Assembly (NCBI GenBank): GCA_903861645.1
Contig: CAIOVE010000031.1
Coordinates: 1 to 44,414, forward strand
Origin: an uncultured Hyphomicrobiales bacterium
Lineage (GTDB): Bacteria > Pseudomonadota > Alphaproteobacteria > Rhizobiales > Beijerinckiaceae
DNA length: 44,414 nucleotides
Direction of reading: 5' to 3'
Shown in pieces: positions 1-44,414 of this stretch (the stretch's first letter is position 1; each line of letters begins with the position of its first letter). The translations under genes were made by a program, and so were the position numbers. Below the pieces are notes generated by a model. It made no database searches. It was given only the letters and a program-made list of their open reading frames with translations, and was not told the origin of the DNA.

Positions 1-101
1 GCTTCGCGACGAGATACGACAAGCTCGCCGAAACGTTCGGAGGCTTCGTTCAAATCGCCTGCATCCGGCTATGGATGCGCTACTTTGTCAACGAGACCTA
101 G
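1..101 (+). mobile_element. C-terminal end of an IS5-type transposase (partial)
   Basis: Reading from base 3, the frame stays open to a TAG at 99-101 and gives a 32-residue tail that begins FATRYDKLAETFGGFVQIAC. The FATRYDKLA block followed by a hydrophobic stretch is the usual C-terminal signature of IS5/IS4-type DDE transposases. The rest of the element lies outside the left edge, so neither its length nor its activity can be judged. No terminal inverted repeat could be delimited, because the other end is not visible. It abuts a low-GC unknown gene and the GTA-like cluster, where portal and terminase would be expected. Confidence 0.7.
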
Positions 102-127
102 ACGCGCATGGCCGTGGGAAAAATTCA

Positions 128-550
128 ATGAAAAACTTGCGAAGACTGTGTAACGATCTTGCTGCCGCTGTTCAGGATGTTTCCGGTACAAATCCGGACT
201 TGTTGTCGCAGCGCTTGGATATTGATTTGCAGGCGGCCGATGTAAAGGCGATACGCGCCGGTCTCACAATCATAACCGGCGCTAAACTTCGCGCCGATGA
301 TATTATGATCAATGTTGTAGCAAGCGACGATAAGACATCCGAAATCGTCATTGTCTTCGAGAAACAAAAGCCAGACGTAAATCTCGCTGGCGTTGACGCC
401 CTCGATCCCGTCCTGACGAAGCAATATTCGTCGACCGGTAAGGGCTACGCGATCTTGTATCGCATCAATGGCGCTTTGATTACCATCACGGTTTCAACGC
501 CAGCCAATGCCATCGACTCCGTCTCGGCCGAGAGGGTTCGAAATTCCTGA
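128..550 (+). CDS. Hypothetical protein of unknown function
   Basis: A 140-residue protein that I do not recognise. The frame is open further upstream (possible start at 71), but 71-101 overlaps the transposase tail, so the ATG at 128 (MKNLRRLCNDLAAAV) is preferred. There is no signal peptide or membrane segment. The sequence looks like a small soluble alpha/beta protein, with a helical N-terminus followed by alternating beta-like stretches (residues about 60-80 and 110-130). Its base composition is visibly less GC-rich than the genes to its right, with many AT-rich codons. Together with its position between an IS remnant and phage-type genes, this suggests recent acquisition. No function is inferred. 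Confidence 0.55.
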   Translation: MKNLRRLCNDLAAAVQDVSGTNPDLLSQRLDIDLQAADVKAIRAGLTIITGAKLRADDIMINVVASDDKTSEIVIVFEKQKPDVNLAGVDALDPVLTKQYSSTGKGYAILYRINGALITITVSTPANAIDSVSAERVRNS

Positions 551-639
551 TTTAGAGGCGTTTCTCGCCAACTGATCGAGGCGCGTTGGACGACCTGACG
601 TTTCAGACCTCGCCACACCTCCATCCTGGAGACGCCTCC

Positions 640-828
640 ATGAACGAGGTCATTGAACAATTCATTCAGCGAGGCGATCTCGCGCATCTCGCCCTTTTCA
701 TCTGGGCGAGCGGCGCGTCGGGCCTGTTGATGTGGAGCCTGCGCGAGCTGGCCTCCGCGAACCGACGCTTTGATGCCTTCGTGCGTGAACTGTCGCGTTT
801 CAATCGTCATTTCGGAGAAGACGAATGA
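640..828 (+). CDS. Small GTA-cluster protein upstream of the protease (g3.5-like position)
   Basis: A 62-residue protein beginning MNEVIEQFIQRGDLAHLALF. A single hydrophobic segment lies at about residues 15-33, and the C-terminal half is basic and helical. The ATG at 640 is preceded by a GGAG about 9 nt upstream; a TTG at 586 in the same frame is less likely. Its position between the (missing) portal and the prohead protease matches the small ORF often found there in RcGTA-like clusters, which is a positional argument only. Its stop overlaps the next start (ATGA at 825-828), implying translational coupling. The function is unknown. Confidence 0.6.
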   Translation: MNEVIEQFIQRGDLAHLALFIWASGASGLLMWSLRELASANRRFDAFVRELSRFNRHFGEDE

Positions 829-974
829 TTCTTCGCTCCCTGATGCACGCGCTGTTGCTCATCGCGGGCGGTCCATGGCTCGCGCGCGACGAAGACGAGG
901 TTTTCAGAAGGTTCCGGCGGGCGCTGGAGCGCGCGGCGAGCCTGACGCGCGGCCGCGACATCGCGGCTGGCTAG
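825..974 (+). CDS. Tiny 49-residue ORF coupled to the preceding gene
   Basis: The ATG at 825 overlaps the upstream TGA in an ATGA junction. The frame runs to the TAG at 972-974 and encodes MILRSLMHALLLIAGGPWLA followed by a strongly charged, arginine-rich tail ending TRGRDIAAG. The N-terminus is hydrophobic (residues 1-20) and could be a membrane anchor. The ATGA overlap, and the spacing of 24 nt before the prohead protease start, argue that it is translated as part of the operon. No family is recognised. Confidence 0.5.
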   Translation: MILRSLMHALLLIAGGPWLARDEDEVFRRFRRALERAASLTRGRDIAAG

Positions 975-998
975 AATTCATCACCGGGACATTCATTC

Positions 999-1646
999 AT
1001 GACGCAAACGGTTCAGGAGGACCGCGCCGGCGCTCGCGCCGCGTGGGAAACGAAACGCGCGCCCGCGGCGTTCGGGGATATCACGACGGCGGGCGTGTTC
1101 GATGGCTACGCCTCCATCTTTGGCGCGATGGATCTCGGCGGCGATATCGTCGAGCGCGGCGCCTTTCGCGATACGCTGCGCAAGCGTGGCGCGGCGGGCG
1201 TGCGCATGCTTTGGCAACACGATCAGGCCGAGCCCATCGGAACCTGGCTCTCCGTCGTGGAAGACGCGCGGGGCCTGCGTGTGCGTGGCAGGCTCAATCT
1301 CGCGGTCGCCCGCGCGCGCGAGGCGCTCGCCCTCATGCGCGAGGGATCGCTGGATGGTCTTTCAATCGGCTTTCGCACGGAACTCGCGACGAAGGACGCG
1401 ACAACCGGCGCGCGGCTGCTGCGCAAGCTCGATCTGTGGGAGATCTCGCTCGTCACCTTTCCCATGGCGCCCCGCGCGCGGGTGATTTCAGTCAAGGGCT
1501 CGTCGCCACTCCGACGCGAATCGTTGCGCGTCGAGGCGAGGATCGCCAATACGGCAAGCGCTCTCGCGTTCGAGAACGAAATCACCGCTTGCCTTGTGGC
1601 GGCGCGCGCGCGTGACGCCGGGACAGACGACGCCTGGCGCGGATAG
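999..1646 (+). CDS. HK97-family prohead protease, GTA g4-like
   Basis: A 215-residue protein with the layout of the U35/HK97 prohead proteases, which trim the delta domain of the capsid protein during head maturation. The N-terminal block (residues 25-60) reads GYASIFGAMDLGGDIVERGA, typical of the family. Candidate catalytic residues are His74 in WQHD, Ser122 in DGLSIGF and Glu148 in DLWEISLV, which fit a Ser-His-Glu-type arrangement. It sits directly before the major capsid gene, as in RcGTA and HK97-like phages. The C-terminal quarter (residues 160-215) is not conserved in any way I can recognise. Confidence 0.92.
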   Translation: MTQTVQEDRAGARAAWETKRAPAAFGDITTAGVFDGYASIFGAMDLGGDIVERGAFRDTLRKRGAAGVRMLWQHDQAEPIGTWLSVVEDARGLRVRGRLNLAVARAREALALMREGSLDGLSIGFRTELATKDATTGARLLRKLDLWEISLVTFPMAPRARVISVKGSSPLRRESLRVEARIANTASALAFENEITACLVAARARDAGTDDAWRG

Positions 1647-1807
1647 TCCGCGCGTTTCATCAGTATTCAAATTCAGGCTCCACGCGCGTCCGCGACCCGG
1701 ATCGCGCCTGGCCTTGCGCGACGCCGTCCGCGCGAGGGCGACCATTCGCGACGGCTTCGCCACCGCGCCGCGCGCGGAATCCTAACAGCATGAAAGAGGT
1801 GTCCTCC

Positions 1808-3052
1808 ATGACGTTGCAAACGCCATTCGCCGCCGTCGAGACCAAGGCCATCGCCGATCTCGACTCGCTGCATCGCGCCTTCGCCGCGTTTCGCGAAACC
1901 AATGACGAGAGACTTGCCCAGATCGAGGGCCGGCTTTCGGCCGACGTGATCACCGAGGAAAAGCTGTCGCGCATCGATCGCGCGCTCGATGAAACGAAGA
2001 GCCGCCTTGACGCGCAGATGATTGAGCGCGCGCGTCCGCGACTCGCGTTGTCCGAGAAATCCGCCCTCGATCCGGCCGAACGCGAACACAAGGCCGCGTT
2101 TCGCGCCTATATGAAAAGCGGCGAGAGCGTTGGCCTCAAGACGCTCGAAGCGAAGGCGATGACGGAAGGGTCCGGCCCCGACGGCGGTTATCTCGTGCCC
2201 ATTCCGGCCGAGCGCGAGATCATGCGGCGGATCGCCAACATCTCGCCGATCCGCTCGATCGCCAGCGTGCGGGAGACGTCGACCGCGACCTTCCGCAAGG
2301 CCTATTCCAAAGCTGGTCCGGCGGCTGGGTGGGTGGCCGAGACCGACGCGCGTCCGCAGAGCGCCAACCAGCAGATCGCCGACATGACCTTCCCCGCCAT
2401 GGAACTCTACGCGATGCCGGCGGCGACCCAGACTCTGCTCGACGACGCCGTCGTCGATGTCGAGCAGTGGATCGCCGACGAAATCGCCACGGTCTTCGCC
2501 GAGCAGGAGGGCGCGGCCTTCGTCAATGGCGACGGCGTCAACAAGCCGAAGGGGTTCATGACCTATCCCAAGGCGCTTCAGTCCACCTGGTCCTGGGGCA
2601 ATACGGGCTATATCGACACGGGCGTGTCGGGCGACTTCGCCGCGACTTCCCCCTCCGATGTATTGTTCGACCTCGTCTACGCGCTGCGCGCGGGCTATCG
2701 GCAGAACGCGCGCTTCGTGATGAACCGCAAGGCTCAGTCGCGGGTGCGCAAATTCAAGACGACCACCGGGGAATATATCTGGGAGCCGCCGGCGACCCTC
2801 GGCGGACCCGCCACGCTGATGAATTTCCCGCTCGTGGAAGCCGAGGACATGCCGGATATCGCGGCCGATTCATTCTCGATCGCGTTCGGCGATTTCAACC
2901 GCGGCTATCTCGTGGTCGATCGCCTTGGCGTTCGCGTGCTGCGCGATCCCTATTCGGCCAAGCCCTATGTGCTGTTCTACACGACCAAGCGCGTGGGCGG
3001 CGGCATGCAGGATTTCGAGGCGATCAAGCTGCTGAAGTTCGGCACGACCTGA
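1808..3052 (+). CDS. HK97-family major capsid protein, GTA g5-like
   Basis: A 414-residue protein of the HK97-fold major capsid family. The N-terminal 100 or so residues are charged and helical (DERLAQIEGRL, DETKSRLDAQMIERA), resembling the scaffolding delta domain that the adjacent protease would remove. The capsid core follows, with GSGPDGGYLVPIPAEREIMRR at about 115-135, GAAFVNGDGVNKPKGFM and a final QDFEAIKLLKF strand. The ATG at 1808 has an AAAGAGG about 9 nt upstream and is preferred to an in-frame ATG at 1790, which would add six residues. The 160-nt gap after the protease gene holds no further ORF that I can support; it may carry leader or promoter sequence. Confidence 0.95.
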   Translation: MTLQTPFAAVETKAIADLDSLHRAFAAFRETNDERLAQIEGRLSADVITEEKLSRIDRALDETKSRLDAQMIERARPRLALSEKSALDPAEREHKAAFRAYMKSGESVGLKTLEAKAMTEGSGPDGGYLVPIPAEREIMRRIANISPIRSIASVRETSTATFRKAYSKAGPAAGWVAETDARPQSANQQIADMTFPAMELYAMPAATQTLLDDAVVDVEQWIADEIATVFAEQEGAAFVNGDGVNKPKGFMTYPKALQSTWSWGNTGYIDTGVSGDFAATSPSDVLFDLVYALRAGYRQNARFVMNRKAQSRVRKFKTTTGEYIWEPPATLGGPATLMNFPLVEAEDMPDIAADSFSIAFGDFNRGYLVVDRLGVRVLRDPYSAKPYVLFYTTKRVGGGMQDFEAIKLLKFGTT

Positions 3053-3078
3053 TCCCGAATGCGAGGCGGACGCGCGGG

Positions 3079-3831
3079 TCAGCGCGTCCGCCACGTGGCG
3101 AGAACGCCATCGATCCAGGACCGTTGCGGCGCGACCAGCGCGCCTTGCGTAAGCGCGCCGCAATGTGAAGGCGGAACGCCCGTGGACCAATTCGTGATGG
3201 CCACGACGGTCGCGTCTGACTCCGCGAAAATCGGCCCGCCGGAATCGCCCGTGCAGGCGCCAAGGGCGTGGCCATCGGCGCCTTCCGCCCAGAGCAGGAT
3301 TCTGGACAGGGGCGCGCGCGCCGCTAGCGGGCCCCAGTGAAACGTTCCTCCGCTCGCGCCAACGCCCTCGCGCGTCAATCCATATCCGGCGATCCTGAAG
3401 CGTTGCCCGATGGTCGTGCTTGCGTCGTCCGACAGGTTCGCGGCCGCGAAACGTTCGGGCAGCGCCGTCGTCAAAAGCACAAGCGCGAGGTCAATGGATT
3501 TCTCGCGCGTGACGATCGCGTTGGGGCGATAGCCAGGATGCGTGGCGATGGCGGCGACCGGGCGCATGATTGGCTGTCCGTTGGCGTCGCGAAAGTGGAC
3601 GGCGGTATTGGCGGCGTCACGAACGCAGTGCGCCGCGGTCAACACGATGTCCGAGGCGATAACGACGCCGGTGCAAAACGACGCTGCTTTCGCCTGCCGG
3701 GCGAGAACCATGACGACATGGCGCTCCAGTGGGCCGTGATCCGCCGAAGGTCCGACGATGGCGGTCGCCCCGCGCGGCGCGGCGAGGCTCGCCGCGATCA
3801 TAAAGATCATCAGGATCGTCGAATGCTTCAT
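3079..3831 (-). CDS. Secreted trypsin-like serine protease (peptidase family S1)
   Basis: A 250-residue protein with a signal peptide (residues 1-24, cleavage near ATA) and a chymotrypsin-fold protease domain. The catalytic triad is complete: His68 in LTAAHC, Asp114 in KSIDLALV and Ser197 in CTGDSGGP. Cys53/Cys69 should form the usual disulphide around the catalytic His. Export to the periplasm or outside is expected. The gene runs against the capsid and connector genes on either side, with gaps of 26 and 52 nt, so it cannot be on their transcript. Whether it is a cargo (moron-type) gene or takes part in particle release cannot be told from the sequence. Confidence 0.9.
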   Translation of the reverse strand: MKHSTILMIFMIAASLAAPRGATAIVGPSADHGPLERHVVMVLARQAKAASFCTGVVIASDIVLTAAHCVRDAANTAVHFRDANGQPIMRPVAAIATHPGYRPNAIVTREKSIDLALVLLTTALPERFAAANLSDDASTTIGQRFRIAGYGLTREGVGASGGTFHWGPLAARAPLSRILLWAEGADGHALGACTGDSGGPIFAESDATVVAITNWSTGVPPSHCGALTQGALVAPQRSWIDGVLATWRTR

Positions 3832-3883
3832 GCGTGGACGTCGCCTCCATCGCGCTTCTTAACCCATTCGTCCGGGAGCTCCA

Positions 3884-4492
3884 ATGACACCCATATTGCT
3901 GACCCCACCCGCCATCGAGCCGGTATCGCTCGCCGAGCAAAAGGCCTGGTTGAGGAATGATGACGCAAGCGAGGACGACATCGTCGCCGCGCTGGTGTCA
4001 AGCGCTCGCGCCATGGTGGAAAGCGCGACCCGTCTTTGCCTGATCACGCAGACGTGGCGAATGTCGCTCGATGACTGGCCGCGCGCCACGCCTCGCGGAC
4101 GGACGGGCTTACGCGATCATTTGATTGTCGGCGCGCCAGTCGCGCCATTCCATTCCGTCGCGGCGATCCAGGTTCGCGATTCGAGCGGCGCGTCTCATGC
4201 CATCGACTCCTCGAATTTCGAAGTCGACGCTTCGCCGGATGGCGCGCGCATCATGTTCCTTGTCGATCCTCCGTCGCCGGGCGTCGCGCTCGGCGGGATC
4301 TGGATCGATGTCGTGGCGGGTTACGGGGACGCGCCGGCCGACGTGCCGGAACCATTGCGTCTGGCGATCAAGATGCTTGCCGCGAGGTGGTTCGAGAATC
4401 GCGGCGACGTCGAGGCCGACGCGGCCGCCGAGCGATTGCCCGCTCCCATAGCAGCGCTCATCGCGCCGTTTCGCCGCGCGAGGTTGACATGA
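3884..4492 (+). CDS. Head-tail connector protein, GTA g6-like
   Basis: A 202-residue protein of the phage gp6/phiE125-gp8-like connector family. The N-terminal block, PVSLAEQKAWLRNDDASEDD then IVAALVSSARAMVESAT, is the conserved helical region of these proteins, followed by WRMSLDDWP and a beta-rich middle region. Connectors of this type form the ring between portal and tail stopper. The gene ends in an ATGA overlap with the next connector gene (4489-4492). The 52-nt leader between the protease on the other strand and this ATG carries the ribosome binding region (GGGAGC). Confidence 0.88.
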   Translation: MTPILLTPPAIEPVSLAEQKAWLRNDDASEDDIVAALVSSARAMVESATRLCLITQTWRMSLDDWPRATPRGRTGLRDHLIVGAPVAPFHSVAAIQVRDSSGASHAIDSSNFEVDASPDGARIMFLVDPPSPGVALGGIWIDVVAGYGDAPADVPEPLRLAIKMLAARWFENRGDVEADAAAERLPAPIAALIAPFRRARLT

Positions 4493-4821
4493 GCGATCGG
4501 CCCACCATTGCCGCCAGACGTTGGCTGTTCACGCTCGAGGCGCCGAATGACACGCCCGATGATGCCGGCGGTGTTTCGCGTGTCTATGCCAGCGTGGCGA
4601 CCATCCGCGCTAGATTGAAGGACGTGGCTGTCGCGCCAAGTTTTCGCAACGATCAGCAGGGTCAGAATGTCACGCACGAGATCGCGTTCCGATCGCGCGA
4701 GGGCATGACGGCCGAGATGCGCTTCCGGCTGGCGGCGCGCGTTTTCCAGATCGTCGGGCTTCAGGCGATCGACGACAAGGGATTATTCACGAAGGCCCTG
4801 TGCGAGGAGGTCAAGCCATGA
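4489..4821 (+). CDS. Phage head-tail adaptor/closure protein, GTA g7-like
   Basis: A 110-residue protein starting MSDRPTIAARRWLFTLEAPN, of the SPP1 gp16/head-tail joining family. The pattern of a beta-strand start, a middle VASVATIRARLKDVA and a C-terminal FRLAARVFQIVGLQAIDDKG fits that family, in which a small beta-barrel closes the head. The start at 4489 gives an ATGA overlap with the upstream connector, and its own TGA overlaps the next ATG (4818-4821). The larger open frame starting at 4387 lies inside the upstream gene and was not used. Confidence 0.85.
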   Translation: MSDRPTIAARRWLFTLEAPNDTPDDAGGVSRVYASVATIRARLKDVAVAPSFRNDQQGQNVTHEIAFRSREGMTAEMRFRLAARVFQIVGLQAIDDKGLFTKALCEEVKP

Positions 4822-5234
4822 CCATGTCGGCGGCGCTCGCCGTTCGAAAGTCGGTTCGCGCCACGCTTGTGGGCGACGCGGCGCTTGTGTCCATTCTCGG
4901 AGGCGCCAACGTATTCGACGAGGCGCCGCGCGGCGTCGCCATGCCTTATGTCACCTTTGGCGACTGGCAATCGCGCGACTGGTCGACCGCGAGCGATGAG
5001 GGCGCCGAGCACATTTTCGTCGTCAACGCGTGGTCTTCGCAACCTGGCGCGCGCGAGGCATTGATCATCGCCGAGCGCATGCGCGCTCTGTTGCATGATC
5101 AACCCCTCTCGCTTGATAACCATCGCCTCGTCAATCTTCGGTTCACGCAGTTCGAAACGAAACGCGAGGTCAACGGTCGCTTCAATCGCGTGGCCGCGCG
5201 CTTTCGCGCGACGACCGAACAATTGCCCGTGTAG
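4818..5234 (+). CDS. DUF3168 tail-completion/terminator protein, GTA g8-like
   Basis: A 138-residue protein (MTMSAALAVRKSVRATLVGD). The features AALVSILGGANVFDEAPRG and PYVTFGDWQSRDWSTASDEG, and the C-terminal NGRFNRVAARFRATTEQ, are typical of DUF3168 proteins, which occupy the tail-terminator position. The ATG at 4818 is within an ATGA overlap and has GAGGAGG about 9 nt upstream; an upstream GTG-type start at 4800 in the same frame would add only six residues. It lies between the connector genes and the major tail gene, in RcGTA order. Confidence 0.87.
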   Translation: MTMSAALAVRKSVRATLVGDAALVSILGGANVFDEAPRGVAMPYVTFGDWQSRDWSTASDEGAEHIFVVNAWSSQPGAREALIIAERMRALLHDQPLSLDNHRLVNLRFTQFETKREVNGRFNRVAARFRATTEQLPV

Positions 5235-5254
5235 TCGCATAAATGGAGTTTTAA

Positions 5255-5665
5255 ATGGCCGCTCAAAAAGGCAAGGATTTGCTGCTCAAGATCGACGACG
5301 GAACCGGCGTGTTCGTCACGGTCGCGGGCATGCGCACGCAAAGGCTGGCGTTGAACGCCGACACGGTCGACGCGACAAGCGCCGACTCGGTTGGCGGATG
5401 GCGCGAACTGTTGGCGGGCGCCGGGCTGCGTCGCGCCTCAATTTCTGGTTCGGGCCTTTTCAAGGACGCCGCCTCCGACGGGTTGATCCGGCAGGCTTTC
5501 TTCGACGGCGCGATCCGGGGCTGGCAGGTCGCGATACCCGCATTTGGAGTCATCCAGGGCTTGTTCCAGATTTCCGCGCTCGACTGGCGCGGCGATCACA
5601 CTGCGGAACTTACCTTCGAAATGACGCTGGAATCCGCGGGCGCGCTGACGTTCGTGGCGAGCTGA
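5255..5665 (+). CDS. Phage major tail tube protein, GTA g9-like
   Basis: A 136-residue protein of the TP901-1/GTA major tail family, which polymerises into the tail tube. The opening MAAQKGKDLLLKIDDGTGVF then VTVAGMRTQRLALN, the pair VDATSADSVGGWRELL and SGSGLFKDAASDG, and the ending AELTFEMTLESAGALTFVAS are the characteristic blocks. The start follows a GGAG-containing site (ATGGAGTTTTAA) about 8 nt upstream. Only 4 nt separate it from g10, which suggests one transcript and coupled translation. Confidence 0.92.
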   Translation: MAAQKGKDLLLKIDDGTGVFVTVAGMRTQRLALNADTVDATSADSVGGWRELLAGAGLRRASISGSGLFKDAASDGLIRQAFFDGAIRGWQVAIPAFGVIQGLFQISALDWRGDHTAELTFEMTLESAGALTFVAS

Positions 5666-5669
5666 CCTC

Positions 5670-6017
5670 ATGAGCGCCAACACACACCGGGGCGACGTCA
5701 GCGCCCATCTTGGCGGCAAGACCTATGTGCTCAGACTGACTCTGGGCGCGCTCGCGCAGATGGAGTCGGCGTTTGGCGCGACGGATCTTGTCGCGCTCGC
5801 GAGCCGGTTCGAGCAGGGGCGGCTGTCGGCGCGCGATCTGCTCGTCATCATTGGCCTCGGGCTGCGCGGCGGCGGAGCGGCGATCGCCGACGAGGAAGTC
5901 GCGGCCATGTCGGTCGAGGGCGGATTGCAAGGCTATGTTCGCATCGCCGCCGACTTGCTCGCCGCCACGTTTGGCGCCGACGCGTCGCGCGAGAGCGAGG
6001 CGGCAAACCCTATCTAG
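5670..6017 (+). CDS. Gene transfer agent family protein, GTA g10-like
   Basis: A 115-residue protein beginning MSANTHRGDVSAHLGGKTYV. It contains LRLTLGALAQMESAFGATDL, the conserved block of the GTA gp10 family that occupies the tail-chaperone position between tail tube and tape measure. The C-terminus is alanine-rich and ends EAANPI at a TAG (6015-6017). The next gene lies in the -1 frame, has no ATG/GTG/TTG before 6089 and is open through this stop. A ribosomal frameshift at A-AAC-CCT (6005-6011) is therefore possible, in which case this product would also exist as a longer fused form. Confidence 0.85.
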   Translation: MSANTHRGDVSAHLGGKTYVLRLTLGALAQMESAFGATDLVALASRFEQGRLSARDLLVIIGLGLRGGGAAIADEEVAAMSVEGGLQGYVRIAADLLAATFGADASRESEAANPI

Positions 6018-6265
6018 CCGCCGATCGCGCGATATCCGAGCCAACCCGTTTCAAGTCCGGCCACGAGGCCTTTCCCTGGGACGAGGCAATGGCGTTCGGA
6101 TTCGGCGTTCTGCGGCTGTCATCCCATGCGTTCTGGTCATTGACGCCGCGAGAACTCGCCGCGGCGATCGATGGCGTTCACGGACGCGCGCGCGTTGATC
6201 AGCCGACGTCGCGCGCGACGCTGTCGCGGCTCATGGCAGCCTTTCCAGATGGAGACAATCGATGA
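6011..6265 (+). CDS. rcc01693-type small tail protein (GTA g10.1-like), start uncertain
   Basis: This frame encodes a peptide containing HEAFPWDEAMAFGFGVLRLS then SHAFWSLTPRELAAAIDGVH, ending AAFPDGDNR. It is the pattern of the small g10.1/tail-assembly-chaperone family: an aromatic FPW motif, GLRLS and FW.LTP.EL. No ATG, GTG or TTG lies upstream of the conserved FPW block. The first canonical start is the ATG at 6089, which gives 58 residues and drops that block. The frame is open back through the end of g10, at least to about 5921. The coordinates given assume entry by -1 frameshift from g10 near 6005-6011. The TGA overlaps the next ATG (6262-6265). Confidence 0.6.
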   Translation, partial: YLAADRAISEPTRFKSGHEAFPWDEAMAFGFGVLRLSSHAFWSLTPRELAAAIDGVHGRARVDQPTSRATLSRLMAAFPDGDNR

Positions 6266-6852
6266 CCGATCTGACAACGGCGGGCGCGTTCGTCGCGCAG
6301 GATCTCAATCAGGTCAAGACATCGCTCGATAACATAGGGCTTGCGTCCGACAAGGTGTCGAGCAGTCTGACAAGGACATTCGCCAACGCCGTCGTCGCTG
6401 GAAAATCATTCGACATGACGCTGCAATCCGTGCTGACGAATCTCTCACGCGTGGCGTTGAACAGCGCGCTGCAACCGGTGACTCAAGGGTTGACCAACGG
6501 CGTCAATTCGTTGCTTGGCGGGCTGCTCGGCGGACTTTCCGGTGGATCGGGACTGGCGGGCGCGACTAGCGTTGGCGTTCAGCCATTCGCGGATGGCGGC
6601 ATTGTGGCGCGGCCGACGTTCTTCGGCGCGGGCGGTGGCCTAGGCCTGATGGGCGAGCGGGGCGCCGAAGCCATTCTGCCGCTGGCGCGCGGACCAGGCG
6701 GCGAACTGGGCGTCGTCGCGCGGGGGCAGGGCGGCGGCTCGAATGTGCAAGTCAACATCTCGACGCCAGACGCGGCGTCGTTCCAGCAATCGCAGGTTCA
6801 GATTTCCGGCGCGCTCGCGCGCGCGGTCGCTCGTGGGCAACGGGGATTGTAA
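6262..6852 (+). CDS. Short tail tape measure-like protein, GTA g11-like
   Basis: A 196-residue protein. Its N-terminal half is helical (QDLNQVKTSLDNIGLASDKV, TRTFANAVVAGKSFDMTLQS). A glycine-rich hydrophobic stretch follows (LLGGLLGGLSGGSG, about 85-100), then the block FADGGIVARPTFFGAGGGLG with GERGAEAILPL, which is common in C-terminal tape-measure regions. RcGTA g11 is also only about 220 residues, so the small size is normal for this lineage and not a truncation. It is translationally coupled by ATGA to the preceding small gene. Confidence 0.85.
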   Translation: MTDLTTAGAFVAQDLNQVKTSLDNIGLASDKVSSSLTRTFANAVVAGKSFDMTLQSVLTNLSRVALNSALQPVTQGLTNGVNSLLGGLLGGLSGGSGLAGATSVGVQPFADGGIVARPTFFGAGGGLGLMGERGAEAILPLARGPGGELGVVARGQGGGSNVQVNISTPDAASFQQSQVQISGALARAVARGQRGL

Positions 6853-6883
6853 CGGCGATGGTTTTCGAGACGGGGTTCGCGCG

Positions 6884-7525
6884 ATGAATGGATTTCATGA
6901 AGTCCAGTTTCCGCTGGATATTTCGTTGCGGAGCAGCGGCGGCCCGCAGCGCCGCACGGACATTGTCACGCTCGGGTCAAATCGCGAGGAGCGCAACGCG
7001 CGTTGGGCGCGGTCGCGCCGGCGCTATGACGCCGGCTACGGCGTGAAAAGCCTTGCCGCCCTGAGCGAGGTCATCGCGTTTTTCGAGGAGCGACGCGGCA
7101 TGCTTTATGGCTTCCGCTGGCGCGATCGCGCCGACTTCAAATCCTGCGCGCCGAACGCGACGCCTTCTCCGCTCGACCAGACGATCGGCATCGGCGATGG
7201 CGCGCGCGTGTCCTTCCAGATCGTCAAGACATATGGGAGCGCCTTCGCCCCGTATGCGCGGGACATCGCGAAGCCGGTGGCCGACTCGACACGGATCGCC
7301 GTCGCCGGAATGGAAAAAAGCGTCGGCGTGGACTTCGACGTCGACGCGACCACGGGAGTTGTCGCTTTTCGCGCGGGTCGCGCGCCGGCGGCCGGGGCCA
7401 TCGTCACGGCGGGCTATCTTTTCGACACGCCCGCGCGGTTCGACACGGACTATCTGGAAATTGATCACACGGCGTTCGCGGCCGGTGAAATTCCAAAAAT
7501 TCCCGTTATCGAAATTCTGCCCTGA
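6884..7525 (+). CDS. DUF2460 distal tail protein, GTA g12-like
   Basis: A 213-residue protein starting MNGFHEVQFPLDISLRSSGG. The blocks RRTDIVTLGSNREERNARWA and RRYDAGYGVKSLAALSEVIA, together with FRWRDRADFKS, are hallmarks of the GTA g12/DUF2460 family, which forms the distal tail ring. The open frame extends upstream to 6743, but that part lies inside g11; the ATG at 6884 matches the family N-terminus. It is followed after 7 nt by g13. Confidence 0.92.
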   Translation: MNGFHEVQFPLDISLRSSGGPQRRTDIVTLGSNREERNARWARSRRRYDAGYGVKSLAALSEVIAFFEERRGMLYGFRWRDRADFKSCAPNATPSPLDQTIGIGDGARVSFQIVKTYGSAFAPYARDIAKPVADSTRIAVAGMEKSVGVDFDVDATTGVVAFRAGRAPAAGAIVTAGYLFDTPARFDTDYLEIDHTAFAAGEIPKIPVIEILP

Positions 7526-7532
7526 GGTCGAC

Positions 7533-8420
7533 ATGCGTCCCATATCCGATCTGCTCGCGGGCCGCCTCTCCGGCGCCACGACGCTCTGTCACTGCTGGCG
7601 ATTGACCTTGCGCGACGGAGGCCAAATGGGCTTCACCGATCACGATGGCGACCTGACGTTCGATGGCGTGAACTTTCTTGCTGGCTCGGGTCTCGATCCA
7701 AGCGCGATGGAGAGCGACGGCGGCTTTGTCATCGGCGGGGGCGAGGTTTCGGGCGCGTTGACCTCCGCCGCTTTGACGGAAGCGGATATCGCCGCGGGCC
7801 GCTACGATGGCGCCAGCGTCGAGACATGGTTGGTCGACTGGATGGCCGTGGATGCGCGCGTGCTGCTCGACACGGGCGTCATCGGAGAGGTCAGGCGTTC
7901 GGAATTCGCGTTCACCGCCGAAATTCGTTCGATTACGCATGAACTCGACCAACCGGTCGGGCGTTATTTTCAATCTGGTTGCGCGGCGGACCTGGGCGAT
8001 GTCCGATGTCGCGTCGACACGACGGATCCCGCTTTTCGGGCAAGCGGCCGGATCGTTTCCACGGATGGGCGGATGACGCTGTCCCTGGACGCGATGGGAT
8101 ATGCGGATGGTTGGTTTACAAATGGCGTCGCGCAATTCGTCGAGGGAGTGAACGCCGGACTGAAAGTTGCGATCAAGTCACACGTTGCCGAGCCGGACGG
8201 GATGACGATCGCGCTCTGGACCCCGATCTCCCGCACCATCGCCGTTGGCGATCTCATTATCCTGATAGCCGGATGCGACAAGAGGTTGACGACGTGCGCC
8301 GGCAAGTTCGCGAACCAGATTAATTTTCGTGGTTTTCCGCATATCCCCGGCATTGACGTTCTTCTGTCCTACGCCAACGCCAACATGCCGGCGATGGATG
8401 GCGGGAGCCTGTTTCGGTGA
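7533..8420 (+). CDS. DUF2163 / BR0599-family tail hub protein, GTA g13-like
   Basis: A 295-residue protein starting MRPISDLLAGRLSGATTLCH. It contains CWRLTLRDGGQMGFTDHDGD and the cysteine-bearing QSGCAADLGDVRC. Further cysteines lie near the C-terminus in GCDKRLTTCAGKFAN, typical of the DUF2163 family, whose hub proteins carry an Fe-S cluster or structural metal bound by conserved cysteines. The final block RGFPHIPGIDVLL is also family-like. The ATG at 7533 follows GAGG by 4 nt. The gene ends in a 4-nt GTGA overlap with the peptidase gene. Confidence 0.92.
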   Translation: MRPISDLLAGRLSGATTLCHCWRLTLRDGGQMGFTDHDGDLTFDGVNFLAGSGLDPSAMESDGGFVIGGGEVSGALTSAALTEADIAAGRYDGASVETWLVDWMAVDARVLLDTGVIGEVRRSEFAFTAEIRSITHELDQPVGRYFQSGCAADLGDVRCRVDTTDPAFRASGRIVSTDGRMTLSLDAMGYADGWFTNGVAQFVEGVNAGLKVAIKSHVAEPDGMTIALWTPISRTIAVGDLIILIAGCDKRLTTCAGKFANQINFRGFPHIPGIDVLLSYANANMPAMDGGSLFR

Positions 8421-8854
8421 GCGCGCTTAATCGGGCGCTGATCGTGGCGCGCGCGCGCGCGTGGATTGGCACGCCCTATCTGCATCAGGCTTCGGTCCTT
8501 GGCGTTGGTTGCGACTGCCTTGGGCTGGTGCGCGGCGTGTGGCGCGAGGTCGTCGGGCCTGAACCCGAGGCCGCCGGCCCCTACTCGCCCGACTGGGCCG
8601 AGGCGAGCCGCGAGGAGAGGCTCGCAAAGGCGGGCGCGCGGCACTTTGACATGGTCGACGTCGCGAGGCTCCGGCCCGGCGACGTGTTGCTGTTTCGCTG
8701 GCGCGCCGACACGCCCGCCAAACATCTGGCCATCGCGACGGCTGATGACACGATGGTTCACGCGCACGATGGCGCGCGCGTTTGCGAGGTCGCCATTTCG
8801 CCCTGGTGGCGACGACGGCTGGCTTATGCGTTCGCCTTTCCCGGCGTCGACTGA
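8417..8854 (+). CDS. NlpC/P60-family tail peptidase, GTA g14-like
   Basis: A 145-residue cysteine peptidase. In GTAs and phages, tail-tip proteins of this type locally open peptidoglycan during DNA entry. The catalytic Cys34 is in GCDCLGLVRGVWREV; His103 is in AKHLAIA and a third polar residue lies near His115 in VHAHDGARV. PGDVLLFRW is the strand preceding the catalytic His. The start is GTG at 8417, overlapping the previous stop (GTGA). It lies directly before the megatron-like g15, as in RcGTA. Confidence 0.93.
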   Translation: MSALNRALIVARARAWIGTPYLHQASVLGVGCDCLGLVRGVWREVVGPEPEAAGPYSPDWAEASREERLAKAGARHFDMVDVARLRPGDVLLFRWRADTPAKHLAIATADDTMVHAHDGARVCEVAISPWWRRRLAYAFAFPGVD

Positions 8855-8881
8855 ACGCGCCGACGATACGAGGTTCATTGC

Positions 8882-11800
8882 ATGGCGACTCTTGTTTTGC
8901 AGGCGGCCGGCGGCTTCGTCGGCGGCCTTGTCGGCGGTCCTGTTGGCGCCCTGCTTGGGCGCGCCGTCGGCGCGACGCTCGGCGCGGTGGTCGATCAGTC
9001 GCTGTTTGGCGTCGGGGCGAAGCACTCGGTCGGTCCGCGCCTGACGACGCTCGCCGGACTGACGTCGAGCGAGGGCGCGGCGGTTCCACGCGTTTACGGG
9101 CGGGCGCGCGTCGGCGGGCAGTTGATCTGGGCGACGCGTTTCATTGAAACGTCGAATGAGCAGCGCGCGGGCGGCAAGGGCGGCGGCGGCGCGTCGCAAA
9201 CAAGCTATAATTACGCCGCGAATTTCGCGGTCGGGCTGTGCGAGGGTCCGATCGCGATGGTGCGGCGCGTTTGGGCCGATGGACAGGAGATCGATCCATC
9301 GACGGTTACGATGCGGGTTTATCGCGGCGATGAATCGCAGACGCCGGATCCGCTGATCGTCGCGAAGGAGGGCGCGATCAACGCGCCCGCCTATCGAGGC
9401 CTCGCCTATATCGTGTTCGAGCAGATGCCGCTCGCCAACTTCGGCAATCGCATTCCGCAATTGTCGTTCGAGGTGCTACGCCCCATCGAGGGGCTTGGCT
9501 CGCTGATCCGTGGCGTTTGCCTCATTCCCGGGGCCACCGAATTCGGTTATTCGCCGGTGGCCATCCGCTCGGCGCCCACGCAAGGCGCGACCGCCTGGGA
9601 AAACAGGCACTTGTTGAGCGCGCCAAGCGACTGGACGGCGTCTCTCGACGCCTTGCAGGCGCTCTGCCCGAATTTGACGAGCGTGGCGTTGGTTGTTTCA
9701 TGGTTTGGCGACGATCTGCGGGCGAGCCATTGCACGGTGGCGCCACGCGTGGAACTGGCCGCGAAAACGACCGTCGGCGCCGAATGGTCGGTTGACGGAC
9801 TGACGCGGGCGAGCGCGCGTATCGTCAGTCAGGCTGATGGTGCGCCCGCCTATGGGGGCACGCCGAGCGACGACTCGGTGCTCGCCGCTATCGCCGACTT
9901 GCGCGCGCGCGGGCTGTCCGTCGTGCTTTATCCGTTCATGATGATGGACGTGCCGCCATCGAACACATTGCCCGATCCGTGGACAGGAGCCGGCGCGCAG
10001 CCGGCCTATCCGTGGCGTGGGCGCATCACGTGCGACCCCGCGCCAGGCGTTGCGGGCTCGCCGGATGGAACAGCCGCGGCCACCGATCAGGTCGGCGCGT
10101 TTTTTGGTTCCGGTTCGCCGTCGCCGTCCGAGTTTTCCTACCGTCGATTTGTCCTCCACTACGCGCGACTGTGCGCGGCGGCCGGCGGGGTCGACGCCAT
10201 GTTGATTGGCTCGGAACTGGCGTCGCTGACGCGCGTGCGCTCGGCCAGCGGCGTCTATCCAGCGGCGAACGCGCTCGCGGCGCTGGCGAACGATGTCAAG
10301 GCCATCGTGGGGTCGGGCGTGAAAGTGTCATATGGCGCGGATTGGACGGAGTATGGCGCTCATGTCCTGTCGGACGGCGCCGAGGTAAGGTTCCCCCTCG
10401 ATGTGTTGTGGTCGTCGCCCGCCGTCGATTTCGTTGGACTGGACGCGTATTTCCCATTGAGCGACTGGCGCGATGGCGACGCGCATCTGGATGTCGCCGT
10501 CGCGCGCGCCGTGCATGACATCGACTATCTGCGCGCGAGGGTGGCGAGCGGCGAGGGTTACGACTGGTATTACGCCGATGACGCGTCGCGTCGCGCGCAA
10601 GGTCGACTACCCATCACGGACGGACTCGCGGGCAAGCCGTGGGTATTCCGCCCCAAGGATCTGGTGGGTTGGTGGTCGAATCGGCATTTCGAACGCGTGG
10701 GCAACGTCGAACTGCCGACGCACACGGGGTGGAGTCCGGCGGGCAAGCCGATCTGGTTGATGGAGTTGGGCTGCCCCGCGATCGATCGCGGGGCCAACGC
10801 GCCAAATGTTTTTCCGGACTCGAAATCGTCGGCGTCCGGCTTGCCGCCATTTTCGCGTGGCTTTCGCGATGACCTCATGCAGGCGCGCGCCATCGAGGCG
10901 ATGATTTCGCATTTCGACCCCGCGACCACGGCCGCCAATCCGCCTTCGCCCGTTTATGGCGGGGCCATGATCGACACGTCGCGCATGCATGTCTGGGCCT
11001 GGGACGCGCGGCCATTTCCATCATTTCCCGCCATGTCCGGCGTCTGGAACGACGCGGGCAACTGGGAAACCGGACATTGGCTAACGGGTCGTCTCGAGGG
11101 CGTGGCGATCGACCGTCTTGTCGAGACGATCATCAACGACGCGCGCCCCGGCGAGGCGCCCATCGAACGTCCCGCCATCGACGGTTTCCTCGATGGCTAT
11201 GCCCTCGACAAGGTGATGTCGCCGCGCGACGCGTTGACGCCGCTGGCGTCGATGTTCGGCTTCGACGCCATTGCATCGGGCGGTCGTCTTCGCTTTTCGG
11301 CGATCGCGTCATTGGCGGTGGTCGAATTGACCGCCGACGATCTGGCGCCCGACGACAACGGCGCGCTGGTTTCGTTGACGCGCGCGCAGGAAAGCGAAAC
11401 GCCCAACGAAATCGAGTTATCGTTCACCAATGGCGATCTCGATTATCGCGCGAGCGCCGTGATGTCGCGCCGCATCGAGGGTGGCTCGCGTCGTCAAGCC
11501 TCCACCGAGGCGGCGATCGTCACGAATGCATCGAGCGCCCAGCATCTGCTTGATACCTGGCTGCGCGATCTCTGGGTTTCGCGAGAGACGGCGACATTCT
11601 CCACGCGGCCAGGATTGATCGCCATCGAGGTGGGCGACATCGTGGCGTTGCCGGTTGATGGCGCGCGACGGCTTTTTCGCGTCACGCGCGCCACGGACGC
11701 CAAGGCGAGGAGTTTCGAGGCCCGCGCGGTCGAACCCGATGTGTTCGACGCGGCGCCGCCGCGTCTGGCGCGGCCCGTCATGCTGGCGCCGCGATTGCCC

Positions 11801-12736
11801 GGGCCGCCCGATGTCAAGGTGCTCGATCTCGCCATCGCCCGGGACACGCCGACGACATTGCAATATGTCGCCGCTTTCGCCGATCCGTGGTCGGGACCGC
11901 AGGCATTATGGCGCGCGTCTGGCGAGGCGAGCTTCGAACTCGCGCAAATCATCGAACGGCGCGCGACGATTGGCGTTACGCTGGACGATCTGCGACCCGG
12001 TCCTGTTGGTCGATACGATAACGCGAACGCGTTTCGGGTCGCGCTGGCGGGTGGCGCTCTGGCGGCGGTCACGGATGCGCAAATGCTTGGCGGCGCCAAC
12101 CGCGCGGCCGTGCGTGGCGTCGATGGCGCGTGGGAAATCATCGGCTTCGCGCGGGCCGATCTTGTCGCTGCCAACGTTTGGCGGTTGTCGCGCTTGCTGC
12201 GCGGACTTGGCGGGCAGGAATATCTGGCCAATCGAACCCTTCCGTCCGGCGCCGATTTCGTTCTTCTCGATGGCGGCGTCGCGCCGCTTGTCGCGGGATT
12301 GGCTGAATGGAACACGCCGCGTCAATGGCGGCTTGGACCAGCCGACATGAATTATGTCGACGCACGGTTCACCGGGTTCTCAACCAGCGCCACGGCGTTG
12401 GCCTTGCGTCCTTTCGCGCCGACGCGCGCGGCGGCGCGTCGTGGTCCGGATGGCGTCGCGATCTCGTTCATTCGGCGTGGGCGCGTTGAGGCCGATGCGT
12501 GGGAGCCCATCGATGTTCCGCTTGGCGAGGACATCGAGCGCTACGAAATCGACATTCTCGATGGCGACATGGTCAGGCGCACGCTTGTTGCGTCCGCGCC
12601 GTCGCTTACCTACGCGTCGGCCGATGAAATCGCCGACTTCGGCGCGCCGGTCGCCACGCTCGACCTGCGGATACAGCAGATGAGCGCAACGGCGGGACGG
12701 GGCTTTCCGCTCGCCACGACCGTCGTCGTCGACTGA
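8882..12736 (+). CDS. Large tail fibre/host-specificity protein with TIM-barrel-like domain, GTA g15-like
   Basis: A 1284-residue protein, close to the usual size of the RcGTA g15 megatron. The N-terminus (1-45) is a glycine-rich hydrophobic segment, GGFVGGLVGGPVGALLGRAV. The GTA TIM-barrel-like region spans roughly residues 215-700, with YPFMMMDVPP, DFVGLDAYFPLSDWRDGD, KPWVFRPKDLVGWWSNRH and WLMELGCPAIDRGANAPNVF. After it come the tail-hub blocks (DGYALDKVMSPRDALTPLAS at about 765-785) and beta-rich C-terminal domains. The protein should form the baseplate spike/host-contact structure. The ATG at 8882 is 27 nt after the peptidase stop. Confidence 0.94.
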   Translation: MATLVLQAAGGFVGGLVGGPVGALLGRAVGATLGAVVDQSLFGVGAKHSVGPRLTTLAGLTSSEGAAVPRVYGRARVGGQLIWATRFIETSNEQRAGGKGGGGASQTSYNYAANFAVGLCEGPIAMVRRVWADGQEIDPSTVTMRVYRGDESQTPDPLIVAKEGAINAPAYRGLAYIVFEQMPLANFGNRIPQLSFEVLRPIEGLGSLIRGVCLIPGATEFGYSPVAIRSAPTQGATAWENRHLLSAPSDWTASLDALQALCPNLTSVALVVSWFGDDLRASHCTVAPRVELAAKTTVGAEWSVDGLTRASARIVSQADGAPAYGGTPSDDSVLAAIADLRARGLSVVLYPFMMMDVPPSNTLPDPWTGAGAQPAYPWRGRITCDPAPGVAGSPDGTAAATDQVGAFFGSGSPSPSEFSYRRFVLHYARLCAAAGGVDAMLIGSELASLTRVRSASGVYPAANALAALANDVKAIVGSGVKVSYGADWTEYGAHVLSDGAEVRFPLDVLWSSPAVDFVGLDAYFPLSDWRDGDAHLDVAVARAVHDIDYLRARVASGEGYDWYYADDASRRAQGRLPITDGLAGKPWVFRPKDLVGWWSNRHFERVGNVELPTHTGWSPAGKPIWLMELGCPAIDRGANAPNVFPDSKSSASGLPPFSRGFRDDLMQARAIEAMISHFDPATTAANPPSPVYGGAMIDTSRMHVWAWDARPFPSFPAMSGVWNDAGNWETGHWLTGRLEGVAIDRLVETIINDARPGEAPIERPAIDGFLDGYALDKVMSPRDALTPLASMFGFDAIASGGRLRFSAIASLAVVELTADDLAPDDNGALVSLTRAQESETPNEIELSFTNGDLDYRASAVMSRRIEGGSRRQASTEAAIVTNASSAQHLLDTWLRDLWVSRETATFSTRPGLIAIEVGDIVALPVDGARRLFRVTRATDAKARSFEARAVEPDVFDAAPPRLARPVMLAPRLPGPPDVKVLDLAIARDTPTTLQYVAAFADPWSGPQALWRASGEASFELAQIIERRATIGVTLDDLRPGPVGRYDNANAFRVALAGGALAAVTDAQMLGGANRAAVRGVDGAWEIIGFARADLVAANVWRLSRLLRGLGGQEYLANRTLPSGADFVLLDGGVAPLVAGLAEWNTPRQWRLGPADMNYVDARFTGFSTSATALALRPFAPTRAAARRGPDGVAISFIRRGRVEADAWEPIDVPLGEDIERYEIDILDGDMVRRTLVASAPSLTYASADEIADFGAPVATLDLRIQQMSATAGRGFPLATTVVVD

Positions 12737-12772
12737 GACCACTCGTTTTCATTCCAGACAAGGAAGGCGCGC

Positions 12773-15232
12773 ATGAGCGATACGCCCAATCTCGGCTTGC
12801 CCTATATCGACGCCGCGCAGGCGCAGAAGCACGTCACCCATAATGACGCGCTTTCGGAACTCGACGCGGTCGTGAACCTTGCGGTCAAGCAGCGCAACAT
12901 CACGTCCGCGCCATCGGCGCCCTTGGCGGGGGATCGCTATATCGTTGGCGTCGGCGGGGTCGGCGCGTTCGCCGGGCACGACGGCGCGGTGGCCTATTTC
13001 GTCGACGGCGCCTGGCTTTTCGCGACGCCACGATCGGGCTGGCGATGTTTCGTCGAGAGCGAATCCGCCCTTCTGATTTTCATCGCGGGCGCCTGGGTCG
13101 ACGCGGGCGCGGCGATTCACGCGTTGCAAAATCTGTCGACGCTGGGCGTTGGCGTCGTCGCCGACGCGTCTCATCCGCTATCGGCGAAGCTGAACGGGGC
13201 GCTGTTCACCGCGCTTTCCAGCGCCGAGGGCGGCTCGGGCGATCTGCGCCTGACGCTGAACAAGAGTTCGGCGGCGAACACGGCTTCACAGATTTATCAG
13301 GACGGCTATTCCGGTCGCGCCGAGACCGGGCTTTGCGGCGACGATCATTTTCACGTCAGGGTATCTTCCGATGGCGCGGTCTGGCGCGACGCGATCAATG
13401 TGGACCCCGCGACTGGCTTGGTCTCATTCCCCGCTGGTGTCGCTGGCGGGTTGAACACGATCTGGAATGGCGTTGGCGCGCCTTCCGCGAGCATTGGCGT
13501 CGTGGGGGACTTCTATCTCGACACAGCAAACGCGCGGATTTACGGTCCGAGGGCCGCGGGTGGCTGGCCGACAGCGGGACTTTCGTTGGTTGGACCCGCT
13601 GGAGCGACCGGCGGCGTCGGGCCACAAGGGCCCGTGGGTCCGGCTGGCGTCGTGGGGCCCGCGGGCACCGTCGGGCCTCAGGGACCGGCGGGTGCGAATG
13701 GCATATCGCGGTTGAATCGCGCGCCCACGATCAGCGATGACCAATCCATTGGCTATGCCGCGAACTCGACATGGCTGAACGCCGGCAATGGCGATGTCTG
13801 GCAGTGTCTGGCGTCGACGACCGGCGCCGCGGCGTGGCAGAAAACGGGAGCTTCGCGCGCGCTTCCGCTTGACGCCGCGCCATCCGCCGCGGCGGCCTAT
13901 GGCGTCACGCGCCTGCGTCGCGCCTACGCGGGCAATGCGTTTCAGATCAAGCGCCTCTCGGATAACACAACGCTTGACGTTGGCTTCGTCAACGATGTCG
14001 CCGACTTCGGCGCGGCGGACGCGTTCTGTCAGGGAACGACGGGCGTATTCGCCAAATGGTACGATCAGTCAGGCAATGGCCTTGACGCGCTCGCCGGCGC
14101 CAATCCGCCGCGTCTGACATTCAATACGGTCAACGGCTTTCGCGCGATATCATTTTCAACGCTTGGCGGCGCCTATCAATCGTTCAATGTGCCCGCGGGC
14201 CTCTCGCTCGCGCGCAACAATTATTCCGTCTTCATGGTTATGATGTCGACGGGGCACGCGCAGGGACAGACAAGTTATGTCGTTAATGGCACGGACGCGT
14301 CGTACCTCAACAACTCGCTGCTGATCAGCGCCAACACAGGCCGGTTTCAGGCCGTGGCCAACGCGTTTCCTGTTTTCTTCAACGCCGACGCGGAACCGAC
14401 GGCGCTTATTCTGTCGTCGGGCAACACGAGCCTGACCCTGACGGCCAATGAACAGAGCGCGACCGCGGCGGCGCCATTGACCGCCTCGAGCCTCGTTGGC
14501 GGAGCCATCGGCCTTTATTCCGGTTACCTTTTCATGGGCGAGGCGATGGCCTGCGCGTTTTATGCGCGCGCGCTGTCGTCCACCGAAACGTCCTCGCTCA
14601 AGAACGCCGCCTATCAGCAGTTTCGGATGACTCCGCAACTGCTGGACCGGCTCGTTCTGATCGCCGACAGCATTGGCGCGGGCGCCGACGCCGATGTCGC
14701 GATGCCCTGGTCGCGGCAGGCGCGCGATCTTTTCACGACACGACCCTGGCGTATTTTCAACCAGGGCGCGTCGGGTCAGACGGCGGCGTGGTTTGACGCC
14801 AATTACGCCGCCAACACGGGGCCTTTGAAACAGGCGGGCGTTCGCAACATCTTGATCATCAGTCTTGGCACGAACGACATCGCGGCCGGGACCGCGGCGA
14901 CCGCCATATACGCCTCGTTGAGCAGCCTTGTCGGCAAGGCGAGGGCGACGGGTTACACCGATATCGGCATGGCGACCATTCTGCCGCGCTCCAACACAAC
15001 GCTCGCGGGCGGCGGCGCGGCGCAGGAAACGGTGCGGCTCGCCCTGAACACGCTCATTCGCGCGAATGGCGCGGGCGCGGACTTTATCGTCGATGTCGGC
15101 GCGGATTCCGTCATGGGCGCCTATGCGAATGTTGGCGACGCGACACTTTATGTCGGCGGCCTGCATCCCACGGCAAGAGGGCAGGCTTATCTCGCGCGCG
15201 TTTACGCCGCGGCGATCAATGCCAGGGTCTAG
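12773..15232 (+). CDS. DUF2793 tail protein with collagen-like, arabinofuranosidase-like and SGNH hydrolase regions
   Basis: An 819-residue mosaic. Residues 1-110 are DUF2793 (MSDTPNLGLPYIDAAQAQKH), a common phage tail-fibre anchor. Residues 274-312 are 13 consecutive Gly-X-Y triplets rich in GPA/GPQ, collagen-like (nt 13592-13708). About 365-600 resemble the alpha-L-arabinofuranosidase B lectin-like fold (YGVTRLRRAYAGNAFQIKRL, KWYDQSGNGLDA). The C-terminus (about 625-819) is an SGNH/GDSL esterase: Ser633 in IADSIGAG, GTND at 699-702 and His798 in GGLHPT. The Asp normally three residues before the catalytic His is Gly here. It is probably a receptor-binding or glycan-modifying tail component; the assignment of the middle region is less certain. 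Confidence 0.85.
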   Translation: MSDTPNLGLPYIDAAQAQKHVTHNDALSELDAVVNLAVKQRNITSAPSAPLAGDRYIVGVGGVGAFAGHDGAVAYFVDGAWLFATPRSGWRCFVESESALLIFIAGAWVDAGAAIHALQNLSTLGVGVVADASHPLSAKLNGALFTALSSAEGGSGDLRLTLNKSSAANTASQIYQDGYSGRAETGLCGDDHFHVRVSSDGAVWRDAINVDPATGLVSFPAGVAGGLNTIWNGVGAPSASIGVVGDFYLDTANARIYGPRAAGGWPTAGLSLVGPAGATGGVGPQGPVGPAGVVGPAGTVGPQGPAGANGISRLNRAPTISDDQSIGYAANSTWLNAGNGDVWQCLASTTGAAAWQKTGASRALPLDAAPSAAAAYGVTRLRRAYAGNAFQIKRLSDNTTLDVGFVNDVADFGAADAFCQGTTGVFAKWYDQSGNGLDALAGANPPRLTFNTVNGFRAISFSTLGGAYQSFNVPAGLSLARNNYSVFMVMMSTGHAQGQTSYVVNGTDASYLNNSLLISANTGRFQAVANAFPVFFNADAEPTALILSSGNTSLTLTANEQSATAAAPLTASSLVGGAIGLYSGYLFMGEAMACAFYARALSSTETSSLKNAAYQQFRMTPQLLDRLVLIADSIGAGADADVAMPWSRQARDLFTTRPWRIFNQGASGQTAAWFDANYAANTGPLKQAGVRNILIISLGTNDIAAGTAATAIYASLSSLVGKARATGYTDIGMATILPRSNTTLAGGGAAQETVRLALNTLIRANGAGADFIVDVGADSVMGAYANVGDATLYVGGLHPTARGQAYLARVYAAAINARV

Positions 15233-15294
15233 GCGGCGAAATTCCCAAAGTCGGGAAGGCGCGGGCGCGCGGGTTCGATAACTGGAGTTTCGAC

Positions 15295-15804
15295 ATGAAC
15301 TGGCCACACGAAAACAACATGCCGGAGATCATTGAGTTCTACGGTGATCCGCGCGGCGGGCACGGTGGCGCCAGCGCGGCGTGGATGGCGGAAAACGTCA
15401 TGCCGCTGACGCCACCCTACGAGATGAAATTCTCGTGGGGGCCGAGGGTCGAACATCTGCTGTTTCACCGCAAGTGCCGCGACGCCTTCGGCGAGGCCTT
15501 GCTGGCGATCAAGAAACTCTACGGCGCGCAATCGGATATCGAGGCGCATCGCCTGCATCTCACGGGCGGGTCGTTCATGTTCCGGCTGATGCGGGGTTCC
15601 TCGACCCGGCTGTCGATCCATTCATGGGCCGCCGCCATCGACATCGATCCGCAACACAATCCGTTTCCGGCCAAATGGCGCCCAGGCTTCATTCCCGCCG
15701 AAGCCGCGGCCTGTTTCGAGAAGTGCGGCCTCGTTTGGCGCGGCGCCAATGGCGATGACGACCCCATGCATTTTCAGGCCGTCGATCATTCCTGGCGCGG
15801 TTGA
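15295..15804 (+). CDS. M15-type D,D- or L,D-peptidase, probable endolysin
   Basis: A 169-residue protein related to the VanY/M15 peptidases, which cut peptide stems of peptidoglycan. The zinc ligands are visible as His109 and Asp116 in SIHSWAAAIDID and His159 in DPMHFQ. There is no signal peptide, so access to the wall would need a holin; a holin-like gene follows immediately (9 nt to its first possible start, 24 nt to the preferred one). Together they look like a lysis unit for particle release. The 62-nt gap after the upstream tail gene holds only a weak TTCCC/GGGAA stem-loop (15242-15257). Confidence 0.88.
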   Translation: MNWPHENNMPEIIEFYGDPRGGHGGASAAWMAENVMPLTPPYEMKFSWGPRVEHLLFHRKCRDAFGEALLAIKKLYGAQSDIEAHRLHLTGGSFMFRLMRGSSTRLSIHSWAAAIDIDPQHNPFPAKWRPGFIPAEAAACFEKCGLVWRGANGDDDPMHFQAVDHSWRG

Positions 15805-15828
15805 TTTTTCACGATGAAAGGACATGAC

Positions 15829-16368
15829 ATGAACGATTGCAAATCGCTTGTTGAAAGCCGCGCCTTCTGGTCGGCGCTTCTGGCGTTGATGGCGAGCGTG
15901 GCGACCGCGTTCCATCTGGCCGGACTCGCGGCGTGGGCGGCGGACGGCTCCACGCTCGATGGCGTCATGAATGGTCTCGCGATGCTCGGCGCCCTTGGCG
16001 CGATTGTGTTTCGTTATCAAGCGACGGCGAGAACCACTTCCATCTTGCCGCCGGGCGTCGGACCGGGCGCCGGCGCGCCCTTGGCGGTCATGTGCATGGC
16101 CCCGATCACGGGTTTATTGGCCGGTTGCTCGGCCAGCCAGCTGGCGGGTTACGCGAGCGCCGCCTCGACGAGCGCCAGCGTTTTGAAGGCGATCGGCGCG
16201 GACGTGGCGCGCATCGATTGCCAGTATGGCGATCTGATCAATGTCGTGGCGAATGATCTGGGCGCGGCCGATCGGGTCAGGGCGACGCTGGCGCGGAACG
16301 CTAGCTTGCTCAAGGACATTTGTCCCAACGCGACCGCGGCCAAGGTCAATGTGACGGCGGGAGGTTGA
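15829..16368 (+). CDS. Holin-like membrane protein fused to a lipoprotein-like C-terminus
   Basis: A 179-residue protein in one frame. The N-terminal part has two hydrophobic segments (about 12-30 and 42-60: SALLALMASVATAFHLAG and GVMNGLAMLGALGAIVF), the shape of a small phage holin. After a proline/glycine linker comes MCMAPITGLLAGCSASQLAG, a textbook lipoprotein signal with lipobox LLAGC, followed by a helical domain with two further cysteines. ATG 15829 is preferred over 15814 because AAAGGA lies just upstream of it. The in-frame ATGs at about 16092-16098 could start a separate lipoprotein. No family name can be assigned with confidence. Confidence 0.6.
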   Translation: MNDCKSLVESRAFWSALLALMASVATAFHLAGLAAWAADGSTLDGVMNGLAMLGALGAIVFRYQATARTTSILPPGVGPGAGAPLAVMCMAPITGLLAGCSASQLAGYASAASTSASVLKAIGADVARIDCQYGDLINVVANDLGAADRVRATLARNASLLKDICPNATAAKVNVTAGG

Positions 16369-16369
16369 G

Positions 16370-16672
16370 ATGAGCATAGATTTGCGCGCCATTGCCGCCG
16401 AGGCGGAGAAGGGTTTGAGAAAATTCAAGGCGCTCGCCGACGCGGTCGCCGGCAATCCGGTGACGCGGGCGATGGAAAGGCTGACGCCTGGATTGTCCGC
16501 CCTCGCGCGCGACGCCGAGGCGGCGGCCCGCGTCGCCAGCGTGCTGGGCGCCGCGGTTCCCGCCCTGCCAGCCCTGATCGCCGGGATCGACGGCTTGCGG
16601 TCGCTGGGGTTCAAGCCGATGGACCCCGCGGACCCGACCTATCTTGAACGCGAGCGCGAACTCGGTGGATGA
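16370..16672 (+). CDS. Small hypothetical protein of the phage-type cassette
   Basis: A 100-residue protein starting MSIDLRAIAAEAEKGLRKFK, almost entirely helical. An alanine/leucine-rich hydrophobic stretch (VASVLGAAVPALPALIAGID, about 57-77) may be membrane-associated. It starts 1 nt after the TGA of the holin/lipoprotein gene, with GGGAGG in the end of that gene as ribosome binding site, so the two are almost certainly cotranslated. It closes the GTA-linked cassette. No function is recognised; a role in lysis or particle release is inference from position only. Confidence 0.6.
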   Translation: MSIDLRAIAAEAEKGLRKFKALADAVAGNPVTRAMERLTPGLSALARDAEAAARVASVLGAAVPALPALIAGIDGLRSLGFKPMDPADPTYLERERELGG

Positions 16673-16678
16673 GCAAAT

Positions 16679-16696
16679 GTTCATCCACCGTTCATC
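16679..16696 (+). promoter_or_regulatory. Direct repeat GTTCATC-N4-GTTCATC (11-nt period), candidate response regulator box
   Basis: GTTCATC occurs at 16679-16685 and again at 16690-16696, exactly 11 nt apart. Tandem hexamer/heptamer repeats spaced by one helical turn are the usual site type for OmpR/PhoB/PhoP-family regulators, and such a regulator is encoded 0.4 kb downstream. The repeat is only about 20 nt before the start codon at 16718, too close for a classical activator position, so repression or a shifted start would have to be invoked. No convincing -10 was found. Confidence 0.35.
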
Positions 16697-16717
16697 AAGG
16701 CGCGATCAGGGTATGGC

Positions 16718-17041
16718 ATGATCCGGCCGCCCTTCGTCCTCTTCCTGTTTTCGCTGTTCGTCGCAAATTGTCCTGGCGGCGCGAAGGCGGCTTACGCGCG
16801 TGTTTGCCTCGACGCCGCCCAGACGCGGGAGGCTATCGCGTCGCTCAAACTCGCCAATCCCGTTGTCGCCCAACGCAATGCCGCCATTCACGTGGGCGGC
16901 GGGGAGTTCCTGCGCAGCCGCCTGTGCCGCTGGAACGAGGACTACATCTATGAAATAAGCCTGTTGCTGCGCGACGGCCATGTCACGCAGGTCTATATCC
17001 GCGCCGAAGACGGTCGTATCGTGGGCAAGAACGGCGAATAG
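16718..17041 (+). CDS. Small exported protein preceding the two-component system (FeuN-like position)
   Basis: A 107-residue protein with a signal peptide (residues 1-25, MIRPPFVLFLFSLFVANC...AKA) and a PepSY-like alpha/beta C-terminus (YEISLLLRDGHVTQVYIRAE). Two cysteines in the mature part (RVCLD and SRLCRW) may form a disulphide. The start has AGGG about 6 nt upstream. It lies 15 nt before the response regulator gene. In Sinorhizobium meliloti a small periplasmic protein, FeuN, is encoded beside feuPQ and restrains the kinase. By position and export this protein is a candidate counterpart, but sequence identity to FeuN cannot be checked here. Confidence 0.7.
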   Translation: MIRPPFVLFLFSLFVANCPGGAKAAYARVCLDAAQTREAIASLKLANPVVAQRNAAIHVGGGEFLRSRLCRWNEDYIYEISLLLRDGHVTQVYIRAEDGRIVGKNGE

Positions 17042-17056
17042 GACGGGGGTTGAGCG

Positions 17057-17755
17057 TTGCGCCTGCTGGTTGTCGAGGACGACAAGGATTTGAATCGACA
17101 GCTTGTCGCGGCGCTGGAGCAGGCGGGCTACGCCGTCGATCGCGCCTTTGATGGCGAGGAGGGATGGTTTCTGGGCGATACAGAGCCCTACGACGCGGTC
17201 GTGCTCGACATTGGCCTGCCCCGCAAGGACGGCGTTCGCGTGCTCGAGGAGTGGCGCAAGGCCGGTCGAAAAATGCCGGTCCTGTTGCTGACCGCGCGCG
17301 ATGGCTGGAGCGACAAGGTACGGGGGTTCGACGCGGGCGCCGACGATTATGTCGCCAAGCCGTTTCACATGGAGGAGGTTCTCGCGCGTTTGCGCGCGCT
17401 CCTGCGGCGCGCGGCCGGCCACGCCACCAGCGATCTGACGTGCGGCCCGATCACGCTCGATACGCGAGGCGGGCGGGTTCTCGTCGATGGCAATCCGATC
17501 AAGCTGACGTCGCATGAGTATCGATTGCTGGCGTATCTGATGCACCATCTGGGGCGCGTGGTGTCGCGCACCGAGCTCGTCGAGCATCTTTACGATCAGG
17601 ATTTCGATCGTGATTCCAATACGATCGAGGTGTTCGTGGGCAGGTTGCGCAAGAAACTCGGCGTTGACGCGATCCAGACCGTGCGCGGTCTTGGCTACAT
17701 CATCGCGCCGCCCGGCGCCGAGGGCGACGGGACGATGGTCAAGTCGCCTTCGTGA
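17057..17755 (+). CDS. feuP: OmpR/PhoB-family response regulator, FeuP-like
   Basis: A 232-residue regulator: receiver domain at 1-115 with phosphoacceptor Asp51 in VVLDIGLPRKDG, acidic pocket VVEDDKD, switch Thr in LLLTARDG and Lys in DDYVAKPFHMEE. A winged-helix DNA-binding domain follows (about 128-222, LTSHEYRLLAYLMHHLGRVV and DSNTIEVFVGRLRKKLG). The start codon is TTG, preceded by GGACGGGGG; no better start is available, since the receiver begins at the second residue. The stop overlaps the kinase start (GTGA). The order regulator, kinase, then cycHJKL/ccmIEFH genes is that described for feuPQ of Rhizobium leguminosarum. Confidence 0.88.
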   Translation: MRLLVVEDDKDLNRQLVAALEQAGYAVDRAFDGEEGWFLGDTEPYDAVVLDIGLPRKDGVRVLEEWRKAGRKMPVLLLTARDGWSDKVRGFDAGADDYVAKPFHMEEVLARLRALLRRAAGHATSDLTCGPITLDTRGGRVLVDGNPIKLTSHEYRLLAYLMHHLGRVVSRTELVEHLYDQDFDRDSNTIEVFVGRLRKKLGVDAIQTVRGLGYIIAPPGAEGDGTMVKSPS

Positions 17756-19143
17756 GAATGGAGGCGTCGACGCCCAGACCCTGGTCGATCGCCGCCCGGC
17801 TGCTGTTGTCGGCGATCGCGTGCAGCGTGGCGCTGCTGTTGATCGCCGGCGTGGTTCTCACATCACTTTACCGCCGAACAACCGAGCTCGCCTTCGACCA
17901 GCGCCTTGGCGTTTATCTTCGCGCCATTGTCGCGGACGTCGCCACGCCGGGCGACGACACGCGCTCCGAGCCGGGGCAGTTGGGCGAGCCGCAGTTCGAG
18001 CTGACGCTTTCCGGCTGGTATTGGCAGATCACGCGTCTCGACACGGACAAGCCCGACATCAAGGCGTCGCGTTCGCTGTTCGCGGCGCAGTTGCCGCGTC
18101 TCGCCGACCTGGGCGTTCCCGCCGGCATTGGCGGCTCGCGTCGGGGTTACGCGGCCGGGCCCGACGGCAAGCCGATCCGCGTGGTTGAACGCGAAATCGA
18201 CGTTGGCGACGCTGGCGTCTATCTCGTTCAGGTCGCGGCGACGACCGAGGAGGTCGACGATCAGATCTGGCGATTTGAGCTGTCGTTGAGCGTCGCCTTC
18301 GCCATTCTGGCGCTGGCTCTCGCCGCCGCGACGGTGGCGCAGGTTCGCTATGGTCTCGCCCCGCTTCGCCAGTTGGGCGACGAGGTTGGCGCCATCCGGC
18401 GGGGCGAGGCCGAGCGGATCGCCGGGGCCTATTCGGACGATCTCGCGCCGCTGGCGGGCGAACTCAACCTGATGATATCAGCCAATCGGGACATTCTGGA
18501 ACGATCGCGCACGCAAGTTGGCAATCTCGCGCACGCGCTCAAGACGCCGCTCAGTGTGATCGCCAACGAGGCGCGGACGTGGAGCGGGCCCCTGGCCGAT
18601 AAAGTCGCCGAGCAGGCGGCGCTCATGCGCGATCAGGTCACCTGGTATCTTGATCGGGCGCGCGTCGCGGCGCGCTCGCGGGTGATCGGCGCGACCACCG
18701 AAATCGCACAGGCGGTCGCCGGGTTGGCCCGCACCTTTTCCAAGATCTACGCCGATCGCGCCATTGAATTTGACGCCGATATTTCATCGACGGCCCGTTT
18801 CCGGGGAGAAAAGCAGGATTTCGAGGAAATGCTCGGCAATCTTGTCGATAACGCCGGCAAATGGGCGAGCGGTCGGGTCATGATCCGCGTCGATGTCCCG
18901 CCGGTTAGCGCGGATGGGCGCGCAATGATTGATGTGCTGGTCGATGACGATGGTCCTGGATTGCCCGAGGCCTCGCGGGCGCTCGCGGTAACCCGAGGCA
19001 AAAGACTGGATGAATCCAAGCCAGGCAGTGGCCTCGGCCTGTCGATCGTCACCGACCTCGCCGCCTTGCATGGCGGCTTTTTGCGCCTGGAGGATAGTCC
19101 GCTGGGTGGCTTGCGAGCCCGGCTTCGCTTGCCTTCCGTTTAG
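17752..19143 (+). CDS. feuQ: Membrane sensor histidine kinase, FeuQ-like
   Basis: A 463-residue kinase. The N-terminal membrane helix is at about 14-36 and a periplasmic sensor domain at about 37-175 (SGWYWQITRLDTDKPDIK). The second helix is at about 177-200, with a HAMP region after it. The dimerisation/phosphoacceptor domain carries His261 in GNLAHALKTPLSVIANE. The ATPase domain has NLVDNAGKWA, DDDGPGLPE and GSGLGLSIV. The start overlaps the regulator stop: GTG at 17752, with an ATG two codons in. FeuQ-type sensors respond to envelope or osmotic conditions; the actual signal here is unknown. Confidence 0.87.
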   Translation: MRMEASTPRPWSIAARLLLSAIACSVALLLIAGVVLTSLYRRTTELAFDQRLGVYLRAIVADVATPGDDTRSEPGQLGEPQFELTLSGWYWQITRLDTDKPDIKASRSLFAAQLPRLADLGVPAGIGGSRRGYAAGPDGKPIRVVEREIDVGDAGVYLVQVAATTEEVDDQIWRFELSLSVAFAILALALAAATVAQVRYGLAPLRQLGDEVGAIRRGEAERIAGAYSDDLAPLAGELNLMISANRDILERSRTQVGNLAHALKTPLSVIANEARTWSGPLADKVAEQAALMRDQVTWYLDRARVAARSRVIGATTEIAQAVAGLARTFSKIYADRAIEFDADISSTARFRGEKQDFEEMLGNLVDNAGKWASGRVMIRVDVPPVSADGRAMIDVLVDDDGPGLPEASRALAVTRGKRLDESKPGSGLGLSIVTDLAALHGGFLRLEDSPLGGLRARLRLPSV

Positions 19144-19195
19144 GCGCGCGGTACCGGAAAGAGACAGGGGATCGCCGCGCCACCGGAGGATTTGC

Positions 19196-19573
19196 ATGCG
19201 CGTTTGGCCAGGCGTTGTGATTTTGACTTTCATCGTCGCGGGTTGCGCGCCAACCGGCCCAAGTCCAGCCGCGCCGCCCCCGGTCGCCGCCGCTCCCCAA
19301 GGGCCGCCGTCGCCCGCGGGCGTTATCGCCGGGCCTCTTGGCGCCTCGCTCAGCGAGGCGGACCGGCAAACAGCTTTTGACACGCAGGTCGACGCGCTCG
19401 ACTCGGGTCAGCGCAAGTCGTGGAAGGGCAAGGCCGGCGTCTTTGGCTATGTCGAACCGGGCGTCGACGCCGGCGGTTGCCGCGACTACACCCACACGCT
19501 CTATATCGATGGCCGTCCGCAAAGCGGCAAGGGCAACGCCTGCCGACAGGCCAATGGGACGTGGAAATTCTGA
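19196..19573 (+). CDS. Small outer-membrane lipoprotein (surface antigen-like)
   Basis: A 125-residue lipoprotein. The signal ends in FIVAGC, giving a lipidated Cys at residue 18. A proline/alanine-rich linker follows, then a domain with SLSEADRQTAFDTQVDALDS and a C-terminal CRDYTHTLYIDGRPQSGKGN ... CRQANGTWKF. This ending is common to the RT0821/17-kDa-antigen-like family of alphaproteobacterial surface proteins. The ATG at 19196 is preceded by GGAGGA at a good distance. It lies between the kinase and the cytochrome genes; the 101-nt gap after it may carry the ccm promoter, but no clear -35/-10 pair was seen. Confidence 0.75.
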   Translation: MRVWPGVVILTFIVAGCAPTGPSPAAPPPVAAAPQGPPSPAGVIAGPLGASLSEADRQTAFDTQVDALDSGQRKSWKGKAGVFGYVEPGVDAGGCRDYTHTLYIDGRPQSGKGNACRQANGTWKF

Positions 19574-19674
19574 CGACCGCCGGGATCCCGCTCATGCCGC
19601 CGGGCGCGCGCGTCTCTTTTGGCGGGCGCAACAAGCGCCTTTCGGTCGCCGGAATTAAAGGCTAAATCAGCGGC

Positions 19675-20784
19675 ATGATCTGGGTCGTTTTCGCCGTTTT
19701 GACGGGCACCGCCGTCCTTTCCGTTCTGTGGCCGTTGGCGCGGGCCCGCGGTCGCGTCGCGGCCGGGGCGGCCGTTGACCGCGCGCTTTACGACGCCACC
19801 ATTGCTGGAATCGACCGCGACCTCGAGCGCGGGCTCGCCACCGAGGCAGACGCGCGGGCGGCCCGAACGGAGGCGGCGCGCCGTCTGCTTGCCGCCACGC
19901 CGGCGACGGTCGAGGGGAACTCTGGTTCCCGCTGGGCCAGACGCGTGGCCGCCGTGATCGCCCTTGTCTTCATTCCCGCGGTGACGCTCGGCCTTTACGC
20001 CTATACGGGCGCGTCCGATTATCCCGATCAGCCGCTCGAGGCCCGCCTCAAGGCGCCCGTGAGCGGCAACGATATCAATGTCGCGCTCGCGCGCATTGAA
20101 AAGCATCTGGCCGACGAGCCGGGCGACGCGCGCGGTTGGGAGATCGTGGCGCCTGTGTATCTTCGGCTTGGCCGCCCGCGCGACGCGGCGCGCGCCTGGC
20201 AGCAGGTCATCAAGCTGAATGGCGTAACCGCCGATCGGGCGAGTTCCTTTGGCGAGGCGCTGGTTTACGCGGAAGAAGGCAAGGTGACGCCGCAGGCGCG
20301 CGCCGCCTTTGAAAGCGCTCTCAAGGTGGATGAAAAGGAACCGCGCGCCCGGTTCTTCCTCGGCGTCGCCGCCGAGCAGGATGGAGATTCCGCGCGTGCG
20401 GTCGATATATGGACGCGCCTGCTCAACGACTCGCCCGCCGACGCGCCTTTCGCGCCGGCGGTTCGCGAGCGCATTCAATCCCTGGGCGCCGCCCCGCCCG
20501 TGGTCCGCGGCCCCGATAGTCCGGCTGGCGCGGCCATTGCCGCCTTGGCGCCGGAAGATCAGCAAAAGTTTATTCGCGGCATGGTCGCCCAACTGGCCGA
20601 ACGACTCGCGCATGACGGCGCCGATCCCGAAGGATGGCTGCGGCTTGTGCGTGCCTATTCGGTTTTGGGCGAAGGCGACAAGGCGCGGGCGGCCCTGGTT
20701 GACGCGCGCAAGGCGCTGGATGGAAACGCCACGGCCATGGGTCAACTCGACTTGCTGTCGCGCGAACTTGGACTGGGCGGCTAG
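19675..20784 (+). CDS. ccmI: Cytochrome c biogenesis protein CcmI (CycH)
   Basis: A 369-residue membrane protein. The N-terminal helix ([20 protein letters not shown]) is followed by a cytoplasmic loop with [20 protein letters not shown], a second helix at about 81-101 and a periplasmic TPR-like domain (about 120-290) that holds apocytochrome c for the haem ligation machinery. [20 protein letters not shown] then [16 protein letters not shown] is the family's first TPR. It starts the ccmI-ccmE-ccmF-ccmH run, with 1 nt before ccmE. Confidence 0.93.
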
Positions 20785-20785
20785 A

Positions 20786-21244
20786 ATGACCCGAAAAAGC
20801 CGCCGCCTCGTTCTCATCGCCGCCGCGCTCGGCATGCTCGGCGTCGCGGCTGGCCTCGTGCTGTTCGCCATGCGCGACAACATCGTGTTCTTCTATGGAC
20901 CAAGCGAACTGGCCGACAAGAAGCCCTCGCCGGGGTCGCGCCTGCGGATCGGCGGTTTGATCAAGGAGGGTTCGGTCGTTCGGGGCGATAACCTGAAAGT
21001 GGACTTCGTGGTCACCGACGGCAAGTCGGACGTCGCCGTGGTCTACGTCGGACAGACCCCGGACCTGTTCCGCGAGGGGCAGGGCGTCGTCGCCGAGGGC
21101 GTGCTTGTTTCGCCCGGTCGTTTCCGCGCCGATAGCGTGTTGGCCAAGCACGACGAAAAATACATGCCGCGCGAAGTCGCCGACGCGCTGAAGAAACAGG
21201 GCGTCTGGAACGAAGGCGCGGACAAGCCCGCTGGCAAGCCATGA
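20786..21244 (+). CDS. ccmE: Haem chaperone CcmE (CycJ)
   Basis: A 152-residue protein with one N-terminal anchor (about 8-29) and a periplasmic beta-barrel. The covalent haem-binding His122 and Tyr126 are in [10 protein letters not shown], the canonical HxxxY motif. The ATG at 20786 lies 1 nt after the ccmI stop; the frame is open far upstream inside ccmI, but the family N-terminus ([20 protein letters not shown]) fixes the start. CcmE takes haem from CcmC/D and passes it to the CcmF/H ligase. Confidence 0.96.
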
Positions 21245-21254
21245 GGTTCGCGTC

Positions 21255-23234
21255 ATGATCGTTGAAACCGGGCATTACGCGTTGGTGCTGGCGTTGGCTC
21301 TGGCGCTGGTGCAGGCTGTTTTGCCTTTGTGGGGCGTTTTGCGCCGCGATGGCGCGCTGATGGCGATCGCCGCGCCCGCCGCCGTCACGCAATTCATTTT
21401 TCTCGCGGTCAGTTTCGCGGCCCTCACCCACGCGCATGTCGTGTCGGACTTCTCGGTGCTCAACGTCATCGAGAATTCCCACTCGCTGAAACCGATGATC
21501 TATAAAATCTCCGGAGTCTGGGGAAACCACGAGGGCTCCATGCTCCTCTGGGTGCTGATCCTCGGGCTCTTCGGCGCGATGGTGGCGCTGTTTTCGCGCA
21601 TGATGCCGGATGATCTACGCGCCGCCGTTCTGTCGACCCAGGCGTGGCTTGGCTCGGCCTTTATCCTGTTCATTCTGTTGACGTCGAATCCCTTCGCCCG
21701 CGTATCCCCCGCGCCGCTCGAAGGGCGCGATCTCAACCCCATTTTGCAAGATCCGGGTCTCGCGATTCATCCGCCGCTGCTGTACGTCGGATATGTCGGC
21801 TTCTCGATCGTTTTCTCATTCGCGGCGGGCGCGCTGATCTGCGGTCGCATTGACGCGGCCTGGGCAAGGTTCGCGCGTCCGTGGACGCTGCTGGCTTGGA
21901 TATTCCTCACGCTCGGCATCGCGATGGGCTCCTACTGGGCGTATTACACGCTTGGGTGGGGCGGTTTCTGGTTCTGGGATCCCGTCGAGAATGCGTCTCT
22001 CATGCCGTGGCTGGCCGGTACCGCGCTCCTGCATTCCATCGTCGTGATGGAAAAGCGCGACGCCCTGAAAATCTGGACGATCTTTCTCGCGATCCTGGCG
22101 TTTTCGCTGTCGTTGCTTGGCACGTTCCTCGTGCGTTCGGGCGTGCTGACCTCCGTGCACGCCTTCGCCAGCGATCCCCAGCGTGGCGTTTTCATTCTGG
22201 CGATTCTGGTGTTTTTCATCGGCGGCGCGCTCGGGCTGTTCGCGTGGCGCGCTTCCGCGCTCAAATCCGGGGGCATATTCGCCCCCATTTCGCGCGAGGG
22301 CGCGCTTGTCGCCAATAACCTGTTGTTGACGACGAGCTGCGCGACCGTTTTCGTGGGCACGCTTTATCCACTCGCGCTCGAAGCCCTGACCGGCGAAAAG
22401 ATTTCCGTTGGCGCGCCGTTCTTCAATCTGACCTTCGGGCCCATCATCGCGCCCGTCTTCCTGTTGATGCCAATTGGTCAGGTGCTTGCCTGGAAACGGG
22501 GCGATCTGATCGGCGCCATGCAGCGCCTGATCATCGCGGCCGTCGCCGCGCTCGCGGCGACGCGTGTCCTGGCGGCGATGCATGGCGAGCCGGTCGTGGC
22601 GTTGATAGGTTCGGGCGTCGCCACATGGCTGATCGTCGGCTCGTTCGTCGAGGTTTTCGGGCGTGTCTTCTCGAGCGGCGCCAGTCTCGTGGTCATGTTC
22701 GCCCGCGGTGTCGGACTGCCGCGCTCGGCCTGGGGCACGGCCTTCGCGCACGCCGGCTTTGGCGTGACATTGCTCGGTCTCGCCGCAACGGGGTGGGGCG
22801 TCGAGAAGATCACAACCATCAAGGCCGGGGATGTGATCGAACTTGGTCCATGGCAGGTGGCCGTGCAAAGCCTCGATACGCGCCCGGGCCCCAATTTCCG
22901 GGCCAATATCGCGCCATCGTTGATCATGTCCGGCGGCGTCGCGATCGCCACGATAGAGCCGGCGCGCCGCTACTATCCGTCGCGACAGATGTCCACGACG
23001 GAAGCGGGAATCGCGACAATCGGCCTTGGGCAGGTTTACGTCAGTCTCTCCGGAGAAAATCCAGACGGTTCCCTTGACGCGCGGCTTTACTGGAAGCCGC
23101 TGGTCGCCTTGATCTGGCTCGGCGCCTTGATCATGGGGTTCGGCGGGGCGTTGTCCCTTTCGGATCGACGCCTGCGCATGGGCGTGGCGCGACGCGCGAA
23201 GGCCGCGGCGGTCGCCGCGCAACCGGCGGAGTAG
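21255..23234 (+). CDS. ccmF: Haem lyase subunit CcmF (CycK)
   Basis: A 659-residue polytopic membrane protein. The family signatures are GVWGNHEGSMLLWVLILGLF near residues 89-108 and the WWD-type motif WGGFWFWDPVENASLMPWL near 233-251. About 14-15 hydrophobic segments are visible, and the C-terminal periplasmic part contains RYYPSRQMSTTEAGI. With CcmH and CcmI it attaches haem to apocytochrome CXXCH sites. It follows ccmE by 10 nt and precedes ccmH by 4 nt. Confidence 0.97.
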   Translation: MIVETGHYALVLALALALVQAVLPLWGVLRRDGALMAIAAPAAVTQFIFLAVSFAALTHAHVVSDFSVLNVIENSHSLKPMIYKISGVWGNHEGSMLLWVLILGLFGAMVALFSRMMPDDLRAAVLSTQAWLGSAFILFILLTSNPFARVSPAPLEGRDLNPILQDPGLAIHPPLLYVGYVGFSIVFSFAAGALICGRIDAAWARFARPWTLLAWIFLTLGIAMGSYWAYYTLGWGGFWFWDPVENASLMPWLAGTALLHSIVVMEKRDALKIWTIFLAILAFSLSLLGTFLVRSGVLTSVHAFASDPQRGVFILAILVFFIGGALGLFAWRASALKSGGIFAPISREGALVANNLLLTTSCATVFVGTLYPLALEALTGEKISVGAPFFNLTFGPIIAPVFLLMPIGQVLAWKRGDLIGAMQRLIIAAVAALAATRVLAAMHGEPVVALIGSGVATWLIVGSFVEVFGRVFSSGASLVVMFARGVGLPRSAWGTAFAHAGFGVTLLGLAATGWGVEKITTIKAGDVIELGPWQVAVQSLDTRPGPNFRANIAPSLIMSGGVAIATIEPARRYYPSRQMSTTEAGIATIGLGQVYVSLSGENPDGSLDARLYWKPLVALIWLGALIMGFGGALSLSDRRLRMGVARRAKAAAVAAQPAE

Positions 23235-23238
23235 CGCC

Positions 23239-23697
23239 ATGCGTCTCGCCAGAGTTTTCATTTGCTTGGCTTTGTTGAGCACATCCGCTTTCGCCGTCGA
23301 GCCCGGAGAAGCATTGAAGGATCCCGCGCTCGAGGCGCGCGCGCGCGAAATTTCCGCGGAGCTTCGGTGTCTGGTTTGTCAGAACCAGTCCATCGACGAC
23401 AGTCAGGCGAGCCTCGCCAAGGACTTGCGACTGCTTGTGCGCGAACGCATCGCGGACGGCGACAGCAACGACGCCGTGCGGGCCTATCTGGTCGCCCGCT
23501 ATGGCGACTTTATTTTGCTCAAGCCGCCATTGAAAACCGAAACGGTATTTCTTTGGGCCACACCCTTCGCGATTCTCGCGCTCGGCGGCGTCGCGCTGGC
23601 GGTTTCGGCGCGGCGGCGGCGTGGCCTCGCCGCGAATATCGCGTCCGATCTGACCCCGGATGAGCGCAAGAAACTCGACGCCTTGCTCGACGCCTGA
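23239..23697 (+). CDS. ccmH: Apocytochrome thioreductase CcmH (CycL)
   Basis: A 152-residue protein: signal peptide 1-19, and a periplasmic three-helix domain with the redox pair Cys44/Cys47 in LRCLVCQNQSIDDSQA. A C-terminal membrane helix lies at about 103-123, with a short cytoplasmic tail. This is the short, alphaproteobacterial form (CcmH/CycL), with CcmI as a separate protein. A 119-nt intergenic gap follows; I see nothing definite in it. Confidence 0.96.
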   Translation: MRLARVFICLALLSTSAFAVEPGEALKDPALEARAREISAELRCLVCQNQSIDDSQASLAKDLRLLVRERIADGDSNDAVRAYLVARYGDFILLKPPLKTETVFLWATPFAILALGGVALAVSARRRRGLAANIASDLTPDERKKLDALLDA

Positions 23698-23816
23698 GCA
23701 ATCGTCGTCCGCTTGTCATGGGCGGATTTTAATTCGCGTTTGTTCGCTTTGCCATTCCTTGTTTCCCGTCATTCCCTCACAATCGCCGACCAGGCCGTCA
23801 AGAGTTCAATATCGCG

Positions 23817-25199
23817 ATGACCGATCACGATGACATCAAATCGCGCGCCGCTTTGGCTTCCATCGCGGCGAGCGCTCTTCTGACGTTGGGCAAGCTGGCC
23901 GCGGGCCTGCTGTCGGGATCGCTCGCGCTGATTTCCGAGGCCGGACACGGCTTGCTGGATACGGGCGCCACCATCCTCACTTATTTCGCGGTGCGCGCCT
24001 CCGCGCAACCCGCCGACGACGAGCATCATTACGGGCATGGCAAAATCGAGGCCGTGACGGCGCTGATCGAAACAGGACTTCTGATCGTTCTGGCGTTCGG
24101 CGTGATGGTGGAGGCCTTGCGCCGATTGTTCGGCCAGGCCGCCGAACCCGTCGACGCCAGTTGGCCGGTGTTCGCCGTGCTCGTGATTTCCATTGTCGTC
24201 GATTTCGTGCGCTACCGCTCGTTGAGCAAGATCGCGACCGAGACGCGCAGCGACGCGCTCGCCGCCGACGCCCTGCATTTTTCAAGCGATCTGATCGCCT
24301 CGATTTGTGTTCTCATCGGCCTTGGCGCGGCGTCGTTCGGGTTTCGGCAGGGCGATACGCTCGCCGCCGTCGCGGTCGCCTTTTTTATCGCCATCGCTGG
24401 ATGGCGCCTTGGACGGCAGACGATCGATACGCTGGTTGATCGCGCGCCCGCCGGTCTTTCCGAGCGCTTGCGCGATCGGATCGAAAATATCGCGGGCGTC
24501 GTCCGCGTCGATTCGCTTCGGCTTCGACCAGCCGGCGCGCGCGTCATCGGCGAGCTGGGCGTTGGCGTTCCCCGAACCATGCCGCTTGAGCGCGTGGCCG
24601 TCATCAAGGCCGACATCACGCGCGCCATGTCGGAGGAAGCGCCGGAAACCGATATCACGATCACCGCGAACCCGGTGGCGCTCGACAACGAAAGCGTCCT
24701 TGAACAGGTGCTGCTGATCGCGGCGCGGCGGCGCGTGCCCGTGCATCATGTCACCGTGCAGGAAATTGATGGCGTAAAGTCAATCAGCTTCGATGTGGAA
24801 CTGGACGGCGCCATGAGCCATGGGCGCGCGCATGACATCGCCAGCGGGCTGGAGGACGCCGTGCGCGCGGAGCTTGGCGGCGAAATCGAAGTGGACAGCC
24901 ATATCGAACCGCTCGAGGTTCAGGAACTTTCGGGACAGGATGTTGGTACTCGACGAGCGGAAGACATCACCGGCGCGCTCGTCTCGCTCGCCGCCGCCGG
25001 CGCCATATTGCGGGACGTGCACGAGGTGCGCGCGCGCGAAACCCAGCAGGGCCTCGTGGTGAATTATCATTGCCGGGTCGATCCACGTTTGACGGTGAAC
25101 GAAGTGCATGAAGCCGTTGACGCAATAGATCACGGCATGCGGCAAACATTCGCCGACATCGCCCGCGTGGTTGGTCACGCGGAACCGCCGGAAGCCTGA
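23817..25199 (+). CDS. Cation diffusion facilitator metal transporter with extended C-terminus
   Basis: A 460-residue CDF-family antiporter, longer than the usual 300 or so. Six membrane segments lie within residues 10-205. The transport site is formed by His44 and Asp48 in SEAGHGLLDTGA and His154/Asp158 in ALHFSSDLIAS, the arrangement seen in zinc-type members. A His-rich loop (DDEHHYGHGK) precedes the third segment. Beyond the standard cytoplasmic dimerisation domain (about 210-285) two more segments of similar character follow (about 290-370 and 380-455, with VHHVTVQEIDGVKSISFDVE and VHEVRARETQQGLVVNYHCR). Substrate specificity is not proven. Confidence 0.9.
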   Translation: MTDHDDIKSRAALASIAASALLTLGKLAAGLLSGSLALISEAGHGLLDTGATILTYFAVRASAQPADDEHHYGHGKIEAVTALIETGLLIVLAFGVMVEALRRLFGQAAEPVDASWPVFAVLVISIVVDFVRYRSLSKIATETRSDALAADALHFSSDLIASICVLIGLGAASFGFRQGDTLAAVAVAFFIAIAGWRLGRQTIDTLVDRAPAGLSERLRDRIENIAGVVRVDSLRLRPAGARVIGELGVGVPRTMPLERVAVIKADITRAMSEEAPETDITITANPVALDNESVLEQVLLIAARRRVPVHHVTVQEIDGVKSISFDVELDGAMSHGRAHDIASGLEDAVRAELGGEIEVDSHIEPLEVQELSGQDVGTRRAEDITGALVSLAAAGAILRDVHEVRARETQQGLVVNYHCRVDPRLTVNEVHEAVDAIDHGMRQTFADIARVVGHAEPPEA

Positions 25200-25296
25200 T
25201 CCGCGTCATCAAGCAAGCGCGGATTGTTGAATATTTGAGCTTGCCGCCTTGGCCCGACGCCCGCAATTCTGGCGCTCGAATTCAGGGCGCTCATCA

Positions 25297-26277
25297 ATGC
25301 TGTTCTTGTTTCTAATTTTGCCTGGCCTTCTCGTTCTGCTCATCGTCATGGCCATCGCTCTCACGGCGTCGGAGCCACCGTCAATCGACCCGTCCCGGGA
25401 CGTCTTTGGTTTCGCGGCGCTCAAAGTTCGCGCGCTTGTTCGCGACGCCGCGGTTTTGTCCAGATATGCCGCGCGCGATGGCGAAGCGCTCCCGTTTCGT
25501 CTTTATGAATCGAGCGCCAATCGCGTTCTGATTTTCATGCACGGTTCCTCCTACCATGGGGCAGGGTATGAAGCACTGGCGCGGTCGATCAGCGAGGCTG
25601 GGGTCGCCAAGGTTGTCCTGCCAAACGCGCGTGGGCATTATTTCGCCGGGTCTCGTCGCGGCGATGTCGATTACATCGGTCAGTTGGAGGATGACATCGC
25701 CGATCTGATCGCGCATCTGCGCGCGCGGGGCATGTCGGGTCCGATCATGCTGGGTGGCCATTCGAGCGGCGGAGGCTTCGCGATCCGTTTCGCCGGCGGT
25801 CGCCATGGAAGGCTTGTCTCAACCTATGTCTTGTTAAGTCCGATTATTCCCACTTCTCCCGCCATGCGCGGTGGAGACGCCGGCGGATGGGCGAGTTTGC
25901 ATGCGCGGCGGATTTTTGGCTTGCTGATATTCAACGCGCTTGGAATCAAGGGTTTCAACGCGCTGCCCGTCATCGCTTTCAACAAACCCGTCGATTTGCG
26001 AGATGGAACCGAGACGCTCGCCTATTCCCATCGCCTCAACGCTTCGATGCATCCCCGTTATCGCTTCGCGGGGGATCTTGCCGCGCTCGATGACAGGGCC
26101 GTTGTCCTGATCGGGGACAGGGATGAAGCCATTGACTCCACTGCGTTGCGCGGCATTTTCGCGGCGCACGCGCCGCGCGCGGCCTTCGCGATTCTGCCGG
26201 GGGTCAATCATTTCGGGGTTTTCAACGATCCCGTCGCGATTGCCGCTATCGCCGAAGCGCTGAGCGTCTTGCCGTAG
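25297..26277 (+). CDS. Membrane-anchored alpha/beta hydrolase (serine hydrolase)
   Basis: A 326-residue protein with an N-terminal anchor (2-22) and an alpha/beta-hydrolase fold. Visible elements are the oxyanion-side HGSSYHGAGYE, the nucleophile Ser156 in GGHSSGGG, an acid at Asp274 or Asp276 in IGDRDEAID and His305 in PGVNHFGVF. The ATG at 25297 is chosen because the anchor begins there; an in-frame TTG at 25249 would add 16 non-hydrophobic residues. The substrate is unknown (lipase/lysophospholipase-like by overall pattern). It stands alone between the CDF and MFS genes. Confidence 0.85.
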   Translation: MLFLFLILPGLLVLLIVMAIALTASEPPSIDPSRDVFGFAALKVRALVRDAAVLSRYAARDGEALPFRLYESSANRVLIFMHGSSYHGAGYEALARSISEAGVAKVVLPNARGHYFAGSRRGDVDYIGQLEDDIADLIAHLRARGMSGPIMLGGHSSGGGFAIRFAGGRHGRLVSTYVLLSPIIPTSPAMRGGDAGGWASLHARRIFGLLIFNALGIKGFNALPVIAFNKPVDLRDGTETLAYSHRLNASMHPRYRFAGDLAALDDRAVVLIGDRDEAIDSTALRGIFAAHAPRAAFAILPGVNHFGVFNDPVAIAAIAEALSVLP

Positions 26278-26333
26278 CCTTGGGCATCCATCCGCGCTAG
26301 ACATCGGCTCCTTTCCAGCCGAGCGCGTCGCCG

Positions 26334-27524
26334 ATGCCATCCATCTCCTCCCGCAAGCCCTTCATTATTCTGGCGGCGGCATTCCTTGTTCTCTTCATCA
26401 ACGGCGGCGCTCGCCATGCCATCGGGTTGACGTTGAAACCCATGGTGGAGGACATGGGTTGGGTGCGGGGCGATCTGGGTTTCGCCGTCGCCATTTTTCA
26501 GGTCTGCACGGCGTTCGCCATGTTCCTGTCGGGCCGCGCCATCGACGCGTTCAGCCCACGCTCGGTGCTCTGCGGCGGCCTGTTTCTATGCGGACTCGCG
26601 ACGCTGGCCATGGCGTGGGTAACGCAACCGTGGCACGTCCTTGTTCTTTTCGGTGTCTTCTATGCCATCGGCAATGGCGTCTCCGGCGTCGTGCCTGTCG
26701 CGGTCATGGTGTCGCGCGCCTATCCCGCCGGCGCCGGCGCCGCGAGCGGTATTGGCATCTCCGGCATGAGCGTCGGCCAGTTCTTCATGATTGGCGCGCT
26801 GTCCTACGCCCTGGCGACGCTCGGCTGGCGTCAGGTCTTCCTGTGGGCGGGCGGGGCGCATTTCGTGCTGCTGCCGCTGTTGTTCTGGGCCATTCCCGGC
26901 GGCGACAAATCGGGGCCAAGGGCGGGCGCGGGGCAGGTGGGCCTCACCATGAAGCAGGCGACGCGAACCCGCCGTTTCTGGATTCTCACCATTGTTTACG
27001 CAATTTGTGGTTTTGACGATTTTTTCGTGACGACCCATGTCGTGGCGTTCGCGCTCGACAGCGGGTTGAAGCCCGCCATCGCCGGCAATCTGCTGGCGAT
27101 CATGGGCGTCACGGGCCTGATCGGCGTCCTGGCCTCGGGCTATTGGGGCGACCGTTCGGGGCCGGCGCCGGCCACGATCACGGCCTTCGCCGCGCGCACG
27201 GCTGTTTTCGCGCTGGTTTATGTCGATCAATCGCCGCTATCGGTGACGATCTTCGCGCTGGTCTTCGGACTGACGTTCCTGATGACCGCGCCGCTGACCG
27301 TGCTGTTCGTGCGCGACGCCTTTGGCGTGGCGCATCTTGGGGCGATCGCCGGCCTTGTCACCATGGTTCATCATATTTTTGGCGGCATTGGCGCCTGGCT
27401 CGGCGCGGCGGTGTTCGACCACACAGGTCATTATGACGGCGCCTTCGCCGTCGCCTGCATCGGGTCGCTGGTCGCGCTCGTGTTCACCATGATGATTCCC
27501 CCCCGGCAAACCGCGCTGGCCTGA
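26334..27524 (+). CDS. Major facilitator superfamily transporter
   Basis: A 396-residue protein with 12 predicted membrane segments and the monocarboxylate/oxalate-formate-type MFS layout. The first segment contains NGGARHAIGLTLKPMVEDMG, and the loop 2-3 signature is degenerate (SGRAIDAFSPRSVLCGGLF). A long cytoplasmic loop with KQATRTRRFWILTIVYAICG starts the second half. The substrate cannot be told. The stop is followed by a small GCCC-CGAAA-GGGC hairpin (27527-27539) that may end transcription, though its T-run is 8 nt further on and doubles as the next promoter spacer. Confidence 0.87.
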   Translation: MPSISSRKPFIILAAAFLVLFINGGARHAIGLTLKPMVEDMGWVRGDLGFAVAIFQVCTAFAMFLSGRAIDAFSPRSVLCGGLFLCGLATLAMAWVTQPWHVLVLFGVFYAIGNGVSGVVPVAVMVSRAYPAGAGAASGIGISGMSVGQFFMIGALSYALATLGWRQVFLWAGGAHFVLLPLLFWAIPGGDKSGPRAGAGQVGLTMKQATRTRRFWILTIVYAICGFDDFFVTTHVVAFALDSGLKPAIAGNLLAIMGVTGLIGVLASGYWGDRSGPAPATITAFAARTAVFALVYVDQSPLSVTIFALVFGLTFLMTAPLTVLFVRDAFGVAHLGAIAGLVTMVHHIFGGIGAWLGAAVFDHTGHYDGAFAVACIGSLVALVFTMMIPPRQTALA

Positions 27525-27541
27525 GGGCCCCGAAAGGGCGG

Positions 27542-27579
27542 TTGACATTTTTTGCCCTCGTGTGTTAGTGAATATTCAC
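27542..27579 (+). promoter_or_regulatory. Candidate promoter with 12-bp palindromic operator GTGAATATTCAC
   Basis: TTGACA at 27542-27547 is a perfect -35 hexamer, and a weak -10 (TTAGTG at 27565-27570, or the overlapping TAGTGA) lies 17-18 nt downstream. GTGAATATTCAC at 27568-27579 is a perfect 12-bp inverted repeat that overlaps the -10 region, where a repressor would block RNA polymerase. The downstream operon encodes its own TetR-family regulator, and TetR proteins of lipid metabolism such as Bacillus FadR use sites with a TGA...TCA core. The assignment of the TetR protein to this site is inference. Confidence 0.55.
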
Positions 27580-27600
27580 ATACTGAATGGGGAGCTTCGT

Positions 27601-30600
27601 ATGTTTGCCTCGCTGATGGGTTCGCGCCGGTTCGCGCCACTGTTCTGGTGCCAGTTCTTTTCAGCGTTCAACGACAATTTCGTGCGGCAGATGCTGGCGC
27701 TGACCATTTTGTTTCGCCTCGGGGAGGGACAATCCGGGCCGCTGATCACCCTGGCCGTGGCGATCTTCATTCTTCCGTCGCTGCTGATTTCGGCGCTCGG
27801 CGGCGAAATCGCCGACTCTCACGACAAATGCATCATCGCGCGCCGGCTGAAGTTCGCCGAGATATTCGTGCAACTGGTCGCGGCCGCGGGCTTCTGGTTC
27901 AGCTCGCTGCCCATGCTCTACGCGGCGCTTTTCGGACTTGGCGTTATTGCCGCCCTGTTTGGTCCGATCAAATACGGCATCCTCCCGGATCATCTGGGAA
28001 CGCGAGAGCTGCCCGCGGGGAACGCGTTGATAGAGGGCGCGACGTTTCTCGCGATTTTGCTTGGCTTGATCGTTGGCGGGTACGCCGCCGATCACGCGCG
28101 CGCGCCGTGGACGGTGGTCGCGCAACTGACGTTGATCGCCCTCGCGTGCTGGGGGGCGAGCCGTTTCATTCCGGCGACCGGCGTCGCGGCGCCGGGCCTG
28201 CGCGTCAATCCCAACATATTGGCTTCGACCGGCGCCATGTTGCGCGAGTTGCGAAGCGACGGCCGCTTGTGGATCGGTGGACTCGCGGTCAGTCTTTTCT
28301 GGATGACCGGCGCGGTGGCGCTTTCGCTCGTGCCCGTCGTCATCAAAACACGCATTGGTGGCGGCGTGGATGTCGAGACGGCGATCAGCGCGCTGTTCGC
28401 CATTGGCGTGGCCATTGGATCCCTGCTGGCGGCGATGATTTCCCATGGGCGCATCATCCTGCTCGCGACGCCGGTAGCAGGCCTGATCATGGCGGGATTT
28501 CTGCTTGATCTTGGTCTGGCGACGTTCGGCTTGTCGACGGCGGCGTCGGAAATGGCGCTGATGGATTTCCTCAAGAGCGCGGTCGGCGCGCGCATCGCCA
28601 TTGACGTCGCGGGGCTCGCGGCCGCCGGTGGCCTGTTCGTCGTGCCGGTCTTTTCAGCCGTTCAGTCATGGGCGGGCGAGGACCGCCGCGCGCGCGTCAT
28701 CGCCGGCGTTAATATCCTCAACGCGCTGTTCATGGTTGGCGGCACAATCGTCGTCGCCGGCTTGCAGGCGGCGGGCTCGAGCGAACCCGCCTTGCTTGCC
28801 GGCCTCGGTCTCGTCAACGCGTGTGTCGCCATCTGGCTGTTTCGCGCGCTGCCGGGCAATTTCATTTCGGATTTCCTGCACCTCGTATTCCGACTTTTCA
28901 ACCGACTGGAAGTCATTGGCCTCGAGAACCTGAAACTGGCCGGCGATCGTCACGTCATCGCGGTCAATCATCTGTCGTTCCTCGACGCGCCCGTGTTGTT
29001 GTCCATTCTCGACAACAGGCCGGTCTTCGTGATTGACTGGCAGATCGCGCGGCTCTGGTGGGTCAGGCCCTTCCTGCGGGCGGCGCGCTGCTATCCGATG
29101 GACCCGATCAAGCCGTTGTCGACCCGAGGCCTGATCAAGGAAGTGCAGGCGAGCCATCCGCTCGTCATCTTTCCCGAGGGACGGATCACCGTCACGGGCG
29201 CGCTGATGAAGGTCTATCACGGCGCGGCGATGATCGCCGACAAGGCAGGCGCCGCCGTCGTGCCCGTTCGTCTGGAAGGGCTGGAACGCACCTACTTTTC
29301 CCGGCTGCGCGATGGTCTGACGCGTCGCGCGTTGTTTCCGAAGGTCAAGGTCACGTTCCTCGCGCCGCGTCGGCTGGAGATCGAGCCGGGGCTGGTTGGC
29401 CGCAAGCGCAGGCAGGCGGCGGGCGCGGCGCTCTACGACATCATGTCCGATCTGATTTTCGAGACCACGGATACGAGCCAGACGCTGACGCGCGCCCTGA
29501 CGGAGGGCGCGCGCAAGGCGGGCGCGGCCAAGATCGTTCTCGAAGACCCCGTGACCGGCGCGCTCAGCGCGCGCATGTTGCGCGCGGGCGCGGCGGTGCT
29601 TGGCCGCAAGATCGCCGCGATCAGCGAACCCGGCGAATGCTTGGGTCTGATGTTGCCCAACGCCAATGGTGTCGCGGTCACGTTTTTCGCCGTGCAGGCG
29701 GCGGGGCGCGTCGCGGCGATGCTCAACTACACGGCGGGCGCCGTGAACCTTCGCTCGGCCTGCGCCGCGACCCGCGTGAAAACCGTTCTGACGTCGCGCG
29801 CCTTCATCGAGAAGGCGAAGCTCGAAGCCATCGTCGCGGCGCTCGGCGCGGACGTGGGCATCGTTTACCTTGAGGACGTCAGGGCAACCGTGACTCGGCT
29901 GGATCGCATCCGCGGACTTCTGGAGTCTGGCCGTGAGTTTCACAAGCGCGCGCCCGACGATCCGGCGGTCATCCTGTTTACATCGGGTTCGGAGGGCGCC
30001 CCGAAAGGCGTCGCGCTGTCACATCGCAATCTGCTGGCGAACGTGGCGCAAATAAACGCGCGCTACGATATCACGCCCGCCGATATCGTGTTCAACGTAT
30101 TGCCCGTGTTTCATTCCTTTGGCCTTACCGGCGGCATGTTGATGCCCTTGCTTTCTGGCATGAAGGTCTTCCTTTATCCCTCGCCGCTGCATTATCGCAT
30201 CATCCCGGAATTGATCTACGGGAACAACGCGACCGTGCTGTTTGGCACCGACACGTTCCTGAATGGCTACGCGCGCATGGCGAATCCCTATGATTTCCGC
30301 TCGTTGCGCTACATCGTGGCGGGCGCGGAGCGGGTGAAGGACGAAACGCGCAAGACCTACATGGAAAAGTTCGGCATTCGCATCATGGAGGGTTATGGCG
30401 TCACCGAGGCCGCGCCCGTGCTCGCGGTCAATTCGCCCATGTTCAGTCGCGCCGGCACGGTGGGACGCCTGATGCCTGGCATCGAACACAGGCTTGAGCC
30501 CGTGCCGGGCATCGAGGACGGCGGTCGCCTGCTCGTGCGCGGCCCCAACATCATGCTGGGCTATTTCCGCGCCGACAATCCCGGCGTCCTCGAACCCACG

Positions 30601-31002
30601 CCCGGCGGCTGGCACGACACGGGCGACATCTGCGCGGTCGATCCGCTGACTTTCGTCACGATCAAGGGGCGCGCGAAACGCTTCGCCAAGATCGCCGGCG
30701 AGATGGTTTCGCTGGCGGCGATCGAGCAGATGACGGCCGATCTCTGGCCCGAGCACGCGCCCGCGGCCGTTGCCTTGCCCGATCCGCGCAAGGGCGAGCG
30801 CATCGTGATGATCACCACAAAGGTGGGGGCGACGCGCGCGGAAATTCTCGCGCACATGAAAACGCGCGGCGCGACGGAGTTGATGGCGCCCTCCGAGATA
30901 TTCATCGTGGACGCGCTGCCGTTGCTCGGCTCCGGCAAGACGGATTACGTCGAACTTAACCGTCTTGCGCGCGAGCGCGCCGGCGTGATGGCGGGGGGCT
31001 GA
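27601..31002 (+). CDS. aas: Three-domain Aas-like protein: LplT-type MFS, PlsC acyltransferase, acyl-ACP synthetase
   Basis: A 1133-residue fusion. Residues 1-410 are an MFS transporter related to LplT, the lysophospholipid flippase (CQFFSAFNDNFVRQMLALTI). About 430-630 are a PlsC acyltransferase with the HX4D motif His457-Asp462 in NHLSFLDAP and the FPEGRI block. About 640-1130 are an AMP-binding ligase with the P-loop LFTSGSEGAPKGVALSHRN near 792-810, EGYGVTEAAPV and WHDTGD. Together these would import lysophospholipids and re-acylate them. ATG 27601 has GGGAG upstream; an in-frame GTG at 27562 lies in the promoter. It is followed 1 nt later by the TetR gene. Confidence 0.92.
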   Translation: MFASLMGSRRFAPLFWCQFFSAFNDNFVRQMLALTILFRLGEGQSGPLITLAVAIFILPSLLISALGGEIADSHDKCIIARRLKFAEIFVQLVAAAGFWFSSLPMLYAALFGLGVIAALFGPIKYGILPDHLGTRELPAGNALIEGATFLAILLGLIVGGYAADHARAPWTVVAQLTLIALACWGASRFIPATGVAAPGLRVNPNILASTGAMLRELRSDGRLWIGGLAVSLFWMTGAVALSLVPVVIKTRIGGGVDVETAISALFAIGVAIGSLLAAMISHGRIILLATPVAGLIMAGFLLDLGLATFGLSTAASEMALMDFLKSAVGARIAIDVAGLAAAGGLFVVPVFSAVQSWAGEDRRARVIAGVNILNALFMVGGTIVVAGLQAAGSSEPALLAGLGLVNACVAIWLFRALPGNFISDFLHLVFRLFNRLEVIGLENLKLAGDRHVIAVNHLSFLDAPVLLSILDNRPVFVIDWQIARLWWVRPFLRAARCYPMDPIKPLSTRGLIKEVQASHPLVIFPEGRITVTGALMKVYHGAAMIADKAGAAVVPVRLEGLERTYFSRLRDGLTRRALFPKVKVTFLAPRRLEIEPGLVGRKRRQAAGAALYDIMSDLIFETTDTSQTLTRALTEGARKAGAAKIVLEDPVTGALSARMLRAGAAVLGRKIAAISEPGECLGLMLPNANGVAVTFFAVQAAGRVAAMLNYTAGAVNLRSACAATRVKTVLTSRAFIEKAKLEAIVAALGADVGIVYLEDVRATVTRLDRIRGLLESGREFHKRAPDDPAVILFTSGSEGAPKGVALSHRNLLANVAQINARYDITPADIVFNVLPVFHSFGLTGGMLMPLLSGMKVFLYPSPLHYRIIPELIYGNNATVLFGTDTFLNGYARMANPYDFRSLRYIVAGAERVKDETRKTYMEKFGIRIMEGYGVTEAAPVLAVNSPMFSRAGTVGRLMPGIEHRLEPVPGIEDGGRLLVRGPNIMLGYFRADNPGVLEPTPGGWHDTGDICAVDPLTFVTIKGRAKRFAKIAGEMVSLAAIEQMTADLWPEHAPAAVALPDPRKGERIVMITTKVGATRAEILAHMKTRGATELMAPSEIFIVDALPLLGSGKTDYVELNRLARERAGVMAGG

Positions 31003-31003
31003 C

Positions 31004-31597
31004 GTGGAGCCCGCGCGCAAAACCACCCATCGCCGCGACAGCGTCGCGACACGCGCCCGCATCGAAAAGGAGGCGCTGCGCCTGTTCGCCGAGAAGGGCG
31101 TCGATGGCGCCACGATCAAGGATATCGCCCAGGCGGTGGGCGTCGCCGACGCCGCGCTCTATCGCTATTATCCATCGAAGGAAGACATCGCGCGCGACGT
31201 TTTCACCCGCCATTACGCGGCGCTGTCGGAGGAGATTCGCGCCATCGGCGCGCGCGCGGAGCCTTTTGCCGCGACGGCGCGCGCGCTGGTGAAGCTATTG
31301 TGCGAGCTCTTCGACGGCGCCCCGGATGTTTTTTCCTTCATCCTGCTGAACCAGCATGCGCATCTTCGCTACGTCGGCCGGCGCGGCAACGCGGTCGAGG
31401 AACTGCGCGTCATCATGGCGCGCGCCCATGCGCGTGGCGAAATCGCGATTGGCGATCCAGACCTTGCCGCCGCGGTCGCCCTCGGCGCGGCCCTTCAGCC
31501 CGCCGTTTTCAAACTCTATGGCCGCTTGCCCGGCCCGTTGACCGATCACGCGGAGGCTCTGGCGGTCGCCGCCATTCGCGCGGTTGGCGCGGCGTAA
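31004..31597 (+). CDS. TetR-family transcriptional regulator
   Basis: A 197-residue regulator: N-terminal helix-turn-helix (about 15-60, RARIEKEALRLFAEKGVDGA and the recognition region VADAALYRYYPSKEDI), then a helical ligand-binding domain. The start is GTG, one nucleotide after the aas stop, with a G-rich ribosome binding site (GGGGGG) inside the aas end, so it is cotranslated with aas. A perfect palindrome over the aas promoter is its likely target, suggesting autoregulated control of phospholipid remodelling by an acyl-type ligand. The ligand is speculative. Confidence 0.9.
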   Translation: MEPARKTTHRRDSVATRARIEKEALRLFAEKGVDGATIKDIAQAVGVADAALYRYYPSKEDIARDVFTRHYAALSEEIRAIGARAEPFAATARALVKLLCELFDGAPDVFSFILLNQHAHLRYVGRRGNAVEELRVIMARAHARGEIAIGDPDLAAAVALGAALQPAVFKLYGRLPGPLTDHAEALAVAAIRAVGAA

Positions 31598-31668
31598 CCG
31601 GCCGCTTTGGCTGTCGACGGCGCGCCCAAAATCATGCGAATGTGGCGCGTCAGGAGAGAACCGCCCGC

Positions 31669-34344
31669 ATGACACAGAACGCCGTCCGCGCCCCCGTCCA
31701 TCTGGCTGATTACCGGCGGCCGGATTATCTGATCGACACGGTCAATCTGGATGTCAGCCTGCATCCGACGGCGACCCGCGTCATCGCGAAGCTGGCGCTG
31801 CGGCCGAACCCGCGCGGCGTCGCTGGCGCGCCGCTGCGCCTCGACGGCGACGGCCTGCGCGCGGTCAGGGTCGAACTCGACGACGCCGCGCTGGATCTTG
31901 GCAAGCTCGACATCGCGCCGGATCGGCTTGTGATCGCCGCGCCGCCCGCTGGCGCGTTCAGCCTGTTGATTGAAACCATCGTCGATCCCACGGCGAATAC
32001 CCAGCTCAGTGGTCTCTATCGCTCCGGCTCCGCCTATTGCACCCAATGCGAGGCGGAAGGGTTTCGGCGGATCACGTACTTCCTCGATCGGCCCGATGTG
32101 CTCGCCGTTTACACGACGCGCATCGAGGCCGGGAAATCCGAGGCGCCTGTGTTGCTCGGCAACGGCAATCCCGTCGAGCACGGCGATATTGAAGGGGGCG
32201 CGCGGCATTTCGCGATCTGGCACGATCCCCATCCCAAGCCCGCGTATCTGTTCGCGCTGGTCGGCGGCGATCTCGGCTCCATCCATGATGCGTTTCGCAC
32301 GCGGTCGGGGCGGGACGTGAAGCTCGGCATTTATGTCGAACATGGCAACGAGGGCCGCGCCGCCTATGCGATGGACGCGCTCAAGCGATCTATGAAATGG
32401 GACGAGGACGTGTTTGGCCGCGAATACGATCTTGACGTTTTCAACATTGTCGCCGTCTCCGACTTCAATATGGGGGCGATGGAAAACAAGGGATTGAACG
32501 TCTTCAACGACAAATACGTTCTCGCCCTGCCACGCACGGCCACCGACGGCGACTACGCTGGCATCGAGACCGTCATCGCGCACGAATATTTTCATAACTG
32601 GACGGGCAACCGCATTACCTGCCGCGACTGGTTCCAGCTATGCCTCAAGGAGGGGCTGACGGTTTTCCGCGACCAGGAATTTTCATCCGACCAGCGGTCG
32701 CGCCCGGTCAAGCGCATCGCCGATGTTCGCACGCTGCGCGCCTCGCAGTTCACCGAGGACGCGGGGCCGTTGGCTCATAACGTCAGGCCCGAAACATATC
32801 TCGAGATCAATAATTTCTATACGCCGACCGTTTATGAAAAAGGCGCCGAGGTCATCCGCGCCCTCAAGACTTTCATTGGTCCGGAAGCGTTTCACGCGGG
32901 CATGGACCTGTATTTCAGCCGCTACGATGGAACCGCGGCGACGGTCGAGGATTTCATTGGCTGTTTCGCCGAGGCCTCCGGTCGTGATCTCGCGCAATTC
33001 ATGCGCTGGTACAGTCAGGCGGGAACGCCGCTGCTGACCGCGCGCGGCGTCCATGACGCCGCCGCGGGCGTCTACACACTCGATCTCGCGCAGACGACGC
33101 CACCCACGCCGGGCCAGCCGGACAAGTTGCCGCTCGTCATTCCCGTGGCGCTCGGACTTGTCGGCCCCGATGGCAAGGACATGGCGCTCGATACGCCGGA
33201 AGAAAACGAGCCCGGCGGCGCGAGCGCCGATGAGCGCGCGTCGGGCGTCTTCATTTTGACCACGCCGTCGCGACGCATCGTGTTTCGGCGCGTCGAGACG
33301 CGGCCCACGCCCTCGCTGTTGCGCCGGTTTTCCGCGCCCGCGCGGCTGGATTGCGAATACGACGCCGATGATCTCCTGCGACTTTTGCGAGGCGACAGCG
33401 ATCTATTCAATCGCTGGCAGGCGGCGCAAACCTACGCGACGCGATTGCTGACTCATTCCGTCGACAACATCCGGGCGGGTGGCGACGCCATCGAGGATGT
33501 TCGCTTCATTGACGCCATTGGCTCGCTGCTCGCGACGGAGACGAAAGATCAAGCCTTTGTCGCGCAGGCGATCAGCTTGCCGACGGAGAACGATCTGGCG
33601 CGCGAAATCGGGACCGACGTTGACCCCGCCGCCATCTTCGCCGCGCGACGCGCCTTGCGCCGAGCCATGGCGCGGCGGCTTGAAAACGTGGCGCTGGCAT
33701 CTATCGAAACCCTCGCCGCGTCTGGCGTCGCCTTTACGCCGGACGCCGCGGGCGCTGGCCGCAGGGCGCTCAAGAACGTGTTGCTCGATCTGGCTTGCGC
33801 GGGCGACGACGGCAAGGGCCTCGCACTGGCCGAGCGCTTGTTCGAGCATGCCGACAACATGACCGATCAGCTTGGCGCGCTCGTCGCGCTGTCGCAGGCG
33901 CCGGGCGCGCGCCGCGAGCGGGCGCTGGACATGTTCTTCCGTGCGCATGCCGCCTATCCCCTCGTCATCGACAAATGGTTCGCGTTGCAGGCAACATTGC
34001 CAGAGGCGGGCACGTTGGACAGGGTGCGCGAACTCATGGCGCATCATGCCTTCTCCAAATCCAATCCCAACCGCTTGCGCGCGCTCGTCGGTTCCTTCGC
34101 GTCCGGCAATCCGACGTGCTTCCACGCGGCGGACGGTTCCGGGCACGATTTTGTCGCCGGCGTTGTTATCGACCTGGACACGAGCAATCCGCAGATCGCG
34201 GCCCGTCTTCTTGGAGCGTTCAGATCGTGGCGGACATTGGAACCCCGACGTCGCGCGAGCGCCGAGGCAGCGTTGCGCCGCATTTCCTCGATCGCGACAC
34301 TATCGGCTGATACGCGCGACATCGTCGATCGGTCCCTTGGCTGA
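31669..34344 (+). CDS. pepN: Aminopeptidase N (M1 family)
   Basis: An 891-residue zinc aminopeptidase of the gammaproteobacterial/alphaproteobacterial PepN type. The substrate-exopeptidase motif GAMEN is at 269-273. The zinc site is His305-Glu306-x-x-His309 with Glu328 (HEYFHNWTGNRITCRDW then FQLCLKEGL). N-terminal beta domain, catalytic domain, a small beta domain and a C-terminal helical domain (about 545-890) are all present, so it is full length. The ATG at 31669 is preceded by AGGAGAG about 13 nt upstream; the frame is open upstream inside the TetR gene, but family length fits this start. Cytosolic; broad N-terminal specificity. Confidence 0.96.
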   Translation: MTQNAVRAPVHLADYRRPDYLIDTVNLDVSLHPTATRVIAKLALRPNPRGVAGAPLRLDGDGLRAVRVELDDAALDLGKLDIAPDRLVIAAPPAGAFSLLIETIVDPTANTQLSGLYRSGSAYCTQCEAEGFRRITYFLDRPDVLAVYTTRIEAGKSEAPVLLGNGNPVEHGDIEGGARHFAIWHDPHPKPAYLFALVGGDLGSIHDAFRTRSGRDVKLGIYVEHGNEGRAAYAMDALKRSMKWDEDVFGREYDLDVFNIVAVSDFNMGAMENKGLNVFNDKYVLALPRTATDGDYAGIETVIAHEYFHNWTGNRITCRDWFQLCLKEGLTVFRDQEFSSDQRSRPVKRIADVRTLRASQFTEDAGPLAHNVRPETYLEINNFYTPTVYEKGAEVIRALKTFIGPEAFHAGMDLYFSRYDGTAATVEDFIGCFAEASGRDLAQFMRWYSQAGTPLLTARGVHDAAAGVYTLDLAQTTPPTPGQPDKLPLVIPVALGLVGPDGKDMALDTPEENEPGGASADERASGVFILTTPSRRIVFRRVETRPTPSLLRRFSAPARLDCEYDADDLLRLLRGDSDLFNRWQAAQTYATRLLTHSVDNIRAGGDAIEDVRFIDAIGSLLATETKDQAFVAQAISLPTENDLAREIGTDVDPAAIFAARRALRRAMARRLENVALASIETLAASGVAFTPDAAGAGRRALKNVLLDLACAGDDGKGLALAERLFEHADNMTDQLGALVALSQAPGARRERALDMFFRAHAAYPLVIDKWFALQATLPEAGTLDRVRELMAHHAFSKSNPNRLRALVGSFASGNPTCFHAADGSGHDFVAGVVIDLDTSNPQIAARLLGAFRSWRTLEPRRRASAEAALRRISSIATLSADTRDIVDRSLG

Positions 34345-34549
34345 ACGCCGCGTTCCCGTTTTGATTCCTTTATTCCCGTCGGACGCGCGTTAACAGCGGC
34401 CGACGCTCCGTCAGGTTGTGTCGCGCGGGAATATTTTCGCGCGACGTCGCGTTAACCTCTGGACAAGGATTCAAAGGGGGATTCAGATAGGGGTGATTCG
34501 GCGTTACGCGGCAATGAGCGCTGAATCAATCCGGTCTAGGGGGCCATCA

Positions 34550-36850
34550 ATGATGCGTGCAGACGCGATCGCGTCCGTTCATTCGGACGCGCGATGGGGA
34601 TTCGCGCGCGCGGCGACCGAGGGGGGCGCGCGGCGGCATGTCTGGTCATCGCGTGTGCAGGTCGCGAGCCTGATCTTACTTGTCGCCATCATTTTTATAC
34701 TTTCCGGTTCGCGCGCGATGCTTGATCGGGAAACCGCGCTCAGGGACGCCGCCGAAGATCTTGAAATGACCTCGATGCTCGTCGCCTCCGCGCTTGATGT
34801 CGCGAGCGCCGAGCGTGTTCGCGCACCGGCTGCCGGCAGTCTGCTGCCTGGACGCGTGTTCGCACGGGGACGTCGCGTTCTTGTGAGCGACGCGGCCGGC
34901 GCGCTCATCGCCGCCTGGCCCGGCGGCTTCGCGGACAGGGAAATGCTCGCCGATCGTCTTGGCCGCGCGCAGGCGCTGACAACCTTCGCCGACAAGGCCG
35001 GCGTCATGCGCATCGTGCTCGCGGACGGTTCTGAAGCCTTGGCGACGGTGCGTGACCGCGCCGCGGGCCGTGGGCAGATCGCCATTATTCATCCGATCCG
35101 CGAGGCGTTGTCGGACTGGCGAACCCATTCGATCAACGCGCTGCTCGTTATTCTGGTCGCCGTCGCGCTGATCGGCCTGCTGGCGCTCGGCTATACGTGG
35201 CAGCGCGGCCGTCGCCGCGACGCGGCGGAGATGGTCCTGACAATGCGCGAGCGCATGGACATGGCGCTGGTGCGCGGGCGCTGTGGTCTGTGGGATTGGG
35301 ATATCGCGCGGGGGCGCATCCATTGGTCCCGCTCCATGTACGACATCCTCGACTTGGAGCCGGATGGACAATTCATGTCGCTGGGCGACGCGAACGCCAT
35401 GATTCATCCAGCGGATGGCGACCTTTCGGCGATGGCGCGCATGATCGCGGCGTCGCAAACAAACACGGTCGACCATGAGTTCCGGTTGCGCAACGGTCGA
35501 GGCGAGTGGGTCTGGATTCGCGCGCGCGGCGAACTCACTCGCGATGGCGTCCGCGATGAAATGCATCTGGTCGGTATCGCCGTCGACGTCACGGAGCACC
35601 GCGCGCTCGCCGAGCGATCGGCCACCGCGGATATTCGCCTGCGCGACGCCATCGAAAACATTTCCGAGGCCTTTGTCCTTTGGGACGCGGACAACCGCCT
35701 TGTCATGTGCAACACGAAATTCCAGAAATTGCACGAGCAGATGCGCGCGCGTGTCGCGCCTGGCGACCATTACGATGACTTGATGTCGCCGGAATTACCC
35801 TTGTTCGACGCGGCTTCCTGCCTCGATACGATGGGCGAGCCGGGTTCGCGGACCTACGAAGCGCGGCTGAGCGACGGTCGCTGGATGCAGATCAACGAGC
35901 GGCGAACAGACGATGGCGGCCATGTGTCCGTCGGCACGGATATCACGGCGCTCAAGCGTCACGAGGAAAAGTTGCTCGATTCCGAGCGCCGGCTCACCGC
36001 GACGGTGGCGGACTTGCGTCGTTCGCGCAGGACTCTTGAGGCGCAGGCGACGCAGCTCAAGCAGATGGTCGCGCTCTATCACGAGCAGAAGGGGCAAGCC
36101 GAGGCGGCCAACCGCGCCAAGTCCGTGTTCCTCGCCAATATGAGCCACGAACTGCGAACGCCGCTCAACCACATCATTGGCTTCGCCGAATTGATGGAAC
36201 ACCAGACGTTTGGCGCATTGGGTTGCGAGCGGTACGTTGGCTATTGCGGCGATATCCGCAAGGGCGGCGAAAGCCTGCTGGCGATGATTTCGGATGTCTT
36301 GCAGATGGCCGAGCTTGAAACGCGGCAGGCGAACATCGAACGCAAGAATCTCGACGCCATCGAATTCGTCAACGCGGCGCTGGCCGAAAAGCGCGAACTC
36401 GCCGTGTCGCGCGATGTCGACATGCGGATCGAGGGCCTGCCCGCTGGCGTTGTCGAGGGTGATCGCGACGCCTTGGTCAAGGCGCTGTCGGCGCTGGTGG
36501 ATAACGCGATCAAGTTCAGCGCGCGTGGCGGCCGGGTGCGGTTCAGAACACGAAATACCGCGGGCGCGTTGGAATTCTACGTGCAGGACAATGGCGTCGG
36601 TATTCCCGCCGACGCGATGAGCCGATTGGGTCGTCCGTTCGAGCAAATCAGCGCGCCGCTCGCAAACGGCATGAAAGGCTCCGGTCTTGGCCTGTCGATC
36701 GCCCGCTCGCTGGTGGAACTGCACGGGGGATCGCTTAAAATAAGATCCGTCGTCGGCAAGGGAACCGTCGTGCGCATGCGCCTGCCACTCGCCGCGAAGG
36801 CGAATCCTGTCTCGCGGGCGGTTTTCGCCGAGCAGAGCGTCTTTATCTGA
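34550..36850 (+). CDS. PAS-domain membrane histidine kinase (PleC/DivJ-type architecture)
   Basis: A 766-residue kinase. Two membrane helices (about 36-54 and 190-213) flank a small periplasmic domain. A PAS domain (about 230-350, WDWDIARGRIHWSRSMYDIL), a second PAS_7-like domain (about 360-475, AFVLWDADNRLVMCNTKFQK) and a coiled coil follow. The HisKA domain has His533 in MSHELRTPLNHIIGFAEL, and the ATPase domain has ALVDNAIKFS, DNGVGIPAD and GSGLGLSIAR. ATG 34550 (or 34553) follows a GGGGG site by 7-8 nt; ATG 34514 and GTG 34418 are less supported. There is no receiver domain and no adjacent regulator on this strand. The 205-nt gap before it shows no obvious gene. Confidence 0.85.
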   Translation: MMRADAIASVHSDARWGFARAATEGGARRHVWSSRVQVASLILLVAIIFILSGSRAMLDRETALRDAAEDLEMTSMLVASALDVASAERVRAPAAGSLLPGRVFARGRRVLVSDAAGALIAAWPGGFADREMLADRLGRAQALTTFADKAGVMRIVLADGSEALATVRDRAAGRGQIAIIHPIREALSDWRTHSINALLVILVAVALIGLLALGYTWQRGRRRDAAEMVLTMRERMDMALVRGRCGLWDWDIARGRIHWSRSMYDILDLEPDGQFMSLGDANAMIHPADGDLSAMARMIAASQTNTVDHEFRLRNGRGEWVWIRARGELTRDGVRDEMHLVGIAVDVTEHRALAERSATADIRLRDAIENISEAFVLWDADNRLVMCNTKFQKLHEQMRARVAPGDHYDDLMSPELPLFDAASCLDTMGEPGSRTYEARLSDGRWMQINERRTDDGGHVSVGTDITALKRHEEKLLDSERRLTATVADLRRSRRTLEAQATQLKQMVALYHEQKGQAEAANRAKSVFLANMSHELRTPLNHIIGFAELMEHQTFGALGCERYVGYCGDIRKGGESLLAMISDVLQMAELETRQANIERKNLDAIEFVNAALAEKRELAVSRDVDMRIEGLPAGVVEGDRDALVKALSALVDNAIKFSARGGRVRFRTRNTAGALEFYVQDNGVGIPADAMSRLGRPFEQISAPLANGMKGSGLGLSIARSLVELHGGSLKIRSVVGKGTVVRMRLPLAAKANPVSRAVFAEQSVFI

Positions 36851-39773
36851 ATACGTTTTCGAAAATGCCCCTGACGCCACGCCGGGCGGCGAGCAGCGAC
36901 GCTTCCAGCGTTCTGAAGTCCGGCAAGCCCGTCGCCGACGCCATTCTTCGCAGCACGCCCGGCGCGACCGTCGCGGGGTTAAACGCGCCATCGATGGCGA
37001 TGCGCGTGAGCTGTGTCACGGTCGTGAATAATTCATGCGCTGTCCGCAGCGTTTCGGCCTGATCCAGCGGCAAGAGGTTCAGCGTCGCCGCGCTTTTAAT
37101 GATGGTCAGGGGCGCGACATCGAGAATTGTCGGGTGGGCCTCCGCATGACGCAGGCAGATGTATTGCGCGATGAACTCGATATCCATCAGGCCGCCCGCG
37201 ACGAGTTTCAGATCCCATGGGTCACGGTCGCCTTTTTCGCGAGCGATAAGCTTGCGCATGGCGAGCGCCTCGCGCTTCGTGACCTCGACGTCGCGTCGCG
37301 CGCGCAGGATGTCGGCGACCGCGCTTTCAATGTCGCGCGCCAGCGCGGCGTCGCCGGCCACCACGCGCGCGCGCGTCAGCGCCATGTGTTCCCATGTTTC
37401 GGCTTCCCTGACCTGATAGTCGCGGAAAGCGCTCAGGCGCGTCGCGACCGGGCCCTTGCCGCCCGATGGTCGTAGCCGCAGGTCGACCTCGTAAAGCTTG
37501 CCCCGGCGCGTGGGCGCCGTCAGAGCCGTGATCAGGCGTTGCGTCAGGCGCGCGTAATAGGTCGACGGATGCAGGCGCCGTGGCCCATCGGAGTCAACGA
37601 CGTCGTCATCGTATTCATAGATCAAAATAAGATCGAGATCGGATGTCGCCGTCATCTCGCGCGAGCCCAGCCGGCCCATGCCGATGATCGCGCATCGGCC
37701 ACGCGCGACGCGGCCATATTCCGACGCGAAGTCGGCTTCCACGCGCGCGAGAGTCGTTCGAAGCACCGCTTCCGCCAGCGCGGAAAATGCGTGGCCGGCG
37801 GGCTTAGCGTCCATCGCGCCCGAGAGGGCCCGCACGCCGATCAGGAACATCTCCTCCCGCGCGATATCGCGCGCGCCGTCCAGGAAAGCCTCGGTGTCGC
37901 GCGCGTCGCGCGCCATCGTCGCGAGGCGGCTTGCGTAAGCGTCGGCATTGATCGGCGCGCGCGCCAACGCTGGATCGATAGCAGCGTCGAGCACGTGCGG
38001 CATGCGACCGACCACGCTCGCGAGGCGGGGCGCGCCGCTAAGTATGTCGGCGAAAAGCTCGCGTACATCCGCATTCGAGCGCAAAATGGAAAACAGTTCG
38101 ACGGCGCCATTCATCCGTCCAAGCGCTTCATCGAAAGCGATCAGCGCGGCGTCGGGGTCGCCGCCGGTGGCGAAGGCTTCCAGCAAGGATGGCACGAGCT
38201 CCGTGAGCACCTCGCGCGCGCGCGCGCCCTGAATGGCGGGGCGGCCTCCAAAGTGCCAGCCGCGAACGGTTTCCATCGCGCGCGGCGGATCGCTGAACCC
38301 CATCGCGCGCAGTGTTTCGATGGTTTCTGGATCGTCGGTCACGCCCGTGAATACAAGGCTGCCGGCGCGCGTGTCGAGCCCGGGCGCGTTTTCGAACAGA
38401 CGGGCGTAGTGGCGTTCGACCCGTCGCAGATGGCCCGTGAGTTCCTTCTCGAACGACGAGCGTCGCGCATGGCCGAGGAAACGGGCGAAACGGATCAGGC
38501 CAGCGTCATCGTCCGGCAAGCGTTGTGTCTGCTCGTCCGCGATCATTTGCAGGCGATGTTCAATGGTCCGCAGATAACGATATGCCGCCGACAGGTCGTC
38601 GACGGCGTCGCGCGTCACCCAACCGTCGTCATGCAGTTCGCGAAGCATGTCGAGGGTGCGCGCGCCGCGCAAGGCGGGGCGTCGACCACCGAAAATAAGT
38701 TGCTGCGTCTGAACGAAAAACTCGACCTCGCGTATGCCGCCGCGTCCGAGCTTGACGTTGTGTCCGGCGACGGCGACTTCCGCGTGACCGCGCACGGCGT
38801 GAATCTGGCGTTTCATCGCGTGAATATCGGCGATCGCGGCGTAGTCAAAATATTTGCGCCAGACGAACGGCGCGAGATCGGCGAGAAATGTCTTGCCCAA
38901 CGGGAGGTCGCCCGCAACCGGCCGCGCCTTGATCAGCGCGGCGCGCTCCCAGTTTTGTCCGAGCGTTTCATAATAGGAGAACGCCGCCGGCAGCGAAATC
39001 GCGACGGCGGTCGAACCGGGATCCGGCCGCAGGCGCAAATCGACGCGCAGCACGTAATCGTCGGCGGTGCGTTCCTGCAGCAACCTCGCCAACGCCCGCG
39101 TTATCCTGACGAAGATCGTCGACGGCTCCACGCCCTCGGGCAGGGCCGGAGACATCGGGTCGAAAAAAACGATCAGGTCGACGTCGCTTGAGTAATTGAG
39201 CTCGCGCGCGCCGTGCTTGCCCATGGCCAGAACGACGAGCCCGCAGTTTTGCTCGGGGTCGCGCGGGTCGGCGATGCGCAGTTTGCCTTCGCGCGCGGCT
39301 TCGCGAAGGAGAAACCGCAGCGCGGCGCTGACAGCCGCGTCGGCGAAATCGCTGATCGCCACGATGACGTCGTCAACACTCCAGACGCCGCCAATATCGG
39401 CAAGCGCGATGAGCAGGGCGACGTGTTGTCGGGCGATGCGCAGGCGACGCATGAGGGCGGCTTCATTCGATCCATCCTCGCCGTCGTCCGCGAGCGCTTT
39501 CAGGCACGCGTCGAGGGCGGTCTCCGGCGCCTCCCGCAGAATGGCGGCGAGCCGGCGCGGATCGCGGCACGCCAATCGCCAGATAAAAGGCGAGTGGTCC
39601 GCGACGCCCAAAAGCAGATCGCGCGTCGCGGCGTTTTGAACGAGATCGGGCAGTCCGGCGGCGATGCCTTCAGTCGTTGTCGTCAAATCCTCCAGTCGCG
39701 CGCGGGCGACCTTGATGGACATGGGCCGCGGCGCGCGCGTCAGTCTTTCCGCCAAGGAGCGAAGCGTCATCAC
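36843..39773 (-). CDS. glnE: Bifunctional glutamine synthetase adenylyltransferase/adenylyl-removing enzyme
   Basis: A 976-residue protein with two nucleotidyltransferase domains. The N-terminal one (adenylyl removal) has LGRGGIREVEFFVQ and GKHGARELNYSSDVDLIVFF at about 180-200. The C-terminal one (adenylylation) has GMGRLGSREMTATSDLDLIL at about 695-714 and LVAGGLMDIEFIAQY. It controls glutamine synthetase activity with PII input. The ATG overlaps the stop of the upstream kinase gene by 4 nt (39770-39773), an unusual coupling of nitrogen control to a sensor kinase operon. Its TAA overlaps the end of the converging PAS kinase by 8 nt. Confidence 0.96.
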   Translation of the reverse strand: MMTLRSLAERLTRAPRPMSIKVARARLEDLTTTTEGIAAGLPDLVQNAATRDLLLGVADHSPFIWRLACRDPRRLAAILREAPETALDACLKALADDGEDGSNEAALMRRLRIARQHVALLIALADIGGVWSVDDVIVAISDFADAAVSAALRFLLREAAREGKLRIADPRDPEQNCGLVVLAMGKHGARELNYSSDVDLIVFFDPMSPALPEGVEPSTIFVRITRALARLLQERTADDYVLRVDLRLRPDPGSTAVAISLPAAFSYYETLGQNWERAALIKARPVAGDLPLGKTFLADLAPFVWRKYFDYAAIADIHAMKRQIHAVRGHAEVAVAGHNVKLGRGGIREVEFFVQTQQLIFGGRRPALRGARTLDMLRELHDDGWVTRDAVDDLSAAYRYLRTIEHRLQMIADEQTQRLPDDDAGLIRFARFLGHARRSSFEKELTGHLRRVERHYARLFENAPGLDTRAGSLVFTGVTDDPETIETLRAMGFSDPPRAMETVRGWHFGGRPAIQGARAREVLTELVPSLLEAFATGGDPDAALIAFDEALGRMNGAVELFSILRSNADVRELFADILSGAPRLASVVGRMPHVLDAAIDPALARAPINADAYASRLATMARDARDTEAFLDGARDIAREEMFLIGVRALSGAMDAKPAGHAFSALAEAVLRTTLARVEADFASEYGRVARGRCAIIGMGRLGSREMTATSDLDLILIYEYDDDVVDSDGPRRLHPSTYYARLTQRLITALTAPTRRGKLYEVDLRLRPSGGKGPVATRLSAFRDYQVREAETWEHMALTRARVVAGDAALARDIESAVADILRARRDVEVTKREALAMRKLIAREKGDRDPWDLKLVAGGLMDIEFIAQYICLRHAEAHPTILDVAPLTIIKSAATLNLLPLDQAETLRTAHELFTTVTQLTRIAIDGAFNPATVAPGVLRRMASATGLPDFRTLEASLLAARRGVRGIFENVFR

Positions 39774-41176
39774 GCGGGCGTTGGCGTCTGGACCGACGCG
39801 GGCAACGCCAGTACCGCGCGCAGGCCTGGCGCGTTGTCCTCCAGTCGCAAGGCGCCCTTGTGCAGGCGCGCGATGGCTGCGACGAGCGAGAGACCAAGAC
39901 CGGAGCCGGGCGCGGATCGCGATGCCTCGAGACGCACGAAACGGTCGAGCACGCGCGTGCGATCCGCGGCGTCGGGTATGCCCGCGCCATGGTCGGCGAC
40001 AATGATCTCGACGCTCGCGCCAACTTGGCGCGTCTCGACACGTATGTCGGAAGTCGCGTCCGGGTTGTTGGATTTGCCGTATTTAAGCGCGTTGTCGATG
40101 AGATTGGAGAGCGCGCGCGAGACAAGATCGCGGTCGGCTCGCACGACGAGACCCGGTTCTCCCGCGTAAACCAGCGTCATGCCGTTTTCCTCCGCGGATG
40201 GCTCATAAAGTTCGGCGACATCGCGCGCGGCCGCGCCGATATCGAAGTCTGTCATGCTTTCGGTCAGCGAGCCAGCCTCGAGACGGGCGATCATCAGCAA
40301 CGCGTCAAATGTGCGAATCAATCCGTCGGACTCTCCGATAATGTTCTCCAGCGCGGCCTTGCGCTCGGTGTCGCCGGCATCGACGCGAAGGGCCGCCTCG
40401 GCGCCGTTGCGCAGGCGTGTCAAAGGCGTCTTGAGATCGTGCGCTATGTTGTCCGAGACCTCGCGCAGGCCGATCATCAATTGCGCGATCCGATCCAGCA
40501 TGTCGTTCAGGTTGTGGGCGAGCCGATCCAGTTCGTCGCCCGTGCCCGCCATGGGCAAGCGTCGCGACATTTCGCCCAGCATGATGCCGCGGGCGGATTC
40601 ATTCATCGCGTCGACACGCTTAAGCACGCGCGCGGCGACAAACGCGCCGCCGGAAACGCCGATGACCGTTAGCCAGACGAGCGAAGTCAACAGCGTTCGC
40701 ACCAATATGCCGCGCAACGCCTCGCGGTCGGCGAGGTCGCGACCCACCAGCAGGCGGAATCCGCCGGGCAAAACAAACACGCGCGCGACGGCTGGATGGG
40801 CCGCGCCTTCGTCGCCGACGCGCTTGTAGGTGATCTCCGAGCCGCCGGGCGTTTCCAGAACGCCCGTTGAAATTTCCGCGACGTTGCCGACGATGCTTTC
40901 GCCCGCGAATGTCGTGACAAGATAAAGCGACGAGCCAGGCTGGCGCGAGCGGCGCTCCACCGCGTCGACCAGGCGACGAATGCCGCCCCGTCCATAGGCT
41001 TCCGACAGTCCGTTGATTTCCGCGTCAATGGTTTCGGCGGTCTGTTCGTCGATGAAGAGACGCGCGGTCAGGCCAACGCGACCCAGCAACAAGCCGCAAC
41101 CGATCGCGAAGATGACGAGATAGGCGAGCGAGAGCTTGAATACGGTTGTTCTGAGGAGCTTACCGAGCGCCGTCAC
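39770..41176 (-). CDS. HAMP-domain sensor histidine kinase
   Basis: A 468-residue kinase. Membrane helices lie at about 12-35 and 165-190, with a periplasmic sensor region between them (RQPGSSLYLVTTFAGESIVG). A HAMP domain (about 188-240, RVDAMNESARGIMLGEMSRR) follows. The phosphoacceptor is His246 in SDNIAHDLKTPLTRLRN. ATPase motifs are NLIDNALKYGK, VADHGAGIPD and GSGLGLSLVAA. It overlaps the response regulator gene upstream by 17 nt and glnE downstream by 4 nt. As part of the degP-linked block it probably senses envelope stress; that is inferred from the protease gene upstream, not from its own sequence. Confidence 0.9.
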   Translation of the reverse strand: MTALGKLLRTTVFKLSLAYLVIFAIGCGLLLGRVGLTARLFIDEQTAETIDAEINGLSEAYGRGGIRRLVDAVERRSRQPGSSLYLVTTFAGESIVGNVAEISTGVLETPGGSEITYKRVGDEGAAHPAVARVFVLPGGFRLLVGRDLADREALRGILVRTLLTSLVWLTVIGVSGGAFVAARVLKRVDAMNESARGIMLGEMSRRLPMAGTGDELDRLAHNLNDMLDRIAQLMIGLREVSDNIAHDLKTPLTRLRNGAEAALRVDAGDTERKAALENIIGESDGLIRTFDALLMIARLEAGSLTESMTDFDIGAAARDVAELYEPSAEENGMTLVYAGEPGLVVRADRDLVSRALSNLIDNALKYGKSNNPDATSDIRVETRQVGASVEIIVADHGAGIPDAADRTRVLDRFVRLEASRSAPGSGLGLSLVAAIARLHKGALRLEDNAPGLRAVLALPASVQTPTPA

Positions 41177-41852
41177 GTATCATGTACCCCGCGCCACGAA
41201 TGGTGTGCAGTAATTGGGCGTCGCGCCCCTTTTCGATTTTCCCGCGCAGTCGCGAAATATGGACGTCGATCACGTTCGTCTGCGGATCGAAATGATAGTC
41301 CCAGACGTTTTCCAGCAACATGGTTCGCGTGACGACCTTGCCGGCGTGTTTCATCAGATATTCAAGCAGGCGAAACTCGCGCGGCTGAAGAGGTATTTCC
41401 TTGCCCGCGCGCCTGACCTCGTGGGCGAGACGGTCGAGTTCGAGATCGCCGACACGATAAAGGGTTGGTTCCCCCGAGGTGGCGCCGCGGCGTCGCGCCA
41501 GCACCTCGATACGCGCCAGCAGTTCCGAAAAGGCGTAGGGCTTGGCAAGGTAGTCGTCGCCGCCGGCGCGCAAGCCCTTGACGCGGTCGTCCACCTGCCC
41601 GAGGGCCGACAGGATCAGCACGGGCGTTTCTACCTTTTGTTCGCGCAGGCCGCCGATAAGCGACAGGCCGTCCATCTTGGGCAACATGCGGTCGACGATG
41701 AGCACGTCGTAGTCGCCATCGCGCGCGAGCGCGTAGCCTTCAAGTCCATCGGCGGCGTGGTCGGCGGCATGGCCCGCCTCGCGGAACGCCTTGATGAGGT
41801 AGGCGGCGGCTTCCTGATCGTCTTCGATGATGAGTATGCGCATATCCGACAT
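41160..41852 (-). CDS. OmpR-family response regulator next to degP
   Basis: A 230-residue regulator: receiver domain with phosphoacceptor Asp54 in VLIVDRMLPKMDG, acidic pocket IIEDDQE and conserved Lys in DDYLAKPYAFSE. A winged-helix domain follows (about 130-225, LQPREFRLLEYLMKHAGKVV and TNVIDVHISRLRGKIEKG). There are two possible ATG starts three codons apart (MSDMRILIIED). It is encoded 96 nt downstream of degP on the same strand, behind a strong stem-loop, and overlaps the kinase gene by 17 nt. Confidence 0.93.
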   Translation of the reverse strand: MSDMRILIIEDDQEAAAYLIKAFREAGHAADHAADGLEGYALARDGDYDVLIVDRMLPKMDGLSLIGGLREQKVETPVLILSALGQVDDRVKGLRAGGDDYLAKPYAFSELLARIEVLARRRGATSGEPTLYRVGDLELDRLAHEVRRAGKEIPLQPREFRLLEYLMKHAGKVVTRTMLLENVWDYHFDPQTNVIDVHISRLRGKIEKGRDAQLLHTIRGAGYMIRDGAR

Positions 41853-41907
41853 ATAGGGCGCCTTGGCGAAAAACGGCAGATCGTGGGCCGGTCCGCCGTC
41901 CAGATCG

Positions 41908-41933
41908 GGGCGCTCCCGGGGAGGGGAGCGCCC
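41908..41933 (-). terminator. Stem-loop between degP and the response regulator gene
   Basis: GGGCGCTCCC (41908-41917) and GGGAGCGCCC (41924-41933) form a perfect 10-bp stem with a 6-nt loop. It lies 15 nt after the degP stop in the direction of transcription. No T-run follows on that strand, so it may act as a leaky terminator or as a 3' stabilising hairpin that sets a different level for degP and the downstream regulator/kinase/glnE genes. Confidence 0.6.
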
Positions 41934-41948
41934 GTTGGTGGGATTGCC

Positions 41949-43454
41949 TCAGCCGGCGGCTGTCAGGCCGAGCGCGACGTAGCGAACGCCTTCCGCGCTT
42001 TTGACGCGCATCAGCACGGCCTTGTGACCATCCTTGCGGGCGGCGTCGATGGCCTGTCGAACGTCGGCCGGGCGGGATACCGCGTGGCCAGCGACCTCCA
42101 GTATCGTGTCGCCCTCGCGCAACCCCTTGCGCGCGCCCGCGCCATCCGGATCGACGTCGGCCACGACGACTCCCTGCTTGCCGCCAGTGGCGGGCGCAAG
42201 GGTCAGGCCGAAGCTCTTGAAGTCGCTCGGCTCGGCGCGCGGGCTGGCCTCGCCCTTGTCGGACTTGTCGGCGGGCAGGGCGCCGAGCTTGACGCTCGCC
42301 GTTTTTTCCGCGCCGTCATGAACATAGCCGATTTCAACGCTCTTGTTGGGTCCGAACGCGGCGATGCGGCGCGCGAGTTCGCGCGGGCCATCGACCTTTT
42401 CACCGTTGACCGCCGTGATGACATCGCCCGAATGGATGCCGGCCGCGGCCGCTGGCGAATTCGTCTGCGTATCGGCCACGAGCGCGCCTTTCTCGGCCTT
42501 GAGGCCGAGCGTATCGGCGATTTCAGCCGCCACCGGCTGTATCTGCACGCCGATCCAGCCGCGCGCCACCGAGCCCTTGTCCTTGAGCGAGGCGATCACG
42601 TCGCGGGCGACCTCCGCCGGAATGGCGAAGCCGATGCCGACGCTGCCGCCGGAGGGAGAGTAGATCGCCGTGTTGACGCCAACCACCTCGCCATTGGCGT
42701 TGAAGGTCGGTCCGCCCGAGTTGCCGCGGTTAACGGGCGCGTCGATCTGCAGATAGTCGTCATAGGGGCCCGACCCGATGTCGCGGCCACGCGCGGAGAC
42801 AATGCCTGCCGTGACGGTGCCGCCCAGACCGAAGGGATTGCCGACCGCGATGACCCAATCGCCGACGCGTGGCGTCGTCGCGGACCAATCGACATGCGGG
42901 TAATTGCCGCCGTCCTTGATCTTCAGAAGCGCCAGGTCGGTTTTCTTGTCGGTTCCCACCACCTTGGCCGGCACGCTGCGACCGTCGTCGAGGGTGATCG
43001 ACACCTCGGTGGCGTTCTCGACCACGTGGTTGTTGGTGACGACGTAACCGTCCGACGAGATGATGAAGCCCGAGCCCTGCGCCTGTCCGGTGCGCGGGCC
43101 TTGCGGGCGACCACCGGGCATGCCCGGCATGCCGTTCTGTCCACCGAAACGCTTGAAGAAGCGTTCAAGCGGATCGCCTGGCCGGAGGCTTGGCATGCCC
43201 TGATCGCCATCCTCATCGGCCGTGGCCGCGGCCTCGACGATCTTCACCTTCACGGAGACGACCGCGCCGCGCACATGTTCGACCGTGTCGGCGAACGAGA
43301 TGGGCGCCACGCCCTGCGCGGTCGCCGCGATGGCGGGAGAGGGAGAAAACGCCAACTGGCCGGTCAGGCCGGCGATGGCCACCACCGCCGTTGCGCCCAG
43401 CAAGGCGGCGCGAAGGGTATTCCGGGTCTTCAACGAGACGATGCGGGACTGCAT
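41949..43454 (-). CDS. degP: Periplasmic Do/HtrA-family serine protease
   Basis: A 501-residue protease. The signal peptide/anchor region is at about 12-44 (cleavage near AIAA). The chymotrypsin-type domain has His143 in VVTNNHVV, Asp173 in KKTDLALLKI and Ser246 in NRGNSGGP. A glycine/proline/methionine-rich loop at 105-122 (NGMPGMPGGRPQGP) is the LA loop. Two PDZ domains follow (about 275-365 with GWIGVQIQPV, and about 405-495 with GLREGDTILEVAGHAV). It degrades or refolds misfolded envelope proteins. A strong Shine-Dalgarno (AAGGAGG) lies 6 nt before the ATG. Confidence 0.95.
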   Translation of the reverse strand: MQSRIVSLKTRNTLRAALLGATAVVAIAGLTGQLAFSPSPAIAATAQGVAPISFADTVEHVRGAVVSVKVKIVEAAATADEDGDQGMPSLRPGDPLERFFKRFGGQNGMPGMPGGRPQGPRTGQAQGSGFIISSDGYVVTNNHVVENATEVSITLDDGRSVPAKVVGTDKKTDLALLKIKDGGNYPHVDWSATTPRVGDWVIAVGNPFGLGGTVTAGIVSARGRDIGSGPYDDYLQIDAPVNRGNSGGPTFNANGEVVGVNTAIYSPSGGSVGIGFAIPAEVARDVIASLKDKGSVARGWIGVQIQPVAAEIADTLGLKAEKGALVADTQTNSPAAAAGIHSGDVITAVNGEKVDGPRELARRIAAFGPNKSVEIGYVHDGAEKTASVKLGALPADKSDKGEASPRAEPSDFKSFGLTLAPATGGKQGVVVADVDPDGAGARKGLREGDTILEVAGHAVSRPADVRQAIDAARKDGHKAVLMRVKSAEGVRYVALGLTAAG

Positions 43455-43476
43455 GTAAACCTCCTTGACAGTGGGT

Positions 43477-43497
43477 GGGCCGCATCAAGGGCGGCCC
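43477..43497 (-). other. Stem-loop in the degP leader / FkbM gene 3' region
   Basis: GGGCCGC (43477-43483) and GCGGCCC (43491-43497) form a perfect 7-bp stem with a 7-nt loop. It lies between the stop of the FkbM-type gene and the degP start on the same strand, about 13 nt before the degP Shine-Dalgarno. It has no T-run; it could be a weak terminator for the upstream gene or a degP leader structure. Confidence 0.4.
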
Positions 43498-43614
43498 CTG
43501 TCGAGGATCGGTATATGGAGGTCCAACTTACGCGCGGATGGCGGCTGAATGAATTGTTGGTAATGCCAACGGCCATCGGCGGCGATCAGGTCGCGTTCAG
43601 GCCAAGATCGACTG

Positions 43615-44414
43615 CTACTCGCCGAACATGCTCGCGTCGCGTGGGCGCCGCGTTGTGTTGCGAATGACAATTCCGTGCACCAGGCTCCAGTCGTCCGGCT
43701 TCTCGATGAGAAAAAGCTTGTTCTTGAACTGGCTTTTGACCCGCAAGTTCGGATAGCCGTAAACGGCGTAGGAGGGGACGTCGGCGGCCAGGCTTTCGAT
43801 CCGCGCGCGGATACGCTGGTCGACATCGAATTCCGGCAAGTATTCGATGAATATATGCGGCGCCTTTTCCCGGAACACACGCTTGGCGCCATCGAACAGC
43901 AGATGTTCGGAGCCCTCGATGTCGGCCTTGACCACGTCCGGCGCGGGTACGGCGCCGGAGGCGACGAGGTCGTCGAGGGATAGGATCGCGCGTTGCGAGG
44001 TGCCGACCGCGGGACGGCCCGAATCCGCCACGGCGCTGCCGTGGATCGAGGAAGGGGCCAGATAAAAGGATGCTTCCCCGGTAAAATCGCCCACCATGGC
44101 GTTGTAGACGGTCAGATTGCCGCCGCCCATGGCGTCCGCCGACGCCCGGATGGCCTGGGCAAGCGCCGTATGGGGTTCAAACGCGACAACGGAAACCTTA
44201 TTTGCGGCGATGGCGAGCATTTCAATCGAAAAATAGCCGACATTGGCGCCGACGTCGTAAAAGGTGTCGCCGTCCTCAGGAATCCCCGCATTTGGTGGGA
44301 CTCATATTTGCCTGAATTGAGGTGCCAAGGCGGGGCTGATTTTCGAATCAGCCAGCTTCGAGGCCGAGATGCGAGCGCCAAGGGATCGATCTGAATTCGT
44401 TCATGAATTTTTGA
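43615..44414 (-). pseudogene. FkbM-family methyltransferase, frameshifted and cut by the right edge
   Basis: An S-adenosylmethionine-dependent methyltransferase of the FkbM type. The cofactor motif FYDVGANVGYFSI and the downstream blocks VVAFEPH, PDVVKADIEGSEHLLFDGA and HIFIEYLPEFD are clear. The frame holding these is open only back to 44301, where a TGA precedes it and no ATG/GTG/TTG lies before the motif. The upstream part continues in another frame as WHLNSGKYESHQMRG and stays open to the window edge. Adding one G to the GGGG run (complement of 44284-44287) would join GKYESHQMRG to IPEDGDTFYDVG smoothly. It is either a real inactivating frameshift or a homopolymer sequencing error. Confidence 0.75.

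Follow-up and report, generated by a model that had tools for sequence, protein, structure and literature searches.

How is a tail protein made when its reading frame offers no start codon? The question arises in an uncultured Hyphomicrobiales bacterium (Beijerinckiaceae), at a junction between two genes of a gene transfer agent (GTA). The window, as we call the whole stretch of DNA analysed here, comprises positions 1 to 44,414 of contig CAIOVE010000031.1 on the forward strand (assembly GCA_903861645.1, a draft genome of 108 contigs). It contains a syntenic head-tail cluster of the RcGTA type, with genes in the order prohead protease, HK97-type capsid, connector, head completion, tail proteins, g10, g10.1, short tape measure, DUF2460, hub, and NlpC/P60. 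The portal and terminase genes are found close to an end of a second contig (C78:586-2279), so the GTA cluster has probably been split by assembly. The source genome contains one PF09550 match.

Two other genes of the window were noted in passing. A trypsin-like protease gene (3079-3831, minus strand) lies on the opposite strand between the capsid (g5) and connector (g6) genes of the GTA cluster. On the 3' side of the GTA tail genes, positions 12773-15232 encode a long protein in which DUF2793 and GDSL-lipase parts are accompanied by a weak collagen-like match; the gene may be tail-associated or serve in host recognition.

The g10/g10.1 junction in the window

Genes g10 and g10.1 are two open reading frames between the major tail protein and the tape measure, the second in the -1 frame. 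The features of this region, all on the plus strand, are as follows.

5670..6017, +: g10, PF11836 Phage_TAC_11 (GTA-gp10), Pfam E 7e-30; 115 aa, the short 0-frame product
5993..6001, +: Shine-Dalgarno-like stretch GAGCGAGGC, core GAGG at 5997-6000, upstream of the slippery site
6005..6011, +: slippery heptamer AAACCCT, read A AAC CCT in the g10 frame and AAA CCC after a -1 slip
6011..6265, +: -1 frame extension with the g10.1 domain, an open frame without a start; PF09550 E 8e-19, TIGR02216 E 6e-19
6015..6017, +: g10 stop TAG, its G shared with a conserved GCC
6017..6024, +: place of a conserved downstream element (consensus GCCGCAGG; here GCCGCCGA), beginning 5 nt after the heptamer
6071..6253, +: g10.1 block FPWDEAMAFGFGVLRLS..., matched by the PF09550 and TIGR02216 profiles
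6089..6091, +: first in-frame ATG of the g10.1 frame, inside the conserved block (FPWDEAM); a rival internal start
6262..6852, +: g11 tape measure, RcGTA type, NF058675 E 1e-42, 146 bits, under the curated cut-off of 220

A preliminary description of this DNA had reported that the g10.1 frame lacks a start before its conserved block and is open backwards through the end of g10. Our frame scan agreed on both points: no stop interrupts the frame between 5666 and the TGA at 6263-6265, and it contains no ATG, GTG, or TTG before position 6089, which falls inside the block. Between the heptamer and FPW, ATA 6032 is the sole codon of the wider set ATG/GTG/TTG/CTG/ATT/ATC/ATA. In a scan of 5670-6090, AAACCCT at 6005-6011 is the only XXXYYYZ sequence inside g10 in any register, the other in the scanned region being TTTCCCT at 6071, past the g10 stop. 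An in-register XXXYYYZ occupies 1 of 113 g10 positions, and when the codon order of g10 is shuffled, 2.2% of trials have one among the final 14 codons. The heptamer lies in the g10 frame as described, and a -1 slip on it enters the g10.1 frame exactly; its end is separated from the TAG by 3 nt (one codon, ATC), however, and not by the four nucleotides first given.

We consider that g10.1, the second tail-building helper protein and without a start of its own, is most likely made by ribosome slippage at the end of g10. Most ribosomes would end at the TAG at 6015 and release g10 (115 aa). A minority would pause while AAC occupies the P site and CCT the A site and, aided by the upstream Shine-Dalgarno (SD)-like sequence, slip back by one base onto AAA CCC. 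Translation in the -1 frame would then yield a g10-g10.1 fusion, conceptually 198 aa, serving as the long form of a tail assembly chaperone. The predicted tryptic peptide crossing from g10 into the -1 frame is ESEAANPYLAADR. Transcriptional slippage would be unlikely at this site, because AAACCC has no long homopolymer run.

Comparison of relatives

At genus level, PF09550 was matched in 28 of the 51 genomes searched; the corresponding figures are 154 of 248 for the family, 189 of 297 for the order, and 41 of 289 for the class. These samples overlap, and only part of the matches were fetched. Loci from these searches (n = 115), further regions from the family and order lists (n = 120), and named loci (n = 23) made 258, from which removal of 3 without g10 and 7 duplicates left 248 distinct rows with both domains, the window being one. 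A second sample, the best 80 of 508 IMG/VR loci, was taken through the same steps and gave 69 rows new to the analysis. A start was defined as ATG, GTG, or TTG in the g10.1 frame, from about 12 nt before the end of the g10 domain to FPW.

The frame of g10.1 relative to g10 is -1 in 233 of the 248 rows, +1 in 10, and the same in 5; among the IMG/VR rows (best 80 of 508 loci), it is -1 in 65 of 69. This recurrence speaks against a decayed gene or a sequencing indel, a reading for which one could cite the draft state of the genome (108 contigs) and the division of its GTA cluster over two contigs, and which we regard as extremely unlikely.

The preliminary description had suggested comparing this junction across relatives, and in both samples the absence of a start goes with the presence of a heptamer. 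Among start-less -1 rows, 76 of 107 have an in-register heptamer from which the frame is open to FPW (12 and 7 in the other registers), compared with 49 of 126 rows with a start (6 and 0). Across the 233 -1 rows, window included, this association has a Fisher P of 1e-6. In the IMG/VR sample (best 80 of 508 loci), the heptamer is present in 12/13 start-less rows vs 5/52 with a start (P = 1.8e-8, kinship ignored), and the other registers account for 1 and 0 of the start-less rows. Taken by family majority, the association gives P = 7e-5, or 4e-6 when TTG is not counted as a start. When the tree was taken into account by a test of independent pairs, the association did not reach significance (27 pairs, of which a mean of 4.1 spoke for it, 0.9 spoke against it, and 21.9 were uninformative; median P = 0.29), nor did it with TTG not taken as a start (2.4 for, 0.7 against, 15.9 uninformative; median P = 0.63). 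Therefore, part of the row-level strength reflects common ancestry.

All 161 in-register heptamers in the 233 rows are open to FPW. For those lying upstream, the count is 117 of 117 against about 85 expected without constraint, a figure not corrected for relatedness, and in the IMG/VR rows (best 80 of 508 loci) the frame from every in-register heptamer likewise reaches FPW without a stop. Heptamers in register occur in 24 family codes and are not unique to the window. The stricter set of 79 -1 rows with no ATG, GTG, or TTG anywhere from the upstream stop of the g10.1 frame to FPW includes 58 with a heptamer. In two loci of the CCCTTTCCC type (L103 and L112), just 3 and 4 codons separate that upstream stop from FPW, and none is a start; the sequence there, CCC TTT CCC TGG, offers C CCT TTC and T TTC CCT in the g10 frame. 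In relatives, though not in all start-less rows, the slippery site is kept or replaced by another slippery site.

Heptamer and start are not strict alternatives. A heptamer is missing from 31 of the 107 start-less rows, 26 of which retain an in-register CCCT. Conversely, 49 rows have both a heptamer and a possible start, and in 35 of these the start overlaps the g10 stop. Eight of the 35 read AAACCCTTGA, in which the TTG arises because the heptamer abuts TGA; most of the others have AAACCCT further upstream. The preliminary description had held that relatives with a clear ATG directly before FPW, in an otherwise identical arrangement, would refute a frameshift. Some relatives (e.g., Nitrobacter, Rhodopseudomonas, and Devosia) do have an unambiguous ATG or GTG ahead of FPW, but they are not otherwise identical, as these examples have no heptamer.

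Collectively, the comparison strongly supports programmed -1 frameshifting as the reading of these sequences, and the possible frameshift first proposed for the window gains support from two samples of relatives.

Conservation of the FPW codons and the internal ATG

In the 132 rows whose g10 stop precedes FPW, the codons of this motif vary synonymously: F is TTT in 83 and TTC in 35; P is CCC in 80, CCG in 21, CCA in 15, and CCT in 12; and W is TGG in 126. Conservation as protein, with synonymous variation, indicates that FPW is translated. This bears on the possibility that g10.1 is started independently at ATG 6089 (or ATA 6032), in which case it would be a shorter free protein and the heptamer would be incidental. 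The ATG is present with a GAGG just upstream, and two phage records have g10.1 annotated from the equivalent internal ATG. A start there would nevertheless drop FPWDEA, although F, P, and W are conserved as protein; in relatives with an ATG or GTG start, FPW comes after that start; and the association between heptamer and missing start would be left unexplained. We judge independent initiation to be unlikely.

The two phage records, from sewage and freshwater (L262/L263; MW091529 and MW462191), have a GTA-like gene order and carry AAACCCTTGA. With g10.1 annotated from the internal ATG, they lose FPWDEA or FPWAVL.

One relative of the same family, L157, has g10 and g10.1 in a single open reading frame. 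It is the sole such case among the 248 rows, and none was found in 20 further regions or in the 69 IMG/VR rows (best 80 of 508 loci). Its linker GGPSHAVDAARPFPW (GGPSHAVDA) matches the -1-frame reading GPSQAVDA...ARPFPW of its relative L156. L157 comes from one draft genome, so an indel error is possible.

A structure model of g10 (pLDDT 81) gave several BFVD matches named tail assembly chaperone (best TM 0.66, E 1.3e-3) and others named tail tube; a PDB fold search with it returned no match (best E 3.5). The g10 model thus appears to resemble some predicted phage tail assembly chaperones. The g10.1 model (pLDDT 60) was too poor for a fold search.

Overlapping starts and stops

Many relatives have a 4-nt start/stop overlap (NTGA) at the junction, with ATGA, GTGA, or TTGA in 107 of the 233 rows, and g10.1 might be reached by termination-reinitiation in the group of the window as well, from a non-standard start. 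A CTG overlaps the TGA in 33 of 90 rows of the later-stop sub-type. Yet the stop of the window, TAG, is overlapped by CTA, and 11 of the 50 homopolymer sites of the later-stop sub-type have no NTG overlapping the stop. Reinitiation is plausible for TTGA lineages without XXX (16/20 early-stop rows vs 9/22 with XXX) and may be real in them; for the junction in the window, we consider it very unlikely. Initiation at CTG or another non-AUG codon was also assessed by the codon overlapping the stop, which proved not to be consistent.

The sub-type to which the window belongs, AAACCC(T/C)nnn-stop, has 10 members including the window, 9 of which end in TAG.

Kinds and fine structure of the slippery site

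The candidate -1 frameshift sites fall at different places. After the g10 domain, we found AAACCCT and also TTT and GGG versions. At the ATFG end of g10 are CCCTTTG and CCCTTTC, and on the FPW codons themselves are CCCTTTC and TTTCCCT, where g10 ends 16-19 nt into the next domain. GGGAAAG, which is the slippery site of phage lambda, occurs in some members of the order and class (eight rows are labelled by GGGAAA). A few rows have CCCGGGG, a kind of site that E. coli data suggest to be weak (PMC4066793, in the part available).

To avoid favouring the heptamer, we anchored sites by CCC N6 GCCGC in the g10.1 register, ignoring XXX and the last base, which gave a single candidate in each of 99 rows. 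A homopolymer triplet precedes CCC in 58 of the 99 (AAA 53, TTT 4, GGG 1), compared with 5-11 at each of the five codons upstream; the remaining 41 CCC sites are without XXX. CCC is followed by T in 92 rows, by C in 6, and by G in 1. When GCCGCNGG alone served as the anchor (84 rows with one), the expected position held CCC in 77 and XXXCCC in 44. An earlier anchoring was biased because it preferred homopolymers and T among candidates, and its figures (72/132 homopolymer, neighbours 4-13, T/C 129/132) are not used.

In the available part of the E. coli study, the six tetramers that are prone to shift in the presence of a pseudoknot include C_CC.U and C_CC.C, CCN codons ending in a pyrimidine shift better, and A_AA.C_CC.U is outside the motifs named strongest (PMC4066793). 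The T or C as last heptamer base in 98 of 99 rows fits that pyrimidine preference, and the CCC tetramers offer a possible basis for sites without XXX.

Flanking signals

Complementarity to the anti-SD sequence shows a sharp minimum in 8-nt windows starting 18 to 14 nt upstream of the site, with means of -4.3 to -4.7 kcal/mol, compared with -1.7 or weaker at starts -45 to -22. About half of the rows reach -5 or lower, and the minimum is also seen in 41 heptamer rows whose g10 runs into FPW. In the window, the duplex reaches -6.5 kcal/mol (8-nt window starting 9 nt before AAA), the SD-like core being nearer to the slippery site than the group minimum. An SD-like sequence upstream of the site is thus present; its stimulatory role would match the SD-like upstream stimulators of frameshifting described in the available part of PMC4066793.

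A downstream stem-loop or pseudoknot was considered as a stimulator and rejected: in 72 rows, downstream RNA showed no stability excess over shuffles at offsets 7, 12, and 60 (mean z 0.03, 0.08, and -0.03). Upstream windows at -55 and -48 are mildly stable (mean z -0.45 and -0.59), and that at -110 is not.

The element GCCGCAGG is conserved 5 nt after the slippery site, also where the g10 stop precedes it. In such rows, codon +15 is GCA in 24 of 42, whereas 7% of all Ala codons in these genes are GCA. At window positions 6017-6024 and homologous places, GCA is thus strongly preferred over GCC or GCG even after the g10 stop. No RNA structure was found for GCCGCAGG.

Discussion

The GTA genes g10 and g10.1 are very probably expressed like G and GT of phage lambda, by a -1 frameshift whose fusion product would be the long form of the tail assembly chaperone. 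The two systems share two overlapping open reading frames between the major tail protein and the tape measure, a -1 shift (here predicted) on a slippery heptamer close to where the first frame ends, and a second frame without its own start. They differ in that the present junction lies in a GTA, that its heptamers are AAACCCT and other C-rich kinds (CCCTTTC, TTTCCCT, CCCTTTG), that an SD-like sequence lies upstream, that the place of the site varies, and that other relatives have ATGA or GTGA overlaps instead. With the dnaX-type -1 frameshift of E. coli, the junction shares an SD-like sequence upstream of the slippery site, but no downstream stem-loop was detected here. The internal Shine-Dalgarno spacing of the dnaX type is about 10 nt.

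The tail-assembly-chaperone frameshift is conserved among tailed phages (Xu et al. 2004, as cited in the available parts of PMC3711429, PMC5009743, and PMC3556154). The GTA of R. capsulatus has the same g10 family (pfam11836) and gene neighbourhood, and PMC11409702 names its g10 and g10.5 "tail chaperone 1 and 2," the second of which we take to be the g10.1 gene; the word "frameshift" is absent from the available text of that paper. As far as their available texts go, the GeneTack study (PMC3711429) describes an HK97-like tail chaperone cluster without "gene transfer" or "GTA," PMC8601537 reports a tail-chaperone frameshift in most of its R. capsulatus phages without mention of "g10," and one GTA survey (PMC9765227) did not use g10.1 because it is under 300 nt. 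The preliminary description knew of no report of a GTA g10/g10.1 frameshift, and we found none in the available texts of the open-access literature searched. An open-access search for AAACCCT with frameshift gave no phage-tail work among the matches listed. Judged from sequence, this would be a known mechanism in a place where the open-access literature searched does not report it.

More broadly, we give about even odds to a view of the GTA tail-chaperone junction as a natural series of recoding signals. In start-less lineages, the slippery heptamers would be of four or more kinds and would occupy three positions: behind the g10 domain, at the ATFG end of that domain, or on the FPW codons with which the next domain is read. 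They would alternate with ATGA/GTGA coupling and, at least once, with an in-frame fusion. A new composite signal, SD-like + AAACCCT + N5 + GCCGCAGG, in which GCCGCAGG acts at the nucleotide level, would be used by one large group.

The g10/g10.1 family is a ready comparative set for the gain and loss of slippery sites in GC-rich genomes. If the frameshift is real, g10.1 can be mis-started in annotation, as in the two phage records. It would also mean that virus-derived particles which have ceased to spread as viruses still retain a chaperone ratio set by frameshifting, with a slippery site that has been renewed in varying form. Retention of this ratio would argue for functional selection on GTA tails.
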